The position numbers were made by a program, and so were the translations under genes. Under the pieces are notes generated by a model. It was not told the origin of the DNA and did not search any database. It saw only the letters and a list, made by a program, of their open reading frames with translations. Shown here piece after piece: positions 1-64,000 of a stretch of 64,000 bases of DNA. This stretch comes from Parapontixanthobacter aurantiacus (GTDB lineage Bacteria; Pseudomonadota; Alphaproteobacteria; Sphingomonadales; Sphingomonadaceae), in assembly GCF_009827635.1 (NCBI RefSeq), contig NZ_WTYW01000001.1, forward strand, positions 1,382,001-1,446,000, read 5' to 3'. How positions within the stretch are numbered: the stretch's first letter is position 1; each line of letters starts with the position of its first letter.

Positions 1-31
1 AGCCAGCACGCAAGGGCCTCCGCGCTATCGC

Positions 32-1402
32 TCACTCTTTCGCGTCCGCCGCCTTCTTCTTTTTCTTCATCGTGTCGTGGAAGCGATCGGCCCAGCCCGG
101 CTTGACGAGCTGTTCCCCGCGCACCAGCCGCAATTCGCCGTCGCCCACGTCGCGGCTGACCGCGCTGCCCGCCCCGACAATGGCGTCCGCCCCAATTTTC
201 ACGGGAGCGATGAGCGACGAGTTGGAGCCGATGAAGGCGCGCTCTCCGATCACCGTCTTGTACTTGAAATAGCCGTCATAGTTGCAGGTGATCGTGCCTG
301 CGCCGATATTCGCGCCCGCACCCACCTCCGCATCGCCGAGATAGGTAAGGTGGCCGGCCTTGGCCCCCTCGCCCAGCACGGCCTTCTTCATTTCGACGAA
401 ATTGCCGATCTTGGCGCCCTTTTTCAGCACGGCACCGGGGCGCAGGCGCGCATAGGGGCCGACTTCGCAGCCTTCGCCGACCTGCGCGCCTTCGAGATGG
501 CTGAATGCCTTGATGCGAACCTCGTCACCAACGCTGACGCCGGGACCGAAAACGACATTGGGCTCGATAACGACGTCCTTCCCGAGTTCGGTGTCGTAGC
601 TGAAGAAGACCGTTTCCGGCGCTTTCAAAGTCACGCCGTTCGCCATTGCATCCTCGCGCGCACTTTCCTGAAAGACGCGCTCCGCCTCCGCCAGTTCGGC
701 GCGGCTGTTGATGCCTTGCACCTCGGCCTCGTCGGTTTCCACGAGCGCGCTGGTCCGCCCGTCCTTCAGCGCGGTCATCACGATGTCAGGCAGGTAGTAT
801 TCGCCTGCCGCATTGTCGTTTCCGATACGCCGGAGCAAATCGAACAGATCGCGTGCGCGGGCCGCAAGCATCCCCGAGTTGCAGAGGTCGATCTGCCGTT
901 CCGCGGCGTTGGCGTCCTTGTATTCGACCATTTTGCCGATGGTGCGCCGGTCCTCGCTCACGATACGCCCGTAAGCGCCCGGATCGGCAGCCCTGAAGCC
1001 CAGCACCGTGCAGGGCGGCGCGTCCGACTCATGCAGGCGCTCGATCATGCGGCGGAGCGTCGCAGGGCGCACGAAGGGCACGTCGCCGTAGAGAACGACG
1101 ACATCGCCCTCGAAATCGGCCAGCTCATCTTCGGCCTGCTGCACCGCGTGACCCGTGCCGAGTTGCGGCTCCTGCAGGACGATCCGCGCGCGGCTGCCGA
1201 GGGCTGCTTCGATCTGCTCCGAACCGTGACCCGCGACGACGATCGTGCGCGTCGGCGCCAGTTCCTCCAGCGAGGCCAGCAGATGTTCGAGCATGGAACG
1301 CCCGCCGATCGGATGCAGCACCTTGTGCAGGTTCGACTTCATGCGCGTTCCCTTGCCCGCGGCAAGGATGATGGCGGCGATTTCGCGAGAGGGCGTGTTC
1401 AT
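32..1402 (-). CDS. glmU: Bifunctional UDP-GlcNAc pyrophosphorylase / GlcN-1-P acetyltransferase
   Basis: This cytoplasmic enzyme makes UDP-N-acetylglucosamine for peptidoglycan and lipid A by acetylating glucosamine-1-phosphate and then uridylylating it. The N-terminal nucleotidyltransferase carries LAAGKGTRMK at residues 13-22. From about residue 250 the protein is a left-handed beta-helix of hexapeptide repeats, ending in the acetyltransferase region (GAGTITCNYDG). At 456 aa it is full length for GlmU. It is divergent from gph with 63 bp between the starts. The 31 bases beyond its stop hold nothing recognisable before the window edge. Confidence 0.97.
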   Translation of the reverse strand: MNTPSREIAAIILAAGKGTRMKSNLHKVLHPIGGRSMLEHLLASLEELAPTRTIVVAGHGSEQIEAALGSRARIVLQEPQLGTGHAVQQAEDELADFEGDVVVLYGDVPFVRPATLRRMIERLHESDAPPCTVLGFRAADPGAYGRIVSEDRRTIGKMVEYKDANAAERQIDLCNSGMLAARARDLFDLLRRIGNDNAAGEYYLPDIVMTALKDGRTSALVETDEAEVQGINSRAELAEAERVFQESAREDAMANGVTLKAPETVFFSYDTELGKDVVIEPNVVFGPGVSVGDEVRIKAFSHLEGAQVGEGCEVGPYARLRPGAVLKKGAKIGNFVEMKKAVLGEGAKAGHLTYLGDAEVGAGANIGAGTITCNYDGYFKYKTVIGERAFIGSNSSLIAPVKIGADAIVGAGSAVSRDVGDGELRLVRGEQLVKPGWADRFHDTMKKKKKAADAKE

Positions 1403-1465
1403 GCAGTGGCCCTTGCCACCAATCGCTTGCAGTTTGAAGGAACATCCGTCAGCAGGCCTCGGGAT

Positions 1466-2158
1466 ATGGCCGATTTACCTTTCGATTGCGTCGGGTTCGA
1501 TCTCGACGGCACGTTGCTCGACACCCATCGCGACCTCGGCGAGGCGGTCAATCATGCCTTGCGCTCGGGCGGTTTCGAGCCGGTTCCCGTCGACAGCGCG
1601 GCAGATCTCATCGGCGGCGGCGCGAAGGTGATGCTCCAACGCGCCCTCGACGACCAGGGCGGCGTCCCCAAGGACGAGTTCCGCCCGCTCTATAAAACGA
1701 TGCTGGCATATTACGGCGAGAATTGCGCCGTTCATACCGCCCCCTACCCCGGAGCGATCGAAGTGCTCGACGAACTGGCGGAGCGCGGCGTCACCCTTTC
1801 GGTCGTCACGAACAAGTTCGAAGGTTTCGCCAACGACATTCTCGGGCAGATCGGACTTGCCGACCGCTTCGCTTGCATCATCGGCGGCGACAGCCTCGGC
1901 AAGGACGCGGACGGGAACTACCGCGCAAAGCCGCTTGCCGACCCGCTCCTCATGGCACGCGAGAAGTCTGGCGGCGGCAGCTTCGCCTTCATCGGCGATT
2001 CGAGCTACGACATCGGGGCCGCGCGCAATGCGAAGGTTCCCGTCGTCGCCGCCGCTTACGGCTATTGCGATCGCCCGGCGGAGGAACTCGGCGCAGATGC
2101 GGTCATAGCCAGTTTCGGCGAACTGATCCCCGCGCTCGAAGCCATCGCGCGAACCTGA
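1466..2158 (+). CDS. gph: HAD-family phosphoglycolate phosphatase
   Basis: This is a 230-aa HAD-superfamily phosphatase, probably removing phosphate from 2-phosphoglycolate formed during DNA repair or photorespiration-like chemistry. The catalytic DLDGTLLDT motif I lies at residues 12-20. Motif II is the VVTNK block and motif IV is the IGDSSYDI block, with an alpha-helical cap between. The open frame extends far upstream inside antisense glmU, but the ATG at 1466 places motif I correctly and clears glmU. Substrate assignment within the HAD family is by similarity, so another phosphosugar is possible. Confidence 0.9.
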   Translation: MADLPFDCVGFDLDGTLLDTHRDLGEAVNHALRSGGFEPVPVDSAADLIGGGAKVMLQRALDDQGGVPKDEFRPLYKTMLAYYGENCAVHTAPYPGAIEVLDELAERGVTLSVVTNKFEGFANDILGQIGLADRFACIIGGDSLGKDADGNYRAKPLADPLLMAREKSGGGSFAFIGDSSYDIGAARNAKVPVVAAAYGYCDRPAEELGADAVIASFGELIPALEAIART

Positions 2159-2337
2159 TTCGAAGGTTTCGCCGGACGATGCGAAACGCACCCGTCCCCG
2201 CCACTCGCCCGCTGCCCCTACGGCATCGCCTTGCCGGGCGGGCGCAGTTGCGCAGCAGGACGGAACCTGCCACCTGCGGATCGCATTGAACCTGACGTAA
2301 CCCCACTCATCAGTCACATCTACCGGGAGAAGAACCC

Positions 2338-3267
2338 ATGACCATTTCCTTCAAGGACCGCGTTGCCATCGTTACCGGAGCCGGCGGCGGGCTGGGCCGC
2401 GAATATGCGCTCGAACTCGCACGGCGCGGCGCAAAGGTCGTGGTCAACGATCTCGGCGGATCGCGCGACGGGACCGGCACCTCCGATGCCGCGGCCGAAG
2501 TCGTCGAGGAAATCGAGAAGGCGGGCGGCGAAGCGATGGCGAACGGCTCGTCCGTCACCGAATACGACCAGATGGAAAAGATGGTCGCCGACGCGAAGCA
2601 GAAATGGGGCGGCGTCCATATCTTGATCAACAATGCCGGCGTCCTGCGCGACAAGAGCTTTGCCAAGATGACGCCCGACGATTTCGAATTCGTCGTGCGC
2701 GTCCACCTCCTGGGTTCGGCCTATGCGACGAAGGCGTGCTGGGACCTCTTCCGCGAACAGACCTATGGACGCATCCTGATGACCGCGTCGTCCACCGGCC
2801 TGTTCGGCAATTTCGGTCAGGCGAATTACGGCGCGGCCAAGCTGGGCCTTGCCGGCCTGACGAAGACGCTTCACCTCGAAGGCGCAAAGTACAACATCAA
2901 GTGCAACACGCTGGCGCCGGTCGCGGGAACGCGCATGACCGAGGACATCTTCCCGGAACAGGCATTCGAACTGTTCAGCCCTGAAAACGTCGCACCTGCC
3001 GCGCTCTATCTTGTGAGCGAGGATGCTCCCTCCAACGCCATCGTCGGCGCGGGCGCCGGTGGCTTCCACTCCGCCTGGGTCGTTATGAACGATGCCGTCT
3101 GGCTGCCCGAGGACGAACGCACGGTAGAGGGCTTCGCCGAGAACTGGGAAAAGATTTCCGCCCAATCGAACCTCGTCGCGCCGCAATCGGGCGCCGAGCA
3201 GTCGGGCGCAATCCTCAAGGCCATGCAGAAGGTCACGGGCGACGGACCGGCAAGCGCGCGCGGCTGA
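2338..3267 (+). CDS. SDR-family oxidoreductase, multifunctional-enzyme (17-beta-HSD4) type
   Basis: This is an NAD(P)-dependent short-chain dehydrogenase of 309 aa, longer than the usual 250. The dinucleotide motif is [11 protein letters not shown] near residue 13, followed by [13 protein letters not shown], which resembles the 3-hydroxyacyl-CoA dehydrogenase part of peroxisomal multifunctional enzyme 2. NNAG, the catalytic Ser (TASSTG) and YGAAK are all present. A likely role is oxidation of 3-hydroxyacyl-CoA in a beta-oxidation-like pathway; this is inferred from the family. GGGAGAAGAA precedes the ATG. It stands alone, 179 bp after gph. Confidence 0.85.
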
Positions 3268-3307
3268 TCGGCGGACCTCGACGGTAGGAACTAATCGTCG
3301 CACCGTA

Positions 3308-3336
3308 TTGACAGGGTAATACACTCCGGCTTATCT
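3308..3336 (+). promoter_or_regulatory. Sigma-70-like promoter of the 3366 membrane-protein gene
   Basis: A perfect TTGACA -35 at 3308-3313 is followed by a 17-base spacer and TTATCT at 3331-3336. The downstream gene starts at 3366, giving a leader of about 20 bases that includes a purine-rich GGGGGGAGAAAG stretch. The assignment rests only on the match to the consensus. Confidence 0.55.
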
Positions 3337-3365
3337 CGTCCCGAACGGGGGGAGAAAGTTCGGCG

Positions 3366-4541
3366 ATGTATAGCAACGAAGAGATCAATTCGGCGGTGGC
3401 TTCCGGGGCTTTGAGCGCGGAGGCTGCCGCCTCTTTGCGTGCCCACGTGGCAGAGCTTCGTTCGATGCCAGTCGCGAATGAAGAGCAGTTCCGGCTCGTC
3501 ACCAGTTTCAACGACATCTTCGTCGCTATCGGCGTCGTCATCATGCTGGTCGCCGCCGGTGCGATCGGGCAGGCGATCGTCGGTGCCTTCATCCCCGCCC
3601 CGCCCTTTCCGAACGAAACCTTGAGCGAGGAAGCTCTAGAGGCTGCCTGGTGGGTCTATATGGAACAAGCAAGCTACCGTTCCGCATGGCAATGGGCGCT
3701 CGGCAGCGCTCTCGTCGCCGCGACGGCGTGGGGTTTGGCCGAGTTCTTCACGGCCAAGCGGCGCATGGCCCTGCCCTCGATCATCCTGCTTCTCGCATTC
3801 GTCGGCGCGATCTTCGCCGCGATCTTCAACCTCGGCGAAGGACTGCTTCGCGATGTGCCGGAATGGGTCGGAGCAATCTTCATTTCCTTCGCCGGCCTTA
3901 TCGCGGCGCTCGGCGCGTGGCTGCACTGGCGCCGGTTCATGGTGCCGATCACCATCGCGGCGGGCACGGCGGCGCTCGCCGTCACCGTCATCGGTCTGAT
4001 CGCTGCAGGCCTCTACAATACGGGTTTCGAAGACATCGAGAACGTGATGCTCGGGCTGACCTTCGTCGCGGGAATAGGCGTCTTCCTGTTCGCCATGCGC
4101 TGGGACACGAGCGACCTTCAGCGCACGACGCGGCGCAGCGACGTTGCCTTTTGGCTCCACTTGCTCGCCGCGCCGATGATCGCGCATCCCGTCTTCTATT
4201 CGCTCGGCGTGATGGATGGCGGCGATGCGGTCGGCATCGGCCAGGCTCTTGCCGTGGTTGCGATCTACGTCCTGTTCGGCCTGGTCGCGCTCGCAATCGA
4301 TAGGCGCGCCCTGCTCGTATCCGCTCTCGCTTACGTGCTGGTGGCGCTCGGCCTTCTGTTCGACCGCTTCGGCGCCGTAGAGCTCAGCTTTGCGCTGACC
4401 GCGCTGGTGATCGGCTCTGCGCTGCTCAGCCTGTCGGCCTTCTGGACCCCGATCCGCAGCGCGCTCGTAAGCAACTTGCCGCCTCGCGTGCAGGCGCGCC
4501 TGCCGGAGTCCGCTCTCGAGGGGTCCGCCCTAACCGCCTGA
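3366..4541 (+). CDS. Multi-spanning membrane protein (DUF2157-like)
   Basis: This 391-aa protein has an acidic soluble N-terminus of about 55 residues (NEEINSAVASGALSAEAA) and then about ten hydrophobic segments, so it is an inner-membrane protein. The short helical N-terminal region ahead of many transmembrane helices resembles DUF2157 proteins, but I cannot assign a function. It is monocistronic, with its own promoter at 3308-3336, and it converges on the DUF2794 gene. No catalytic motif is visible. Confidence 0.7.
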   Translation: MYSNEEINSAVASGALSAEAAASLRAHVAELRSMPVANEEQFRLVTSFNDIFVAIGVVIMLVAAGAIGQAIVGAFIPAPPFPNETLSEEALEAAWWVYMEQASYRSAWQWALGSALVAATAWGLAEFFTAKRRMALPSIILLLAFVGAIFAAIFNLGEGLLRDVPEWVGAIFISFAGLIAALGAWLHWRRFMVPITIAAGTAALAVTVIGLIAAGLYNTGFEDIENVMLGLTFVAGIGVFLFAMRWDTSDLQRTTRRSDVAFWLHLLAAPMIAHPVFYSLGVMDGGDAVGIGQALAVVAIYVLFGLVALAIDRRALLVSALAYVLVALGLLFDRFGAVELSFALTALVIGSALLSLSAFWTPIRSALVSNLPPRVQARLPESALEGSALTA

Positions 4542-4576
4542 AACTTCGGGAAAGCACGTTAAACGTCGATGAGCGC

Positions 4577-4933
4577 CTAGCCGTCGACCGATTTGACGAG
4601 GCGGCGTTCGACCGGGGCGAGGACGCCGCTCAATTCGTGACCGCGCTTCAGAATCTGCCCGTGTTCGCCGAACAGGGCCCACATGCCTTGCTTGTTGCGC
4701 AGCGCGGGCCGCTTCTCGATGCGCGCCTGCGGGCGTTCGGCGGCCCGCCGGAACGCAGCGAACATGGCGGCATCCTTCGTAAAATCCATCGCGTAGTCGC
4801 GCCATTCCCCGGCGGCCACCATGCGTCCATAGAGGTCGAGGATGCGCTGCAATTCCTGCCGGTCGAAGCCGACCTGTCCGTCTTTCGCATGACCGAAGGC
4901 GGGAAATGGCAGGATGTTGGGTTCGTTCTTCAT
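4577..4933 (-). CDS. DUF2794 domain protein
   Basis: This is a small 118-aa soluble protein of the alphaproteobacterial DUF2794 family, function unknown. Its recognisable core is the FDRQELQRILDLYGRMVAAGEW block near the N-terminus and a QGMWALFGEHGQIL block near the C-terminus. An upstream ATG would add 17 residues and overlap the serine acetyltransferase gene. The ATG at 4933 (protein starting MKNEPN) leaves a 19-bp gap and fits the family better. It is the last gene of the run DUF2066-hdaA-cysE-DUF2794. Confidence 0.8.
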   Translation of the reverse strand: MKNEPNILPFPAFGHAKDGQVGFDRQELQRILDLYGRMVAAGEWRDYAMDFTKDAAMFAAFRRAAERPQARIEKRPALRNKQGMWALFGEHGQILKRGHELSGVLAPVERRLVKSVDG

Positions 4934-4952
4934 CGCTTTGGCTGGCCGTCCG

Positions 4953-5666
4953 TCAGTTCGGCTGCTCCTCGCCGGGGCGGGCATGTGCCTGCTCGGTTAC
5001 CGGCGGCTCCCTCATGGCGCGCAATTCCGCCAGTTCCGCGCGCAGCAACGCAAGTTCGCGTTCCATCCGCTCGATGCAGTCGGTCCGCACCTCGCCATTG
5101 TCGTCGCATGGCGTGGCATAGGGGGTGAATTCGGCGAACCATTCGCGCATGGGCACGGTCGTCGGGCGAGCCTTCAAACCGACCATCGTCGTCCCGTCGG
5201 GCACGTCTTCCAAGACGACGGCATTCGCGCCGATCCGGGCGCGCTTGCCGACGATGATCGGGCCGATGACCTGTGCGCCCGAACCGACGATCACTTCGTC
5301 AGACAGCGTCGGGTGGCGCTTGCCGCCTACCCCGCTGGTCGGGTTCGTCCCGCCCATCGTGACGTTCTGGTAGATGGTCACGTTGTCGCCGATCTCGCAG
5401 GTTTCCCCGATGACGGTGAAACCGTGGTCGATGAAGAAGTTTCGCCCGATCCGCGCGCCGGGATGGATGTCGATCGCCGTCAGAAAGCGGGAGAAATGGT
5501 TGACCGCGCGCGCCAGGAAATAGAGCCGCGCCTCGAACAGCCAGTGCGAGACACGGTGGAAGCCGACCGCCCAGACGCCCGGATACAGCATGACCTCCCA
5601 GCGCGAGCGCGGCGCCGGGTCGCGGGCCATGATGGAATCGAGATAGGCAGTCAGCTTTGCGAACAT
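4953..5666 (-). CDS. cysE: Serine O-acetyltransferase (EpsC type)
   Basis: The enzyme acetylates L-serine with acetyl-CoA to give O-acetylserine, the precursor for cysteine synthesis. The 237-aa protein has a short helical N-terminus and then hexapeptide repeats of a left-handed beta-helix (IGRNFFIDHGFTVIGE, VTIYQNVTMGG), including the active-site His in the DHG block. It lacks the long N-terminal domain of enterobacterial CysE and so matches the EpsC subgroup. The charged C-terminal tail (ERELALLRAELAELRAMRE) looks like a short coiled coil. It follows hdaA by 30 bp. Confidence 0.92.
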   Translation of the reverse strand: MFAKLTAYLDSIMARDPAPRSRWEVMLYPGVWAVGFHRVSHWLFEARLYFLARAVNHFSRFLTAIDIHPGARIGRNFFIDHGFTVIGETCEIGDNVTIYQNVTMGGTNPTSGVGGKRHPTLSDEVIVGSGAQVIGPIIVGKRARIGANAVVLEDVPDGTTMVGLKARPTTVPMREWFAEFTPYATPCDDNGEVRTDCIERMERELALLRAELAELRAMREPPVTEQAHARPGEEQPN

Positions 5667-5696
5667 GATCCTCGATCGCTTAATCTTTTTACACGC

Positions 5697-6362
5697 TTAC
5701 AGCAAATAGGGTTCGCTCGGCCCCTCGACCGCTTCGAGCGCGTCGCGGCACAGAGCGCGCGAGGGCGGCGTCTTGCGCTCGAGGCTGAGACGGTCGATCT
5801 CCGCAACGATCCGCTCTGCCGCCGCAAAGCTGCGGGTCATGCGCGCCATCAGATAGGCAGTGGACGCTTCGCCCAGAACCAGCCCTCGCCGTTCCGCGTG
5901 ACTTTCCATGAGGTCCGCCATCATCGCATCGTCGGGCGGGCCGATCTCGCATTGCAGCGCCGCGCCCAGCCGGGACCGCAGATCGGGGAGCGCGATGTTC
6001 CACCCGCGCTCGCCGAACAGTCCGTCCTGCGATGCCGAACCCTCCGACAGATCGACTGTCAGGAGAAGGAGTTGACCGTTTTGCTGGGCGCGGTTCCAGG
6101 CATGGAAGATTATCGCATCAGGCTTCGTCGCGGCATCGTCGATCACTTCTGCCGTCGGCGAGGATGCGGCGAACCAGCGGGCGAGCAGGCTCTTGCCCGA
6201 ACGGGGCGGCCCGGCGAGGATGCAGGTTCCGAACGGCCAGCTTTCGGGTCGGCGGAGGGCTTCGACAGCCGCGCGATTGGCTTCTCCGGTGACGATGCGC
6301 TGGGGTTCGCCGGGGTCGCCTTCGCTCAATGGCAAGGCGATCTGTTCGGGTCGGGCGATCAT
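5697..6362 (-). CDS. hdaA: HdaA, DnaA-related regulator of replication initiation
   Basis: This is a short DnaA-like AAA+ protein of 221 aa that lacks the DnaA DNA-binding domain. In alphaproteobacteria HdaA acts with the sliding clamp to convert DnaA-ATP to DnaA-ADP and limit re-initiation. The Walker A GPPRSGKS is at residues 51-58, a degenerate Walker B follows (EVIDDA), and the LPDLRSRL block is the expected sensor region. The N-terminal QIALPL resembles the clamp-binding QL-x-LPL motif of Hda proteins. It lies 13 bp after the DUF2066 gene, a usual alphaproteobacterial neighbourhood near purM. Confidence 0.88.
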   Translation of the reverse strand: MIARPEQIALPLSEGDPGEPQRIVTGEANRAAVEALRRPESWPFGTCILAGPPRSGKSLLARWFAASSPTAEVIDDAATKPDAIIFHAWNRAQQNGQLLLLTVDLSEGSASQDGLFGERGWNIALPDLRSRLGAALQCEIGPPDDAMMADLMESHAERRGLVLGEASTAYLMARMTRSFAAAERIVAEIDRLSLERKTPPSRALCRDALEAVEGPSEPYLL

Positions 6363-6375
6363 CGCTCGCCCGCTC

Positions 6376-7638
6376 CTAGCGCGAAATGAGGAGCGCGTTG
6401 CTGCCCTGCTGCACGGTGAAGCCGCGGGCCGACAGGGCCGCCGCGAGTTCGCCGAGCGAACCGGCGTACTGGACGCTCATCACAGAGGTTCCGCCGAGCG
6501 CCGTGCTGCTGACGCTGGCGCCGCGCACACCCGGTGCGCCGCGCACGCCGCTCAGTGCCGCATCGAAGCTCTGCGCGTCGGGCGTCGCGAACTGGACGGT
6601 ATAGGTCGCGATGCTCGCCGACGGCGTGTCGGGCTGGTCGGCAGGGGTCTGCGCGTCCGGCGTCGCGGCGGGCGGGGGCGCTGCCTGCGTACGGTCGTAA
6701 TTTTCGAGCTGTCGGCCAAGTTCGATCAGCTGCTGGAGCGCGGGATCGACTTCCCCGCCTTCGAGGTCGAGCGTCGCATCCGGGCGCAACCGGCCCGAGG
6801 TCAGCGCGCGCTGATAGATGCGATCGAGCTGGCGCACCGCATTGCGCAGCATGTCGGGCAGTTCCTCGTCCGAAGCGGCGGTCATGGTGAACCCGTCGAG
6901 ATAGCGGCTGTCCGGTCCGAAGCGCGCGACGAAGCGCCCGGTTATCGGCCCGCCGGGATAGGTGTATTCGAGACGGGCGACCGGAATGAGCACGTCCGCC
7001 GCGTTGAACTGGTCGAGGATGGTGCGCCACCAGTAACGGCTGCGCCGCTCGGTCTGTCCCGCGGTCAGCAGCAGCGACTGTCCGCCCGCGCCCGAGGGAC
7101 GCACGTAGTTGATGCGGCTGCCGCCCGGCTGGAACTCCGCCCAGGCGCGCTGCCACGCATTGCGCTGTTCGTAGATGATGGCCGTTCCGCCGCTGACCGT
7201 GACAGGCAGAAGCAGCATCGGCGCGGAGCGGGACACCTGCCCTCCGCGACCCAGCAGGCTGCCTGCGCGCTGGCGGTCGAAGATGACGCCCAGCGTCGCG
7301 ATGTAGCGGCGCGGGCCGATCTGTTCCTTCTCGATGACGATCGAGGAGACGAGCGATTGGAGCTGCGAATCGGAGATGGCGGGACCGCCTGCGCGTTCCC
7401 AGGCAATGCGCTGCGCCTCGCGCCACCCTTCCTGCTGGGCATCGCGGGCGCTCTCGCCGGTGACGTCGACCTCGACCCCCTCGATGACGATGTCGGTGCT
7501 CGCCGCGACCGGCGCGATCCCGCGCTCCCCCTCGACCTGGGCAAGAACGATGGCGGCGCATACGAGGCAAAGCAGCACCGCGAGCGCGGCGATGAGCGGG
7601 CGACGATCGGCCGGAAGGGGCAGGCGGGATAGCATCAT
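6376..7638 (-). CDS. DUF2066-like exported protein
   Basis: This is a 420-aa protein with an N-terminal hydrophobic segment ([19 protein letters not shown], about residues 14-32) that serves as a signal anchor or signal peptide. The following region ([19 protein letters not shown]) resembles DUF2066, whose function is unknown. A Pro/Ala/Asp-rich linker around residues 315-335 separates a C-terminal small alpha/beta domain, sometimes described as heavy-metal-associated-like, but no CxxC is present. The start at 7638 (ATGATG) is chosen because it gives the signal; the frame is open upstream only through antisense purM. It is divergent from purM and begins the hdaA run. Confidence 0.75.
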
Positions 7639-7707
7639 GGGGAAAACGAGACGCCTTTTGCCCAAAGAGCGATGGATTTCCAAGCGCGAATGCGTAAGGC
7701 AGGGCAA

Positions 7708-8805
7708 ATGAGCGAAAAATCTGCGTCCTATACCTATGAAGAAGCGGGCGTTTCCATCGCTGCGGGCAATGCCCTCGTCAAGGCGATCGGGCCGCTGGTC
7801 AAGGCGACCGCGCGCCCCGGTGCGGATAGCGAGATCGGGGGTTTCGGCGGTTTCTTCGATCCGAAGGCGGCGGGCTATGCCGACCCGCTGCTCGTCGCGG
7901 CGAATGACGGCGTCGGCACCAAGGTCAAGCTTGCCATAGAGCACAACCGCCACGACACGATCGGGCAGGATCTCGTCGCGATGTGCGTCAACGACCTCAT
8001 CGTGCAAGGCGCCGAACCGCTGTTCTTCCTCGACTATTTCGCCACCGGCAAGCTGGAGACGGGTATCGCGGAACGGGTCGTCGGCAGCATTGCAGAGGCA
8101 TGCAGGATGGCAGGCTGCGCGCTGATCGGCGGAGAGACCGCGGAAATGCCGGGAATGTATGCGGCAGGCGATTACGACCTTGCAGGCTTCTGCGTCGGCG
8201 CGGTCGAGCGCGGCGAGCAACTGACCGGAGAGCGCGTCGCCCCCGGCCATGTCCTGATCGGGCTGGCGAGCAGCGGCGTCCATTCGAACGGCTATTCGCT
8301 GGTCAGGCGCTTGGCCGCAGACAAGGATTGGAAGCTCGACCGCCCCGCCCTGTTCGATCAGGAGGTGCTGCTGATTGATGCTCTTGTCGCCCCGACGCGG
8401 ATCTATGTGGAAAGCCTGTTGCCGCTCATTCGGGAGCAGCGGATCGACGCGCTCGCTCACATCACCGGCGGCGGCCTTCTCGAAAACATCCCGCGCATCC
8501 TGCCCGAAGGCTGTCACGCAATCGTCGATGCCGATAGCTGGCGGCAAAGCGGCCTCATGGCGTTCCTCCAGGCGCAGGGCAATATCGAGCCGGAGGAAAT
8601 GGCGCGAACCTTCAATTGCGGCATCGGCATTGTGCTGGCCGTCGATCCCATAAAAGCCGACAGCCTGCTCGACGCGCTTCGCAAGGCGGGAGAGACGCCG
8701 CATCGCATCGGCGAGATCGTCGCGGGCGAAAAGGGCTGCACGGTCAGGGGTTCGCAAGGAACCTGGAGCGCGCGGTCGGACTGGGAAGCGCGCCACCTTG
8801 GCTGA
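7708..8805 (+). CDS. purM: Phosphoribosylformylglycinamidine cyclo-ligase (AIR synthetase)
   Basis: The enzyme catalyses the fifth step of de novo purine synthesis, the ATP-dependent closure of FGAM to AIR. The protein contains the conserved [38 protein letters not shown] and [11 protein letters not shown] blocks. From the ATG at 7708 it has 365 aa, close to the family norm. An in-frame ATG at 7672 would add 12 residues without an obvious benefit. The stop overlaps the purN start, so the two genes are translationally coupled. Confidence 0.96.
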
Positions 8806-9394
8806 CCTGACGGCGACGAAGGCGCGGGTCGCGGTGTTCATTTCCGGCACCGGCACCAATATGGCGGCGTTGCTCTATGCCAGCAGGCTTCCGACGAGCA
8901 ATTACGAGATCGTGCTTGTCGCCAGCAATCGCGAAGACGCCAAGGGCCTGACACTCGCCCGCGCCGAAGGCATTGCGACATTCGCTCAGTCGCACCGGGG
9001 CATGGAGCGGGATGCGCATGATGCGGCGATGGAACAGGCGGCGCAGGCGGCGGGTGCGGATTATATCGCGCTTGCGGGTTACATGCGCATCCTCGGCACA
9101 GCTTTCGTCGAACGCTGGAGCGAGCGGATGCTCAATATCCATCCCTCCCTTCTGCCGCGCTACAAGGGTCTCGACACGCATGGCCGTGCCATTGCGGCGG
9201 GCGACATGCATGGCGGGGTCAGCGTCCACCTCGTCACCGCCGATCTCGACGGCGGCGAGGTGCTCGCGCAGATGCCGGTGGCGATCGAGGAAGGCGACAC
9301 GCCGGAAACCCTCGAGGCGCGCGTGCGTTTTGCCGAGCATCAAGTCTATCCCTTCGCCCTTTCCCGCCATATCGACCGGCACCGCACTTCCTGA
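8798..9394 (+). CDS. purN: Phosphoribosylglycinamide formyltransferase
   Basis: PurN transfers a formyl group from 10-formyl-tetrahydrofolate to GAR, the third step of purine synthesis. The N-terminal FISGTGTNM motif and the folate-site [14 protein letters not shown] are intact. Asn, His and Asp of the active site appear in the expected order (NIHPSLLP, then LDGGEV). The best start is TTG at 8798, eight bases inside the end of purM, because no ATG or GTG lies before the first conserved strand. At 198 aa the length is normal. Confidence 0.95.
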
Positions 9395-9395
9395 C

Positions 9396-10655
9396 ATGGG
9401 CAATAAACCCGTCAGGCGGCATCTGCTCGACCGTTCGCCGCGCGTCGACCGATTGAATGCGCTGATCGCGAAGGGGTTCGAGCGCGGCTGGCTGTTCGTT
9501 CCCGACCTGTCGCCCGAGGCGATCTGGAAAGCCGGCGCCAAGGGACATGATCCGGCGGACGAACATTCGGGTCGCCTGCCGGAAGACGTCGCCGATTTCC
9601 GCCTCCGCCTCGACCGGCTGTGCGAGGCCTTGTCCAGCGAAGCGGCACTCAATCCGCTCGGACAGGTCTTCGCATGGGGCCAGCTGACCCGCATCGTCGC
9701 GCAGCGTCACCGACTGGGGGCTTATTGGCGCAAGCACCCGGAAGTCCTCGAAACGCAGCTTGCTCCGCCGATTGTCGTCGTCGGCCAGATGCGCGCCGGG
9801 ACGACGCGGATACACCGCCTGCTGGCCGCCGATCCGGCCCATTGCGCGACGCGCTTCTGCGACAGCTGGAACCCTGCCCCGCAATCGCCCGACCTGCGGC
9901 CCATGAAAAGTGCCGCCGCCCTCGCCTTCGCGCATTGGCTCAATCCATGGCTGGAGACGATCCATCCCTTCGGAGCCAGCCGCGCGGACGAGGAACTGGG
10001 CTGGCTTGCCGCCGCCCTCGATCATTGCGCCGCCGAAGCGCAATGGCGCATTCCCTCCTTCACGGCGTTTTCGGAAAATCGCGACCCCCTGCCCGTCTAT
10101 CGCGAATTTGCGCGTATCCTGCGTACCGACGCGGCCCATTGTGGCAATGCGGGCAGGCCGCGAGTCATGAAGACCCCGCAATTCGCCGAGGATCTGCCAA
10201 GCCTCTTCGCGGTGCTGCCCGAAGCGCGCATCGTCGTTGCTCGCCGCTCCAGCGAGGACGTTCTGGAAAGCGCGGTATCGCTGGTGGCGAACCAGATGGC
10301 CATGCAGACCGATGCCGCCGAAGAAGCGGCCTTACGCGCCGAATGGCAACGCAAGATCGCTCTTCGCGAGGAAAGGGCCGATGCGGCGCTGCGGACCTTC
10401 AGCGGTCGGGTGGCGGAGGTCGATTTCGCGGCGCTGGGCGAAGACTGGCAAAGCGCGATTGCGGATGTCTACGACGCACTTGGACTGACGCTCGACGACG
10501 CGGCGCGGCAGGCGATGGCGCGGGAAATGCTCAAGGGTAAGAACGGGGCGCATCGTCGCCACCGCTCGCAATGGCGGCAGTTTGCGCGCGCTGCGCGGCC
10601 TACGTTTGGACCGGCGGGCGGAAATGGTCTCGGGGCGCAAGGGAACGCGCGATAG
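9396..10655 (+). CDS. Sulfotransferase-family protein
   Basis: This is a 419-aa protein of the PAPS-dependent sulfotransferase family. The 5'-phosphosulfate loop appears as VVVGQMRAGTTRIHRLL (about residues 129-145), and a 3'-phosphate-like VARRSSEDVLES block lies near residue 285. The acceptor is unknown; a lipid, a steroid-like molecule or a protein tyrosine are all possible. The ATG is one base after the purN stop, so the gene is probably the third gene of the purMN operon. Its last 56 bases overlap the convergent NTF2-like gene. The C-terminus is basic and glycine-rich. Confidence 0.8.
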   Translation: MGNKPVRRHLLDRSPRVDRLNALIAKGFERGWLFVPDLSPEAIWKAGAKGHDPADEHSGRLPEDVADFRLRLDRLCEALSSEAALNPLGQVFAWGQLTRIVAQRHRLGAYWRKHPEVLETQLAPPIVVVGQMRAGTTRIHRLLAADPAHCATRFCDSWNPAPQSPDLRPMKSAAALAFAHWLNPWLETIHPFGASRADEELGWLAAALDHCAAEAQWRIPSFTAFSENRDPLPVYREFARILRTDAAHCGNAGRPRVMKTPQFAEDLPSLFAVLPEARIVVARRSSEDVLESAVSLVANQMAMQTDAAEEAALRAEWQRKIALREERADAALRTFSGRVAEVDFAALGEDWQSAIADVYDALGLTLDDAARQAMAREMLKGKNGAHRRHRSQWRQFARAARPTFGPAGGNGLGAQGNAR

Positions 10656-11013
10656 GGGCGGCCTTGCCGTCGGCAAAACTCTGCCAGAAGACGAGGCGCT
10701 GATGCTCGACACGGGTGCGCCACAGGCTGTCATGGAGAAGATCGGGATCGTCGGCTTCAACCGAGCCCCGGATCAGAACGGCACCTCTGAACTCCGCGAT
10801 TTCCGTCGGTATGAGGCGAAAACGCGGCTCGATCTCGAAGAACCGGCGCATGACCTTTGCAAGGACGTTCACGCCGCTGATCGCATCGCCTTGGCTGTCG
10901 ACGAAACAGGCATGGGGCGCAACGAAGGCGAGCATACCTTCGACGTCATGCGCATTCATCGCGGTAATGTAGCGCTCGATGGCCCGCTTCGAGGTTTGAA
11001 AGAACATGGACAT
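10600..11013 (-). CDS. SnoaL/NTF2-like small protein
   Basis: This 137-aa protein has the alpha+beta cone-fold signature of nuclear-transport-factor-2-like proteins: a helix with YITAMNAHDVEGMLAF, then FVDSQGDAISG, and a later RVEHQRLVFWQSFADGK strand. Members include isomerases, hydrolases and binding proteins, so the function is open. ATG 11013 is used; the longer frame from 11085 would add an arginine-rich segment with no family match. The 3' end overlaps the convergent sulfotransferase gene by 56 bases. Confidence 0.7.
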   Translation of the reverse strand: MSMFFQTSKRAIERYITAMNAHDVEGMLAFVAPHACFVDSQGDAISGVNVLAKVMRRFFEIEPRFRLIPTEIAEFRGAVLIRGSVEADDPDLLHDSLWRTRVEHQRLVFWQSFADGKAAPIARSLAPRDHFRPPVQT

Positions 11014-11102
11014 CGCGGAAAGCCATGTACCGCAGAACGAGAAAGGGCGCGAACGAAAAGCGAACCGTCCGCGCCCCATCTTCACAAAGATTATTTTGGT
11101 CC

Positions 11103-11525
11103 TCAGCCGACGATTTCGTCCTCGTCGAAGAAATAGGCGATCTCGGTCGCCGCATTTTCTTCGCTGTCGCTGCCGTGGACGGAGTTCGCCTCGATGCTTT
11201 CCGCATATTCCTTGCGGATCGTTCCGGCATCGGCGTTCTCGGGATTGGTCGCGCCCATTACGTCGCGGTTGCGCTTCACCGCATCCTCGCCCTCGAGCAC
11301 CTGGACGACGACCGGACCGCTGACCATGAAGTCGACGAGGTCGTTGAAGAAGGGGCGCTCCTTGTGGACAGCGTAGAACCCCTCTGCCTGCTCTCGCGAC
11401 ATCTGGATGCGCTTGGATGCGACGACGCGAAGGCCGGCTTCTTCCAGCATCTTGGTGACGGCGCCGGTCAGGTTGCGGCGCGTTGCATCGGGCTTGATGA
11501 TCGAGAATGTGCGGGTGACCGCCAT
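11103..11525 (-). CDS. ndk: Nucleoside diphosphate kinase
   Basis: Ndk transfers the gamma-phosphate of ATP to other nucleoside diphosphates through a phospho-histidine. The 140-aa protein has the [11 protein letters not shown]-terminal motif, the RNVMG-type loop (RDVMGATNP) and the active-site His in NSVHGSDS. The length is normal for the family. ATG 11525 is chosen because the 28 residues encoded upstream are not conserved in type. It is preceded by a 138-bp gap after holC and is probably transcribed on its own. Confidence 0.97.
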
Positions 11526-11663
11526 GAGAAAATCCTTGAGATTGTGGTGGGAAAATGATCGCGATTGTCGTGACGAAGCGCCCCTAGCTTTTCGGCGCGC
11601 GTGAAACAAGGTTTGCCAACGCTTGCCCCCGCCTTGGTGCAGCTAGACCCCTTCTAGGTATCC

Positions 11664-12101
11664 TTATGCGCCCTCCGCCCAACTGCCGTTTTCCCGCTGC
11701 TTGAAGATGTGTAATTCACGGTTTTCTGCGGCTTTCAGGGTCTTCCAAAGGTTGCGCGCATCGTTAGTGGCCGCTTCGTCGAACAGGAGGAGGCAACGCT
11801 CGAAACGGCTGGCCTCCTCGCTCCAGATGCCGTCCGCGACGAGCACGATGGACGCGCCGTTGGGAGCCTCGAACCCGCCGGAAACGAGGATCGGCTGGCG
11901 CGCATCATGCGGCCCTCCCGCCTCGCCATTGGCAAGGAATTCGCCCGGAACCTCCCACAAGGCACGCGAAATTTCCTGTCTCTTTTCAGCATTTTGCGCG
12001 ACGATGAGGAGGCGCGATCCGGTCTGGACGACCTTGCGCGCTAGCATCGCCGCCACCGCCTCCACCGGGTCGCGCGAAAGCTGATAGAAATCAATCCGCA
12101 T
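11664..12101 (-). CDS. holC: DNA polymerase III subunit chi
   Basis: HolC links the clamp-loader psi subunit to single-strand binding protein at the replication fork. The 145-aa protein begins MRIDFYQLSRDPVEAV and contains the SRLLIVAQNAEKRQEIS and LLLFDEAATNDARNLWKTLK regions seen in chi. Its start codon overlaps the stop of the DUF2256 gene (TGATG), so translation is coupled. The pepA-holC order is common in proteobacteria and supports the call. Confidence 0.9.
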   Translation of the reverse strand: MRIDFYQLSRDPVEAVAAMLARKVVQTGSRLLIVAQNAEKRQEISRALWEVPGEFLANGEAGGPHDARQPILVSGGFEAPNGASIVLVADGIWSEEASRFERCLLLFDEAATNDARNLWKTLKAAENRELHIFKQRENGSWAEGA

Positions 12102-12283
12102 CAGTTGGCGCTCTCAGTCTCGGCATTAGCGCCGGCAGGCAAACCCTTGTTCCGGCGGCATTTTTCCGAGCAATAGCGCACGTCGCCCCAATCCCTCGCC
12201 CATTTCTTCCGCCAGGCGAATTGGAGCCCACATGTGGCGCAGATCTTGGTCGGCAGATCGCCCTTGCGACGCATCTTCGCCAT
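12101..12283 (-). CDS. DUF2256 zinc-ribbon small protein
   Basis: This is a 60-aa protein with CATC and CSEKC metal-binding knuckles separated by 19 residues, so it probably binds one zinc ion. The spacer is rich in Trp, Arg and Lys (FAWRKKWARDWGDV), typical of DUF2256; its function is unknown. It sits 32 bp after pepA and overlaps the holC start by one base, so the three genes form one transcription unit. Confidence 0.85.
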   Translation of the reverse strand: MAKMRRKGDLPTKICATCGLQFAWRKKWARDWGDVRYCSEKCRRNKGLPAGANAETESAN

Positions 12284-12315
12284 GACCCTGCGCCCCCTTC
12301 CTGTGCGGACCTCGC

Positions 12316-13776
12316 TTATTTCTCTGCGAAATCAGCGATATACTGGTCCATCAGTCGCACGCCGAAGCCCGTTGCGCCCTTGTCCCAGGTGGCGCCGGGC
12401 TTCTCGTCCCACACCATTCCGGCGATGTCGCAATGCGCCCAGGGCGTGCCGTCCTCGATGAAGCGCGCCAGGAACTGCGCCGCCGTGATCGATCCGGCAT
12501 CGCGCGGCCCGACGTTCTTCATGTCGGCGATCGGCGAGTTGATGAGCTTGTCGTAAGCGGGACCGATGGGCAGGCGCCACATCTCGTCGCCGCTTCTCTT
12601 GCCCGCCGCGAGAATATCGGTGGCAAGTTCGTCATTATTCGCGAACAGGCCGCCATGCTCGCGCCCGAGCGAGATGATGATGGCGCCGGTCAGCGTCGCG
12701 AAATCGACGATGAGGCGCGGATTGAACTTCTTCTGCGTCCAGTGCAGCGCGTCGCACAGGACGAGCCTTCCCTCGGCATCGGTATTGAGGACTTCGATCG
12801 TCTGACCCGACATGGACGTCACCACGTCGCCCGGCCGCTGCGCGTTGCCGTCGGGCATGTTCTCGACGAGACCGACCACGCCGACCACGTTCGCCTTCGC
12901 CTTGCGCTTCGTCAGGGCGAGCATCGCGCCCGCAACCGCGCCTGCACCGCCCATATCCCACTTCATGTCGCCCATGCCGGGACCGGGCTTCAGCGAAATG
13001 CCCCCGGTGTCGAAGGTCACGCCCTTGCCGACGAAAGCGACCGGCTGCTCGCCTTCTTCGCCGCCGTTCCAGCGGATGGCGAGGATGTAGCTGTCGCGCT
13101 CAGACCCCTGGCCAACGCCGAGCAGTGCGCCCATGCCGAGCTCTTCCATCTGCGCCTCATCCAGCACTACCAGCTCTGCGCCCGTTCCCGCGAACCTTTC
13201 CTTGCAGCGAGCGACGAAACTTTCCGGATAGATGATGTTCGCCGGTTCGGTGACCAGTTCACGGGTGAATTCGACGCCTTCCGCGACGGCTTCGCTGCGC
13301 TGCCATGCGTCCTCGATGCCCTCAGGTGCGCCGACGACATGGACCGTTTCCAGCGTGACGCGTTGATCGTCCTTCAGCTTCGTGCGGTAATTGTCGAGGT
13401 GCCAGGCGCGCAGCCGGATGCCCATGACGACCGCTGCCGCCTCTTCGGCGGAAAGGTTCGAACCGGATACGTCGAGCGCCATTTCCTTCTCGCCGGAGCG
13501 CAGGAACTTCGCCGTCAGCGCAGCCCCCGCCTTTTCCAGATTGGCGATGCGTTTTTCGCTTTCCGGCTCGCCAACTCCTGCAAGCGCAAGGCGGCGCGTC
13601 TTGCCGCCGCGTTCGACGAAACTTTCGAAAACCCGTCCGACCTGCCCCTTAAAGCGCGCGGCGTCCGCCCCGTCCCGGATTGTCGCCTCCATTCCATCAG
13701 GCAGCTTGCCTTGATCGACAACTTGCGCAAGAAGCCGCGCTTCCGTGGGAAGGTCTTGGGTAAAGTGAATCTGCAT
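12316..13776 (-). CDS. pepA: Leucyl aminopeptidase, M17 family
   Basis: PepA is a two-metal cytoplasmic aminopeptidase that removes N-terminal residues from peptides; some members also bind DNA. The 486-aa protein has the M17 signature NTDAEGRL, the metal-binding Lys and Asp in VGKGVTFDTGG, and the conserved DMGGAGAV and YPPLTSPG-like regions. AGGAG lies five bases ahead of the ATG. It is divergent from lptD with 90 bp between starts and heads the pepA-DUF2256-holC unit. Confidence 0.95.
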   Translation of the reverse strand: MQIHFTQDLPTEARLLAQVVDQGKLPDGMEATIRDGADAARFKGQVGRVFESFVERGGKTRRLALAGVGEPESEKRIANLEKAGAALTAKFLRSGEKEMALDVSGSNLSAEEAAAVVMGIRLRAWHLDNYRTKLKDDQRVTLETVHVVGAPEGIEDAWQRSEAVAEGVEFTRELVTEPANIIYPESFVARCKERFAGTGAELVVLDEAQMEELGMGALLGVGQGSERDSYILAIRWNGGEEGEQPVAFVGKGVTFDTGGISLKPGPGMGDMKWDMGGAGAVAGAMLALTKRKAKANVVGVVGLVENMPDGNAQRPGDVVTSMSGQTIEVLNTDAEGRLVLCDALHWTQKKFNPRLIVDFATLTGAIIISLGREHGGLFANNDELATDILAAGKRSGDEMWRLPIGPAYDKLINSPIADMKNVGPRDAGSITAAQFLARFIEDGTPWAHCDIAGMVWDEKPGATWDKGATGFGVRLMDQYIADFAEK

Positions 13777-13866
13777 GAAAACTCCTGGGAGGTGGGTCGT
13801 CGCGTGGACCCGGTCATGCAGGCCCGCACTTCGATGGAACTGACGGCGTTAGACAGGGCAGTTAAG

Positions 13867-16233
13867 ATGCACGCGTTCGATAAGCAAGCATCGGCGCGGC
13901 TCGGTGCAGGCTTCGCCGCTTCAACCGCGATCCTCTCCGTCTTGCTGTCCGCACCCGCCGCCGCGCAAAGTGGACCTGCGCCCGGCATTCCGACCGCGGA
14001 AGAACAGGTCGACATTCCCCCGCCCGTACCCGACGAGCCTCTTGCACCAGTCGATCCGGAATTCTTCGAACCGGAACCCGCGCCCGCCACGGATCCCGAT
14101 GAACCGACCGGGGAAGCGAGCCGCGCAATCGACTTCGAGGCCGATGCTCTCGAATACGATCAGTCGAGCGACACCATCACGGCGAGCGGCAACGTCATCT
14201 TGCGCAGTGAGGATCAGTCGCTGCGCGCCGACAGCGTCCGCTGGAACCGCCAGACCGGCGATATCGTCGCAGACGGCAACGTGCGGCTGGTCGACGAGTT
14301 AGGCAACCAGCTCTATTCCGATTCGCTGCTGCTCGACGACGAGTTCGAGGCAGGTGCCATGGACAATCTTCTGCTCGCCCTTGCGCAGGGCGGCAGGCTG
14401 GCAGCGGCCGAGGGACGCCGCGGCGAAGACGGCGCGATCATCCTCGAACGCGCAGCGTACAGCGCCTGTGCCGTGATCGACGCGGAAGGCTGCGAGAAGA
14501 GCCCGAGCTGGCGAATTACCGCCGAACGCGTCGTCTACGACACGGTAAACGACACGGTGAAGTTCAGGGGCGCTTATCTCGAACTGTTCGGGGCGCGCGT
14601 CCTGCCCCTTCCCGGCCTAGCGATCCGCACCGATGGCGAAGCCGCCTCCGGCTTCCTCGCGCCGAACCTGCGCGTATCGCAAGTGAACGGCTTGGAGGTG
14701 AACGGCAGCTATTACTGGCGCCTTGCCGATAATCGTGACCTGACCTTGGGTGCCTATGCCTTTACCGAGGCACCGCCGATGGTTTCGGGCCAGTGGCGGC
14801 ATCTGCTCGACAAGGGCGCGTACCAGATCACCGGTTACCTGACGAGCAGCCGGCGGATCGGCGGCATCAACGGCTTCAATCAGGAACCGACCAGCGAACG
14901 CGATATTCGCGGCTACATCTTTGCGAACGGGCAGTACCAGTTTTCCCCGGAATGGAGCCTTTCCGCATCGATCCGCCGCGCGAGCGACCGTACGTTTCTG
15001 CGCCGCTACGACATCACGCGCGAGGACCGGCTGCGCTCGACCTTCGAACTCGCCCGCGTCGACGATACGTCTTATTTCGCACTGACCGGCTGGGAAACGC
15101 AGACGCTGCGACTGAATGCGCCGCAGGGCGAGGTGCCGGTGGCACTGCCGATCATCGACTATCGCAAGCGGCTGGCCGACCCGATTGCAGGCGGGACGGT
15201 GCAGTTGCAGGCCAACACCCTCGCCATTTCGCGCGAAGTGGGACAGGATACGCAGCGCGCCTTCGCGAAGGCGCAATGGGACCGGCGCAGCATTACCGCG
15301 GGCGGTCAGGTTCTCACCCTCTCTGTTCTCGGTCGGGCGGACGTTTATCATACCGACGACGTTTCCCTGACCGAGACGGTGCAGTTTCGCGGGAACGAAG
15401 GGTGGGAAGCCCGAGCTTTCGGTCTCGGCGCGGTCGATCTCGAATGGCCGCTCGTCGGTCGCGCATTCGGCGGGACGCAGGTGCTGACCCCCCGTGTGCA
15501 GGTAGTCGCCAGCACGCCGATCCGCAATCTCGCCTTCCCCAACGAGGATGCCCGCGCCTTCGACCTCGAAGATTCGAACCTCTTCGCCTTGAACCGCTTT
15601 CCCGGATACGACCGGATCGAGGAGAGCATTCGCGTGACCTACGGGCTCGACTGGGAATTGCGGCGGCCGGGGTGGGAAATCCTCGCCACGATCGGACAGT
15701 CGATCAGGGCGGACGAGGAACCGGGCTTTCTCGTCGACGGGACGGGCATTTACGACCGCGTCTCGGACATCGTCGGGCGTACCCGCGTGCGTTATCGCGA
15801 CTTCCTCAGCTTCACCCACCGTTATCGCATCGACAAGGACGACTTCGCGCTGCGGCGCAACGAGATCGACGCGACGATCGGGTCGCGCCGGACCTATGCC
15901 GAGGTCGGTTATCTACGGCTCGACCGCGACATCGACGTTACCGTGGAAGATCTCGACGATCGCGAAGAGCTGCGCTTTGCGGGCCGGGTCGCATTTGCCG
16001 ATTACTGGTCGGTATTCGCGGCAGGGATCGTCAATCTCACCGATGCGGAAGAAGACCCGACCCTGACCTCCGACGGGTTCGACCCGATCCGCACGCGCCT
16101 TGGCATAGCCTATGAGGACGATTGTCTCGAGATCGGCCTTACCTGGCGGCGCGACTTCATCACTGCGGGCGATGCCGTGAGCGGCAATACGTTCCAGTTG
16201 AACTTTTCGCTCAAGAATCTCGGTTTCCGGTGA
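13867..16233 (+). CDS. lptD: LPS-assembly outer-membrane protein LptD
   Basis: LptD forms, with LptE, the outer-membrane translocon that inserts LPS into the outer leaflet. The 788-aa precursor has a signal peptide (ASTAILSVLLSAPAAAQ), a proline- and acid-rich linker to about residue 90, an OstA/LptA-like jellyroll (YDQSSDTITASGNV, SLRADSV) and a long C-terminal beta-barrel. Two cysteines near residue 200 (YSACAVIDAEGCEK) may form the periplasmic disulfide. ATG 13867 is chosen for the signal peptide although the frame is open far upstream opposite pepA. It heads lptD-surA-pdxA-rsmA. Confidence 0.95.
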   Translation: MHAFDKQASARLGAGFAASTAILSVLLSAPAAAQSGPAPGIPTAEEQVDIPPPVPDEPLAPVDPEFFEPEPAPATDPDEPTGEASRAIDFEADALEYDQSSDTITASGNVILRSEDQSLRADSVRWNRQTGDIVADGNVRLVDELGNQLYSDSLLLDDEFEAGAMDNLLLALAQGGRLAAAEGRRGEDGAIILERAAYSACAVIDAEGCEKSPSWRITAERVVYDTVNDTVKFRGAYLELFGARVLPLPGLAIRTDGEAASGFLAPNLRVSQVNGLEVNGSYYWRLADNRDLTLGAYAFTEAPPMVSGQWRHLLDKGAYQITGYLTSSRRIGGINGFNQEPTSERDIRGYIFANGQYQFSPEWSLSASIRRASDRTFLRRYDITREDRLRSTFELARVDDTSYFALTGWETQTLRLNAPQGEVPVALPIIDYRKRLADPIAGGTVQLQANTLAISREVGQDTQRAFAKAQWDRRSITAGGQVLTLSVLGRADVYHTDDVSLTETVQFRGNEGWEARAFGLGAVDLEWPLVGRAFGGTQVLTPRVQVVASTPIRNLAFPNEDARAFDLEDSNLFALNRFPGYDRIEESIRVTYGLDWELRRPGWEILATIGQSIRADEEPGFLVDGTGIYDRVSDIVGRTRVRYRDFLSFTHRYRIDKDDFALRRNEIDATIGSRRTYAEVGYLRLDRDIDVTVEDLDDREELRFAGRVAFADYWSVFAAGIVNLTDAEEDPTLTSDGFDPIRTRLGIAYEDDCLEIGLTWRRDFITAGDAVSGNTFQLNFSLKNLGFR

Positions 16234-16418
16234 ACGCCGCCGGATTGGCATGATCCGCATTTGCCGTTATGGGCGATGCGCATCGGGCGGTTCGCACAGG
16301 GGGATCAGGCATCGCCACCGACCGGTATGGCGATCAGCTTTCGTTAAGGCCGATCGCGCCATTCGCCGGTCTTCATTCGCCCTCGCGGCCAGACATTCAT
16401 GAGTTGGACGATCATCGC

Positions 16419-17846
16419 GTGTTGAACAGTTTCTCGAAAAAAGCCTTCATTGCAGCCGTATTTGCAGGAACCGGCATGACGCTGGCGACGGGCCAGTCGC
16501 TGGCTCAGGCCGTCGCACCCGTCGCCGAAGCCACGACCCAAACGAACACTGAAGCGCCCGAAGCCACTATGCCCGAAGCTGCTTCGCCAGCTGCGCAAGC
16601 TGCCGATCCGCTCGGCCTTGGTGGCGAGGTCCGTTTGCTCGGGAACAGCGATCCCAACGTCCGGACCGCGACTGCCATCGTCAACGGGCAGGTGATCACG
16701 GGAACCGACATAGACCAGCGCGTGGCGCTGGTCACTGCGTCCTCCGAAGGGGAAATACAGCCCGACGAAATGGAACGGCTGCGGCAGCAGGTATTGCGCA
16801 ACCTGATCGACGAGACCCTGCAGATACAGGCCGCCGAAGTGCAGGAACTGCCCGTCTCGGACGAGGAAGTGGAAGCAAGCTACCAGCGGCTCGCGCAGCA
16901 GAATTTCGGCGAAAGCCCGGAATCGATGGACACTTATCTGAGGCTGATCGGTTCTTCGCCCGCTTCGCTGAAGCGTCAGATCAAGGGCGAAATGGCCTGG
17001 TCGCGCCTCGTGCAGCGCAATGTCTCGCCCTTCGTCAACGTGTCTGCCGAGGAAGTGAACGAGCAGTTGCAGCGGCTCGAAAGTTCGCGCGGGACAGAGG
17101 AATACAGGCTCGGCGAAATCTATTTGTCGGCGACACCGCAGAATCGTGAAGCGGTCTTGCAGAACGCGCAGCGGATCATCGAGCAATTGCGGCAGGGCGG
17201 CAGCTTCGTTGCCTATGCAAGGCAGTTCTCCGAAGCATCGACGGCGGTCGTCGGCGGCGACCTCGGCTTCGTGCGGCTGGCGCAATTGCCTCAGGAAATC
17301 GCGAGCGTCGCTGCGACCCTGCAACCGGGGCAGCTGAACGGGCCGATCGAGATACCGGGCGGCTATTCGATCGTATATCTGATCGACAAGCGTCAGGTTC
17401 TGACGGCCGATCCCCGCGATGCGGTCCTGTCGCTGAAGCAGATCTCGATCTCCTTCGCACCGGGCGAAAGCCAGGCTTCGGCCGAAGAGCGCGTCCGGCG
17501 CTTCTCTGAAGGAGTGAAGGAAATCCGCGGTTGCGGCGATGCCGAACGCGCGGCGGCGGAACTCGGCGCATCCATTGTCAACAACGACCAGATCAACGCG
17601 CGAGCGCTTCCCGAAACGCTGCAGAGCATCCTCCTGGACTTGCAAATCGGACAGGTCACGCCGCCCTTCGGCACGGTCGAGGACGGTGTGCGTGTCCTCA
17701 TGTTGTGCGGACGCGACGATCCTGTCGCTGCGGAAGGACCGGATTTCGAAGCGGTCATGTCCCAGCTCGAAAACGAGCGCATCGGCAAGCGCGCGCAGCG
17801 TTACCTGCGCGACCTGCGCAACGATGCCTATGTCGAATATAATTGA
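16419..17846 (+). CDS. surA: Periplasmic peptidyl-prolyl isomerase / chaperone SurA
   Basis: SurA escorts unfolded outer-membrane proteins, including LptD, across the periplasm. The 475-aa protein has a signal peptide (AFIAAVFAGTGMTLATG), an N-terminal chaperone domain (IVNGQVITGTDIDQR) and one clear parvulin domain (GGSFVAYARQFSEASTAVVGGDLGFV). The second parvulin-like segment is degenerate. No ATG fits the signal peptide, so GTG 16419 or the adjacent TTG 16422 is the likely start. A gap of 185 bp separates it from lptD and may carry a second promoter. Confidence 0.9.
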   Translation: MLNSFSKKAFIAAVFAGTGMTLATGQSLAQAVAPVAEATTQTNTEAPEATMPEAASPAAQAADPLGLGGEVRLLGNSDPNVRTATAIVNGQVITGTDIDQRVALVTASSEGEIQPDEMERLRQQVLRNLIDETLQIQAAEVQELPVSDEEVEASYQRLAQQNFGESPESMDTYLRLIGSSPASLKRQIKGEMAWSRLVQRNVSPFVNVSAEEVNEQLQRLESSRGTEEYRLGEIYLSATPQNREAVLQNAQRIIEQLRQGGSFVAYARQFSEASTAVVGGDLGFVRLAQLPQEIASVAATLQPGQLNGPIEIPGGYSIVYLIDKRQVLTADPRDAVLSLKQISISFAPGESQASAEERVRRFSEGVKEIRGCGDAERAAAELGASIVNNDQINARALPETLQSILLDLQIGQVTPPFGTVEDGVRVLMLCGRDDPVAAEGPDFEAVMSQLENERIGKRAQRYLRDLRNDAYVEYN

Positions 17847-18859
17847 GTACTCCTGACGCCCAGCTTCTGGCCCTGACGATCGGCGATCCTGCCGGTATCG
17901 GGCCGGAACTGGTCGCCGAATGCTGGCGAGCCTGTCGCGAGGATCAGACTGCTCCCGCCCTGGTCGTAGTTGGTTCGAGCGAAACACTGAAAGCGGCCGC
18001 CCAAACACGCGGCTTTGCCCTTCCCTGTCGCAGCCTTGAAAGCGTGGCCGAGGCGCGGGACGTCTGGCCCGATGCCCTGCCAGTCCTCGAGCTAGGCTCA
18101 CCCGAATTCGCACCGGGCGAACCCTCAGCTGAAGGGGCCGAATTTGCTTTGCGGTCGCTGGAAACAGCAACGCGACTGGCGCTGGACAATGAAATCGCTG
18201 GCGTCGTCACCGCGCCGATCGCCAAGGACAATCTGGCAGCTGCGGGTTTTCGCTTCGCAGGACAGACGGAGTTCTTCGCCGGTGCGTGTGACATCGCCGA
18301 AGAGGATGCGGTCATGATGCTTGCCGGACCGCGCTTGCGCACCGTCCCGATGACGGTGCATTGCGCCTTGGCGGACGTGCCCCGGCGTCTTTCCGTGGAA
18401 ACAATCGTTCGCCGCAGCGTCATTGTCGCCGAGGCCTTTCAAACGGATTTCGGCATCGAGCGACCGCGGCTCGCGGTAGCGGGTCTCAATCCCCATGCGG
18501 GAGAGAATGGCCGATTCGGCGCGGAAGAGATCGAGATCATCGTGCCCGCCATTGCCGCGCTCAAAGAACGAGGTATCGACGTTTCCGGGCCGCATCCCGG
18601 CGATGCGCTGTTTACCCCGCGTGCGCGCGAAACCTACGACGTCGCGATCGCCATGTATCATGATCAAGCGCTCATTCCCCTCAAGGCACTCGACTTCGAC
18701 GAGGGCGTGAACGTCACTCTCGGCCTTCCGATCGTGCGGACCTCGCCCGATCATGGGACTGCCTTTTCAATCGCTGGAAAGAACCTCGCCGACCCCGGTG
18801 CCATGCTCGCGGCCGTGCGAATGGCGTCCCAGATCGCGGCGATCCGGCAGGCGCAGTAA
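17843..18859 (+). CDS. pdxA: 4-hydroxythreonine-4-phosphate dehydrogenase
   Basis: PdxA oxidises 4-phosphohydroxy-threonine in the DXP-dependent pyridoxal 5'-phosphate pathway. The 338-aa protein starts with [12 protein letters not shown] and carries the metal-binding histidines in [19 protein letters not shown] and [11 protein letters not shown]. The start is a TTG whose last two bases are part of the TGA stop of surA (TTGA), so translation is probably coupled by re-initiation. The position between surA and rsmA is the standard proteobacterial arrangement. Confidence 0.95.
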
Positions 18860-18887
18860 TGACATTTTCGGCGTCGGGCGAGGTCGG

Positions 18888-19727
18888 ATGAGCGTGCCGG
18901 AACTTCCTCCTCTGCGCGAAGTCATCGCGCGCCACGGGCTTTCGGCATCAAAGGCTTTGGGACAGAACTTCCTGTTCGATGCGCAATTGCTGGACCGGAT
19001 CGCTGCGATACCCGGCGATCTCGAAGGCAGAGCCGTGCTCGAAGTCGGGCCCGGTCCCGGCGGACTGACCCGCGCGCTCTTAAAAGCCGGGGCGCGCGTC
19101 ACCGCCATCGAAATGGACCGCCGCTGCCTGCCGGCGCTTGCCGAACTGGCCGAGGCATTTCCGGGCAGGCTCACGGTGATCGAGGGCGATGCGATGTCGC
19201 TTGATCACGATGCCCTCATGGGTGAGAAATATGCGGTCGTCGCCAATTTGCCGTACAATGTCGGTACCGCCCTGTTCACGCGGTGGCTCGGCGGAGCGAA
19301 GGGGATTGAGGATACGTGGCCGCCGCGCTGGTCCTCGCTCACCCTGATGTTTCAGGAAGAGGTCGCGCGCCGCATCGTTGCCCGCCCCGATACGCCGGCC
19401 TACGGACGCCTGTCCGTGCTCGCGCAGTGGCGCACCACCGCAACGCTGGCGATGAAGGTTCATCGCAGCGCCTTCACGCCGCCGCCCAAGGTGATGAGCG
19501 CCATCGTGCATGTCGAACCCTCGACCATGCCGGAAGGCGTCTCGGCGAGAGTCCTGGAAAGCGTGACGCAGGCCGCCTTCGGTCAACGCCGAAAGATGCT
19601 GCGCCAAAGTCTCAAGCCGCTTCCGAGGGCCGTAGAGGCACTCGACGCGCTGTCCATCGATCCCCGGCGCCGCGCGGAAACGCTATCGGTGGACGAATTC
19701 GTTGCCATCGCACAAAATCTGACCTGA
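18888..19727 (+). CDS. rsmA: 16S rRNA dimethyladenosine transferase
   Basis: RsmA (KsgA) dimethylates two adjacent adenines near the 3' end of 16S rRNA during 30S maturation. The 279-aa protein has LGQNFLFD, the SAM-binding [10 protein letters not shown], the acidic EMD at the end of strand 2 and the catalytic NLPYNVG. ATG 18888 starts the protein just before the conserved [10 protein letters not shown]. It follows pdxA by 28 bp in the operon. Confidence 0.96.
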
Positions 19728-19772
19728 TATCGGGCGCTTGCCTTACTTGCCGCGATTGGTCATGGAGCGGCG

Positions 19773-20582
19773 ATGGACATTCTCGCACTGCTGACCGATC
19801 CGGCAGCCTGGCTCGCCCTCCTGACCCTCATCGCGCTCGAAGTCGTTCTGGGTGTCGACAACCTCATCTTCATTGCGATCCTGTCGAACAAACTGCCCGA
19901 GCATCAGCAGGCGAAGGCGCGGCGCATCGGTTTATCGCTGGCGCTGATCATGCGCATCGGCCTGCTCATGCTGATCGGGTGGATCGTGACGCTGCAGACG
20001 CCGCTCTTCGACCTGGGTATCACGGGCGCGCCGAACGAATATGGCGAACCGACCTTCGAAACAGCATTTTCCGGGCGCGACCTCATTCTGCTGGCAGGCG
20101 GCCTGTTCCTGCTGTGGAAGGCGACTAAGGAAATCCATCACTCGATGGAGCCGGAGGATAATAGCGGCGACCTGCTCGACAAGACGCCATCCATGGCCGA
20201 TGCCGCAAAGGCAAGCTTCGGCTCAGTCATCGCGCAGATCATCGCCATCGACCTCGTTTTTTCGATCGATTCCATCCTGACCGCGGTCGGCATGACCGAC
20301 GAGATTCCGATTATGGTCACGGCCGTCGTCATCACCGTCGGCGTGATGATGATCGCTGCGGACCCCCTCGCCCGCTTCATCGAGAAGAACCCGACGCTCG
20401 TCATGCTGGCGCTCGCCTTCCTCGTGATGATCGGCGTCGTCCTCATCGCCGACGGCTTTGGGTTCCACGTGCCCAAGGGCTACATCTACGCCGCGATGGG
20501 CTTCTCGGTCGGCGTCGAGCTGCTCAATATGGTTCAGCGCAATCGCCGGGCGGCGGCACGGGCCGCCACGGCGCAGGGCTAA
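19773..20582 (+). CDS. TerC-family integral membrane protein
   Basis: This is a 269-aa protein with about seven transmembrane helices and the TerC hallmarks [15 protein letters not shown] near the N-terminus and [16 protein letters not shown] in the middle. The buried Asp residues in both repeats are thought to bind metal ions. Family members are linked to manganese export to metallated exoenzymes or to tellurite resistance; no ter genes are nearby, so a Mn-related role is the better guess. It lies 45 bp after rsmA and converges on malate synthase. Confidence 0.88.
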
Positions 20583-20585
20583 GGA

Positions 20586-20610
20586 GAAAGCGGCCTAGCT
20601 GGTCGCTTTC
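20586..20610. terminator. Convergent hairpin between terC and glcB
   Basis: GAAAGCGGCC and GGTCGCTTTC pair as a 10-bp stem with one G-T wobble around the loop TAGCT. The T-tract is poor on the plus strand but reads TTTCTCCTT on the minus strand. The stem overlaps the end of glcB. It may serve both convergent genes; support is from base pairing alone. Confidence 0.5.
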
Positions 20611-22694
20611 TTGCGCAGCCGCCATTGGTGCAGCAGCGGCTCCGTATAGCCCGAAGGCTGCTCGACGCCCTTGAATATGAGATCCTGCGCCGCCTGGAAG
20701 GCCGGCCCGTCCTCGTTTTCCAATAGCGGTTCGTATAGCGGATCGCCCGAATTCTGCTCGTCCACCTTGGCTGCCATCCGGCGTAGCGCCTCCATCACCT
20801 GATCGCGGGTGACGACCTCGTGGAGCAGCCAGTTGGCGATATGCTGCGAGGAAATGCGCAGGGTCGCGCGGTCCTCCATCAGGCCGACATCGTTGATGTC
20901 CGGCACTTTGGAGCAGCCGACGCCCTGATCGACCCAGCGCACGACATAACCCAGTAGCCCCTGGCAGTTATTGTCCAGTTCCTCGCGAATTTCCTCTTCC
21001 GACCAGTTCGTTCCCTCGGCCAGCGGAATGGTCAGCAACTCGTCGAGCTTCGCTGCATCGGGCAGACCCTTTTGAATCTCGAACACGTCCTCTGCGTGAT
21101 AGTGAAGCGCATGGAGCGTCGCGGCGGTCGGGCTCGGCACCCAGGCGGTATTCGCGCCGGCGCGCAAATGCCCGATCTTCTCGATCATCATCTGCCCCAT
21201 GAGGTCGGGCGCGGCCCACATGCCCTTGCCGATCTGCGCCCGGCCCGACAGGCCGTGAGCAAGGCCGATCCCAACATTGCGCGCTTCGTAAGCCTTGAGC
21301 CAGGCCGAGTTCTTCATCTCGCCCTTTCGCATCATCGCACCGGCCCGCATCGAGGTATGTATCTCGTCGCCGGTGCGATCGAGGAAGCCGGTGTTGATAA
21401 AAACGATGCGGTCCTTCACCGCCCGGATGCACGCGGCGAGATTGGCCGACGTGCGCCGTTCCTCGTCCATGACGCCCACCTTGATCGTGTTGCGCGTCAG
21501 GCCGAGCAAGTCCTCGACGGCATCGAACAGGTCATTGGTGAAGGCACATTCCTCCGGCCCATGCATCTTGGGCTTCACGATATAGATGCTGCCCTTGCGG
21601 CTGTTGCGCGTATCGGTCCGCCGTTCGACGTCGAGCGCGCCGATGGCGGAGGTGAAGACCGCGTCCATCAGCCCTTCGGGTATCTGCGTTCCGTCCGGCA
21701 GGCCGATCGCCGGATTGGCCATGAGATGCCCGACATTGCGCACGAACAGAAGGCTGCGACCCGGCAGCGTCTTTTCCCGCCCCTCCTTGTCCGTGTATGT
21801 CTTGTCCTTCGACAAAGTCCGGGTCATCGAGGAGCCGCCCTTGTCGAAAGTCTCCGACAGGTCGCCGCACATCAGGCCGAGCCAGTTCGAATAGGCAGTC
21901 AGCTTGTCCTCGGCATCGACCGCCGCGACCGAATCCTCGAGATCGACGATGGTCGTCAGCGCCGCTTCGAGAACGATGTCGGAAATACCCGCCTTGTCCG
22001 TCTTCCCAATCGGGCTCGTCCTGTCGAACACGACCTCGATATGCAGCCCGTTATTGCAAAAAAGCCGTCCTTTTTCCGTGCGCCCGACATATTGCTGCTC
22101 GTCCTTCAGCGCGATGCCATCTGCATCGTCGAGATCGCTCCAGCCGCCCGAGGCGAGCGGCACGGTCTCGTCGAGGAATTCGCGTCCCCGCTTGATGACC
22201 GCCGCGCCCCGTTCCTCGTCATAACCGCCTGGCTTTGCAGGCGGCGCATTGAGCGCATCCGTACCGTAGAATGCATCGTACAGGCTGCCCCACCTTGCAT
22301 TGGCGGCATTGAGAACGAACCGCGCATTGAGCGAGGGCACGACGAGTTGCGGCCCCGCCATCGTTGCGATTTCGGGATCGACATTCTCGGTGCCGATAGT
22401 GAAGTCGCCCGGTTCGGGCACGAGGTAGCCGATCTCTTCGAGGAACGAGCGGTAAGCCTTCGCATCGTGCGGCTGACCCGTTCGCGCCAGATGCCATTCG
22501 TCGATCTTCGCCTGCAATTTCTCGCGCTTTTCGAGAAGCGCCTGGTTACGCGGAACGAACTTCACCAGCAGCGAGGCAAAACCTTTCCAGAATTCCTCCA
22601 CGTTTCGGTCGAGCGGGCCGAGGACTTCCTCCTCCATGAAGCGCGCCAGGGCGGTGTCCACTTTAAGTCCGGCTTTCTCGACTGTCTGGCTCAT
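20595..22694 (-). CDS. glcB: Malate synthase G
   Basis: The enzyme condenses glyoxylate with acetyl-CoA to form malate, completing the glyoxylate bypass. The 699-aa length, well above the roughly 530 aa of malate synthase A, and the N-terminal [24 protein letters not shown] mark the G isoform. The TIM-barrel core includes [14 protein letters not shown] and [16 protein letters not shown], and the catalytic Asp region follows near the C-terminus. ATG 22694 is used; the frame stays open upstream without conservation. It is divergent from the M20-astA-astB operon. Confidence 0.96.
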
Positions 22695-22806
22695 GATCGT
22701 CCTTTGTCCTGTTGCGTTTGCACACCGGCCTAAAGGAGCGGAGGACGCAGGACAAGCAGCGGGCGGGACTTGGGTTTGCGCAATTTGCAGGGTAAGGCGC
22801 GTAACG

Positions 22807-24015
22807 ATGACAGACGTAACGGAACCCGAAAAACTGGTCGGCGCAATAGATGCCGAGGCGATGCTCGCACAGGTGCAAACTTGGAGCGCGATCAACACAG
22901 GAACCGCGAATCTCGGAGGACTTAAGAAGCAGGCGGAACTGCTGGCCGACGCCTTCGCCGTGCTGCCGGGCGAAATCGAACTGGTCGAGCCTGCCCCCGT
23001 GACGGCCATCGCCCCAGACGGGAAGGAGTTCGAGAAACCGCATGGCAGGCACCTCGTCCTGCGCGTGCGTCCCACGGCGAACAGGCGCTTCATCCTGACG
23101 GGTCACATGGATACCGTCTTCCCCGAAGATCATCCCTTTCAGGATCAGACGTGGCTCGACGAGGAAACACTGAACGGACCCGGCGTCGCCGACATGAAGG
23201 GCGGCCTCGCGGTTATGCTTCACGCGCTGATGGCCCTCGAAGACAGTGCGGCGGCAAGGGCGATCGGTTACGACGTTATGATCAATTCCGACGAGGAAAC
23301 GGGTTCGCTTGCTTCCTCCGAACTCATCGCAGAGCTCGCGACCGGCAAGTTTGCGGCGCTGACCTACGAGCCTGCTGCCCTGCCCGACGGCACGCTCGCC
23401 CATGCGAGGGGCGGCACGGGCAATTATTCGATCACCTTTACCGGCAAGAGCGCCCATGCCGGCCGCAATCCGCAGGACGGGCGCAACGCCATCGTCGCCG
23501 CTGCCGACATGGCGGTGCAATTGAAGGCGCGCGAACACGCCGAATTGTCGGTCAACCCCGCGAAGATCGAGGGCGGCGCTGCTAACAACGTCGTTCCCGA
23601 TCATGCCGTTCTGCGCTTCAACATCCGACCGAAATCAACCGAGGCGATGGAGAGTTTCGATCAATATATCAGCGATCTATCGCGCAACATCTCGAAAATT
23701 CATGACCTCGACGTCCATGTCCATGGCGGAGTGACGAGGCCGCCGAAGCCGGTGGATGCAAGGGCGCAGAAGCTGTTCGAGCTCGTAAAACGGTGCGGAG
23801 CGGATCTCGGTCAGAAGATCGGCTGGCAGGCGACCGGCGGCGTGTGCGACGGCAACAACATCGCGGCGTGCGGCGTCCCGGTCGTCGATACGATGGGCGT
23901 GCGCGGCGGAGCTATCCACTCGCCCGACGAATATCTCATCGTTCCCTCGCTCAAGGAACGCGCCGCCCTCTCGGCCCTTGTGCTGCACCGCCTTGCCACG
24001 GGTGATGCGCTATGA
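22807..24015 (+). CDS. M20-family zinc hydrolase of the arginine operon
   Basis: This is a 402-aa di-zinc peptidase/deacylase of family M20. All expected metal and catalytic residues are visible: the His-x-Asp of GHMDTVFP, the bridging Asp in [10 protein letters not shown], the Glu-Glu of NSDEETGS, the acidic TYEPA and the C-terminal His in [10 protein letters not shown] dimerisation lid lies between ([17 protein letters not shown]). M20 enzymes remove acyl or amino-acid groups, and DapE removes succinyl. The last four bases overlap astA, so a role in the succinyl-arginine pathway is inferred. Confidence 0.85.
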
Positions 24016-25031
24016 CCTTTCGACTGCGCGCCGCCCGGCTGGAGGACATCGAGCCGCTTTACGAGATGGCGAAACTGACCGGCGGAGGGTTCACCAACCT
24101 CCCTGCCGACCGCGATGCCCTAACCGCGAAGATCGAGCGGTCGACCCGCTCCTATGCGCAGGAAACGGACGGAACATTGCGCGACGAGCTGTTCGTGCTG
24201 GTCCTCGAGAATGTCGAGACGCGGCAAGTCCGCGGCACCTGCCAGATCTTCACGCAAGTCGGTCAGCAATGGCCGTTCTATTCCTATCGCCTGACGACCC
24301 TGACCCAGCACAGCCAGGAACTCGATCGCACCGTGCGCGCGGAAATGCTGAGCCTCGTCACCGATCTCGAAGGATGCAGCGAGGTGGGCGGCCTGTTCCT
24401 CCACCCCAACGAGCGCGCGGGCGGCCTCGGCATGCTGCTGGCGCGCAGCCGCTATCTGTTCATCGCGATGCATCGCAAACGGTTCGCCGAACGCATCCTT
24501 GCCGAGCTTCGCGGCATCATCGATGAGCGCGGCGGTTCGCCTTTCTGGGACGGAGTTGCGGGCCGCTTTTTCGGCATGAGCTTTCAGGAAGCGGACTATT
24601 TCAACGCGATCAACGGCAACCAGTTCATCGCGGACCTCATGCCCAAGCACCCGGTCTATGTCGCGATGCTGTCCGAGACGGCCCGCACCGCGATCGGCGT
24701 CCCGCATCCTTCAGGGCGGGCGGCCATGCGGATGCTGGAGAAGGAAGGCTTCTCCTATGACGGTTATGTCGACATCTTCGACGGCGGCCCGACCATGATT
24801 GCGCGGACGGACAATGTCGAAAGCGTGAAGGCAGCGACGGGCGCGGGGCTCGAACGGTGCAATCTCGAAAAGGGCGAGAAGGCAATCCTGGCAGCTGGGG
24901 AGTTGGAAAATTTCCGGGCTTGCTACGGCGCCAAGGAAACAGAGGGCGATGACGGCCTCGCCATCGACCCGCAAAGCGCCGATATTCTCGATGTGAAAAG
25001 CGGGGAAATGGTCTGGAGCGTCGGGCGATGA
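24012..25031 (+). CDS. astA: Arginine N-succinyltransferase
   Basis: AstA succinylates arginine with succinyl-CoA, the first step of the ammonia-producing AST pathway. The 339-aa protein has the typical start (FRLRAARLEDIEPLYEMA), the GGGFTNLPADRDAL block and the PERIL-type GNAT-fold region (GLGMLLARSRYLFIAMHR). It overlaps the M20 gene at ATGA and astB in the same way, so all three are translated together. No astC, astD or canonical astE lies in the window. Confidence 0.94.
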   Translation: MTFRLRAARLEDIEPLYEMAKLTGGGFTNLPADRDALTAKIERSTRSYAQETDGTLRDELFVLVLENVETRQVRGTCQIFTQVGQQWPFYSYRLTTLTQHSQELDRTVRAEMLSLVTDLEGCSEVGGLFLHPNERAGGLGMLLARSRYLFIAMHRKRFAERILAELRGIIDERGGSPFWDGVAGRFFGMSFQEADYFNAINGNQFIADLMPKHPVYVAMLSETARTAIGVPHPSGRAAMRMLEKEGFSYDGYVDIFDGGPTMIARTDNVESVKAATGAGLERCNLEKGEKAILAAGELENFRACYGAKETEGDDGLAIDPQSADILDVKSGEMVWSVGR

Positions 25032-26293
25032 GTGCGAGCGCCCGCCTCGTCGAGATCAATTTCGACGGACTGATCGGACCCAGCCATAATTACGCCGGCC
25101 TCAGCCTCGGCAATATCGCCAGCGCCAGCCACAAGGGCGAAATCTCCTACCCGCGTGCAGCGGCGCTTCAGGGTCTCGCGAAGATGCGGGCCAACATGAA
25201 ACTGGGACTGGCGCAGGGGTTCTTCCTGCCGCTGAAGCGTCCCAATCCTTCCATGATCGACGCCTTGCGGATCGAGGGTTCGGGCGATACCGCCTTGCTG
25301 GCGGCAGCCTGGTCGGCAAGCTCGATGTGGACCGCCAATGCCGCGACTGTTTCGCCGGCCCCCGACACCGTCGATGGTCGCTGTCACCTGACGCCCGCCA
25401 ATCTCGTGACCATGCTGCACAGAGCACAGGAATGGCCCGAGACAAAGCGCCAACTCGCGCTCGCCTTCGGGAACGAGAACCATTTCACCGTTCACGATGC
25501 CGTTCCGCCGACTTTCGGCGACGAGGGCGCGGCGAACCACATGCGGTTTTGCGAAAGCCATGATCTGCCAGGCGTCGAAGTCTTCGTCTACGGCCGACCC
25601 GGCGGCAAGTTTCCCGCCCGCCAGCACGAACAGGCGAGCCGCATCGTTGCGCGCCGCCATGGGCTCGATCCGGCACGCTGCGTCTTCATCGAGCAGAGCC
25701 CGGCCGCCATCGAAGCGGGTGCTTTCCACAATGACGTCGTCTCCGTCGCCAACGAGCGGGTGCTGTTCACCCACGAACTGGCTTTTGCGGACCGCGAACA
25801 GGCTTACGATGCCATTCGGGCCGCTTTTCCGCCGCTCGAAATCGTCGAAGTACCTTCGGACCGCGTAAGCCTTGAAGAAGCGATCGCGACCTATCTGTTC
25901 AATGCGCAGCTCGTCAGCCTTCCGGAAAAGGCAGGCATGGCGCTGATCGTGCCCCTGGAATGTCGCGAGAGCGAAGCCGTGTGGAGCTGGTTACAGGATA
26001 TGCTGGCAGGCAACGGTCCGATAAGGCAGGTCGTGCCGGTCGACGTCCGGCAGAGCATGGCGAATGGCGGCGGCCCGGCATGCCTTCGCCTGAGGGTGGT
26101 TGCCGATCCGCAAACGGTCGATCAGCGCTTCCTGCTCGATGAGGAAAAGGCCGACAAGATCGCCGACATCATCGAACGGTTCTGGCCCGAGGCTATGGCG
26201 CCGGACGAAATCGGCGATCCTGACCTTGCCCGGCGGGTGGTGGCGGCGAGGCTGGCCCTGCTTGAAACACTTTCCCTCACCGAACTAAGTTAA
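25028..26293 (+). CDS. astB: N-succinylarginine dihydrolase
   Basis: AstB hydrolyses N-succinylarginine to N-succinylornithine, two ammonia and CO2. The 421-aa protein opens with EINFDGLIGPSHNYAGLSLGN, contains the catalytic His region (AGAFHNDVVSVANE) and the active-site Cys near the C-terminus (NGGGPACLRLRVV), as in the guanidino-modifying superfamily. It is the last gene of the operon; 116 bp follow before the next gene. Confidence 0.96.
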   Translation: MSASARLVEINFDGLIGPSHNYAGLSLGNIASASHKGEISYPRAAALQGLAKMRANMKLGLAQGFFLPLKRPNPSMIDALRIEGSGDTALLAAAWSASSMWTANAATVSPAPDTVDGRCHLTPANLVTMLHRAQEWPETKRQLALAFGNENHFTVHDAVPPTFGDEGAANHMRFCESHDLPGVEVFVYGRPGGKFPARQHEQASRIVARRHGLDPARCVFIEQSPAAIEAGAFHNDVVSVANERVLFTHELAFADREQAYDAIRAAFPPLEIVEVPSDRVSLEEAIATYLFNAQLVSLPEKAGMALIVPLECRESEAVWSWLQDMLAGNGPIRQVVPVDVRQSMANGGGPACLRLRVVADPQTVDQRFLLDEEKADKIADIIERFWPEAMAPDEIGDPDLARRVVAARLALLETLSLTELS

Positions 26294-26298
26294 CGCGC

Positions 26299-26326
26299 TG
26301 GACACCATCTGCCCCCCGCTTACAAT
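26299..26326 (+). promoter_or_regulatory. Possible promoter upstream of the 87-aa membrane protein
   Basis: TGGACA at 26299-26304 and TACAAT at 26321-26326 are separated by 16 bases. They lie just after astB and about 80 bases ahead of the next start. The match to a sigma-70 promoter is fair, not strong. Confidence 0.4.
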
Positions 26327-26409
26327 GCGAGGCACATTAACCATCAATCGCTCCAAGCCGCGGAACTTGAACGGTTTTTCAGCGTCGATGCGTTAAGGAA
26401 AGGGAATTG

Positions 26410-26673
26410 ATGCTTCGCAAAATCGGCAGGTTGTTCGTAATTAAGACGCGCTTCGAAGCGTTCCTGATTATCTACGCCCTCGCTCTTGGTGCAATGACCC
26501 GTGGAATCGCCTATCTCGACCAATATCCCGGCTTTGGCGGCTGGTTGCTGGTGACCGCGTGTTCGGGTGCCGTCTTCATGGCGGGCGCTAAGATCCTCGA
26601 TTGCCTCAAATACGAGCAGGCCGAACGCGCAGCGCAGGAAGCTGAGAAAGCGCAGGACAGCTCGTCACGCTGA
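26410..26673 (+). CDS. Small two-helix membrane protein, unknown
   Basis: This is an 87-aa protein with a basic N-terminus, two hydrophobic segments (AFLIIYALALGAMTRGIAYL and WLLVTACSGAVFMAGA) and a charged, Ala/Glu-rich helical tail (EQAERAAQEAEKAQ) likely in the cytoplasm. AAGGAAAGGG precedes the ATG at 26410; the TTG directly before it is an alternative start. I do not recognise a family. Similar small membrane proteins are common between housekeeping units in sphingomonads. The following regulator has its own promoter. Confidence 0.65.
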   Translation: MLRKIGRLFVIKTRFEAFLIIYALALGAMTRGIAYLDQYPGFGGWLLVTACSGAVFMAGAKILDCLKYEQAERAAQEAEKAQDSSSR

Positions 26674-26685
26674 ACTCCGCTATCC

Positions 26686-26750
26686 GTCAACAATCTGTTG
26701 ACATTTATTAGTCAACGTAATATTGACCCGTCCGTCAAGAATATGTTGAC
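26686..26750 (+). promoter_or_regulatory. Three tandem GTCAA-N7-TTGAC operators over the regulator promoter
   Basis: Three 17-base inverted repeats with identical arms occupy 26686-26702, 26711-26727 and 26734-26750, with starts 25 and 23 bases apart. The first is the most symmetric (GTCAACA-ATC-TGTTGAC). Its right arm supplies a TTGACA -35 at 26698-26703, and 17 bases later TATTGA at 26721-26726 could be the -10, inside the second repeat. The third repeat lies in the leader. A GAGG ribosome-binding site follows, eight bases before ATG 26761. The layout suggests autoregulation. Confidence 0.7.
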
Positions 26751-26760
26751 GAGGTCAGTT

Positions 26761-27309
26761 ATGCAAATCAACGAAGAAAAAGCAATTCGCAGCGCGACGG
26801 CAGCGGTCGTTCTGGATTGGGCCGAGCGACGAGAACCGCCAGTCACCGGCGAAACGGCCGAAGGATTGCGCGAAGCGATCGAGGTCGCCCATCTGGTTGC
26901 GGAGGAAGGGCGCGAAGGACTTGCGCGCTGGGTCGATGCCGGCAGGCGCGCAGGACTTAGCTGGAGCGAAATCGGAGACACGCTGGGCATTTCCAAACAG
27001 GCCGCGCAACAACGCTTCAAACCGTCGGACAGCGAGTTCGATGGTAGCCCCGATGTTAAGAACGCGAACATAGTCGTTCGCACCGGAGCCAGCGCTTTTC
27101 ACGAAATGAGGATACTTGAGGAAGAAGGCCAACAGGGGCGCGAACTCATCGATATGGGAGTTCTGAAACTCGTCTTTCGGCAGACCGACACGAACTGGGA
27201 ATATCGCCGGAAGATCGGCCAGTCGCGGATGATCGCGGCCATGCAGCAGGATGGCTGGCAGCACGCTTCGGTGTGGCTGCCCTTCCACTATTTCAAGCGA
27301 CCGCTTTGA
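26761..27309 (+). CDS. Putative HTH transcriptional regulator, probably self-regulated
   Basis: This is a 182-aa protein with an N-terminal helical region, a helix-turn-helix-like segment near residues 68-85 (LSWSEIGDTLGISKQAAQQRF, shown here in part: WSEIGDTLGISKQAAQQ) and a C-terminal domain of about 85 residues with no family I recognise (MGVLKLVFRQTDTNWEYRRK). The HTH resembles sigma-region-4-like motifs. ATG 26761 is preferred over the open frame from 26698 because it has a GAGG site and because the upstream codons are built from operator repeats. Three palindromes over its promoter suggest that it binds there. Confidence 0.65.
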   Translation: MQINEEKAIRSATAAVVLDWAERREPPVTGETAEGLREAIEVAHLVAEEGREGLARWVDAGRRAGLSWSEIGDTLGISKQAAQQRFKPSDSEFDGSPDVKNANIVVRTGASAFHEMRILEEEGQQGRELIDMGVLKLVFRQTDTNWEYRRKIGQSRMIAAMQQDGWQHASVWLPFHYFKRPL

Positions 27310-27344
27310 GTTGAAACCGGCGGGCGATATGGAAGGGAATGAAG

Positions 27345-27685
27345 GTGGGGGATTCTGTTGCTAGGCTCCCCCGAGCCCCCGGTATCCCTTCTGTTGCCCG
27401 GTGGGTCCAACCGCGCTTAAGCTTTGTAATGTCAGGCCGCTAGGCCATCAATTACGCTGCAATAGCGAGTGCTTCGTTGTCGTTTGCACTTATAAAAATG
27501 AGCCTTATTCGGGTTACTCAGCCCGGGCAAAAACGATGCTTTTCAACACACGTCGATCCTAGTTCGGCCCCGTCAGAAGTCCCGCTTTCGCGGGTTTTAT
27601 GGTGGAGCCGCCGGGTACTGCCCCCGGGTCCGTTGCGTCTATTGCACACCGCAGTTTATCGCCATAGTCGGCCCGAAAGCCGACA
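27345..27685 (-). ncRNA. ssrA: Circularly permuted two-piece tmRNA
   Basis: tmRNA rescues stalled ribosomes and tags the nascent peptide for proteolysis. On the minus strand the acceptor segment comes first and ends in GGCTCCACCA with CCA at 27602-27600. A 28-base intervening segment containing CCCGC-GAAA-GCGGG follows, then the 5' tRNA-like half starting GGGGCCGAAC at 27571. GGGGCCG pairs with CGGCTCC as a complete 7-bp acceptor stem. The tag frame is at 27487-27452. The outer ends are approximate: the 5' end is set by a GTCGGC/GCCGAC hairpin at 27684, the 3' end by the CAACAGAATCCCCCACC segment. The rest of 27310-27792 holds no gene. Confidence 0.93.
27452..27487 (-). other. ssrA: tmRNA proteolysis-tag reading frame (ANDNEALAIAA)
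   Basis: Twelve codons from GCA at 27487 to TAA at 27452 encode ANDNEALAIAA. The AND start and the hydrophobic ALAIAA end are the usual alphaproteobacterial form, recognised by ClpXP and ClpAP through the C-terminal AA. The resume codon is the first GCA. Confidence 0.93.
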
Positions 27686-27691
27686 ATTCCC

Positions 27692-27727
27692 TATATAGGG
27701 AGGGTGCGCTTAATGTGAAGTGAAAGC
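27692..27727 (-). promoter_or_regulatory. Probable ssrA promoter
   Basis: On the minus strand CTATAT (27698-27693) fits a -10 and would start transcription near 27685, at the first hairpin of the acceptor piece. TTCAC elements 15-21 bases upstream give only a weak -35. The -10 is embedded in the palindrome CCCTATATAGGG. Confidence 0.45.
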
Positions 27728-27792
27728 GTTCGGTACGCGGGCAGATGAACCGGGTCGCAGGTTTGACACTGCGCGCCATGCCTTCCCCTTCG

Positions 27793-28272
27793 TCAGCTTT
27801 TCCCGGCTTCTCCGCCTTTCAATTCCGCCAGTATCTTCTTCAGCACGTCCAGTTGGGGATCGGTAGGCACCTCCGGGTTCTTGGAACTATCTTCCGTCTC
27901 CGCCTGCTTGGCCTGAATTTCCTCCGTAACGCGGTTTACGCTACGCACGAGAAGGAACAGAGCGAAGGCGACGATCAGGAAATTGATCATCGCGGTGATC
28001 AGCGCGCCGTAGCCTATCATGGCGACACCGGCTTCCTTGAGCTGCTCGTAATTATCGACAGCGCCATCATAGCCTTCGGGAATGTCGCCGAGCAGCAGAA
28101 ACCAGTTCGAAAAATCGATCTCGCCGAAGATCCATCCGATCAGCGGCATCAGAACCGACTCGGTCAGTTGAGTGACAATTCCGCTGAACGCCGCCCCGAT
28201 CACGACGCCCACAGCCAGATCGATGACGTTGCCCCGCGCGATGAACTTCCTGAACTCGCTTCCCAGTTTCAT
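27793..28272 (-). CDS. mscL: Large-conductance mechanosensitive channel
   Basis: MscL opens under membrane tension to release solutes during osmotic downshock. The 159-aa protein has the conserved N-terminus (FRKFIARGNVIDLAVGVVIGAAF), the pore-lining first helix, a periplasmic loop of about 40 residues, the second helix (MINFLIVAFALFLLV) and a charged C-terminal bundle. ATG 28272 matches the known start; twelve extra codons upstream are unlikely. It is divergent from lemA across an inverted repeat. Confidence 0.96.
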   Translation of the reverse strand: MKLGSEFRKFIARGNVIDLAVGVVIGAAFSGIVTQLTESVLMPLIGWIFGEIDFSNWFLLLGDIPEGYDGAVDNYEQLKEAGVAMIGYGALITAMINFLIVAFALFLLVRSVNRVTEEIQAKQAETEDSSKNPEVPTDPQLDVLKKILAELKGGEAGKS

Positions 28273-28328
28273 GCTGATCTTCTTCCCCAATTGCCTGTGC
28301 GGTTTCATTTGCCCGTAAGAATGAAGAG

Positions 28329-28387
28329 GTTCAAGCGGTGCATTACCGACCGCTTGTGCTTGAACCGAGCGTCGGGTGTGCTATCCT
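28329..28387. promoter_or_regulatory. Inverted repeat and divergent promoters between mscL and lemA
   Basis: CAAGCGGT (28332-28339) and ACCGCTTG (28349-28356) form a perfect 8-bp inverted repeat with a 9-base centre. Outward TTGAAC hexamers sit at both edges. The right one (28360-28365) pairs with TATCCT (28382-28387) over 16 bases as a good promoter for lemA. The left one (28334-28329) could be the -35 for mscL, although its -10 is weak. The repeat could be an operator for both. Confidence 0.5.
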
Positions 28388-28420
28388 GCCAAGACACTTA
28401 TCGAGGGAACCGACCGTATC

Positions 28421-29041
28421 ATGTACCGCATCGCTGCCTTTCGCACCGCGCTCGTCGCCTTGGCCGCTCTTACCTTGTCGGCCTGTGGGATAAACTCGGT
28501 CCCGACGAAGGAAGAGGCGGCAAAGGCTGAATGGGCAAACGTTCAGAGCGCGTATCAGCGCCGGGCAGATCTCATCCCCAATCTCGTCGCCTCGGTCCGC
28601 GCCTCCGCCGCGTCCGAAGAGGACATTCTGACACAGGTCATCGAGGCGCGCGCGCAGGCGACGCAGACGACCATCGACGCCGACAATCTGGGAGATGCCG
28701 ATCAGTTCCGTCAGTTCGAGGCTGCGCAGAACAATCTCGGCGGCGCGCTGTCGCGTCTGATGGTGGTGGTCGAGCGCTATCCCGAGCTGCAAAGCCAGCA
28801 GCGTTTTGCCGACCTGATGGTCGCGCTCGAAGGAACGGAGAACCGCATCGATACCGCGCGCACCCGCTACAACGAGGCGGTGCGCGACTACAACACGACC
28901 ATCCGCACCTTCCCCGACACGATCGGCGCGAACATCATTCACGGTGCCGAGCCGATGGAGACCTTCCAGGCCGAAGCCGGTGCCGATCAGGCCGTCGATG
29001 TCGATTTCGGCGACATGGACCCGGCCAATCGCGACAACTGA
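28421..29041 (+). CDS. lemA: LemA-family lipoprotein
   Basis: This is a 206-aa protein with a lipoprotein signal (ALVALAALTLSACG; Cys near residue 21) followed by the LemA helical bundle: WANVQSAYQRRADLIPNLVASVRA, later FEAAQNNLGGALSRLMVV and RYNEAVRDYNTTIRTFP. The family function is not settled, but lemA genes are nearly always beside TPM-domain genes, as here. ATG 28421 follows GAGGGAA. The mature protein should be anchored in the inner or outer membrane. Confidence 0.9.
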   Translation: MYRIAAFRTALVALAALTLSACGINSVPTKEEAAKAEWANVQSAYQRRADLIPNLVASVRASAASEEDILTQVIEARAQATQTTIDADNLGDADQFRQFEAAQNNLGGALSRLMVVVERYPELQSQQRFADLMVALEGTENRIDTARTRYNEAVRDYNTTIRTFPDTIGANIIHGAEPMETFQAEAGADQAVDVDFGDMDPANRDN

Positions 29042-29063
29042 AGCGCCTTTCAGCGGGCCGCGC

Positions 29064-29903
29064 ATGTTCCGCCTCATCGTCCTTTGCCTCGCGCTCGCCT
29101 GGAGCATGGCGCCTGCCTTTGCGCAGGATTATCCGCCCCGCCCGGCCGGCCCGGTCTATGACGGGGCGGATCTCATTCCGCCGAGCGAGGAAGCCGCGCT
29201 CGACCGGCGTCTGCGCGACTACAATGCGCAAACCGGGCGTGCCATCGTAGTCGCGACCGTGCCCTCGCTCGAGGGGAACGACATCGATCTCTATTCCCGC
29301 GGACTGGCCGAGGAATGGGGTATAGGCGGCGCGGAAACCGAGGAAGGCGTCCTCCTTTTCGTGGCGCGCGACGACCGCAAGATGGCGATCAAGACCGCAC
29401 GGGGCGTTCAAGGCCGTCTCACCGACATTTCGAGCGGCCGCATCATTCGCGAAACGCTGCGCCCGGCCTTTCGCGAAGGCGACTTCGCGGGCGGCATCGA
29501 TGCAGCGGTCGACCGGATCATCGAACGATTGGACCTCGAACCGGCGCAGGCCGAGGCGATCGCAGAAGCCGAGGCTGCTGCGGAACGAGAACGCCAGAGC
29601 GAAGGCGGCTTTCCCATCGGCGCGCTCGTCTGGCTCGCCTTCATCGGCTTCTTCTTCATCGCACCCATGTTCGGCGGCGGCCGCAGGCGGCGCTATCGCC
29701 GCGGCGGAATGGGCGGCGTCGTAGGCGACATCATCCTGTGGGAGGCGGGCAAGGCGATTGCCCGCGGCATTTCCGACAATGACGACTGGGGTGGCGGCGG
29801 TTTCGGCGGCGGCGGCTTTGGTGGCGGTGGGGGCGGCGGCTTCGGCGGTTTCGGCGGCGGGGGCGGCGGCTTCAACGGCGGCGGCGCGAGCGGAGGCTGG
29901 TAA
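29064..29903 (+). CDS. TPM-domain exported protein with glycine-rich tail
   Basis: This 279-aa protein has a cleavable signal peptide (LCLALAWSMAPAFAQ), a TPM domain (about residues 25-160; YDGADLIPPSEEAALDRRL, GVLLFVARDDRKMAIKTARG), an acidic coiled segment, one transmembrane helix (GALVWLAFIGFFFIAPMF) and a basic stretch. It ends in about 45 residues of almost only Gly, Phe and Trp. The TPM domain is periplasmic; some members act as phosphatases or photosystem-repair factors, but bacterial roles are unclear. It follows lemA by 22 bp. Confidence 0.88.
   Translation: MFRLIVLCLALAWSMAPAFAQDYPPRPAGPVYDGADLIPPSEEAALDRRLRDYNAQTGRAIVVATVPSLEGNDIDLYSRGLAEEWGIGGAETEEGVLLFVARDDRKMAIKTARGVQGRLTDISSGRIIRETLRPAFREGDFAGGIDAAVDRIIERLDLEPAQAEAIAEAEAAAERERQSEGGFPIGALVWLAFIGFFFIAPMFGGGRRRRYRRGGMGGVVGDIILWEAGKAIARGISDNDDWGGGGFGGGGFGGGGGGGFGGFGGGGGGFNGGGASGGW
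29785..29900 (+). repeat. Glycine-codon low-complexity tract
   Basis: GGCGGC-type triplets interrupted by TTC encode the GGGGFGGGGFG tail of the TPM protein. The tract is imperfect, not a clean microsatellite, but it is the most repetitive stretch in the window and could vary in length by slippage. Confidence 0.75.
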
Positions 29904-29906
29904 CTC

Positions 29907-30581
29907 ATGCGCTATCTCGCACCATTGGGACACGAACAGGTCTCGCGCGCCGTAGCCGAGGCGGAAATGCAGACCTCCGGCGAGATCGTCACTGTGCTCG
30001 CCGAACGCTCCGACGGGTATAGCGATCTTGCCCTTCTCTGGGCGATCGCGCTCGCCTTTACCGCAATGAGCGTCTTCGCGTTCGTCCCGGCCCCGTTCCT
30101 CGACTTCTATGATCGGCTTGCCGGCGGGTGGGAGCACGAATGGACGACCGGCCAGCTCGCCACTGCGACCATCGCTCTCGGTCTTGTCACCTTCGCCCTC
30201 GCCTGGGCTGCACAATTGTGGCAGCCCCTGAAGTTCCTCCTCGTTCCGGGCCGCGTGAAGACGATGCGCGTTCACGACCGCGCCGTGGCCCTGTTCAAGG
30301 TCGGCGCCGAGCGGCGCACGCATGGGCGTACCGGAGTGCTGATCTACCTGTCGATGCACGAACATCGCGCGGAAATCGTCGCGGACGAGCCGATCGCCGC
30401 CAAGGTGTCCGCCGAGACGTGGGGCGAAGCGATGGCCGACATGCTCGAACATATCAGGGAGGGTTGCGTTGCCGACGGGCTGGTGGCCGGGATTGGCGAC
30501 GTCGGCGCGGTCCTGGCGGAACATTTCCCCCGCCACGCAGATGACGAGAACGAATTGCCCGACCGCCTGATCGAAATTTGA
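29907..30581 (+). CDS. Second TPM-domain membrane protein
   Basis: This is a 224-aa protein in which two hydrophobic segments (LLWAIALAFTAMSVFAFV and ATIALGLVTFALAWAA) are inserted after a short N-terminal part of the TPM domain (VAEAEMQTSGEIVTVLAE). The remainder (FKVGAERRTHGRTGVLIYLSM, HRAEIVADEPI) follows. It lacks a signal peptide, so the domain probably faces the cytoplasm. It starts three bases after the first TPM gene and ends one base into the NUDIX gene. Confidence 0.85.
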   Translation: MRYLAPLGHEQVSRAVAEAEMQTSGEIVTVLAERSDGYSDLALLWAIALAFTAMSVFAFVPAPFLDFYDRLAGGWEHEWTTGQLATATIALGLVTFALAWAAQLWQPLKFLLVPGRVKTMRVHDRAVALFKVGAERRTHGRTGVLIYLSMHEHRAEIVADEPIAAKVSAETWGEAMADMLEHIREGCVADGLVAGIGDVGAVLAEHFPRHADDENELPDRLIEI

Positions 30582-31153
30582 TGACCGAGCCCGTTCCACC
30601 TGCCGACGATCACGGGACCGATCCCGACATGGACAAGCCCGAAGAGGTGATGTGGCAGGGCCGCTTCGTCACGATGAAGAGGAAAGGCCGCTGGGAATAT
30701 GCCAGCCGCGCGCGCGGTATCCGTGCCGCAGCGATCATCGCGCTGGACGAAGGCCACGTGATCCTCGTCTCTCAATACCGCATGGCGCTCGGCAAACGAT
30801 GCCTCGAAATCCCGGCGGGTCTCATTGGCGACGATGACGGCGAAGAGGGGGAAAGCCCGGAGGTCGCCGCCGCGCGCGAGCTGGAGGAGGAAACCGGCTA
30901 TCGCGCCGAGCGCTTCGAAAACCTTGGCCTGTTCTATTCCTCGCCCGGCATGGTCAGCGAAGGATTCACGCTGCTACGTGCTCACGGTCTCGAAAAGGTC
31001 GGCGAAGGCGGCGGAACCGATAGCGAGGACATCGCGGTGCATCGCATCGCTCTCGACGCGCTGCCCGATTTCGTGAAGAGGTGGCGCGAAGCGGGTCACG
31101 CGGTCGATGTGCGACTGGCGATCCTGATGGGCAGCAATTTTCTGGGAGAATGA
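30581..31153 (+). CDS. NUDIX hydrolase, ADP-ribose pyrophosphatase type
   Basis: This is a 190-aa NUDIX hydrolase. The core RELEEETGY with the preceding Glu is intact, while the first Gly of the box is displaced by a two-residue acidic insertion (GDDDGEEGES). The N-terminal strand pattern (KGRWEYASRARGIRAAAIIAL) and QYRMALGKRCLEIPAGLI fit the ADP-sugar branch, which cleaves ADP-ribose to AMP and ribose-5-phosphate. The ATG overlaps the stop of the TPM gene (TGATG). The exact substrate is inferred. Confidence 0.85.
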   Translation: MTEPVPPADDHGTDPDMDKPEEVMWQGRFVTMKRKGRWEYASRARGIRAAAIIALDEGHVILVSQYRMALGKRCLEIPAGLIGDDDGEEGESPEVAAARELEEETGYRAERFENLGLFYSSPGMVSEGFTLLRAHGLEKVGEGGGTDSEDIAVHRIALDALPDFVKRWREAGHAVDVRLAILMGSNFLGE

Positions 31154-31154
31154 C

Positions 31155-31937
31155 ATGACGGGACGGGTTGCAGGCAAGCTGGCACTGGTGACGGGCGCGG
31201 CGCAGGGTCTGGGCCGGGCTCACGCCATGCTCCTGGCGCAAAACGGCGCCCGCGTGCTGTGCACCGATCTGAACGGTGACGGCGCGGAAGAGACCGCGCG
31301 GCTCGTCAACGAGGAATGTGGGTCCGACACGGCTTTCGGGATGCAGCATGACGTGACCGATCCCCACGCATGGGAAGAGGCGGTCGATGGCGCGCGCGAT
31401 AAGCTGGGCGGGCTCAACGTCCTCGTCAACAATGCCGGCATCGGGGTCGCGGGCAATATCGAGACCTGCGATTTCGATGACTGGAAGCGCTGCTTCTCGA
31501 TCAATGTCGATTCGATCTTCCATGGTTGCCAAAAGGCACTGCCGCTGATGCGCGAGCACGCCCCCGGCTCGATCATCAACATCTCGTCCATCGCCGGCCT
31601 CATCGCCAGCGAGCGGATGCCGGCCTACAACTCCTCCAAGGCAGCCGTGTGGATGCTGACGAAATCGATCGCGCTTCATTGCGCGAAGAAGAACATGAAT
31701 ATCAGGTGCAACTCGGTGCACCCGACCTTTGTCGATACGCCGATCCTCGACGGCACGGCGCGCAATGCCAATCTCGACAAGGACGTTCTTCTGGAAAAGC
31801 TGGCACGGCAGATCCCGCTCCAGTTCGTCGGCGAGCCGAACGACATTGCCAATGCAGTGGTCTATCTTGCGAGCGACGAGAGCCGCTTCATGACCGGCGC
31901 GGAACTCAAGCTGGATGGCGGCATATCGGCGATGTGA
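31155..31937 (+). CDS. Short-chain dehydrogenase/reductase
   Basis: This is a complete 260-aa classical SDR. It has GAAQGLGRAHA for the cofactor, an Asp after strand 2 (CTDLNGDG) favouring NAD, NNAG, the catalytic Ser in ISSIAGL, and YNSSKAA with Tyr and Lys. The proline- and glycine-containing C-terminus (MTGAELKLDGG) is normal. It resembles cyclopentanol- and hydroxysteroid-dehydrogenase-type enzymes; the substrate is unknown. It starts one base after the NUDIX stop with GGGAGAA ahead of the ATG. Confidence 0.87.
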   Translation: MTGRVAGKLALVTGAAQGLGRAHAMLLAQNGARVLCTDLNGDGAEETARLVNEECGSDTAFGMQHDVTDPHAWEEAVDGARDKLGGLNVLVNNAGIGVAGNIETCDFDDWKRCFSINVDSIFHGCQKALPLMREHAPGSIINISSIAGLIASERMPAYNSSKAAVWMLTKSIALHCAKKNMNIRCNSVHPTFVDTPILDGTARNANLDKDVLLEKLARQIPLQFVGEPNDIANAVVYLASDESRFMTGAELKLDGGISAM

Positions 31938-31955
31938 CTGGAACTGCTGAGGCTA

Positions 31956-32594
31956 TTACGCCGGACTTTCCGTTCGGGAAGGAAGCAGATTGTAATGAGC
32001 GTGCGTAAGTGCCAAAATTCCCCAGTATATAATTCCGATAAATTTGAAGCCGTCTTCGATGAGACCATACCACGGCCAGATCAGCTCCTCATCGAAACCT
32101 GCGAGCTCAATCGCAAAGTCGCTTCCCGCACCTAAAGCAAGGAAACCGAAAGCGGCGGCAGAAATCAAGGGGGTTTTGAGCAAGATCGTAGCTTGTGTCA
32201 CGCCGTATAACAGGACTGCGACAACCAGAATCACTAGCGCAAATTTTTCGGACAGCCCGAGTTTCTCGGGAGCTAAATATTCGTGCCACATGAATGCGTC
32301 ATCGAAACAGAGATACATGGTCAGCAGGAAAGAGCTGACAGCGAACCGCTTTTCCTTGGGATTGTGTGCTATGATTGCGAACAGGAGCCAAACGCCCGCT
32401 GCGAGTGCCCACAGAATGATGCCGCCGGTGGACAGAAATCCAAAGACAGGACTGACATCAGCGACAGCGGCAACGTCGCGCGTAAACTGCCCGCTCGAAA
32501 CTCCGCGCATTTTTGTCAACATGGCGACGAGGCCGATTGAAAAGGCGGCTACAGCCAGGCCGATGACGTTCAATTTTAAGACGAAACTGCGCAA
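31956..32594 (-). CDS. Unknown six- to seven-helix membrane protein, AT-richer
   Basis: This is a 212-aa protein with hydrophobic segments spread along its length, among them NVIGLAVAAFSIGLVAML, GIILWALAAGVWLLFAI, FALVILVVAVLLYGV and LISAAAFGFLALGAG. Acidic and histidine-containing motifs lie in the loops (CFDDAFMWHEYLAPE and LIWPWYGLIEDG). I know no family for it. The likely start is TTG at 32594, seven bases after GGGGAAG. Its base composition is visibly lower in GC than its neighbours and it stands alone on the minus strand, which suggests acquisition by transfer. Confidence 0.65.
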   Translation of the reverse strand: MRSFVLKLNVIGLAVAAFSIGLVAMLTKMRGVSSGQFTRDVAAVADVSPVFGFLSTGGIILWALAAGVWLLFAIIAHNPKEKRFAVSSFLLTMYLCFDDAFMWHEYLAPEKLGLSEKFALVILVVAVLLYGVTQATILLKTPLISAAAFGFLALGAGSDFAIELAGFDEELIWPWYGLIEDGFKFIGIIYWGILALTHAHYNLLPSRTESPA

Positions 32595-32821
32595 AATCCG
32601 GCTTCCCCAAGACCATGATTGTGAGGCCGGTGCCGGTTGGTGAATAGACGATAGGTCGTACGTTCAACAATTCGTCAGCCCTGAGGATCGTTACTTTGCA
32701 TGACGCGGACCTGCAACGTCACGGCCGAACTTCTCCTGTCTCAAATCGGGACTGTCGGTTGTCGTTATTCGAAGCAGATTTCTCCTTAGATAAACCCTCG
32801 AAACGCCTGTAATTCATCAGC

Positions 32822-32852
32822 AAAAAGGGCGCGGGGTTGCCCGCCCGCGCCC
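32822..32852 (-). terminator. Rho-independent terminator of pspC
   Basis: On the minus strand a perfect 9-bp stem (GGGCGCGGG with CCCGCGCCC, 8-base loop) is followed by TTTTT. It begins three bases after the pspC stop. The 260-bp stretch 32595-32854 holds otherwise only the leader of the unknown membrane protein and no gene that I can see. Confidence 0.85.
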
Positions 32853-32854
32853 TC

Positions 32855-33073
32855 TCAATCCGTGATCAGGCCGATCGCGAGGTAAATCAGGATAAACGTT
32901 CCGAAGCTGATAAGTGCGCCCAGCACGAAGGCGATCCGCACCATCATTGCGTCGATCCCAAAGTAATTTGCTATTCCGGCGCATACCCCCATCAGCTTGC
33001 CCCGAGCCTTGTCGAGGCGGAAGGTGTTGGCAGGCGCCCGACTGCCGTTTTTATTGTTCCTCAGATCGTTCAT
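32855..33073 (-). CDS. pspC: PspC-domain small membrane protein
   Basis: This is a 72-aa protein with a basic N-terminus, the PspC core (RGKLMGVCAGIANYFGIDAMMVRIAFVLG, conserved residues GVCAGIA and VRIAF) and a hydrophobic C-terminal helix (GTFILIYLAIGLI). PspC proteins sit in the inner membrane and relay envelope stress to PspA in enterobacteria. No pspA or pspF is present here. Its start overlaps the stop of the 43-aa gene at ATGA. Confidence 0.88.
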   Translation of the reverse strand: MNDLRNNKNGSRAPANTFRLDKARGKLMGVCAGIANYFGIDAMMVRIAFVLGALISFGTFILIYLAIGLITD

Positions 33074-33201
33074 GCGAGCATTCCCGAACCTGCGGCATTG
33101 GGTACGGCGGGTGCGATGGCGACTGCAAAGAACAGGGCCGAAATGGCGAGCGAGGAGACGGCTGCGACGAGCTTGCTGCTATAGTCATTGAACGAGAACA
33201 T
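33070..33201 (-). CDS. 43-aa small membrane or exported protein upstream of pspC
   Basis: A short frame begins MFSFNDYSSKLVAAVSS and ends GSGMLA. It contains one hydrophobic helix (AISALFFAVAIAPAVP) that could be a transmembrane segment or an uncleaved signal. GAAAGG lies upstream of the ATG at 33201, and its TGA overlaps the pspC ATG by four bases, so the two are probably co-translated. It is too short for most gene callers. I know no function; a partner or regulator of PspC is possible. Confidence 0.6.
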   Translation of the reverse strand: MFSFNDYSSKLVAAVSSLAISALFFAVAIAPAVPNAAGSGMLA

Positions 33202-33224
33202 TAGGTTTTTCCTTTCGTTTGCGA

Positions 33225-33246
33225 CCCGCAAAACCATTTCTGCGGG
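33225..33246. promoter_or_regulatory. Inverted repeat upstream of the pspC unit
   Basis: CCCGCA (33225-33230) and TGCGGG (33241-33246) flank AAACCATTTC. This gives a 6-bp stem 24 bases ahead of the 43-aa gene. It could be an operator or part of the leader RNA. The rest of 33247-33429, up to recF, shows no clear element. Confidence 0.35.
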
Positions 33247-33429
33247 CCATGCCCAGACTATTGCAGGGGGCGTGCCAAACTCGAAAACCTAAGCATTCTT
33301 GCGGTGTCTGAACCGAGAGCGTCATTCGCCGTCATTCATCAATGCGCAATGTTGGGATTTTTCGCCAAGTGTTGGAAATGCGCTTTGCGGTAGCAAGGCG
33401 GCTGGCAGCGGCTTAGAGCAAGACAGCCC

Positions 33430-34527
33430 ATGACGCTCGACCGAATTTCCCTCGAAACGTTCCGAAACCATGCCGCGACCTCGCTCGAGGGGACGGGGCG
33501 CTTCAATCTGCTCGTCGGAGAAAATGGCGCCGGCAAGACGAATATTCTGGAGGCCTTGTCGCTCCTCGCACCGGGTCGCGGTTTGCGGCGCGCGGCGCTC
33601 GCCGACATGGCAGGACAGGACGGAGCCGGGGGGTTCGGAATCGGTGCAAGCCTCGTTCCTGCTGACGCGTCAGGACCTGCCGCGGAGCCGGTGCGATTGG
33701 GAACCTTCACGCAAGCTGCGCAGCCCGGCCGCAGACACGTGCGGATCGATGGCTCGGCCAGCAGCGCGGTCGCGCTGGGCGAATGGCTGTCGGTCGGCTG
33801 GCTTACTCCCGCGATGGATCGCCTGTTCGCGGACAGCGCCGGGGCGCGGCGGCGCTACATGGATCGGCTGGCCGTGGCGATCGATCCGGGTCATGCCGCC
33901 CATGCCGCGCGGTTCAGTGCGGCCTTACGCGAACGCAATCGCCTGCTGTCGGCTGAACGCGCGCCCGAAGCTGCCTGGCTCGACGGGATCGAGGCCCAGC
34001 TTGCGCGGCACGGAGCGCTACTGACGGAAGGGCGCGCGCGCCTCGTCGCCGGACTGACGGAAGCGCTTGCCGAAGCGCCGGCAGAGCCATTCGCGCGCCC
34101 CGCCCTTTCCCATCGCGCCGGAGGTCCGCTCGGGGAAAAAGACTTGCTGACGGCCTTGCACGAGGAGCGGGCGAAAGCGCGCCGCGCGGGGCGGACGCTG
34201 ACCGGTCCCCATCGCGACGAGCTGGACGTTGTCTTCGCCGCCAAGAACGTCGCAGCGGCGCAATGTTCGACGGGCGAACAGAAGGCCATGCTGATCGCGA
34301 TGACGCTGGCGCATGGTCGCCTTGCGCAGCAGGGCCGTGCGAGCATCCTGTTGCTGGACGAGGTGGCGGCGCATCTCGATCCGCTTCGGCGCGGCGCGCT
34401 GTTCGAGAGGCTGGCCGAAGGTTCGGCACAAATCTGGATGACGGGGACGGAGATGGCAGCGTTTGAAGCCATCCTTCCGCAGGCGTCGGTCTGGCGCATC
34501 GCGGAAGGCCGGGCGATCCCTGTTTGA
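33430..34527 (+). CDS. recF: DNA replication/repair protein RecF
   Basis: RecF loads RecA at single-strand gaps together with RecO and RecR. The 365-aa SMC-like ATPase has Walker A (GENGAGKTN, residues 31-39), the ABC signature CSTGEQKAM and Walker B ILLLDEVAAHLD. The start is typical (MTLDRISLETFRNHA). Here it is not next to dnaA, dnaN or gyrB, which is usual for alphaproteobacteria. It converges on the GDSL lipoprotein gene. Confidence 0.95.
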   Translation: MTLDRISLETFRNHAATSLEGTGRFNLLVGENGAGKTNILEALSLLAPGRGLRRAALADMAGQDGAGGFGIGASLVPADASGPAAEPVRLGTFTQAAQPGRRHVRIDGSASSAVALGEWLSVGWLTPAMDRLFADSAGARRRYMDRLAVAIDPGHAAHAARFSAALRERNRLLSAERAPEAAWLDGIEAQLARHGALLTEGRARLVAGLTEALAEAPAEPFARPALSHRAGGPLGEKDLLTALHEERAKARRAGRTLTGPHRDELDVVFAAKNVAAAQCSTGEQKAMLIAMTLAHGRLAQQGRASILLLDEVAAHLDPLRRGALFERLAEGSAQIWMTGTEMAAFEAILPQASVWRIAEGRAIPV

Positions 34528-34582
34528 CGACCGCTAAAAGGCGCTCGACGACATTGTGGCCCCTTTAGGCATCAGTCTGGAC

Positions 34583-35302
34583 TTACGCTTCGGGAAGCGC
34601 CTTTATCACGTCGTCCACGGTGTCCTCGACCAGAACCTCGATGCCCTCAGCGGTCGGATGTACCCGGTCGTCCTGGATGAGTTCTGGCCGAGTATAGATC
34701 GGCTCGAGGAAGAACGGGACAAGATCGGCTCCGTAAGCCTCGGACAAGTCTGGATAAATTGCGTCGAACTCTGCAACGTAATCGCGGCCGAGATTGGGCG
34801 GCGCGCGCATTCCCATAAGGAGGACCGGAATGTCGCGGCCCTGCAATTCGCTCAGCATCGCCTCAAGATTGGCGCGCGTTTCCTCCGGCGACAGGCTTCG
34901 CAGGAGGTCGTTGCCACCTAGTTCGAGAATGACGAGATCCGGCTTGGTTTCCTGGGAATCCAGCGTGAAAGCGAGCCGTTCGCGGCCTGCGGCGGTCGTG
35001 TTTCCTGAAATTCCGGCATTAACGACCTCGGCGTTGATGCCCTGCGCTCGAAGAGCCGCTTCAAGAACCGCAGGATAACTTTTTCCCTCCGCGACATTGT
35101 AGCCCGCGAACAGACTGTTTCCGAAGGCGAGGATATGACGTTCGGGCCCCGATACGGCGATGGGATCGCCCTCTTCTGCGGCGCTTTCGACCGCAGGCTG
35201 ACTGGCTTCCTCAGCTGGTTCGCTGCCGCATCCGGAAACCGCTAGGCCCAGCAATAGAGCCGGAGCGAGGCGCGCGAACCCCTTCGAAATGAGCGACGAC
35301 AA
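34583..35302 (-). CDS. GDSL/SGNH arylesterase (TesA-like), predicted lipoprotein
   Basis: This is a 239-aa SGNH hydrolase. Block I reads ILAFGNSLFAGYN, so the usual Asp before the nucleophile Ser is Asn; block II is AGISGNTTAAG, block III GGND, and block V DDRVHPTAEG with Asp and His. The start is TTG at 35302, eight bases after AGGAG, giving a signal with lipobox LAVSGC and Cys at about residue 25. A longer frame from 35374 would run over the divergent ABC gene. Pairing with the ABC genes matches the tesA-ybbA-ybbP arrangement. Confidence 0.88.
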   Translation of the reverse strand: MSSLISKGFARLAPALLLGLAVSGCGSEPAEEASQPAVESAAEEGDPIAVSGPERHILAFGNSLFAGYNVAEGKSYPAVLEAALRAQGINAEVVNAGISGNTTAAGRERLAFTLDSQETKPDLVILELGGNDLLRSLSPEETRANLEAMLSELQGRDIPVLLMGMRAPPNLGRDYVAEFDAIYPDLSEAYGADLVPFFLEPIYTRPELIQDDRVHPTAEGIEVLVEDTVDDVIKALPEA

Positions 35303-35359
35303 GGGTAATCTCCTGATGGAAGCTTGCGAGGACGGTGCGGCTATGCCAATCGGAAATGC

Positions 35360-36064
35360 GTGAAAAACCCCCAATATGCAATAGTCGCCCGTGGCCTCGA
35401 CCTGACCCTTGGAACGGCCGACGCGCCGGTCGAAATCCTTCGCGGGATCGACCTGTCGATTGAAGCCGGAACGACGGTCGCCCTGCTCGGTCCGTCGGGT
35501 TCGGGAAAAAGTTCTCTGATGGCGGTCCTCAGCGGTCTCGAACGCGCATCGGGCGGCAATTTAGAGGTCGCAGGCAAGAATTTCGCCACTCTCGACGAAG
35601 ACGCCCTCGCACTTGCCCGGCGAGGCCGGATCGGCATCGTGCTGCAGGCTTTCCACCTTCTGCCGACGATGACAGCGCTCGAGAATGTCGCGACCCCGAT
35701 GGAACTGGCCGGCATGGAAGATGCGAGGGAACGGGCTATGGCGGAACTCGAAGCGGTCGGCCTCGGTCATCGGACCGGCCACTACCCGCAGCAGCTGTCG
35801 GGCGGCGAGCAGCAGCGAGTGGCGATCGCGCGCGCCCTCGCGCCTCGCCCGATGCTCGTATTCGCCGACGAACCGACCGGCAATCTCGATCAGAAGACCG
35901 GCGAGACCATCGTCGACCTGCTGTTCGCGCGGCGAAAAGAGATGGGCGCGACGATGCTCGTCATAACGCACGACCCCGATCTCGCGGCGCATTGCGAGCG
36001 CATCATCACGCTCGAAGATGGCAGGATCGCGACGGACACCGCGGCTCGCGACGCGGCGGCATGA
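35360..36064 (+). CDS. ybbA: ABC transporter ATP-binding protein (YbbA/LolD type)
   Basis: This is a 234-aa ABC ATPase with Walker [11 protein letters not shown], signature [16 protein letters not shown], Walker [14 protein letters not shown] and the switch His in VITHD. It belongs to the MacB/LolD group, which drives mechanotransmission of substrates in the envelope rather than import. GTG 35360 is chosen, with CGGAAA upstream; no ATG fits. It overlaps the permease gene at ATGA and is divergent from the GDSL lipoprotein. Confidence 0.9.
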
Positions 36065-38583
36065 AAGACGCGATTTCGTGGAGCACGGCGTGGCGGATCG
36101 CACGCCGCGATCTGAACGCCCGCTTCCGCGGCCTGCGACTGCTGCTCGTCTGCCTGTTCCTCGGAACCGGCGCGATTGCAGCGATCGGCACGCTGACGGC
36201 AGCTATCGAGAACGAGCTGGCGGGCCGCGGACAGGAATTGCTCGGCGGCGACATGCAGGTGAGCGTCTGGCAACGCGACCTGACGGATGATGAGCGAGCC
36301 GCCCTGCGCGAATATGGACGGATATCCGGCGGCACGCGACTTCAGGCAGTCGCCCAGGCAGGCGTGAACACGGCGCCGATAGAGCTGAAGGCCGTCGACG
36401 ATGCCTATCCGCTCTACGGCACGCTGACCCTGCAGGATGGTCGCTCGGTCGGCGCGCCAGAAGAGGGGCAAGCATGGCTCTCGCAGGGAGCGATCGATCG
36501 CCTCGGCATCGAAGTCGGCGATAGCTTCGTCATCGGAACGCAGACGCTTGCCGCGCAAGGCATCATTCGCAACGAGCCCGATCGCCTTGGCGAGGGTTTT
36601 CAGCTTGGTCCGACGATCATCGTGCGCGAGAGCTTTCCGCCCAGCGCAGGCCTGACGACGCTCGGAAGCCAGTTTCGCAGCAAGTATCGCGTCGCGTTCG
36701 ACGATGCGGAGGCAGATCCCGAGGAAGTCGCCGAAGAGATTGAAGGTCGCTTCCCCGGAAACGGCTTCGAATTTCGCACGAGAGACAACGCCGCGCCCGG
36801 CGCGGACCGCTTCATCGGTCGCATGGGAGAGTTTCTGACGCTGGTCGGACTGGCCGCGCTCGTCATTGCCGGCATCGGGATCGGAGGCGGCGTCAGTTCG
36901 TATCTCGAAGCCCGGCGACAAAGCATCGCTACGCTCAAGATACTCGGCGCGACGGCGCAGGACATCGCGCGGATCTATGCGCTGCAGATCGCCGCCGCCG
37001 CTCTTGCCGGCACGCTTGCGGGTCTCATCGTCGGCGTAGCTGTCACCCCGATACTTGCCGCCGCACTCGAGGGCTTGCTTCCCGTCGAAACCGGCCTCGT
37101 CGTCGATCCGCTCTCCTTGCTCGTCGCGACGGCGTACGGCTTGCTGGTTGCGCTGGTGTTCGCCGCTGCGCCTTTGCTGCGCGCAAGGGAGTTTCCGGCG
37201 ATGGCGCTGATGCGGGCAAGGGTCGCTCCCCTCAGCCGGAACCGCGCGACGATCCGCTGGGTAGCGGGGGGCCTCGCCGCGATCGTCGCCATTGCGCTGC
37301 TGACTTCCGACCGGCCATTGCTTTCCGCGGCGTTTCTGGGAGGCGCTGCCCTTGCCCTGTTGCTGCTGGCGGGACTCGGTCTTCTGATCCGCAAGGTCGC
37401 CGTGGCCCTTCCGCGGCCCGCAAACCCGTTGGTCCGCAATGCGATTGCCAATCTTCACCGTCCCGGCGCGAGTACCGGAGCGCTCGTCACTGCATTGGGC
37501 TTTGGTCTCTCGGCCTTCGTCCTTCTTGCCGCGATGCAGTCGAGCATCGATGGCAACATTCAAAGCCGCGTGCCCGCGCAAGCCCCTGACTATTTCGTGC
37601 TTGATATCCCGCGCGACCGCCTGGACGAATTCGACCGCATCGTCGAGGCGACCGACGAAAATGCCGAGATAAGGGCGATACCTTCCCTGCGGGGCTCGAT
37701 TACCGCCTACGGCCCGCGCGACGACATGCAGGTGGTTGCCGAATTGGAGGAGTTGCCGGACGGGGCGTGGGCGCTGCGCGGGGAGCGCGGCCTGACCTAT
37801 TCCGATAACGTTCCGGAAGGGAATACCGTCACTCAGGGCGCGTGGTGGGAAGAGGGTCATTCGGGCGAGCCACTCGTCTCGATAGACGAGGAATTTGCCG
37901 AGGCGACTGGACTGGAAGTCGGCGATTACCTGACCGTTGCCGTGCTGGGCGTCGAGCGCATGGCACGCATCGCCAGCTTCCGCAGGATCGACTGGGACTC
38001 GATGGGCTTCAACAACGTGTTCGTCTTCTCGCCCAATGCGCTGGAGGACGCACCGCATAATTTTTCGGCCACGATCGAGATCGACGATGCGGCGGAACAA
38101 GGGCCGCTGCTTCGCCAACTCGTTCAGTCCTTTCCTTCGAGTTCGGTAATCGAGATCGGCCAGGTGCTCGTCCAGGCGCGCACCATCCTCGGGCAGGTTG
38201 GACTGGCGACGCTCGCCGCAGCGTCCGTTGCCGTGCTGGCGGGACTTGCCGTATTGCTCGGCGCCATCGCCGCCGCGCGTGCTGCGCGAACCTATGACAC
38301 GGTTATCTTCCGGGTTCTCGGCGCGAACCGGCGGCAAATCCTGACCATGCAGGTGATCGAGTATGGCATCCTCGTGTCGATCCTCGCAGTGGTTGCCCTC
38401 GCTCTGGGCAGCGGCCTTGCCTGGTTGGTCGTAACGCAATTGTTCGAGTTCGACTGGCTTCCCGACTGGGGCGAGGTTTTCGCGGTTCTGGGCGCAGGTC
38501 TCGCAATCGTGCTCGCCTTCTCCGTCGTTGGATCTCTGCCGCTGTTACGCGCGAAACCGGCGCAGGCACTTCGCGCGCTTTAG
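36061..38583 (+). CDS. ybbP: FtsX-like ABC permease (YbbP type)
   Basis: This is an 840-aa permease with an N-terminal helix (LRLLLVCLFLGTGAIAAIG), a long periplasmic domain of about 200 residues, two FtsX-type bundles (around residues 255-480, with several helices, and again at the C-terminus) and a second periplasmic domain between. The duplication fits YbbP-like permeases. The pair with the divergent esterase may handle lipid-like or lipoprotein substrates, but that is inference. It ends 22 bases before a terminator hairpin. Confidence 0.9.
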   Translation: MKDAISWSTAWRIARRDLNARFRGLRLLLVCLFLGTGAIAAIGTLTAAIENELAGRGQELLGGDMQVSVWQRDLTDDERAALREYGRISGGTRLQAVAQAGVNTAPIELKAVDDAYPLYGTLTLQDGRSVGAPEEGQAWLSQGAIDRLGIEVGDSFVIGTQTLAAQGIIRNEPDRLGEGFQLGPTIIVRESFPPSAGLTTLGSQFRSKYRVAFDDAEADPEEVAEEIEGRFPGNGFEFRTRDNAAPGADRFIGRMGEFLTLVGLAALVIAGIGIGGGVSSYLEARRQSIATLKILGATAQDIARIYALQIAAAALAGTLAGLIVGVAVTPILAAALEGLLPVETGLVVDPLSLLVATAYGLLVALVFAAAPLLRAREFPAMALMRARVAPLSRNRATIRWVAGGLAAIVAIALLTSDRPLLSAAFLGGAALALLLLAGLGLLIRKVAVALPRPANPLVRNAIANLHRPGASTGALVTALGFGLSAFVLLAAMQSSIDGNIQSRVPAQAPDYFVLDIPRDRLDEFDRIVEATDENAEIRAIPSLRGSITAYGPRDDMQVVAELEELPDGAWALRGERGLTYSDNVPEGNTVTQGAWWEEGHSGEPLVSIDEEFAEATGLEVGDYLTVAVLGVERMARIASFRRIDWDSMGFNNVFVFSPNALEDAPHNFSATIEIDDAAEQGPLLRQLVQSFPSSSVIEIGQVLVQARTILGQVGLATLAAASVAVLAGLAVLLGAIAAARAARTYDTVIFRVLGANRRQILTMQVIEYGILVSILAVVALALGSGLAWLVVTQLFEFDWLPDWGEVFAVLGAGLAIVLAFSVVGSLPLLRAKPAQALRAL

Positions 38584-38604
38584 CGCCCGGCCCCCTCTCT
38601 CAAT

Positions 38605-38640
38605 AAAAAAGGGCCACCCGAAGGCGGCCCTTTTCTTCTG
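38605..38640. terminator. Bidirectional terminator between ybbP and the TonB receptor
   Basis: GGGCC-A-CC pairs with GG-C-GGCCC around CGAA, an 8-bp stem with one mismatch. AAAAAA precedes it and TTTTCTT follows, so it can terminate both convergent genes. This is the clearest terminator in the window. Confidence 0.85.
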
Positions 38641-38655
38641 TCGGGCAGGTTGTTT

Positions 38656-41328
38656 CTAGAAGCCGAAGCGCGCCGTCACGCCATAGGTGCGCGGCTGGCT
38701 CGGATAGCCCGATACCGTACCGGTCTGGGCGACCCCGGGGAAGATCTGCGTGATGTAGCGATCATCCAACAGGTTGCGGGCCCATACGCCAAGCTCGAAC
38801 CCGTTCTCCATCACGAGGAACAGCGATGCGTTGACGAGATTGACCTCGCGGCGGAACGGTACGGCCGCAGCGCGCGCATTGGCGTAGGGATCGGGCAAGG
38901 TGAAATCGACCCGGTCCGGCAAGCCTTCGATGGTCTGCGTGTTACTCTCGTGGCTGTAATCGACACGGGCGACCAGTTCGTTGCCGCTGCTGGCGAACTC
39001 ATGCGTGTAGACGGCTGCAGTCGAGATCGCGAATTCCGGAACCCCGCCGGGACGAAGGCCGGTCAGGTCGCCGACCGCCGAATTTTCGAAGCTGTCGTAG
39101 ACCGCATCGAGGTAGGTCATCGCGAAAGTCAGCACCAGCGGATCGGTCGGATTGACCGTCGCATCGAGCTCGAAGCCCTTGCTCGATTGCGAACCGGCAT
39201 TGGCGAGCGCGAAGCCCGTTCCTGTGAAGATATTCGACTGGAAGCCGTCAAGGGTCTGGTCGAACAAGGCAAGGTTGAAGCCGAAGCGGTCGAACTGCGC
39301 CTTCACGCCGATTTCATAAACTTCTGCTTCCTCCGGTCCGGCAAAGCGCGTTCCGGTAGTAAGGTTCGGCAGGAGTAAGCCTGCATCGGTAATCGGCGAA
39401 CCGGGTCCGAGGATCAGCGGGAGAATGACACTGCCCGATGGTGCTCCCGTCGATAGCGGATACGGCGTGAAGTCACCCGGCAGCGGACGCGAGTCGCGAG
39501 ACAGGTTGACCGAAGACGCCTTGAAGCCGGTTGCATAGCTGAAATAGGCGTTGATGTTGTCCGTGACGTCGTAGGCAGCACGCAGCGTATAGCTGAAGTT
39601 GTCGTCACGCGTCCGGCCGGGCTCGACCGAGTTCGGCACGTTCAGGAACGGCGGCAGGAACTGCAGCGGCCGCAGGGCGAGCAGCGGGTTCGCTCCCGGA
39701 GTGGTCGCCAGCAGCGCGATCTGCTGGAACTGTGCCGGATTGGCTGCGGCGAAGGCGCCGATCTGGGCCGGGTCCGTCGTTCCCAATGCCTGCGCGATGA
39801 AGGCATCGACGAGGCTGACATTCGCCAGCGGATCGAGCGACTGCTGCTGTAGCGTGAAATCCTTCTTGTCGTCGGTGTAGTTGAACCCGGCGGTCAGGGT
39901 CAGCCGATCGGTCGGAGCAAAATCGATCGTTCCGAAGACCGACCAGCTTTCGTTATCCAGCGTGAAGAATTCGAACGTCGAAGGGCCCTGCTCAAAAATG
40001 GAACCCGGCTCGAAGCCGAACAGCTGCTCTACGCCGCCCAGCGTGCCGGGCGTGCCTGCTCCAGCCAGCAGGTCGAAGAACAAACGTCCGTCCTCGCCGT
40101 TCGTCAGGCCGCTATCCTGCGAGATGTCTTCCTTGAAGTAGTAACCGCCAAGCAGGAAGTTGATTGGCCCGTCGAAATCGGACGTCACGCGGACTTCCTG
40201 CGTGAAGGTGTCAATTGACTGATCGCGGAATTCGTTCACGATGTCGGCGCTCGAGAAGTCGACGTCCTGCTGCTGAAACGCGCGCAGTTCGCGATATGCC
40301 GTGATCGAGGTCAGCGTCAGCGCGCCAAGTTCGAGATCGGCCTGGAGCGATCCGCCGTAATTCTCGATCTCGTTTTCCGGGAGCACGTTGAGGAATGTGC
40401 GGTCGGAGAAGAGATTCTCCGGTTCGATCGCTCCGCCGACTGCGAAAATCAGCGGCACGGTCGGTCCAGCGACGAGGTTGCCGGCATAGCAGCAGAGTTC
40501 GTCGATCTTGGAGTAATCGCCGATCGCGCGCAGCGTCAGATTGCCGCCATTGTCGAACAGCAACTGCCCCCGGACCGCATAGCGGTCGCGCTCGTTGATC
40601 GTCTCGTCGAGATTTACGACTTCGACGTAACCGTCGCGCTTGTTGAGGTTCGCATCGAGCGAGAAGGCGATGCTGTCGGTAAGAGGGCCGGTGATGTCGC
40701 CCTTCAGGACGATCTGGTCGTAATTGCCGTAGGATGCCTCGACATTGCCGCCGAACTCGAATTGCGGCTCGCGGGTAATGACCGAAATGACGCCTGCGCT
40801 GGCGTTCTTGCCGAACAGCGTGGATTGCGGTCCGCGCAGGACTTCGATCCGCTGGACGTTGGCAAGGTCGCCGATCTGGGCGGCCGAGCGCGAACGATAG
40901 ACGTTGTCGATGAAAACGCCGACCGACGGTTCGATACCGGCATTGTTCGCGCCGTTGCCGAACCCGCGGATGATGAAGTTGGTGTTCGCCGAACTTTGCA
41001 GGGTGCTCACGCGCAGCGACGGAGCGACGGTCTGAAGATCGGCGATATCGCGAATTTGCGCCTGTTCGATGGTTTCGCCGCTCGTCACGGAGACGGAAAT
41101 CGGCGTTTCCTGGAGGGTCTGTTCGCGCTTGGCGGCGGTGACGACGATGACGTTGTCCCGTACGGCGCCGTCCTGCTGCTCTTCCTCGAGCGGCATCTCG
41201 TCCGCGTCGATCTCGATGTCGCTATCCTGGGCGGAAGCGGCGGCGGACAACCCGAAGGCGAGCGCGGCTGCTCCGGATAGAAGCACATGACGAGGGAAAA
41301 CGATGCGACGCGTCGTCGAATATTTCAT
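38656..41328 (-). CDS. TonB-dependent outer-membrane receptor
   Basis: This is an 890-aa receptor with a signal peptide (ALAFGLSAAASA), a TonB-box-like VIVVTAAKREQ, a plug (SVSVTSGETIEQAQIRDI; VEVLRGPQSTLFGKNASAG-type motif) and a 22-stranded barrel ending in Phe. The type is that of sphingomonad receptors for iron complexes or for organic substrates such as glycans and aromatics. Around residues 520-590 lies an Ala/Pro/Gln-rich loop (AFAAANPAQFQQIALLA). No sensor, anti-sigma or transport genes adjoin it, so the ligand is unknown. GGAGAGGAAC precedes the ATG. Confidence 0.92.
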   Translation of the reverse strand: MKYSTTRRIVFPRHVLLSGAAALAFGLSAAASAQDSDIEIDADEMPLEEEQQDGAVRDNVIVVTAAKREQTLQETPISVSVTSGETIEQAQIRDIADLQTVAPSLRVSTLQSSANTNFIIRGFGNGANNAGIEPSVGVFIDNVYRSRSAAQIGDLANVQRIEVLRGPQSTLFGKNASAGVISVITREPQFEFGGNVEASYGNYDQIVLKGDITGPLTDSIAFSLDANLNKRDGYVEVVNLDETINERDRYAVRGQLLFDNGGNLTLRAIGDYSKIDELCCYAGNLVAGPTVPLIFAVGGAIEPENLFSDRTFLNVLPENEIENYGGSLQADLELGALTLTSITAYRELRAFQQQDVDFSSADIVNEFRDQSIDTFTQEVRVTSDFDGPINFLLGGYYFKEDISQDSGLTNGEDGRLFFDLLAGAGTPGTLGGVEQLFGFEPGSIFEQGPSTFEFFTLDNESWSVFGTIDFAPTDRLTLTAGFNYTDDKKDFTLQQQSLDPLANVSLVDAFIAQALGTTDPAQIGAFAAANPAQFQQIALLATTPGANPLLALRPLQFLPPFLNVPNSVEPGRTRDDNFSYTLRAAYDVTDNINAYFSYATGFKASSVNLSRDSRPLPGDFTPYPLSTGAPSGSVILPLILGPGSPITDAGLLLPNLTTGTRFAGPEEAEVYEIGVKAQFDRFGFNLALFDQTLDGFQSNIFTGTGFALANAGSQSSKGFELDATVNPTDPLVLTFAMTYLDAVYDSFENSAVGDLTGLRPGGVPEFAISTAAVYTHEFASSGNELVARVDYSHESNTQTIEGLPDRVDFTLPDPYANARAAAVPFRREVNLVNASLFLVMENGFELGVWARNLLDDRYITQIFPGVAQTGTVSGYPSQPRTYGVTARFGF

Positions 41329-41395
41329 AGATTAAGTTCCTCTCCAAACGAACCGGACATTTATGCCTTTTCGAGCGTGGTTCGCCTCTAAACCG

Positions 41396-41425
41396 ATATA
41401 GTAAATGGATAATGTAACCGCTCAA
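41396..41425 (-). promoter_or_regulatory. Probable promoter of the TonB receptor gene
   Basis: On the minus strand TTGAGC (41425-41420) and CTATAT (41401-41396) are separated by 18 bases, and the leader to the ATG is about 65 bases. No Fur-like palindrome is visible in it. Confidence 0.45.
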
Positions 41426-41610
41426 GTCGCATCGATGTCGTGCGCAGCGCGCGGCACCCGAATGTGGCTCTGACGCCACACCTGTTTGTCCATCCGCTAC
41501 ATCGTGCATATCTGTTGCCCGCGCGGGCCCATGCCGCTAGGGGCACGCGCTATAGAAAAGGGTCCGGCACGAACCGCACCCGTTCCTCTTCCACCGAAAG
41601 TCGAGCAGTC

Positions 41611-43446
41611 ATGTCCAGCAACTTGCGCAATGTCGCAATCATCGCCCACGTCGATCACGGGAAGACCACCCTCGTCGACCAGCTTTTCCGCCAGTCCGGT
41701 ACATTCCGCGAGAACCAGCGCGTCGACGAGCGGGCGATGGATTCCGGTGACCTCGAAAAAGAGCGCGGCATCACGATTCTTGCGAAATGCACCAGCGTCG
41801 AATGGGCACATGACGGCGAGACGACGCGGATCAACATCGTCGACACCCCCGGTCACGCGGACTTCGGAGCCGAAGTCGAACGCATCCTGTCAATGGTCGA
41901 CGGCGTTATCCTCCTCGTCGATGCAGCCGAAGGTCCGATGCCGCAGACCAAGTTCGTCACCGGCAAGGCGCTCGCACTCGGCTTGCGTCCGATCGTCGTC
42001 GTCAACAAAATCGACCGCCCCGATGCGCGTGCTTTGGAAGTGCTCGACGAAGTATTCGACCTGTTCGTTTCGCTCGATGCGAATGACGAGCAACTGGACT
42101 TCCCTGTCCTCTACGCATCCGGGCGCGACGGTTATGCGAACGAAGATGCCGACGGACGCGACGGAACGCTCGAGCCGCTGTTCCGGCTGATCGTCGACCA
42201 CGTGCCCGCCCCCGGCCTCGACATGAGCGGACCGTTCAGCTTCCTCGCGACGCTGCTTGATAGGGACAATTTCATGGGCCGCGTACTCACGGGTCGAGTG
42301 CAGTCGGGCACGATCAAGATCAACGATCCGATCCACGCTATCGATATGGACGGCAAGGTCGTCGAAACGGGGCGCGCGACGAAGCTGATGAGCTTCGACG
42401 GGCTCGATCGCGTACCTGTCGAAAGTGCGAAGGCAGGCGACATCATCGCTCTTGCCGGTCTCGAAAAGGCGACCGTAGCGAACACGATTGCCGACCCGCA
42501 GGTCACCGAGCCGATCGCGGCACAGCCGATCGACCCACCGACACTGGCAATGCGCTTTTCGGTGAACGACAGCCCGCTCGCCGGGCGCGAGGGCTCCAAG
42601 GTGACGAGCCGCATGATCCGCGACCGCCTGATGCGCGAGGCCGAGACCAATGTCGCGATCAGGGTCACGGAGTCGAGCGACAAGGACAGTTTCGAAGTCG
42701 CCGGACGCGGCGAATTGCAACTCGGCGTGCTTATCGAGACGATGCGGCGCGAAGGCTTCGAACTCGGCATCTCTCGTCCGCGCGTCTTGCTGCGCGAAGA
42801 GAATGGCGAACGGCAGGAGCCCTATGAAACCGTGGTCGTGGACGTCGATGACGAGTATTCCGGGACGGTCGTCGAGAAGATGCAGCGGCGCAAGGCCGAA
42901 CTCACCGACATGCGCCCCTCGGGTTCCGGCAAGACGCGGGTGACCTTCTCCGCTCCCAGCCGCGGTCTCATCGGTTACCACGGCGAGTTCCTCTCCGACA
43001 CGCGCGGCACGGGGATCATGAACCGCCTGTTCGAGAAGTACGACACCTACAAGGGGCCGATCGAGGGTCGCCAGAACGGCGTTCTGATCTCGAATTCGAG
43101 CGGCGAGGCTGTTTCCTATGCGCTCAACGCTCTCGAGGAACGCGGCGAATTGTTCATCGGCAGCCAGACCAAGGTCTATGAGGGGATGATCATCGGCGAG
43201 AATGCGAAGCCGCAGGATCTCGAGGTCAATCCGCTCAAGTCGAAGCAGCTCACGAACTTCCGCTCGTCGGGCAAGGACGATGCGATCCGCCTCACGACAC
43301 CGCGCGTCATGACGCTCGAACAGGCGATCGCCTATATCGACGATGACGAAATGGTCGAGGTGACCCCACAAAGCGTTCGCTTGCGAAAGGCGCTGCTCGA
43401 TCCGAACGAGCGCAAGAAGGCCTCGCGCAAGTCGGAAGCAGCCTAA
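41611..43446 (+). CDS. typA: Translational GTPase TypA/BipA
   Basis: TypA is a ribosome-associated GTPase related to EF-G that helps 50S assembly and stress adaptation. The 611-aa protein has G1 HVDHGKTT, G2 EKERGITI, G3 DTPGHADFG and G4 NKIDR, then domain II and the TypA-specific C-terminus ([16 protein letters not shown]). ATG 41611 gives [18 protein letters not shown], the usual N-terminus, although the frame is open from 41440. A 282-bp gap upstream holds two divergent promoters but no gene. Confidence 0.97.
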
Positions 43447-43452
43447 ACCGGG

Positions 43453-44223
43453 TTACCCGCCGACGAGATACGTCTCGCCGATGACCAGCATCGCATAAAG
43501 GACGGTTCCGATTAGGAACGGGAAGAAGCGGCTTTGCCGTTCCGCCGGCAATTCCTCCTTCATCACGACGAGGATGATTCCTCCACCGAGGAAGGCGAAC
43601 AGGCAGGCGATGCCGAATTCGGGCAGCGCGACCAATGTGCCGAGCAACCAGCCTCCCAGTGATGCGAGCGCGAGGACCCAGCGTCCGTACCGCTCGTAAA
43701 GCTCGGGATGGTTGGCTCGTGCGCCGTAATCCGCGGTCATGAAATGCAGGACCATTGCAACGAAGAAAACCGCGAGACCCGAAGCGGACATGTCCTCGCG
43801 ATGGTTGAGCAGGTAGGAAATGATCGCGACGAGCGAGCCCGTCGTCACCAGATGCACCCAGAACACACCGCTTTCGGGGCGGTCTCCTTCCCCCTTGGCG
43901 CGCTGGTCCGACCGCGACACCGTCACCGCCCTTTCGACGCCGTAGAACAATGCGAGCCCGGTAAGCGCGAGGGCGTAGACCCAGGCCTCCGCAAGTCGAT
44001 CCTCCAGCCTGAGGGCGCTGGCGAATATTTCGCCATGCGAGGCGAGTTCGGGGAGGATATGAAGGAAGACGTAGGCAACCGCGACGCCGCCCGAAAATGA
44101 CAGCCACGCGCTTCTCGGCGTCCGGTCGAGAAAGGTCAGCCTGCCGATCAGGACATGAACCGCTACGAAGGCGGCGGCCATGCCTCCAGTGACCCATAGC
44201 GAAACGGGGCTTTGAGTTTCCAT
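43453..44223 (-). CDS. Conserved membrane protein, unknown
   Basis: This is a 256-aa protein with about seven or eight hydrophobic helices. The second carries YVFLHILPELASHG, recalling the His-Pro-Glu motif of ZIP metal transporters; a later helix carries FFVAMVLHFMTADYG with another His. A C-terminal stretch (VALPEFGIACLFAFLGGGIIL) resembles ZIP-type ends, but I would not call it a transporter with confidence. ATG 44223 is chosen because the frame upstream is arginine-rich shadow sequence. It lies 11 bp after the defective SDR gene. Confidence 0.6.
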   Translation of the reverse strand: METQSPVSLWVTGGMAAAFVAVHVLIGRLTFLDRTPRSAWLSFSGGVAVAYVFLHILPELASHGEIFASALRLEDRLAEAWVYALALTGLALFYGVERAVTVSRSDQRAKGEGDRPESGVFWVHLVTTGSLVAIISYLLNHREDMSASGLAVFFVAMVLHFMTADYGARANHPELYERYGRWVLALASLGGWLLGTLVALPEFGIACLFAFLGGGIILVVMKEELPAERQSRFFPFLIGTVLYAMLVIGETYLVGG

Positions 44224-44234
44224 GACGATAACGT

Positions 44235-44678
44235 CTAGTTGAACACGCTGAAATTCGGCTGTCCGTTGGATGCATTCACCCCGCCGTCGACCGGCAGGTT
44301 CACGCCTGTCACGAAACGGGTCGTGCCTTTCACGTTGATGTCGATAACCTTGCCGATGTCGTCTTCGCTCGCCTCGTCGAGATCGCCGCTCGCCGCAACG
44401 CCTGCATTGTTGCACAGGACATCAAGCCCTCCGAATGCCTCGACCGTTCGCGCCACGATGTCCTTCGCGAATTCGGGCGAGGATATATCGCCCGCCACGA
44501 CCAGCGTTCTTTCCGCACCGAGACTGTCCGCCACCTCGCGGCAATCCTCTTCGCTGCGCGCATTGATGACGACTTTGGCACCTTCCTTGTGAAAGCGCCG
44601 CGCAATTCCCTCGCCGATCCCGCTCGAGGATCCGGTGACGATGACGGTCTTGCCTTCGAACCGATGCAGATTTTCCAT
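44235..44678 (-). pseudogene. SDR gene with in-frame loss of the catalytic core
   Basis: The 147-aa frame starts as a normal SDR (GSSSGIGEGIARRF, VVAGDISSPE, LCNNAGVAASG, KVIDINVKG) and ends as one (RFVTGVNLPVDGG). The join comes near 44313-44318, right after DINVKGTTR. About 100 residues are missing: the helix-strand with the catalytic Ser and the Tyr-x3-Lys pair. Without them dehydrogenase activity is not possible. The frame is otherwise intact, so the deletion was in frame and may be recent, or the product may have another use. The TTCTTATG leader has AAGGAG. Confidence 0.8.
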
Positions 44679-44799
44679 AAGAAACTCCTTCAAAGCTGTT
44701 GTCTGCTTCGGAACGAGCGCGGACCGGCTTGGGTCCGAATTGGCAGGCGGCGGAAAGCCGAGTTGGGTTTTGGAAAAGCGGGCGCTAAGGCAAATGGCC

Positions 44800-46278
44800 A
44801 TGCAGACAGGGATACTCGTTTCGCTCGCCGCCTATTTCGTGCTGATGATCGGCATCGGCCTTTATGCATGGCGCAAATCGACGTCCGACAGCGAGGGCTA
44901 TTTGCTTGGAGGGCGGCAGTTGTCGCCCGGCGTCGCGGCATTGTCGGCGGGCGCTTCGGATATGTCGGGCTGGCTGCTCCTCGGCTTGCCCGGCGCGCTT
45001 TATGCAAGCGGTCTGGTCGAGGCATGGATCGGCATCGGGCTGTTCGTCGGCGCGCTGCTCAACTGGATCATAGTTGCCCCCCGCCTGCGCGCCCAGACCG
45101 AGGAATTCGGCAATGCGCTGACCATTCCGCAATTTCTCGCCAATCGCTTTCCGGAAAGGGCGACCGGCTTGCGGGTCGTCAGCGCGATCGTCATCGTCGC
45201 TTTCTTCACTGTCTATACCGCAGCCGGGCTCGTCGGCGGCGGCAAGCTGTTCGAAACAGCTTTTGCCGCACTCGTCCCTGCGGCCGATCCCTATTTCACC
45301 GGGCTGTGGATCACGGCGGGTGTCGTGCTCGCCTATACGATGGTCGGCGGGTTCCTCGCCGTCAGCCTCACCGATTTCGTGCAGGGCTGCATCATGGTCG
45401 TCGCGCTCGTCGTGATGCCCTTCGTCGTGCTGACCGACGATGGCGGCATTTCGGCTGTGAGTGCGACCCTCAACAGCGTCGATCCGGGTTTGCTGAGCCT
45501 GACGCAAGGCCTCGGGTTCATCGGGTTCCTGTCCGCCGTGACCTGGGGCCTGGGCTATTTCGGACAGCCGCACATCATCGTGCGCTTCATGGCGTTGCGG
45601 AGCGTCGCAGACGTGCCGCGCGCTCGCTTCATCGGGATGAGCTGGATGGGCGTGGCACTGCTGGGAGCGATCGGCGTCGGCATTGCGGGCCGCGCCTATG
45701 TCGAGCAGAACGGCATCGCCGTCGAAGACCCGGAAACGATTTTCATCGTGCTCGCCGACCTGCTGTTCCACCCGCTCGTCACCGGCTTCCTGCTGGCCGC
45801 CCTGCTCGCCGCGATCATGAGCACGATCAGTTCGCAACTGCTCGTATCGAGCAGTTCGCTCACCGAGGATTTCTACCGCCTGTTCCTTCGCCGCAACGCA
45901 AGCGAGCGTGAGGCGGTCAATATCGGCAGGCTCAGCGTCGCACTGGTCGCGTTCGCTGCCATCGGTCTCGCCGCCGATCCTGAATCGCAGGTTCTCGGGC
46001 TCGTCAGCAATGCGTGGGCGGGGTTCGGCGCGGCGTTCGGTCCGCTGGTCATCCTTTCGCTCACCTGGCGGGGAATGACCGGGAGCGGCGCATTGGCGGG
46101 GCTGGTGACGGGCGCGGCAATGGTCATGGTCTGGATCGCCCTGGGCTGGAACGCCGCGTTCCTCGGCGGAACCGGCATATACGAAATCATTCCGGGCTTC
46201 GTCGCGGCCTGGGCGGCTATTGTAATCGTCAGCCGCCTGACGCACACCGGTCCGGTCAAGACGGCGGCGGCTGAGTGA
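44800..46278 (+). CDS. putP: Sodium/proline symporter
   Basis: This is a 492-aa member of the sodium:solute symporter family with 12-13 helices. The PutP hallmark region in helices 1-2 is present (AAYFVLMIGIGLYAWRK; GGRQLSPGVAALSAGASDMSGW), with LGYFGQPHIIVRFMA later, which fits sodium and proline binding. ATG 44800 is preferred over 44794 because AAGG at 44787 then has a normal spacing. Its last bases lie 11 bp before ggt, so the two genes are co-transcribed. Confidence 0.93.
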   Translation: MQTGILVSLAAYFVLMIGIGLYAWRKSTSDSEGYLLGGRQLSPGVAALSAGASDMSGWLLLGLPGALYASGLVEAWIGIGLFVGALLNWIIVAPRLRAQTEEFGNALTIPQFLANRFPERATGLRVVSAIVIVAFFTVYTAAGLVGGGKLFETAFAALVPAADPYFTGLWITAGVVLAYTMVGGFLAVSLTDFVQGCIMVVALVVMPFVVLTDDGGISAVSATLNSVDPGLLSLTQGLGFIGFLSAVTWGLGYFGQPHIIVRFMALRSVADVPRARFIGMSWMGVALLGAIGVGIAGRAYVEQNGIAVEDPETIFIVLADLLFHPLVTGFLLAALLAAIMSTISSQLLVSSSSLTEDFYRLFLRRNASEREAVNIGRLSVALVAFAAIGLAADPESQVLGLVSNAWAGFGAAFGPLVILSLTWRGMTGSGALAGLVTGAAMVMVWIALGWNAAFLGGTGIYEIIPGFVAAWAAIVIVSRLTHTGPVKTAAAE

Positions 46279-46289
46279 AGGAGTCAAAG

Positions 46290-48092
46290 ATGCGAGTTTT
46301 CAACCTTCTGGCAGGGGTCGCGGCAACGGTGGCACTGGCCGTCCAGCCGATCGCGGCGCAGGAAGTCGATCGCGCCCCCGGTATCGGCTCGGCCGAGAAC
46401 ATCGGACCGGGCGGTCGCCCGATCGGCAAGGACTGGTCTCGCAGCCCGGTCATCGCAGAGCACGGCATGGCAGCCACCGCCCACCCGCTCGCAACCAACG
46501 TAGCGCTCGACATCCTGAAGGCCGGCGGCAGCGCGGTCGACGCGGCAATCGCGGCGAACGCGGCGCTCGGCCTTATGGAGCCGACCGGAAACGGCATTGG
46601 CGGCGATCTTTTCGCCATCGTCTACGATCCGGCGACCGATCGGCTCTACGGCATCAACGGCTCGGGTCGCAGCCCACGCGGCCAGACGCTCGATCAGCTG
46701 CGCGAGAAGCTGGGACCGGTTGCGACCTCGATCCCGCCGCTCGGTCCGCTGCCCGTGACCGTTCCGGGAACGGTCGATGCGTGGTTCTCCCTGCATGAGC
46801 GGTTCGGCAAGCTGCCCATGGCCGACAACCTCGCGCCGACGATCCGCTACGCCCGTGAAGGTCATCCGATCGCGCCGGTCATCGCCTATTACCTCGACCG
46901 GAGCGAGCGCAGTTTTTCGCAACGCGAGGAGATGATCGGAGATTTCTCGAACGCGCGGGCGACATGGTTCGCCGATGGTGCGCCGGAAGCGGGCGAAATC
47001 TTCCGCAATCCCGATCTTGCCCGCACGCTGGAGACAATTGCCGAGGGCGGCCGTGACGCATTCTATCGCGGCGAGCTTGCACGCACGATGGCCGACTACC
47101 TCGAACGCATGGGCTCGGCCCTGCGCTATGAGGATTTCGCTGCGCATGAGAGCCAGTGGGTCGAACCGACCTGCGTGACCTATCGCAAGGGTTACGAACT
47201 GTGCGAGCTGCCGCCCAACAGCCAGGGTTTCGCGGCGCTGCAAATGGCGAACATCCTGAAGAACGTCGATCTCTCGCAATGGGACCGCGGATCGCCCGAA
47301 GTCCTGCATTACATTGCCGAAGCGAAGCGCCTTGCCTTTGCCGATCTGGCGCGGTTCTACGCCGATCCCGACTTCGAGGCGTTCCCCGTCGAATTGCTGT
47401 CGGAGGCGTACGGCAAGCGCCGTTTCGCCGAAATCGATCCGGCCCGCGCCAATCCTGACGTTGCGCATGGGGCGCCCGAACTGGAGGGCGAAGGCGACAC
47501 GACCTATCTCACCGTTGCCGACAAGGACGGCATGATGGTGAGCCTCATCCAGTCGAACTATCGCGGCATGGGATCGGGTCTGACGCCCGACAATCTGGGC
47601 TTCATGTTCCAGGATCGCGGCGAACTCTATTCGCTCGATCCGGACCATCCCAACGCCTACGAGGCGGGAAAGCGCCCGTTTCAGACGATCATTCCGGCAT
47701 TCATGAAGCGCGACGGAAAGCCGTGGATGAGCTTCGGCCTGATGGGCGGAGGGATGCAGCCGCAGGGCCATGTCCAGATTCTGATCAATCTCGTCGACTT
47801 CGGCATGAACCTGCAGGAAGCGGGCGATGCCGCCCGGCTCAACCACGATGGCGGGCGTCAACCGACCGAACCGCTGGACGGGCCGGCGAGCGATCCGCTC
47901 GGCACGCTCTACGTCGAACCGGGGATTTCCGCCGAAACGGTCAACAGGTTGCAAGCCATGGGACACCGGGTCGAAGTGATCGATGACGGCATAATGTTCG
48001 GCGGATATCAGGCGATCAGCCGCGACCCGGAGACCGGCGCCTATACCGGTGCGACAGAGATGCGAAAGGACGGGCAGGCGAGCGGTTACTGA
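46290..48092 (+). CDS. ggt: Gamma-glutamyltransferase
   Basis: Ggt cleaves gamma-glutamyl bonds, mainly of glutathione, in the periplasm. The 600-aa precursor has a signal peptide (LLAGVAATVALAVQPIAAQ), the large-subunit blocks (GNGIGGDLFAIVYD, GRSPRG) and the autoprocessing/nucleophile Thr in GEGDTTYLTV, with PDN and GLMGGGMQPQ further on. ATG 46290 follows AAGGAG by six bases; a GTG at 46275 that overlaps the putP stop is a weaker choice. With PutP it may scavenge amino acids from peptides. Confidence 0.95.
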   Translation: MRVFNLLAGVAATVALAVQPIAAQEVDRAPGIGSAENIGPGGRPIGKDWSRSPVIAEHGMAATAHPLATNVALDILKAGGSAVDAAIAANAALGLMEPTGNGIGGDLFAIVYDPATDRLYGINGSGRSPRGQTLDQLREKLGPVATSIPPLGPLPVTVPGTVDAWFSLHERFGKLPMADNLAPTIRYAREGHPIAPVIAYYLDRSERSFSQREEMIGDFSNARATWFADGAPEAGEIFRNPDLARTLETIAEGGRDAFYRGELARTMADYLERMGSALRYEDFAAHESQWVEPTCVTYRKGYELCELPPNSQGFAALQMANILKNVDLSQWDRGSPEVLHYIAEAKRLAFADLARFYADPDFEAFPVELLSEAYGKRRFAEIDPARANPDVAHGAPELEGEGDTTYLTVADKDGMMVSLIQSNYRGMGSGLTPDNLGFMFQDRGELYSLDPDHPNAYEAGKRPFQTIIPAFMKRDGKPWMSFGLMGGGMQPQGHVQILINLVDFGMNLQEAGDAARLNHDGGRQPTEPLDGPASDPLGTLYVEPGISAETVNRLQAMGHRVEVIDDGIMFGGYQAISRDPETGAYTGATEMRKDGQASGY

Positions 48093-48318
48093 GTTTTTCC
48101 AATGGTTTAGCAGTAGTTCGGCACAATGTTTTACACTGATGCCGAGAAGGGGTCTAAGCGCACCTAGCCGGCCCCCGCCGTCGTCGAGCCGCAGGCAAAG
48201 CGTTGCACCGAATCGCGTTGAGAGCAGCACGCAAAATCGCCCGCATCAGCGTTGCATCTTGAACGTGCCTCGCGACAGGATAGAGTGACGTCCGACACTC
48301 ATCCTGCCCGCCTCGACC

Positions 48319-48993
48319 ATGCCTTCCGCCCCCTTCCTCCGTCGCCTTCTCGCAAGCGCCGTCATCGCCCTTTCGCTGGCGTCCTGCGCAGGCGAGCGCC
48401 CGCGCCAGCAATTGCCGCCCGGCCAGCCGATCGAAACCGCCGAGCAGTCGCGCGAGGCGAAGCTGTGCCTTGCCGAACTCGACCGGACGGGTTCGCCCTA
48501 TCGCGCCCTGCCCGATCGCTATTTCGGCGCGGGCTGCCAGACACTGAACACGGTGCAGCTCGACGCCATTCGCGGCGATGACGGACAGTTCGCCCTTACC
48601 AATCTGGGTCCGGTCACCTGCCCGCTCGCGACGACGGTTTCGCAATGGGCGAGGTTCGGGGTCGACCGCGCCGCGCGCGAGATCCTCGGCAGTCCGCTTG
48701 CTCGCATCCAGACCTTCGGCAGCTATTCCTGCCGCAACGTGGCGGGCACGGCCCGCCGCTCCGCCCATTCGCGCGCCGAGGCGGTCGATGTCGCGGCTTT
48801 CGTGCTAGCCGACGGGCGCCGTGTCGAAGTGCTGTCCGACTGGAACGGCGGCTCGGCGGAAGAACGTCGGTTCTTGCGGGTCGTGCAGGAAAGCGCCTGC
48901 AAGCGGTTCGGCACCGTGCTCGGCCCGGAATACAACGCCGCCCACCGCAATCACTTCCATCTGGAAATGCGCGGCGGTTCGTTCTGCCGCTAG
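48319..48993 (+). CDS. Extensin-like (VanY-type) lipoprotein
   Basis: This is a 224-aa protein with a lipoprotein signal (SAVIALSLASCAG), an N-terminal region with three cysteines and an extensin-like C-terminal domain. The zinc-peptidase pattern is His in RRSAHSRAEAVD, Asp in VDVAAF, and the HRNHFHLEMR motif with two His. Such domains cleave or bind peptidoglycan stems, so a periplasmic carboxypeptidase role is likely. The last four bases overlap the convergent luxR-type gene. Confidence 0.85.
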   Translation: MPSAPFLRRLLASAVIALSLASCAGERPRQQLPPGQPIETAEQSREAKLCLAELDRTGSPYRALPDRYFGAGCQTLNTVQLDAIRGDDGQFALTNLGPVTCPLATTVSQWARFGVDRAAREILGSPLARIQTFGSYSCRNVAGTARRSAHSRAEAVDVAAFVLADGRRVEVLSDWNGGSAEERRFLRVVQESACKRFGTVLGPEYNAAHRNHFHLEMRGGSFCR

Positions 48994-49613
48994 GCGACCT
49001 GCGCTTCCACGCGGATACGGATGGCGTCGGCCGAATGGTCCGCGCCTAGCTTTGCCAGCATGTTGGCGCGATGGATTTCGACGGTGCGCGGGCTGATGTC
49101 GAGTTCGCGCGCAATGACCTTGTTGCTGCACCCCTGCACCAGCCAGTCCAGCACCTCGCGCTCGCGGGCGGAAAGGTTGCCGAGGCGGTCGCGCGCTTCG
49201 ATCATGCGCTTTCTTGCAAGGACATAGGCGCGTGCCTCCCCATCGAGCCGCTCGAGCGAGCGGGTCAGGCTCGCCCGATCGAACGGGATTTCGAGATAGT
49301 CGAGCACGCCCAGCTTGACGGCGACCACCACCCGGCCCGGCTCGGGCGTCTTGTGGAATGCGACCGTGGGCAGCCAGATGCCTCTCGCTGCGAGGCCGTT
49401 CATCAGGCGGGCGAGATCCTGCGCCGGGTCGTCATGCACGATCAGCGTGCCGTCGCGCGGCGGCCGGGCGAGCAATTCCGCGACGCTCGCATAGACCTCG
49501 ACATGATGGCCGAGTTCGATGCCAAGATGCGCGAAGGTCGCGCGGTTGCGACTGTTCTCGTCGATGAAGTGAAGGGTCGAGCGAGCGGGCGATGCGTTCT
49601 GTTTCTGTTCCAT
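48990..49613 (-). CDS. LuxR-type regulator with atypical receiver domain
   Basis: This is a 207-aa protein in the FixJ pattern. The N-terminal 115 residues look like a receiver: an acidic pair (FIDEN), a site Asp in TLIVHDD, and a Thr in VAFHKT. The usual Lys before the last Pro is replaced by Ile (LDYLEIPFD), so phosphorylation may not work normally. The C-terminal HTH (LSAREREVLDWLVQGCSNKVIARELDISPRTVEIHRANMLAKLGA) is complete. No histidine kinase is near. ATG 49613 is the start; it is divergent from the TraR gene. Confidence 0.82.
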   Translation of the reverse strand: MEQKQNASPARSTLHFIDENSRNRATFAHLGIELGHHVEVYASVAELLARPPRDGTLIVHDDPAQDLARLMNGLAARGIWLPTVAFHKTPEPGRVVVAVKLGVLDYLEIPFDRASLTRSLERLDGEARAYVLARKRMIEARDRLGNLSAREREVLDWLVQGCSNKVIARELDISPRTVEIHRANMLAKLGADHSADAIRIRVEAQVA

Positions 49614-49858
49614 GGCAGCAGTTTTGGCGCAGCCGCCTCGGCAATGCACGGCGAACTGCATCCAAAATGAACGTATCGGGAACACAAACCCGGTTCAAAC
49701 GACCGAAACGTCAGCATTTCTGCGGATCTGAGAATGATCCATTCTGGATGCAATCGCATTCGTCCCTTCCCGTCCCGAGCCGCCAAGCGAACCCCCGCCA
49801 CTTCGGACATGAAACCGGTCACCGCGCCGCTCGTTGCATAACCGAAGAGGAGAGAAGA

Positions 49859-50119
49859 ATGGCTGGCGGCTGGACCCGCGACGGCGCGGTACAGGATCAG
49901 ATCGACGATACGGTGAGCGATGCGGTCGCGGCGGCGCGCGCGCGCCTCATCGGTCGCGGTGCGGAATATTGCGACGATTGCGGCGAGCCGATCGCCGAAA
50001 AACGACGCATCGCCCTGCCCGCGACGCGCACCTGCGTCGCTTGTCAGGCAGCGCGCGACGGGACGGTCAGGCAAAGCGGCATTAACCGGCGCGGCAGCAA
50101 GGACAGCCAGCTGCGCTAA
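49859..50119 (+). CDS. DksA/TraR-type zinc-finger protein
   Basis: This is an 86-aa protein with a short helical N-terminus and a C-terminal C4 finger (CDDC, 17 residues, CVAC) as in TraR and short DksA proteins, which bind the RNA-polymerase secondary channel and modify transcription. The long coiled coil of DksA is absent. GAGGAGAGAAG sits ahead of the ATG. It is convergent with the Anbu gene and divergent from luxR. Confidence 0.85.
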   Translation: MAGGWTRDGAVQDQIDDTVSDAVAAARARLIGRGAEYCDDCGEPIAEKRRIALPATRTCVACQAARDGTVRQSGINRRGSKDSQLR

Positions 50120-50126
50120 CGAAGCC

Positions 50127-50151
50127 GTGCGAAGCCATCCGCGCTTCGCAC
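50127..50151. terminator. Hairpin between traR-like and Anbu genes
   Basis: GTGCGAAGC and GCTTCGCAC form a perfect 9-bp stem with the 7-base loop CATCCGC. There is no T-tract, so it may be a Rho-dependent or weak terminator for the convergent genes. Confidence 0.45.
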
Positions 50152-50158
50152 CGCGACT

Positions 50159-50905
50159 TCAGGCGCGGTACTTCGCAGAAAAGCTGTAATCCGGCAGCGA
50201 GTGGAACGCCGTCTTCAGCGCCTCTCCCCAGCTCGACGAGATCGCCTGAAAGTACGGGTCGTCCGCCATGATGCGCCGTTCGAACAGCGGTTCGAACCCG
50301 TCACGGGCGATGACCATCACGTCGAGCGGCAGGCCCACCGACAGGTTCGCCTTCAGAGTGGAATCGAACGAGACCATCGTCAGCTTGACCGCATCTTCGA
50401 GGCTCATCGACCGGTCATAGCCGCGCAGGATGATCGGACGGCCATATTTCGTCTCGCCGATCTGGAAGAAGGGCGTATCGGGGCTCGCCTCGATGAAATT
50501 GCCTTCGGGATAGACCATGAACAGGCGCGGCTCCATGCCCTTGATCTGGCCCGCGACGATGATCGAGGCAGTGAACTTCGAGCGCGTATTGTTGGCTTCC
50601 TGCCGTTCGCCGACCGTCTCGCGCAGCAGGCGTCCGATCTCGGTCGCCACCTGGAACATGGTCGATGATTTGAAGAGGGTGTTCTGCCGCTCGTCAGGCT
50701 CCTTCATCCGCTCTTCGAGCTGGCTGATGACCGTCTGCGTCGTCGCGAGATTGCCCGCCGTCATCAGGGTGATGATGCGCTCGCCCGGCACGTGCCAGCT
50801 GAACATCTTGCGGAACACGGAAATGTTGTCGACGCCCGAATTGGTGCGCGTGTCGCTCATCAGAACGAGGCCGCGGTCCATCATCATGCCGACGCAATAA
50901 GTCAT
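50159..50905 (-). CDS. Anbu-type proteasome-like peptidase
   Basis: This is a 248-aa protein of the Ntn-hydrolase fold. The catalytic Thr is residue 2 (MTYCVG, exposed after Met removal), followed by GLVLMSDTRTNSGVDNIS and later GYDRSMSLEDAVKLTMVSFDSTLKANLSVGLPLDV. This is Anbu, the ancestral beta-subunit-like peptidase, which assembles into rings; substrate and biological role are not known with certainty. It is the last gene of the four-gene run that starts with the ATP-grasp gene. Confidence 0.92.
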   Translation of the reverse strand: MTYCVGMMMDRGLVLMSDTRTNSGVDNISVFRKMFSWHVPGERIITLMTAGNLATTQTVISQLEERMKEPDERQNTLFKSSTMFQVATEIGRLLRETVGERQEANNTRSKFTASIIVAGQIKGMEPRLFMVYPEGNFIEASPDTPFFQIGETKYGRPIILRGYDRSMSLEDAVKLTMVSFDSTLKANLSVGLPLDVMVIARDGFEPLFERRIMADDPYFQAISSSWGEALKTAFHSLPDYSFSAKYRA

Positions 50906-50979
50906 GTCTCACATCTCTCCCGGCGGCGTGCCGCAGAGAATCGGCCGCCGCATCGTATTGGTTCGAACGGAGGGTTGCC

Positions 50980-51792
50980 TTACTGCTCTACCTGCTGCTG
51001 CTCAACGGCAACATCGACCTGCAGTTCTTCGTTCGCGGTTCCGAAGCTGATCCCGGTAATCGGCGCGGCATCGCGATAGTCGCGGCCCGTCGCCACCCGG
51101 ACGTAGCGCGTATCGGGGCTGATGCCGTTGGAGATGTCGAAGCCGACCCAGCCCAGCCCCTCGACGAAGGCCTCGGCCCAGCCATGCGTCGCTTCCTGCT
51201 CGATCCGGTCGTTCATCATCAGATAGCCGGAGACGTAGCGCGCCGGATAACCCAGGTGCCGGGCGGCCCCGATGAAGATGTGCGAGTGGTCCTGGCAAAC
51301 GCCTGCCCCGCTGGTCGCGGCTTCCTCGCCGGTCGTGTCGACACGGGTCGTGCCGGTCTTGTATTCGACGGTATCGCGGATCGCCGCGGACAGATTGTGC
51401 AGCACCGTGACGGCATCATCGTCCTGCGGCAGATTGCCGACCAGCCGTTCCACCGTCGGGCCGGGCTTCGTCAGGCGCGTCTGGCCGAGAAAGCTCCATA
51501 GCGGCAGGTGCCCGGCATGACGGCCGATCACGCCGGCATTGTCCTCCGTCTCGACCGTCCCGCTGCATTCGACGATGACTTCCTGCGCGCCCTCGGTCAC
51601 GGCGACGAGCGTCACCGTGTTGTGATGCTGATCTTCATATTGCAGTTCGGGCGCGGCGTTCTTGTATTCCATGTGCCACTTCAGGATCTGCTGGCCCTGC
51701 GTCGTCTTGGGCGTCAGGCGCAGCCGCTGAAGGGCGTGGATGACCGGCTCGTCGAAGCGGTAATGCGAAGTGTGGCGGATGGATAGGCGCAT
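50980..51792 (-). CDS. Transglutaminase-like protein of the Anbu cluster
   Basis: This is a 270-aa protein with an N-terminal beta domain (RLSIRHTSHYRFDEPV, typical of this transglutaminase group) and a C-terminal papain-fold core. The triad is visible: Cys166 in GAGVCQDHSH, His203 in ATHGWAEAF and Asp219 in WVGFDISNG. It could form or cleave isopeptide or amide bonds. It has no signal peptide and starts 30 bp after the alpha-E gene. Confidence 0.92.
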   Translation of the reverse strand: MRLSIRHTSHYRFDEPVIHALQRLRLTPKTTQGQQILKWHMEYKNAAPELQYEDQHHNTVTLVAVTEGAQEVIVECSGTVETEDNAGVIGRHAGHLPLWSFLGQTRLTKPGPTVERLVGNLPQDDDAVTVLHNLSAAIRDTVEYKTGTTRVDTTGEEAATSGAGVCQDHSHIFIGAARHLGYPARYVSGYLMMNDRIEQEATHGWAEAFVEGLGWVGFDISNGISPDTRYVRVATGRDYRDAAPITGISFGTANEELQVDVAVEQQQVEQ

Positions 51793-51822
51793 GGTGACAG
51801 GTGTCCCGGGTTGGCGGCGCGT

Positions 51823-52767
51823 TCAGGCGAGAAAGCGGTAATCGTTGGAAATCGCTTGGCCGATGGCAGCATTGGTCGCGGAAAAGTCGAGCAGGAATTC
51901 ATGAAGGCCCTTGTCGAAGATGTCCTCGATGCTCTGGTTCGACAGGCGGATGTCGGCCTCGCGCATCATCCGGTTCGCCTGCCCCTCTCCGCCGTGCAGG
52001 CGGGCGAGCGCGGCGAGTTCCTCGCGCAGGGCCGAATGGCAGAAGGCGAGGCTGCGCGGGAAACGGTCGTCCAAGACGAGGAATTCCACGATCCCGCGCG
52101 CGTCGATCTGTCCGGCATTGAGCGAGCGATAGGCGCGGTCGCCGGATACAGAGCGCAGGACCTGGTCCCACTGGCTCGTATCGAGGCTCGATCCGACATA
52201 GGACAATGCGGGCAGCAGCAGGTAATACTTGATGTCGAGAATGCGCACGATGGCATCGGCACGCTCGACCATCGTGCCGGCGCGGGCGAAATGATAGGCG
52301 TGATCGCGCAGCATCGAGCCGACCATCGCGCCGTGTGCAAGGGTTCCGGCACGCTTGATGACCGTTACCGCCTCGGCGACGTCGCTTTGCCCGACCGGCT
52401 TTGCGAGGAGGTCACTGATCTGCATCCAGTTGTCGTTGATCGCTTCCCACAGTTCGCCGCTGATCGCGTTGCGGGCAAGCCGCGCATTGGTCCGCACGAG
52501 TTCGAACATGGACAGGATCGACATCGGGTTCGCTTTGTCGCGCAGGATGAAGTTCCACGCCTGCACCCCGGTATAGGTCGCGTGCTGCGCTTCGAAGGCC
52601 TGCCGCTGTCCGGCAGCAGCGATGACGGAGCGCCACTCGTCCTCGCTGCTGACGATGTCCCGCGTCAGGGCCATGCGCAGCCCCGCCTCAAGCAGGCGCG
52701 CCATGTTCTCCGACCGTTCGAGGTAGCGGAACATCCAGAAGATTCCGTTCGCCGTCCGACCTAGCAT
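51823..52767 (-). CDS. Alpha-E domain protein of the Anbu cluster
   Basis: This is a 314-aa all-helical protein of the alpha-E (COG2307) family. The start MLGRTANGIFWMFRYLERSENMARLL is highly typical. It has repeated Arg/Glu-rich helices (RADAIVRILDIKYYLLLP). It has no catalytic signature and is thought to work beside the ATP-grasp and transglutaminase proteins. It begins 64 bp after the ATP-grasp gene. Confidence 0.92.
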   Translation of the reverse strand: MLGRTANGIFWMFRYLERSENMARLLEAGLRMALTRDIVSSEDEWRSVIAAAGQRQAFEAQHATYTGVQAWNFILRDKANPMSILSMFELVRTNARLARNAISGELWEAINDNWMQISDLLAKPVGQSDVAEAVTVIKRAGTLAHGAMVGSMLRDHAYHFARAGTMVERADAIVRILDIKYYLLLPALSYVGSSLDTSQWDQVLRSVSGDRAYRSLNAGQIDARGIVEFLVLDDRFPRSLAFCHSALREELAALARLHGGEGQANRMMREADIRLSNQSIEDIFDKGLHEFLLDFSATNAAIGQAISNDYRFLA

Positions 52768-52831
52768 GAGGGGACCGCCTTTCCGTGTGCCTTTCGCGCT
52801 TCGGGCGTGGTGAGTTTCGCTGTCGCCATCA

Positions 52832-54259
52832 TCAGTCCTTCAGCACCCAGGTATCCTTGGTCCCGCCGCCCTGGCTCGAATTGACGACCAGCGAACCTTC
52901 CTCGAGGGCGACGCGGGTCAGCCCGCCGGGAGTGATGTCGACCGTGTCGGGCGAGACGAGGACGAAGGGACGAAGATCGACATGGCGCGGGGCGAGGCCC
53001 GCATCGGTGAAGATCGGACAGGTCGACAGCGACAGGGTCGGCTGGGCGATGTAGCCGTGCGGGTTTTCCTGCAGCTTCTTCCTGAATTCCTCGATCTCCT
53101 TCTTGGTGGCCGTCGGTCCGATCAGCATCCCGTAGCCGCCCGAACCGTGCACTTCCTTCACGACGAGGTCGGCGAGATTGTCGAGCACGTATTTGCAATC
53201 CTCCTCGTCGGCGCAGCGCCACGTCTCGACATTGGGCAGCAGCGGTTTCTCGCCGGTATAGAACTCGACGATGTCCGGCATGAAGGAATAGATCGCCTTG
53301 TCGTCGGCGACGCCCGTACCCGGAGCGTTGGCGATGGTGATCCCGCCGGAGCGATAGACGTCCATGATGCCCGGCACGCCGAGCACGCTGTCGGGATTGA
53401 AGGTCAGCGGGTCGAGGAACTCGTCGTCCACCCGCCGATAGATCACATCCACCGCCTCGTAGCCTCGCGTTGTGCGCATCGCGACGCGCCCGTCGATGAC
53501 CCGCAGATCGCTGCCTTCGACCAGTTCCGCGCCCATCTGGTCGGCAAGAAATGCGTGCTCGTAATAGGCCGAGTTGTAGATGCCGGGCGTCAGCACCGCG
53601 ACCGTCGGGCGGCCCTCGGTCATCTTCGGCGCACAGGCGGCAAGGCTCGTCGCCAGCCGGCGCGGATAGTTCGACACCGGCTCCACCCCGACCTGCATGA
53701 ACAGCTCGGGGAACATCTGCATCATCGTCTCGCGATTCTCGAGCATGTAGGAGACGCCCGAGGGGGTGCGGGCATTGTCTTCCAGCACATAGAACTCGTC
53801 AGGCCCGGTCCGCACGAGGTCGATGCCGACGATATGGGTATAGACGCCGCCCGGCGGGGTGAAGCCGACCATGTTGGGCAGCCACGCGTCGTTCTGTTGG
53901 AGGAGGCGCTGCGGCAGGCGTCCCGAGCGGACGATCTCCTGCCGGTGATAGAGGTCGTACATAAACGCGTTGAGCGCGCGCACGCGCTGTTCGATGCCGC
54001 GCGTCAGGCGCCGCCATTCCGCCGCCGTGATGATCCGCGGCACCATGTCGAAGGGGATGAGCCGTTCCTCGGCCGCTTCCTCGCCATAGACGTTGAAGGT
54101 GATGCCGGTCCGCCGGAAACTGTGTTCGGCGTCCTTGTGCTTGCGATTAAGGAAGTGGGCATCCTGCTGCGAATACCACTGCTCATAGTCGGTATAAGCC
54201 TCACGCACTGAGCCGGCTGGTCCGTGCATTTCGTCGAATTGTTCGTCTGGTCCGTCCAT
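52832..54259 (-). CDS. Circularly permuted ATP-grasp ligase of the Anbu cluster
   Basis: This is a 475-aa protein of COG2308, a circularly permuted ATP-grasp fold predicted to make amide bonds using ATP. Typical blocks are FMYDLYHRQEIVRSGRLP, EFYVLEDNARTPSGVSYMLENR (Glu and Asn at the metal site), DVIYRRVDDEFLDPLTF and the glycine-rich GSGGYGMLIGP. The last part (VALEEGSLVVNSSQGGGTKDTWVL) is also characteristic. It heads the operon; the gap of 82 bp to the hydrolase gene upstream leaves room for a promoter. Confidence 0.92.
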   Translation of the reverse strand: MDGPDEQFDEMHGPAGSVREAYTDYEQWYSQQDAHFLNRKHKDAEHSFRRTGITFNVYGEEAAEERLIPFDMVPRIITAAEWRRLTRGIEQRVRALNAFMYDLYHRQEIVRSGRLPQRLLQQNDAWLPNMVGFTPPGGVYTHIVGIDLVRTGPDEFYVLEDNARTPSGVSYMLENRETMMQMFPELFMQVGVEPVSNYPRRLATSLAACAPKMTEGRPTVAVLTPGIYNSAYYEHAFLADQMGAELVEGSDLRVIDGRVAMRTTRGYEAVDVIYRRVDDEFLDPLTFNPDSVLGVPGIMDVYRSGGITIANAPGTGVADDKAIYSFMPDIVEFYTGEKPLLPNVETWRCADEEDCKYVLDNLADLVVKEVHGSGGYGMLIGPTATKKEIEEFRKKLQENPHGYIAQPTLSLSTCPIFTDAGLAPRHVDLRPFVLVSPDTVDITPGGLTRVALEEGSLVVNSSQGGGTKDTWVLKD

Positions 54260-54341
54260 GAGCCCTTTCGCACCGGGATATGGAAGCTGGCGACCGGCCC
54301 GGCTGGGCGGTCCGAAACAATCCCGTCATGAACTTAAAGAA

Positions 54342-55115
54342 CTACTCTTTATCAAGTTCCCCGAGAACTGCCTCGATCGCCTCGCGGCTCTGCACGAAGC
54401 CGATATGCGTGCAGCGCAAAGCGATCGCCCGGTCGCGCTCGGATGGCAGGCCGCAGGCGCTTCGCGGACTGATGACGCCGTCGCGCGGGCTCCACAGCGC
54501 GACCGTCTCGACCGGAGGCTTGGGATCGCAGCTGCGGTCGATCGGCGGCGCATCGACGCTGTGACCCGCCACCGCCTGATAGACGCGCCAAGCGTTGTTC
54601 GCGCGGATGTCGCCGGAAAAGGGCGTGCCCATCGTCACGACCTTCGCGACGGCGCCGGGATGACGGCAGGCGACTTCGCGCGCATATAGTCCGCCGAGGC
54701 TCCAGCCGACGAGCACGACCCGCCTGCCGAAACGGCGATGCAGGTCGAGCAGGCGGTCCTCGACGATCGCCAGCTTTTCCGCCGTGGCGCCCAGATTGAA
54801 CCCCGTACCCCAGCGCTTGACGCGATGACCTGCCGTTTCCAGCGCCCGCGCCATGTAGCGCATCCGGGTCGGATGGGTCGCAAAGCCGGGTAGCAGCATG
54901 ACGGTCTGCGGATAGACGGCGGGCGGGATGTCGATCTGGCGAAAGGGCCTGACGAGCGGTTCTGCGAGCGCGGACAATTCGCCGATCAGCAGCTTCAGTC
55001 GCGGACCGGTCGCCTCGGTATCGACCGGCTCGCGCGCCAGCGCCAGCCGCCGCGTGAGTTCGGCAGCGGTCAGATAATCGGTGACGCCCTCGTTCTGCGA
55101 TCGTGGCTCGGTCAT
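54342..55115 (-). CDS. Alpha/beta hydrolase
   Basis: This is a 257-aa serine hydrolase. The nucleophile elbow is GWSLGG around residue 139, and the later Asp in SPRDGVISPRSA and His in CTHIGFV could complete the triad. A helical N-terminal segment of about 60 residues precedes the core. The esterase substrate is unknown. It is on the same strand as the Anbu run, 82 bp ahead of it, so it may be co-expressed. Confidence 0.8.
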   Translation of the reverse strand: MTEPRSQNEGVTDYLTAAELTRRLALAREPVDTEATGPRLKLLIGELSALAEPLVRPFRQIDIPPAVYPQTVMLLPGFATHPTRMRYMARALETAGHRVKRWGTGFNLGATAEKLAIVEDRLLDLHRRFGRRVVLVGWSLGGLYAREVACRHPGAVAKVVTMGTPFSGDIRANNAWRVYQAVAGHSVDAPPIDRSCDPKPPVETVALWSPRDGVISPRSACGLPSERDRAIALRCTHIGFVQSREAIEAVLGELDKE

Positions 55116-55161
55116 GCGAACCCGTCTCGCAAACGAGGCTTGAATGCCTGCTGAAGAGCAG

Positions 55162-55761
55162 TCAGGCGGGACAATCGCCGATCCGGCGATGCTTGACGTT
55201 CATCGTCATGCTGACGCGGCCCATTTCACCGCCATCCTGCCGCATCGTCATCGTCATGTCGGAGGTCGTGGCGGTCGCCTCGCCCTGCATGGTGATGTTG
55301 GCCGTCCCCTGCCCGTGCTGGCAGGTCATCGCGGCATCGATATTGCCACCCGCCGTGTCGAATTTCTGAAACTCGCAATCGCCGCGCTGGCCGCCGCGCA
55401 CCATTTCCTCGAAGCCGCGCTCCGCATCCTCGGGCGTGATGCAATATTCGGTCGTGGTGCTGGCGCTGTCTGCGAACATGCGCCGCATCATGTCGACCTG
55501 CGCCTGCGGAGCGCCCGGAATATCGACATTCACGAGTTCCACTTCGGAGCGATACTGCCCCGGTTCGGGCCGCGTAATTTCCCGCCCGGCGGCGATCAGT
55601 TCGTCATCGCTCAACGCTTCGCCCGAGGCCGCGGCGGTGTCGCCGCCAAGCGCAGGATCGGTCTCCGCCTCGTCCGCCGAGCCGCAGGCGGCAAGGACGA
55701 GCGCCAGGCCGGTAGCCAGCGCCATCGTGCTGCCCCTCGCTTGCGAGTTCGTCTTGTTCAT
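55162..55761 (-). CDS. DUF3617 lipoprotein
   Basis: This is a 199-aa lipoprotein with a signal ending LALVLAACGS (Cys near residue 26), an acidic spacer and then the DUF3617 domain: PGQYRSEVELVNVDIPG and YCITPEDAE, with further cysteines (GDCEFQKF, TCQHG, GDCPA) likely in disulfides. Function unknown; related proteins are periplasmic. The ATG at 55761 is chosen for the signal; it is divergent from uvrB. Confidence 0.85.
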   Translation of the reverse strand: MNKTNSQARGSTMALATGLALVLAACGSADEAETDPALGGDTAAASGEALSDDELIAAGREITRPEPGQYRSEVELVNVDIPGAPQAQVDMMRRMFADSASTTTEYCITPEDAERGFEEMVRGGQRGDCEFQKFDTAGGNIDAAMTCQHGQGTANITMQGEATATTSDMTMTMRQDGGEMGRVSMTMNVKHRRIGDCPA

Positions 55762-55875
55762 CACGTCCGTCTCCCTGTTTCGTCTGCTTGCGCTGCCATG
55801 TGAATGCGTAACAGCATCGCGCCGGACTGTCACCGCAGCATTGCAGCGCGCCCCGCCGCGCCCATATAAGGCGGC

Positions 55876-58062
55876 ATGAGCGAACTCATCATCAGGCGCG
55901 GCCTCGAAGAACCCGACACGACCGGCGAATTCACTCCTCACAAGCCAGCCCGCCCCGAAAAATCGATGCCGGGCAGGAAGTTCGAGATCGTCTCCGACTA
56001 CATGCCTGCCGGCGACCAGCCGCGCGCGATCCAGGAACTCGTCGCCGCCGCGAGGGAAGGCGAACAGACGCAGACGCTGCTCGGCGTGACGGGTTCGGGC
56101 AAGACCTTCACGATGGCGAAGGTCATCGAGGAATTGCAGCGCCCGGCGCTGATCCTCGCGCCGAACAAGATCCTTGCCGCCCAGCTTTACGGCGAGTTCA
56201 AGAGCTTTTTTCCGAACAACGCCGTCGAGTATTTCGTCAGCTATTACGATTATTACCAGCCCGAGGCCTATGTCCCGCGCTCCGACACCTATATCGAGAA
56301 GGAAAGCTCGGTGAACGAGGCCATCGACCGGATGCGCCATTCGGCCACGCGTGCGCTGCTCGAACGCGACGACGTCATCATCGTCGCCTCGGTTTCCTGC
56401 CTCTACGGCATCGGTTCGGTCGAGACCTATTCGGCCATGATCTTCGACATCAAGAAGGACGAAAGCGTCGATCAGCGCGAACTCATCCGCAAGCTCGTCG
56501 CGCTGCAATACAAGCGCAACGACGCCTCTTTCCAGCGCGGCAATTTCCGCGTGCGCGGCGACAATCTCGAAATCTTCCCCTCTCATTACGACGACACCGC
56601 CTGGCGCATCAGCTTCTTCGGCGACGAGATCGAGGAAATCAGCGAGTTCGACCCGCTGACCGGCAAGAAGGGCACCGTCCTCGACCGCGTGCGCGTCTAT
56701 GCCAACTCGCATTACGTCACGCCCGGTCCGACGATGAAGCAGGCGACGCAGGCCATCAAGTTCGAGCTGGAAGAACGGCTGAAGGAACTTCACGCTGAAG
56801 GGCAGCTTCTCGAAGCCCAGCGGCTGGAGCAGCGCACGAATTTCGATCTCGAAATGATCGCCGCGACCGGCAGCTGCAACGGGATCGAAAACTATTCGCG
56901 CTTCCTTACCGGCCGTCTGCCGGGCGAGCCGCCGCCAACCCTGTTCGAATATCTGCCCGAAAACGCATTGCTCTTTGTCGACGAATCCCACCAGACCGTG
57001 CCGCAGATCGGCGCGATGGCGCGCGGGGACCACCGCCGCAAGATCACGCTGGCGGAATACGGCTTCCGTCTGCCGTCCTGCATCGACAACCGCCCCTTGC
57101 GCTTCAACGAGTGGGACGCGATGCGCCCGCAGACCTTCTGCGTTTCCGCGACGCCGGGCGGCTGGGAAATGGAGCAGACGGGCGGCGTCTTCGCGGAGCA
57201 GGTCATCCGCCCGACCGGCCTCATCGACCCGCCGGTCGAGATCCGCCCGGTCGAGGATCAGGTACAGGACTGCATCCAGGAATGTCTCGCAACCGCGAAG
57301 AAAGGCTATCGCACGCTCGTCACCACGCTCACCAAGCGCATGGCGGAGGACCTCACCGAATTCATGCACGAGGCGGGCGTGAAGGTCCGCTACATGCATT
57401 CCGACGTGGAGACGCTGGAGCGTATCGAACTGATCCGCGACCTGCGGCTCGGCGTCTATGACGTGCTCGTCGGGATCAACCTGCTGCGCGAGGGGCTCGA
57501 CATTCCCGAATGTGGCCTCGTCTGCATCCTCGATGCCGACAAGGAAGGCTTCCTCCGCTCCGAGACCTCGCTCATCCAGACGATCGGGCGCGCAGCCCGC
57601 AATGTCGACGGCAAGGTCATCCTGTATGCCGACCGCATAACGGGCAGCATGGAACGCGCGATGGCGGAGACCGAGCGTCGGCGGGAGAAACAGCGCGCTT
57701 TCAACGAGGAACACGGCATCACGCCGCAGACCATCAAGCGCCAGATCGCCGACATCGTCGCTCATTCGGCGGCGGGCGACGGGGTGACGGTCGATACCGG
57801 CGACGAGGAAGTGAACAACTTCGTCGGGCACAATCTGCGCGCCTATATCGAGGATCTGGAAAAGCGGATGCGTAATGCAGCGGCGGACCTGAATTTCGAG
57901 GAAGCCGGACGGTTGCGCGACGAGATCCGCCGGCTGGAGGACGACGAACTCGGCCTGCCCGATACGGAGAAGAAAGCGCCCGTCCGGGGCAAGTCGACCG
58001 AAGGGCGGCCCGGTACGCGCAAGACCCGCTACGGCAAGACGCAGCGGAAATGGAAGAGGTAA
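55876..58062 (+). CDS. uvrB: Excinuclease ABC subunit B
   Basis: UvrB is the central helicase-like component of nucleotide-excision repair, verifying damage between UvrA and UvrC. The 728-aa protein has Walker [13 protein letters not shown], the beta-hairpin [12 protein letters not shown], the DESH box, helicase motifs V and VI (TIGRAARN) and the C-terminal UVR domain ([21 protein letters not shown]). A basic tail of about 35 residues follows. No GTTC-N7-GTTC LexA site is visible upstream. Confidence 0.97.
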
Positions 58063-58167
58063 GAGCGGCGTAGGCAAACGGTCAAAACTGGCCGCACCCA
58101 CTCAGTCCATGGGTTCGTCCCTCCGAACCTCTTGCGCGCGGGCATCGCAACGCGCATTGAGCGCTGC

Positions 58168-58767
58168 ATGAATGCACGTTTCCGGGTCGCCCTGCTGTGC
58201 TGCGCCTTGCTGGCCGCCTGCAGTCCCCCCGCCACCGACAAATACGCCGCGCGCGACCGCGAGGTTGCACAGACCGATACGGTGCTGCCGCCCATCGCCT
58301 CGCCCGATACGACGAACGCCGTCTGGGTGCCCACGCAAGGCGACGCCGAAGCCCCTGAGCGGGTGGTGTTCGGCGAGCCGGGCACGCCGCCGCTGTTCGC
58401 GCTTGCCTGCAGCGAGAACGAAGACGGGCCGGTCATTCGCCTGACGCGGTTCAACACCGTGGAGGACGGCGCGCAAGCGCTCATCGCGGTTATCGGCAAC
58501 GGCCATATCGCACGGTGGAAGGTCGATGCCACCCCTCGCGGTGCGCGCAACGTGTGGGAAGGCGATGTCCCGCTCGAGGACGAGGATCTCGAGATGTTCG
58601 CCGGGCCGCGCCGGATCGAGGCGACCGTACCGGGCGGCGGTTCGCTCGAACTGCCCGCCGATCCTCTGCCGGCCCGCCTGATCGCGCGGTGCATCGCGAA
58701 TGAAAAGGCGCAAGGCGTCGGCGAGGAAGAAGCCGGCATTGAACAGGATATCGCAGTGCGCGACTAG
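58168..58767 (+). CDS. Putative lipoprotein, unknown
   Basis: This is a 199-aa protein with a lipoprotein signal (VALLCCALLAACSPP), then a polar domain with pattern FALACSENEDGPVIRLTRF and a Cys near the C-terminus (IARCIANEK). It resembles small sphingomonad periplasmic lipoproteins of unknown role. ATG 58168 places the signal at the start. Its 3' end overlaps the convergent DsbD-like gene by four bases. Confidence 0.7.
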   Translation: MNARFRVALLCCALLAACSPPATDKYAARDREVAQTDTVLPPIASPDTTNAVWVPTQGDAEAPERVVFGEPGTPPLFALACSENEDGPVIRLTRFNTVEDGAQALIAVIGNGHIARWKVDATPRGARNVWEGDVPLEDEDLEMFAGPRRIEATVPGGGSLELPADPLPARLIARCIANEKAQGVGEEEAGIEQDIAVRD

Positions 58768-60854
58768 TTGCGCGGCGGCGCAGCACTTTCGGCGAGTTCG
58801 GGCAGCATGTCCGGCGTCAGTATCTGCGGCAGTTGCTCTGGCTCGCCGCCGCCCGCCGGATACCACAGATAGAGCGGCACGCCCGCCGCCCCGCGCTCTG
58901 CAAGAAAGCGCGTGATCTCCGGATCGCGCCGGGTCCAGTCGCCCCTTATCGCAACGACGCCCGCCGCTTCGAACGCCGCGCGCGTCGCCTCGCGCTCGAT
59001 CGCGACCCGCTCGTTGACCTTGCAGGTGAGGCACCAGTCGGCGGTGAACCATACGAAGACGGGCCTGCCCGAAGCGCGTGCTTCGGCCAGCCGTTCGGTT
59101 CCAAAATCCTGCGGAGATAGGAGTGACGCTTCGCCGGCGATGGCTTGCTGCGAATAGCTTGCCGGAAAGGCGAATCCCGCGAAGATAAGGAACGGCGCGG
59201 CGATCAGGGCTAGCGCAGGCCAGGCGAGCTTACCCGCGCGTTGCAGCCGTCCGAAGACGGCAAAGGCCAGCAGGACGCCGAACAGCAGCACCATCGCGAT
59301 CAACGCAAAGCCCTGTCCGCCGATGCGGGTCGTCAGCCAGACGAGGGCGAGCGCCGTCAACCCCATCGGCAATGCCATCCAGCGGCGGAACCGCTCCATC
59401 CACGGACCCGGTGCAGGCAGGCGGCGGCGCAACGCGGGCACGAAGCCCAGCAGGAGGAAGGGAAGCGCTAGTCCCAGCCCCAGGCTCGCGAACAGCAACA
59501 GGGCGGATGCCGGCGGCAGGAGCAGTGCCGCGCCCAGCGCGGCGGCCATGAACGGACCGGTGCACGGCGTCGCGACGAAAGCGGCGAGCAGCCCGGTCAC
59601 GAAGGCGTTGGCAGGCTTGCCGCTGCCACGGATCGGCAGGCCGGGAAACTCGAACAGCCCGGCGAAATTGGCGGTAAGGACGCTCGCCAAGACGAGGAGC
59701 GCGACGACGACGCCGGGTTCCTGCAACTGGAAGGCCCAGCCGACTTCTTCTCCCCCCGCGCGCAGAAGGAGCAGCAATCCGCCGAGAGCCACGCAGGCGA
59801 GGACGGCCCCCGCCGTATAGGCGAGCGCCTCTCCGCGCGCCTCGCCTGCTGCGCCGCCGGACCGAGCGAGCGACAGCGCCTTCAGGCTGAGGATCGGGAA
59901 TACGCAGGGCATGACGTTGAGAACGAGACCGCCGGCCATTGCCGCCAGCAGCAGAAGAGCGAGCGCCCCGCCCGTCTGCTCGCGCGCCGGATCGAGAGGT
60001 GGCAGATCGCCCGGCACCTCGCCCGGCTCTGCGATGAAGCGCACGCCGCTTTCCTGCCCGCTGCCGAAAGACAGGATGCCTTCGACCGCGCCATTTTGTG
60101 AAACCGCGCTGTCGGCGAGAGGGATCTCGGCCACCAGCAGGTCGCCCTCACGATAGAAGTCCTGTCGCGCCCCATATTGTACGAGTTCGCGGTTGCCGAC
60201 GAAAACATGCGGCGCATCGAGCCTCAGCGAGGCGGGCAGCGGTATGGCGAGGCGCAGCCTTCCGCGCGCCGTCTCGAACCGCGCAGTGCTGTCTATCAGC
60301 GGGGCGATCGCACCCTGCCACTCGGCGAAGCGGTCAGGCTCGGCCAGCTCGTCGAAGGACGTCGCGAGCTGCGCGGATTCGGGCACGCAGATCTTGTCCG
60401 TGCAAGCGAGGTAATCCGCCGCGAGGCGAATGGTCTGGCTCGCCGGTGCTCGCGCTCCTTCCGGCACGGAAATCGGCACGAGCACGGCGTAGTCGCCTTC
60501 GTAGATATGATTGATCAGCCCCGAAATCTCGAGCAGCTGCGGCACGGGATATTGCGGCACGCCCGCCTGCCAGCCGGGCGGCAAGTCCCAGTCGAGTTCC
60601 ATGCCGATGCCAGCATCGCCCGGATTGGACCAGTAGCCGTGCCATTCTTCGGAGACGGGCTGAAAATGCAATGCGACGAGGAAGGTTTCGCCCGCTCGCG
60701 GCACTTCGGCGGGCACCAGTTCGACCGTGATGTTGTTGGCTCGCCCGGCCTGTGCGTTCGCGGGCGAAGGGGCCAGCGCGGCCAGCAGGACGAGCCAGCA
60801 GGCCAGCCAGACGGCCCAGAACCGTTGCGCCCGTAATTGCCTTGCCAGCTGCAT
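58764..60854 (-). CDS. DsbD/ScsB-type thiol:disulfide interchange protein
   Basis: This 696-aa membrane reductase passes electrons from cytoplasmic thioredoxin to periplasmic proteins. In order it has a signal peptide (LLAALAPSPANAQA), an N-terminal immunoglobulin-like domain with a Cys pair (LACTDKICVPE), a transmembrane core with two functional Cys (NVMPCVFPILSLKAL and ATPCTGPFMAAALG) and a C-terminal thioredoxin domain (FTADWCLTCKVNERVA). The N-terminal domain fits the ScsB subgroup better than classic DsbD. It is divergent from ubiH with 46 bp between starts. Confidence 0.9.
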   Translation of the reverse strand: MQLARQLRAQRFWAVWLACWLVLLAALAPSPANAQAGRANNITVELVPAEVPRAGETFLVALHFQPVSEEWHGYWSNPGDAGIGMELDWDLPPGWQAGVPQYPVPQLLEISGLINHIYEGDYAVLVPISVPEGARAPASQTIRLAADYLACTDKICVPESAQLATSFDELAEPDRFAEWQGAIAPLIDSTARFETARGRLRLAIPLPASLRLDAPHVFVGNRELVQYGARQDFYREGDLLVAEIPLADSAVSQNGAVEGILSFGSGQESGVRFIAEPGEVPGDLPPLDPAREQTGGALALLLLAAMAGGLVLNVMPCVFPILSLKALSLARSGGAAGEARGEALAYTAGAVLACVALGGLLLLLRAGGEEVGWAFQLQEPGVVVALLVLASVLTANFAGLFEFPGLPIRGSGKPANAFVTGLLAAFVATPCTGPFMAAALGAALLLPPASALLLFASLGLGLALPFLLLGFVPALRRRLPAPGPWMERFRRWMALPMGLTALALVWLTTRIGGQGFALIAMVLLFGVLLAFAVFGRLQRAGKLAWPALALIAAPFLIFAGFAFPASYSQQAIAGEASLLSPQDFGTERLAEARASGRPVFVWFTADWCLTCKVNERVAIEREATRAAFEAAGVVAIRGDWTRRDPEITRFLAERGAAGVPLYLWYPAGGGEPEQLPQILTPDMLPELAESAAPPRN

Positions 60855-60900
60855 GGCGCACCCTTTAGGGCGGAACACATTAAGCGACAATGAGGCAGTC

Positions 60901-62124
60901 ATGAGCGACACATCGGACAGACGCGATCTCCTGATCCTCGGCGGCGGATTGGTGGGCATGACACTCGCTCTCGCTGCGGCGAAGAAGGGCATGACGAGCC
61001 ATGTCGTCGATCGCGCCGATCCCGCCGATCTGACCGCAGAAGGTTTCGACGGACGCGCCTCCGCCATATCGACCGCAAGCTGGAACCTCTTCACCAATAT
61101 CGGACTGGCGCAGCGGCTCGAAGCCGACGCCTCGCCCATTTCGAAGATCGCGGTGAGCGATCAGCTGAAGCCGGGACAGCTCGACTTCGTCCCCGACGAT
61201 CCCGCCGACACGCTTGGCCGGATGTTCGCCAATCGCACCTTGCGCCTCGCGCTGTTCGAAGCGGCGAAGGACGAGCCGCTCATCCACTGGCATGCGAGGG
61301 CCGGCGTCATCGAACGCCGCCGCGGCGAACATGGCGTTTCGGTTCGGCTCGCTGATGGCAAAGAGCTCGAAGCGAGCCTGATGATCGGCGCGGAGGGACG
61401 CGGCTCGCCCACGCGGGAAGATGCCGGCATCGCGATGGCCAACTGGCAATACGACCATCGCGCCATCATCGCCGGACTGACGCATGAGAAGCCGCACGGG
61501 CAGGTCGCGTGGGAGATCTTCTACCCCGCCGGGCCTTTCGCACTGCTCCCGCTCAAGGACGATGCCGACGGCACGCATCGCAGCGCGCTCGTCTGGACGG
61601 TTGCGGAACGCGATGCGGCCGGTGTCCTCAAGCTGGGCGACCGGGCGTTCACCGCCGAAGTGGAAAAGCGCATGGGCAGGCTGTTCGGCGCCATCACCGG
61701 GGTCGGACCGCGCTCGTCCTATCCCCTCGGCTTCCATCATACCGCGACCATCACGGCAGAGCGGCTGGCGCTGGTCGGCGATGCGGCTCACGGCATTCAT
61801 CCGATCGCGGGTCAGGGGCTCAACCTCGGTCTGCGCGATGTCGGTGCACTGGTACAGGTGCTCGACGACAATCTGCGCCTCGGCCTCGAACCGGGCGAAG
61901 CACAGGGGCTGGCGCGTTACGAGCGCTGGCGCGGCCTCGACGCGTTCATGGTCGCGCTCGCTACGGACGGTCTGACGCGGCTGTTCGGCGTTCCGGGCGA
62001 GACGGCCTCGGCGGTGCGGCGCTTCGGCATGGCCGGGGTTCAGCGGCTGCCCGTGCTCAAGGACTGGTTCATGGACGAGGCCCGCGGCGTCAGCGGCGAC
62101 ATGCCCGACCTGCTCGTCGCCTGA
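60901..62124 (+). CDS. ubiH: FAD-dependent ubiquinone-biosynthesis hydroxylase (UbiH/UbiF type)
   Basis: This is a 407-aa flavoprotein monooxygenase that hydroxylates an aromatic ring in ubiquinone synthesis. It has the Rossmann motif LGGGLVGMTLALAAAKKG, an RASAIS block and GDAAHGIHPIAGQGLNLGLRD. Which ring carbon it hydroxylates cannot be read from sequence, since alphaproteobacteria use UbiH, UbiF or UbiL in different sets. It converges on the Mic60-like gene. Confidence 0.9.
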   Translation: MSDTSDRRDLLILGGGLVGMTLALAAAKKGMTSHVVDRADPADLTAEGFDGRASAISTASWNLFTNIGLAQRLEADASPISKIAVSDQLKPGQLDFVPDDPADTLGRMFANRTLRLALFEAAKDEPLIHWHARAGVIERRRGEHGVSVRLADGKELEASLMIGAEGRGSPTREDAGIAMANWQYDHRAIIAGLTHEKPHGQVAWEIFYPAGPFALLPLKDDADGTHRSALVWTVAERDAAGVLKLGDRAFTAEVEKRMGRLFGAITGVGPRSSYPLGFHHTATITAERLALVGDAAHGIHPIAGQGLNLGLRDVGALVQVLDDNLRLGLEPGEAQGLARYERWRGLDAFMVALATDGLTRLFGVPGETASAVRRFGMAGVQRLPVLKDWFMDEARGVSGDMPDLLVA

Positions 62125-62129
62125 GGCGT

Positions 62130-63083
62130 TCAGCCCGCGTTGTCGGCCTCGACTGGGCTCGGCTGCTCTACCCTGTTGCCCTCTCCGTCGCGCAGGCGGC
62201 GGGGTTCGAGGACGGCGGAGGTCTCGATCAGATCGAGCGCCCGGTGCGCCTCGGCATAGCGGCTCGCCGCCTCGATCCAGCCGCGTCCGCGCTCCGCACC
62301 GGGAAGGTTGCGCACTTCCGCGATTGCCGGTTCGACCCGGCCGCTTTCGAGGAACAGGCGGGCGCGTTCCAACCGACGTTGGGGACGCGAGCTGGGGGTG
62401 TCGTCGCGGCGGATAACGAAGAGCGAGGCGAGTTCGCGCCGCATCCTCGCGAATGAGGGCGGCGCATCGCTTTCGGAAAGCTGGGGACCCATCATTTCGA
62501 GCCGGGCGATAAGCTCGTCCATCGTCACCGGGTCGCGGCTGAAGGAGATGACTGTCGAAACCGCATTGGGCAATGCATCGCCAAACCTCAGGCGCAGCTG
62601 ATCCGCTAGAAAGCCGAGTTCCGCGCCGCGCTCCAGCGAACGACGCGCCGCGAAAGCGATCAGGAGCCCTTCGGCGCGCGCGGCATTCCCGGCAGCCGCC
62701 TGCGATTGCAGATCGAGCCGGGCCAGTCGCTGCTCCGCCGCGGCGAGCCGCTGGTCGATGCCGCCCTGCTGCTCCTCCACCCGGTCGATCGCCTCGCTCG
62801 GAACGTCTTCGTAAACGCCGCTCGGCTGCGCTTCGTCCTCGTCCGAACCGACGAGATCGGCAAGAATGCCGCTTTCTTCCGACGTCTGTCCCTCGCTGGC
62901 CGGCGCAGTCGTCGTATCGGTCTGCGCAAGGCCGAACTTTTCCGGATTGTCGTTGTAATACTGCACGGCGTAGGCAGCGATGATCAGCCCGAACAGGAAT
63001 GCGACGAGGACGGCATAGATCACCGGCCTCAAGGAAGGCTTTTTCGCCGTCTTCTTCACAAAATTGTCGTGTTCGTATTCCAT
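62130..63083 (-). CDS. Mic60/mitofilin-like membrane protein
   Basis: This is a 317-aa protein with a short cytoplasmic N-terminus, one transmembrane helix (YAVLVAFLFGLIIAAYAVQYY), an acidic linker, a coiled coil (IDQRLAAAEQRLARLDLQSQ) and a helical C-terminal domain (LFLESGRVEPAIAEVRNLPGAERGRGWIEAASRY). The layout and the position next to hemD match alphaproteobacterial Mic60, relative of the mitochondrial cristae protein. Direct sequence evidence is limited to topology and context. Confidence 0.7.
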   Translation of the reverse strand: MEYEHDNFVKKTAKKPSLRPVIYAVLVAFLFGLIIAAYAVQYYNDNPEKFGLAQTDTTTAPASEGQTSEESGILADLVGSDEDEAQPSGVYEDVPSEAIDRVEEQQGGIDQRLAAAEQRLARLDLQSQAAAGNAARAEGLLIAFAARRSLERGAELGFLADQLRLRFGDALPNAVSTVISFSRDPVTMDELIARLEMMGPQLSESDAPPSFARMRRELASLFVIRRDDTPSSRPQRRLERARLFLESGRVEPAIAEVRNLPGAERGRGWIEAASRYAEAHRALDLIETSAVLEPRRLRDGEGNRVEQPSPVEADNAG

Positions 63084-63128
63084 GCAATTCCCGTTCGGCC
63101 ACCGCCCCTGCGCGTGGCTCGTGTTCGA

Positions 63129-63821
63129 TCAATCGTTGGTTTCGCACATTCGGACGCACAATTCCAGCAATGCGGCGTCACGGGGATCCCCTGCGCTTTC
63201 CACCTTGCGCCAACCTGAACCCGCCGCGTCGGCGATGCGCGGTCCGAGGGCGGCGAGCGTGATTGCACCCCGATCAAGGCCGAGCCGGTCGCATTCTTGC
63301 GCGAAATGAACTGCCGCATCCGCCGAATGAAGCATGACGACGCCGCCATCGCGCAACCCATCCCGCAGGCTGCTCGGCATGGGCAGGGCCGCGATGCGAT
63401 AGACGACGCGGGTCTCAATGGTGATGCCGCGCGGCAGGTCGAGCGACAGGTGGCTTTCGCCGGCCAGTCGCAGCAGGTGTTGCGGACTTTTTCCGGCAAG
63501 CCCGTCGACCACCGATTGCAAGCCCCCCATGCCGCAGGTCTCGACGACAAACCCGGCAGAGCTGGCGGCGGCGGCAGTCGCTTCGCCCACTGCATGGACG
63601 GGCAGCCGAACGAGTTCGCGCAATCCATCGCCGCCGTGGCGAAAGACATTGGCGCTACCGACGAGCAGCCCGTCGAAAGCGGCGAGCTCGGGAACGTCCC
63701 ATTGCACGCTGCGCGCTTCGAACATCGGGAAGGCGCGCAGTTCGAGGCCGGATCGCGCCGCCAGTTTCACGGTCGCTGTCGCGCCCGGCTCACCGCGAAT
63801 GACGAAGCAGGGAAGGCTCAC
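63129..63821 (-). CDS. hemD: Uroporphyrinogen-III synthase
   Basis: HemD closes hydroxymethylbilane with inversion of ring D to give uroporphyrinogen III in haem and cobalamin synthesis. The 230-aa protein has the weakly conserved two-domain form: VIRGEPGATATVKLAARSG, FDGLLVGSANVFRHGG, VHAVGEATAAAASSAGF and a GVVMLHSADAAVHFA block. The start is GTG 63821, overlapping the hemC stop (GTGA). Confidence 0.9.
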   Translation of the reverse strand: MSLPCFVIRGEPGATATVKLAARSGLELRAFPMFEARSVQWDVPELAAFDGLLVGSANVFRHGGDGLRELVRLPVHAVGEATAAAASSAGFVVETCGMGGLQSVVDGLAGKSPQHLLRLAGESHLSLDLPRGITIETRVVYRIAALPMPSSLRDGLRDGGVVMLHSADAAVHFAQECDRLGLDRGAITLAALGPRIADAAGSGWRKVESAGDPRDAALLELCVRMCETND

Positions 63822-64000
63822 AATCGCCCGGCGAACAAGGCGGCGATATTGGCCGGTGCGCGCGCGAGCATGTCGGCGGCCAGAGCGCGGACCTCGTCAA
63901 AGTTGTCTGTGGCGAAACGACATTCGCCGTCGATCCGCGACGCACCGTTCTCGCTGAAGATCGCGGCACGCAGTGTCCATTCGCTGCCCGATTTGAGAGT
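63818..64000 (-). CDS. hemC: Hydroxymethylbilane synthase, 3' end only
   Basis: The last 60 codons of a gene running into the window on the minus strand encode TLKSGSEWTLRAAIFSENGA and end in NIAALFAGRL. This fits the C-terminal domain of HemC (porphobilinogen deaminase), which supplies the HemD substrate. The dipyrromethane Cys lies outside the window, so the call rests on position and general pattern. Confidence 0.75.
   Translation of the reverse strand, partial: TLKSGSEWTLRAAIFSENGASRIDGECRFATDNFDEVRALAADMLARAPANIAALFAGRL

Follow-up and report, generated by a model that had tools for sequence, protein, structure and literature searches.

What reads the three palindromes in front of a small helix-turn-helix (HTH) gene of Parapontixanthobacter aurantiacus, and what does the product of that gene do for the cell? 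In the window (the 64,000 nucleotides analysed here), GTCAA-N7-TTGAC occurs three times with start-to-start spacings of 25 and 23 bp, all three copies being exact, just as an earlier sequence-only reading of this DNA had reported. The gene very probably encodes an HTH autorepressor of the ClpC2/RelI type, a description that takes in its HTH family, its operator and the repression of its own synthesis. The features on which this rests are collected in Table 1.

Table 1. Features of the autorepressor locus (positions in the window).
Feature	Position	Strand	Basis
Operator 1, GTCAACAATCTGTTGAC	26686..26702	.	Exact match; kept in all aligned orthologues
Candidate -35, TTGACA, within operator 1	26698..26703	+	Sequence; geometry as in ClpC2-type promoters (PMC10030653)
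Operator 2, GTCAACGTAATATTGAC	26711..26727	.	Exact match; 25-bp register kept in most orthologues
Candidate -10, TATTGA, within operator 2, 17-bp spacer, weak	26721..26726	+	Sequence, orthologue alignment
Operator 3, GTCAAGAATATGTTGAC	26734..26750	.	Exact match; ~22 bp kept in most orthologues
Shine-Dalgarno, GAGG	26751..26754	+	Sequence
Autorepressor CDS (predicted), 182 aa, ATG start	26761..27309	+	Sequence, ORF list; orthologues
N-terminal helical HTH, ClpC2/RelI type, residues 1-90	26761..27030	+	PDB profile matches, hhalign, AF2 helices
Predicted recognition helix, KQAAQQRF, residues 79-86	26995..27018	+	QAAQQRF invariant in alignment A1; AF2 helix 79-86
C-terminal DUF2812-like domain, residues 103-182, predicted tandem b-a-b-b	27067..27306	+	Pfam, AF2, hhalign

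The three operators cover the stretch from the -35 to the Shine-Dalgarno, and the third ends directly 5′ of the latter. The -35 supplied by the first copy, as the earlier reading proposed, is a consensus match. The same reading placed the second copy over the -10; such an overlap is plausible, but the hexamer is weak and a promoter scanner run on the window promoter reported no promoter, this candidate included. Sphingomonad promoters in general have nATTGA at the 17-bp position, again a weak match. Among actinobacterial site pairs, TA occupies spacer positions 3-4 in 29 of 37 downstream sites, which puts a TANNNT hexamer at a distance of 17-18 bp from the upstream site's TTGAC, indicating that the operators there contain both promoter elements. 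A longer ORF beginning with TTG inside operator 1 is also listed for the window gene, but that start is unlikely because GAGG stands before the ATG. The gene is monocistronic, with no small ORF between operators and coding sequence. Directly 5′ of the array (26410-26673) lies an ORF for an 88-aa predicted membrane protein, which we left out of the system because it is kept in only two relatives (L015, L019), both with shared synteny.

Autoregulated HTH proteins commonly control wider regulons, and the window protein could be a conventional regulator of that kind, acting mainly at degenerate sites elsewhere while the triple array merely holds its own level constant. The genome does not favor this. 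The sequence-only reading had looked to other targets bearing the same 17-base site, yet the three copies in the window are the only exact ones in the whole 2.9-Mb genome (a reversed control pattern gives two). Allowing one mismatch yields 34 matches, fewer than the 41 of the control and thus no excess outside the array, and a pair of sites at 25-bp spacing with up to three mismatches occurs genome-wide only here (control, 0). No regulon elsewhere in the genome was found by the exact, one-mismatch or tandem-pair searches. We therefore regard a conventional regulator as improbable, although of the competing explanations it fares best.

That the gene is a ClpC2/RelI-type autorepressor is supported by the conservation of its promoter. 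Had the repeats been missing upstream of orthologues, the earlier reading would have counted itself refuted; instead, the array stands 5′ of the gene in all 27 intact sphingomonad orthologues. Three sites in a fixed register (25, then ~22) are present in 25 of these, some with mismatches, and the two divergent exceptions (L031, L033) keep site 1 alone as an exact copy, plus degenerate sites. The common register counted from the start codon is -74/-49/-27, that is, 25 then 22, and many orthologues have a mismatch in one half-site of site 2 or 3. In an alignment of 28 upstream regions, the window counted in, operator columns mostly carry 1.1-2.0 bits and bases outside or between the sites mostly <0.4 bits. 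Neither spacing, 25 or 22 bp, amounts to a whole number of helical turns, which makes cooperative contacts less than obvious.

A search of 396 Sphingomonadales genomes located the site pair in 8 and the gene in 7, with both present in 6 (Fisher P 4e-11). The gene-only case (L105, genome G458) is a copy broken by or fused to a transposase ORF; the orthologue at L034 is also interrupted by one. The two arrays found without the HTH gene also have an explanation. One consists of two GTCAA-N7-TTGAC sites 29 bp apart in the promoter of genes read as HigB/HigA-like, in a sphingomonad lacking the HTH gene (L092, 1501-1546). The other is a 29-bp minisatellite of GTCAACTTCCTGTTGAC copies immediately 5′ of nusG (L089, 1501-1575). 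A search around the sphingomonad loci found no conserved partner gene; most orthologues have no common neighbors, and the flanking DNA is not conserved. Since the site pair and the gene co-occur while the neighbors vary, the module as judged from these genomes is gene plus operator, patchily distributed. A contig labelled Bacillus sp. 2B10 (L017) also bears the sphingomonad gene and array, probably through contamination.

The HTH is not the orphan it was first taken for. A profile of 39 homologues matches RelI (9sdc, E 1.7e-14), its closest solved homologue, and the N-terminal fragment of ClpC2 (8ada, E 9.7e-7), and hhalign of the sphingomonad HTH against that of ClpC2 gives 99.6%. By these profile comparisons the window HTH is a member of the ClpC2/RelI family. 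Residue R62, invariant in alignment A1, aligns to ClpC2 R57, which is required for dimerization (PMC10030653). ClpC2 (Rv2667) of mycobacteria represses its own gene, binds its promoter in EMSA and is relieved of repression by cyclomarin A; its operator, CGTCAAC-n5-GTTGACG, commonly stands in repeated copies across the -35 and -10 (PMC10030653). The window gene has the same arrangement, with tandem GTCAA-N7-TTGAC sites over its own promoter; the extra C/G pair of the N5 form is present on both arms of site 1, on the left arm of site 2 and on the right arm of site 3. The two differ in geometry, as actinobacterial operators usually number two and are spaced at 28-29 bp, compared with three at 25/22 bp in sphingomonads. 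Self-repression is demonstrated for ClpC2 (PMC10030653) and predicted for the window protein. The array fixed in position 5′ of orthologues supports the autoregulation that the sequence-only reading had proposed, and so does the binding of the same palindrome by ClpC2, a characterized HTH homologue, at the promoter of its own gene.

The association of operator and HTH extends well beyond sphingomonads. Of the 79 loci at which a homologous HTH is encoded, 72 have an exact site no more than 450 bases upstream, and at one further locus (L041) two sites lie farther upstream. In all, 35 kb of upstream sequence holds 140 sites, compared with 2 in 417 kb elsewhere, both of them the L041 pair; eight scrambled palindromes gave no match at these loci. 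Four loci (L071, L076, L083, L084) have GTCAA-N6-TTGAC in place of the N7 form. Because the peptide KQAAQQRF served in part to retrieve the actinobacterial set, the conservation of this helix there carries no independent weight, whereas the operator association does. The operator stands 5′ of this HTH in Actinomycetota, Sphingomonadales, Deinococcus plasmids and some viral contigs, among varied neighbors.

What follows the HTH varies. In alignment A2, 31 of 46 proteins have a Clp_N domain there, while in Kineococcus, Arthrobacter, Streptomyces and Deinococcus the place is taken by a DUF2812-like domain. At other loci the HTH has a toxin partner of BrnT/RelS-like type instead, and short proteins, L077 among them, have nothing after the HTH. 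In actinobacteria and Deinococcus ficus (L035-L039, L041, L158-L161), the operator is followed by an ORF for a small (~76-95 aa) hydrophobic, probably membrane, protein and directly then by HTH-DUF2812; this ORF is absent from sphingomonads.

The C-terminal part of the window protein, which the first reading could fit to no family, is a distant DUF2812-like domain common to actinobacterial and Deinococcus proteins. Pfam DUF2812 (PF11193) scores 16.4 bits against residues 115-180, under the 27.8 gathering cut-off, which leaves the domain outside the Pfam family proper, and 16 of 39 alignment members match DUF2812 with E values of 0.5 or below, the best being 2.4e-4. AlphaFold2 models residues 103-182 with a pLDDT of 93.5 in the order b-a-b-b-b-a-b-b. 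A sequence-level internal repeat found no support (hhalign probability 0.75%), although the predicted secondary structure repeats. An NCBIfam search gave no match. Foldseek and VIA-align, run with the full model and with this domain alone, found no convincing structural relative (best domain Z 4.8 over 41 residues), and for this reason we propose no ligand class from the fold. Against the corresponding domain of actinobacterial HTH-DUF2812-like proteins, hhalign gives 99.5%, and these relatives share both domains with the window protein at 99.5% each. Against the C-terminal domain of ClpC2 it gives 0.2%, and neither the window protein nor alignment A1 gave a Clp_N match. By profile, then, the domain is only distantly DUF2812-like and is unrelated to the Clp_N-like domain with which ClpC2 binds cyclomarin A. 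The window protein is thus not a ClpC2 proper. Stand-alone HTH-DUF2812 fusions have been named among RelI homologues, with no operator or function reported, and RelI homologues were described as almost confined to Actinomycetes (PMC13284704). Those fusions probably have the same architecture as the window protein, which differs in its sphingomonad branch, its triple operator and the lack of a small membrane-protein gene between operator and regulator.

Because the same operator occurs with unrelated C-terminal domains, the HTH should be the part that reads it. The ClpC2 study instead proposed that a helix in the C-terminal domain contacts DNA, on the strength of a double mutant that bound less well, and its crystal structures span residues 4-72 and 94-252 (PMC10030653). 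Judging from an alignment with the ClpC2-like L056, the QAAQQRF helix would fall between these two constructs.

RelI itself, the antitoxin of M. tuberculosis RelS-RelI (9sdc, PMC13284704), is an 85-aa protein encoded with its toxin. As its closest solved homologue is RelI, the window protein might belong to an antitoxin-like addiction module whose toxin has been lost or hidden. Three RelSI-like loci (L078, L080, L081) bear the same operator before a small ORF, and that of L080 (2651-2905) scores as a BrnT toxin (E 8e-6, below the Pfam cut-off); judging from small-ORF similarity, L081 (~2600-2836) has a toxin partner too, and L078 (~2653-2893) perhaps does. However, no RelS/BrnT-like toxin gene is a conserved neighbor of the sphingomonad gene, which is monocistronic and whose product has an additional conserved domain, making a degenerate addiction module very unlikely. 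At the three RelSI-like loci, the small ORF sits between the tandem array and the RelI-like HTH gene. RelSI-like operons therefore probably autoregulate through the GTCAA-N7-TTGAC operator, while in M. tuberculosis no inverted repeats were reported upstream (PMC13284704).

Among 38 viral contigs found by the array alone (L119-L156), the HTH adjoins the array in 10. It is absent in the other 28, where the arrays have spacings of 21, 22, 26, 30 and others, and therefore other repressors use the same palindrome. A search of annotated phages found no homologue of the full-length protein. The idea that an unrelated repressor binds the palindromes, linked to the HTH gene by shared ancestry only, could draw on these 28 arrays and on L089 and L092, but it is scarcely credible given that the pairing recurs among varied neighbors from Actinomycetota to viral contigs and that ClpC2 binds the site in vitro (PMC10030653).

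For the ClpC2/RelI-type autorepressor that we favor, the dimeric HTH protein would sit on the three sites and bar RNA polymerase from the promoter. Once the DUF2812-like domain bound a ligand or partner, the protein would leave the operators, the gene would be derepressed and more of the same protein would be made. The protein itself is most likely the output, since the genome has no other recognizable site and the locus no conserved partner gene; it may act as a sensor or sponge, as ClpC2 does for cyclomarin. We put forward this ligand or sponge role tentatively, on the model of ClpC2, although the window protein lacks the domain with which ClpC2 binds its ligand. In the same provisional spirit, HTH and tandem operator may together form a portable self-sensing cassette, spread over at least three phyla and some viral contigs and fitted with exchangeable C-terminal sensors of Clp_N, DUF2812-like or toxin-binding type, or with none. 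Recognition would then lie in the HTH rather than in the proposed C-terminal helix of ClpC2, and the sphingomonad version would be a sense-and-sequester protein for some compound.

These results tie an unannotated proteobacterial gene to a characterized antibiotic-sensing autorepressor and predict its binding sites to the base. A natural domain swap, in which the same HTH and operator are joined to an unrelated C-terminal domain, would place DNA recognition in the HTH, contradicting the published ClpC2 model of contact by the C-terminal domain (PMC10030653). A further prediction is that RelS-RelI-like toxin-antitoxin operons, previously without a known operator, are autoregulated. Operator and HTH match those of ClpC2 while the sensing part differs, which points to a single pair of switch and reader that various bacteria have combined with different sensors.
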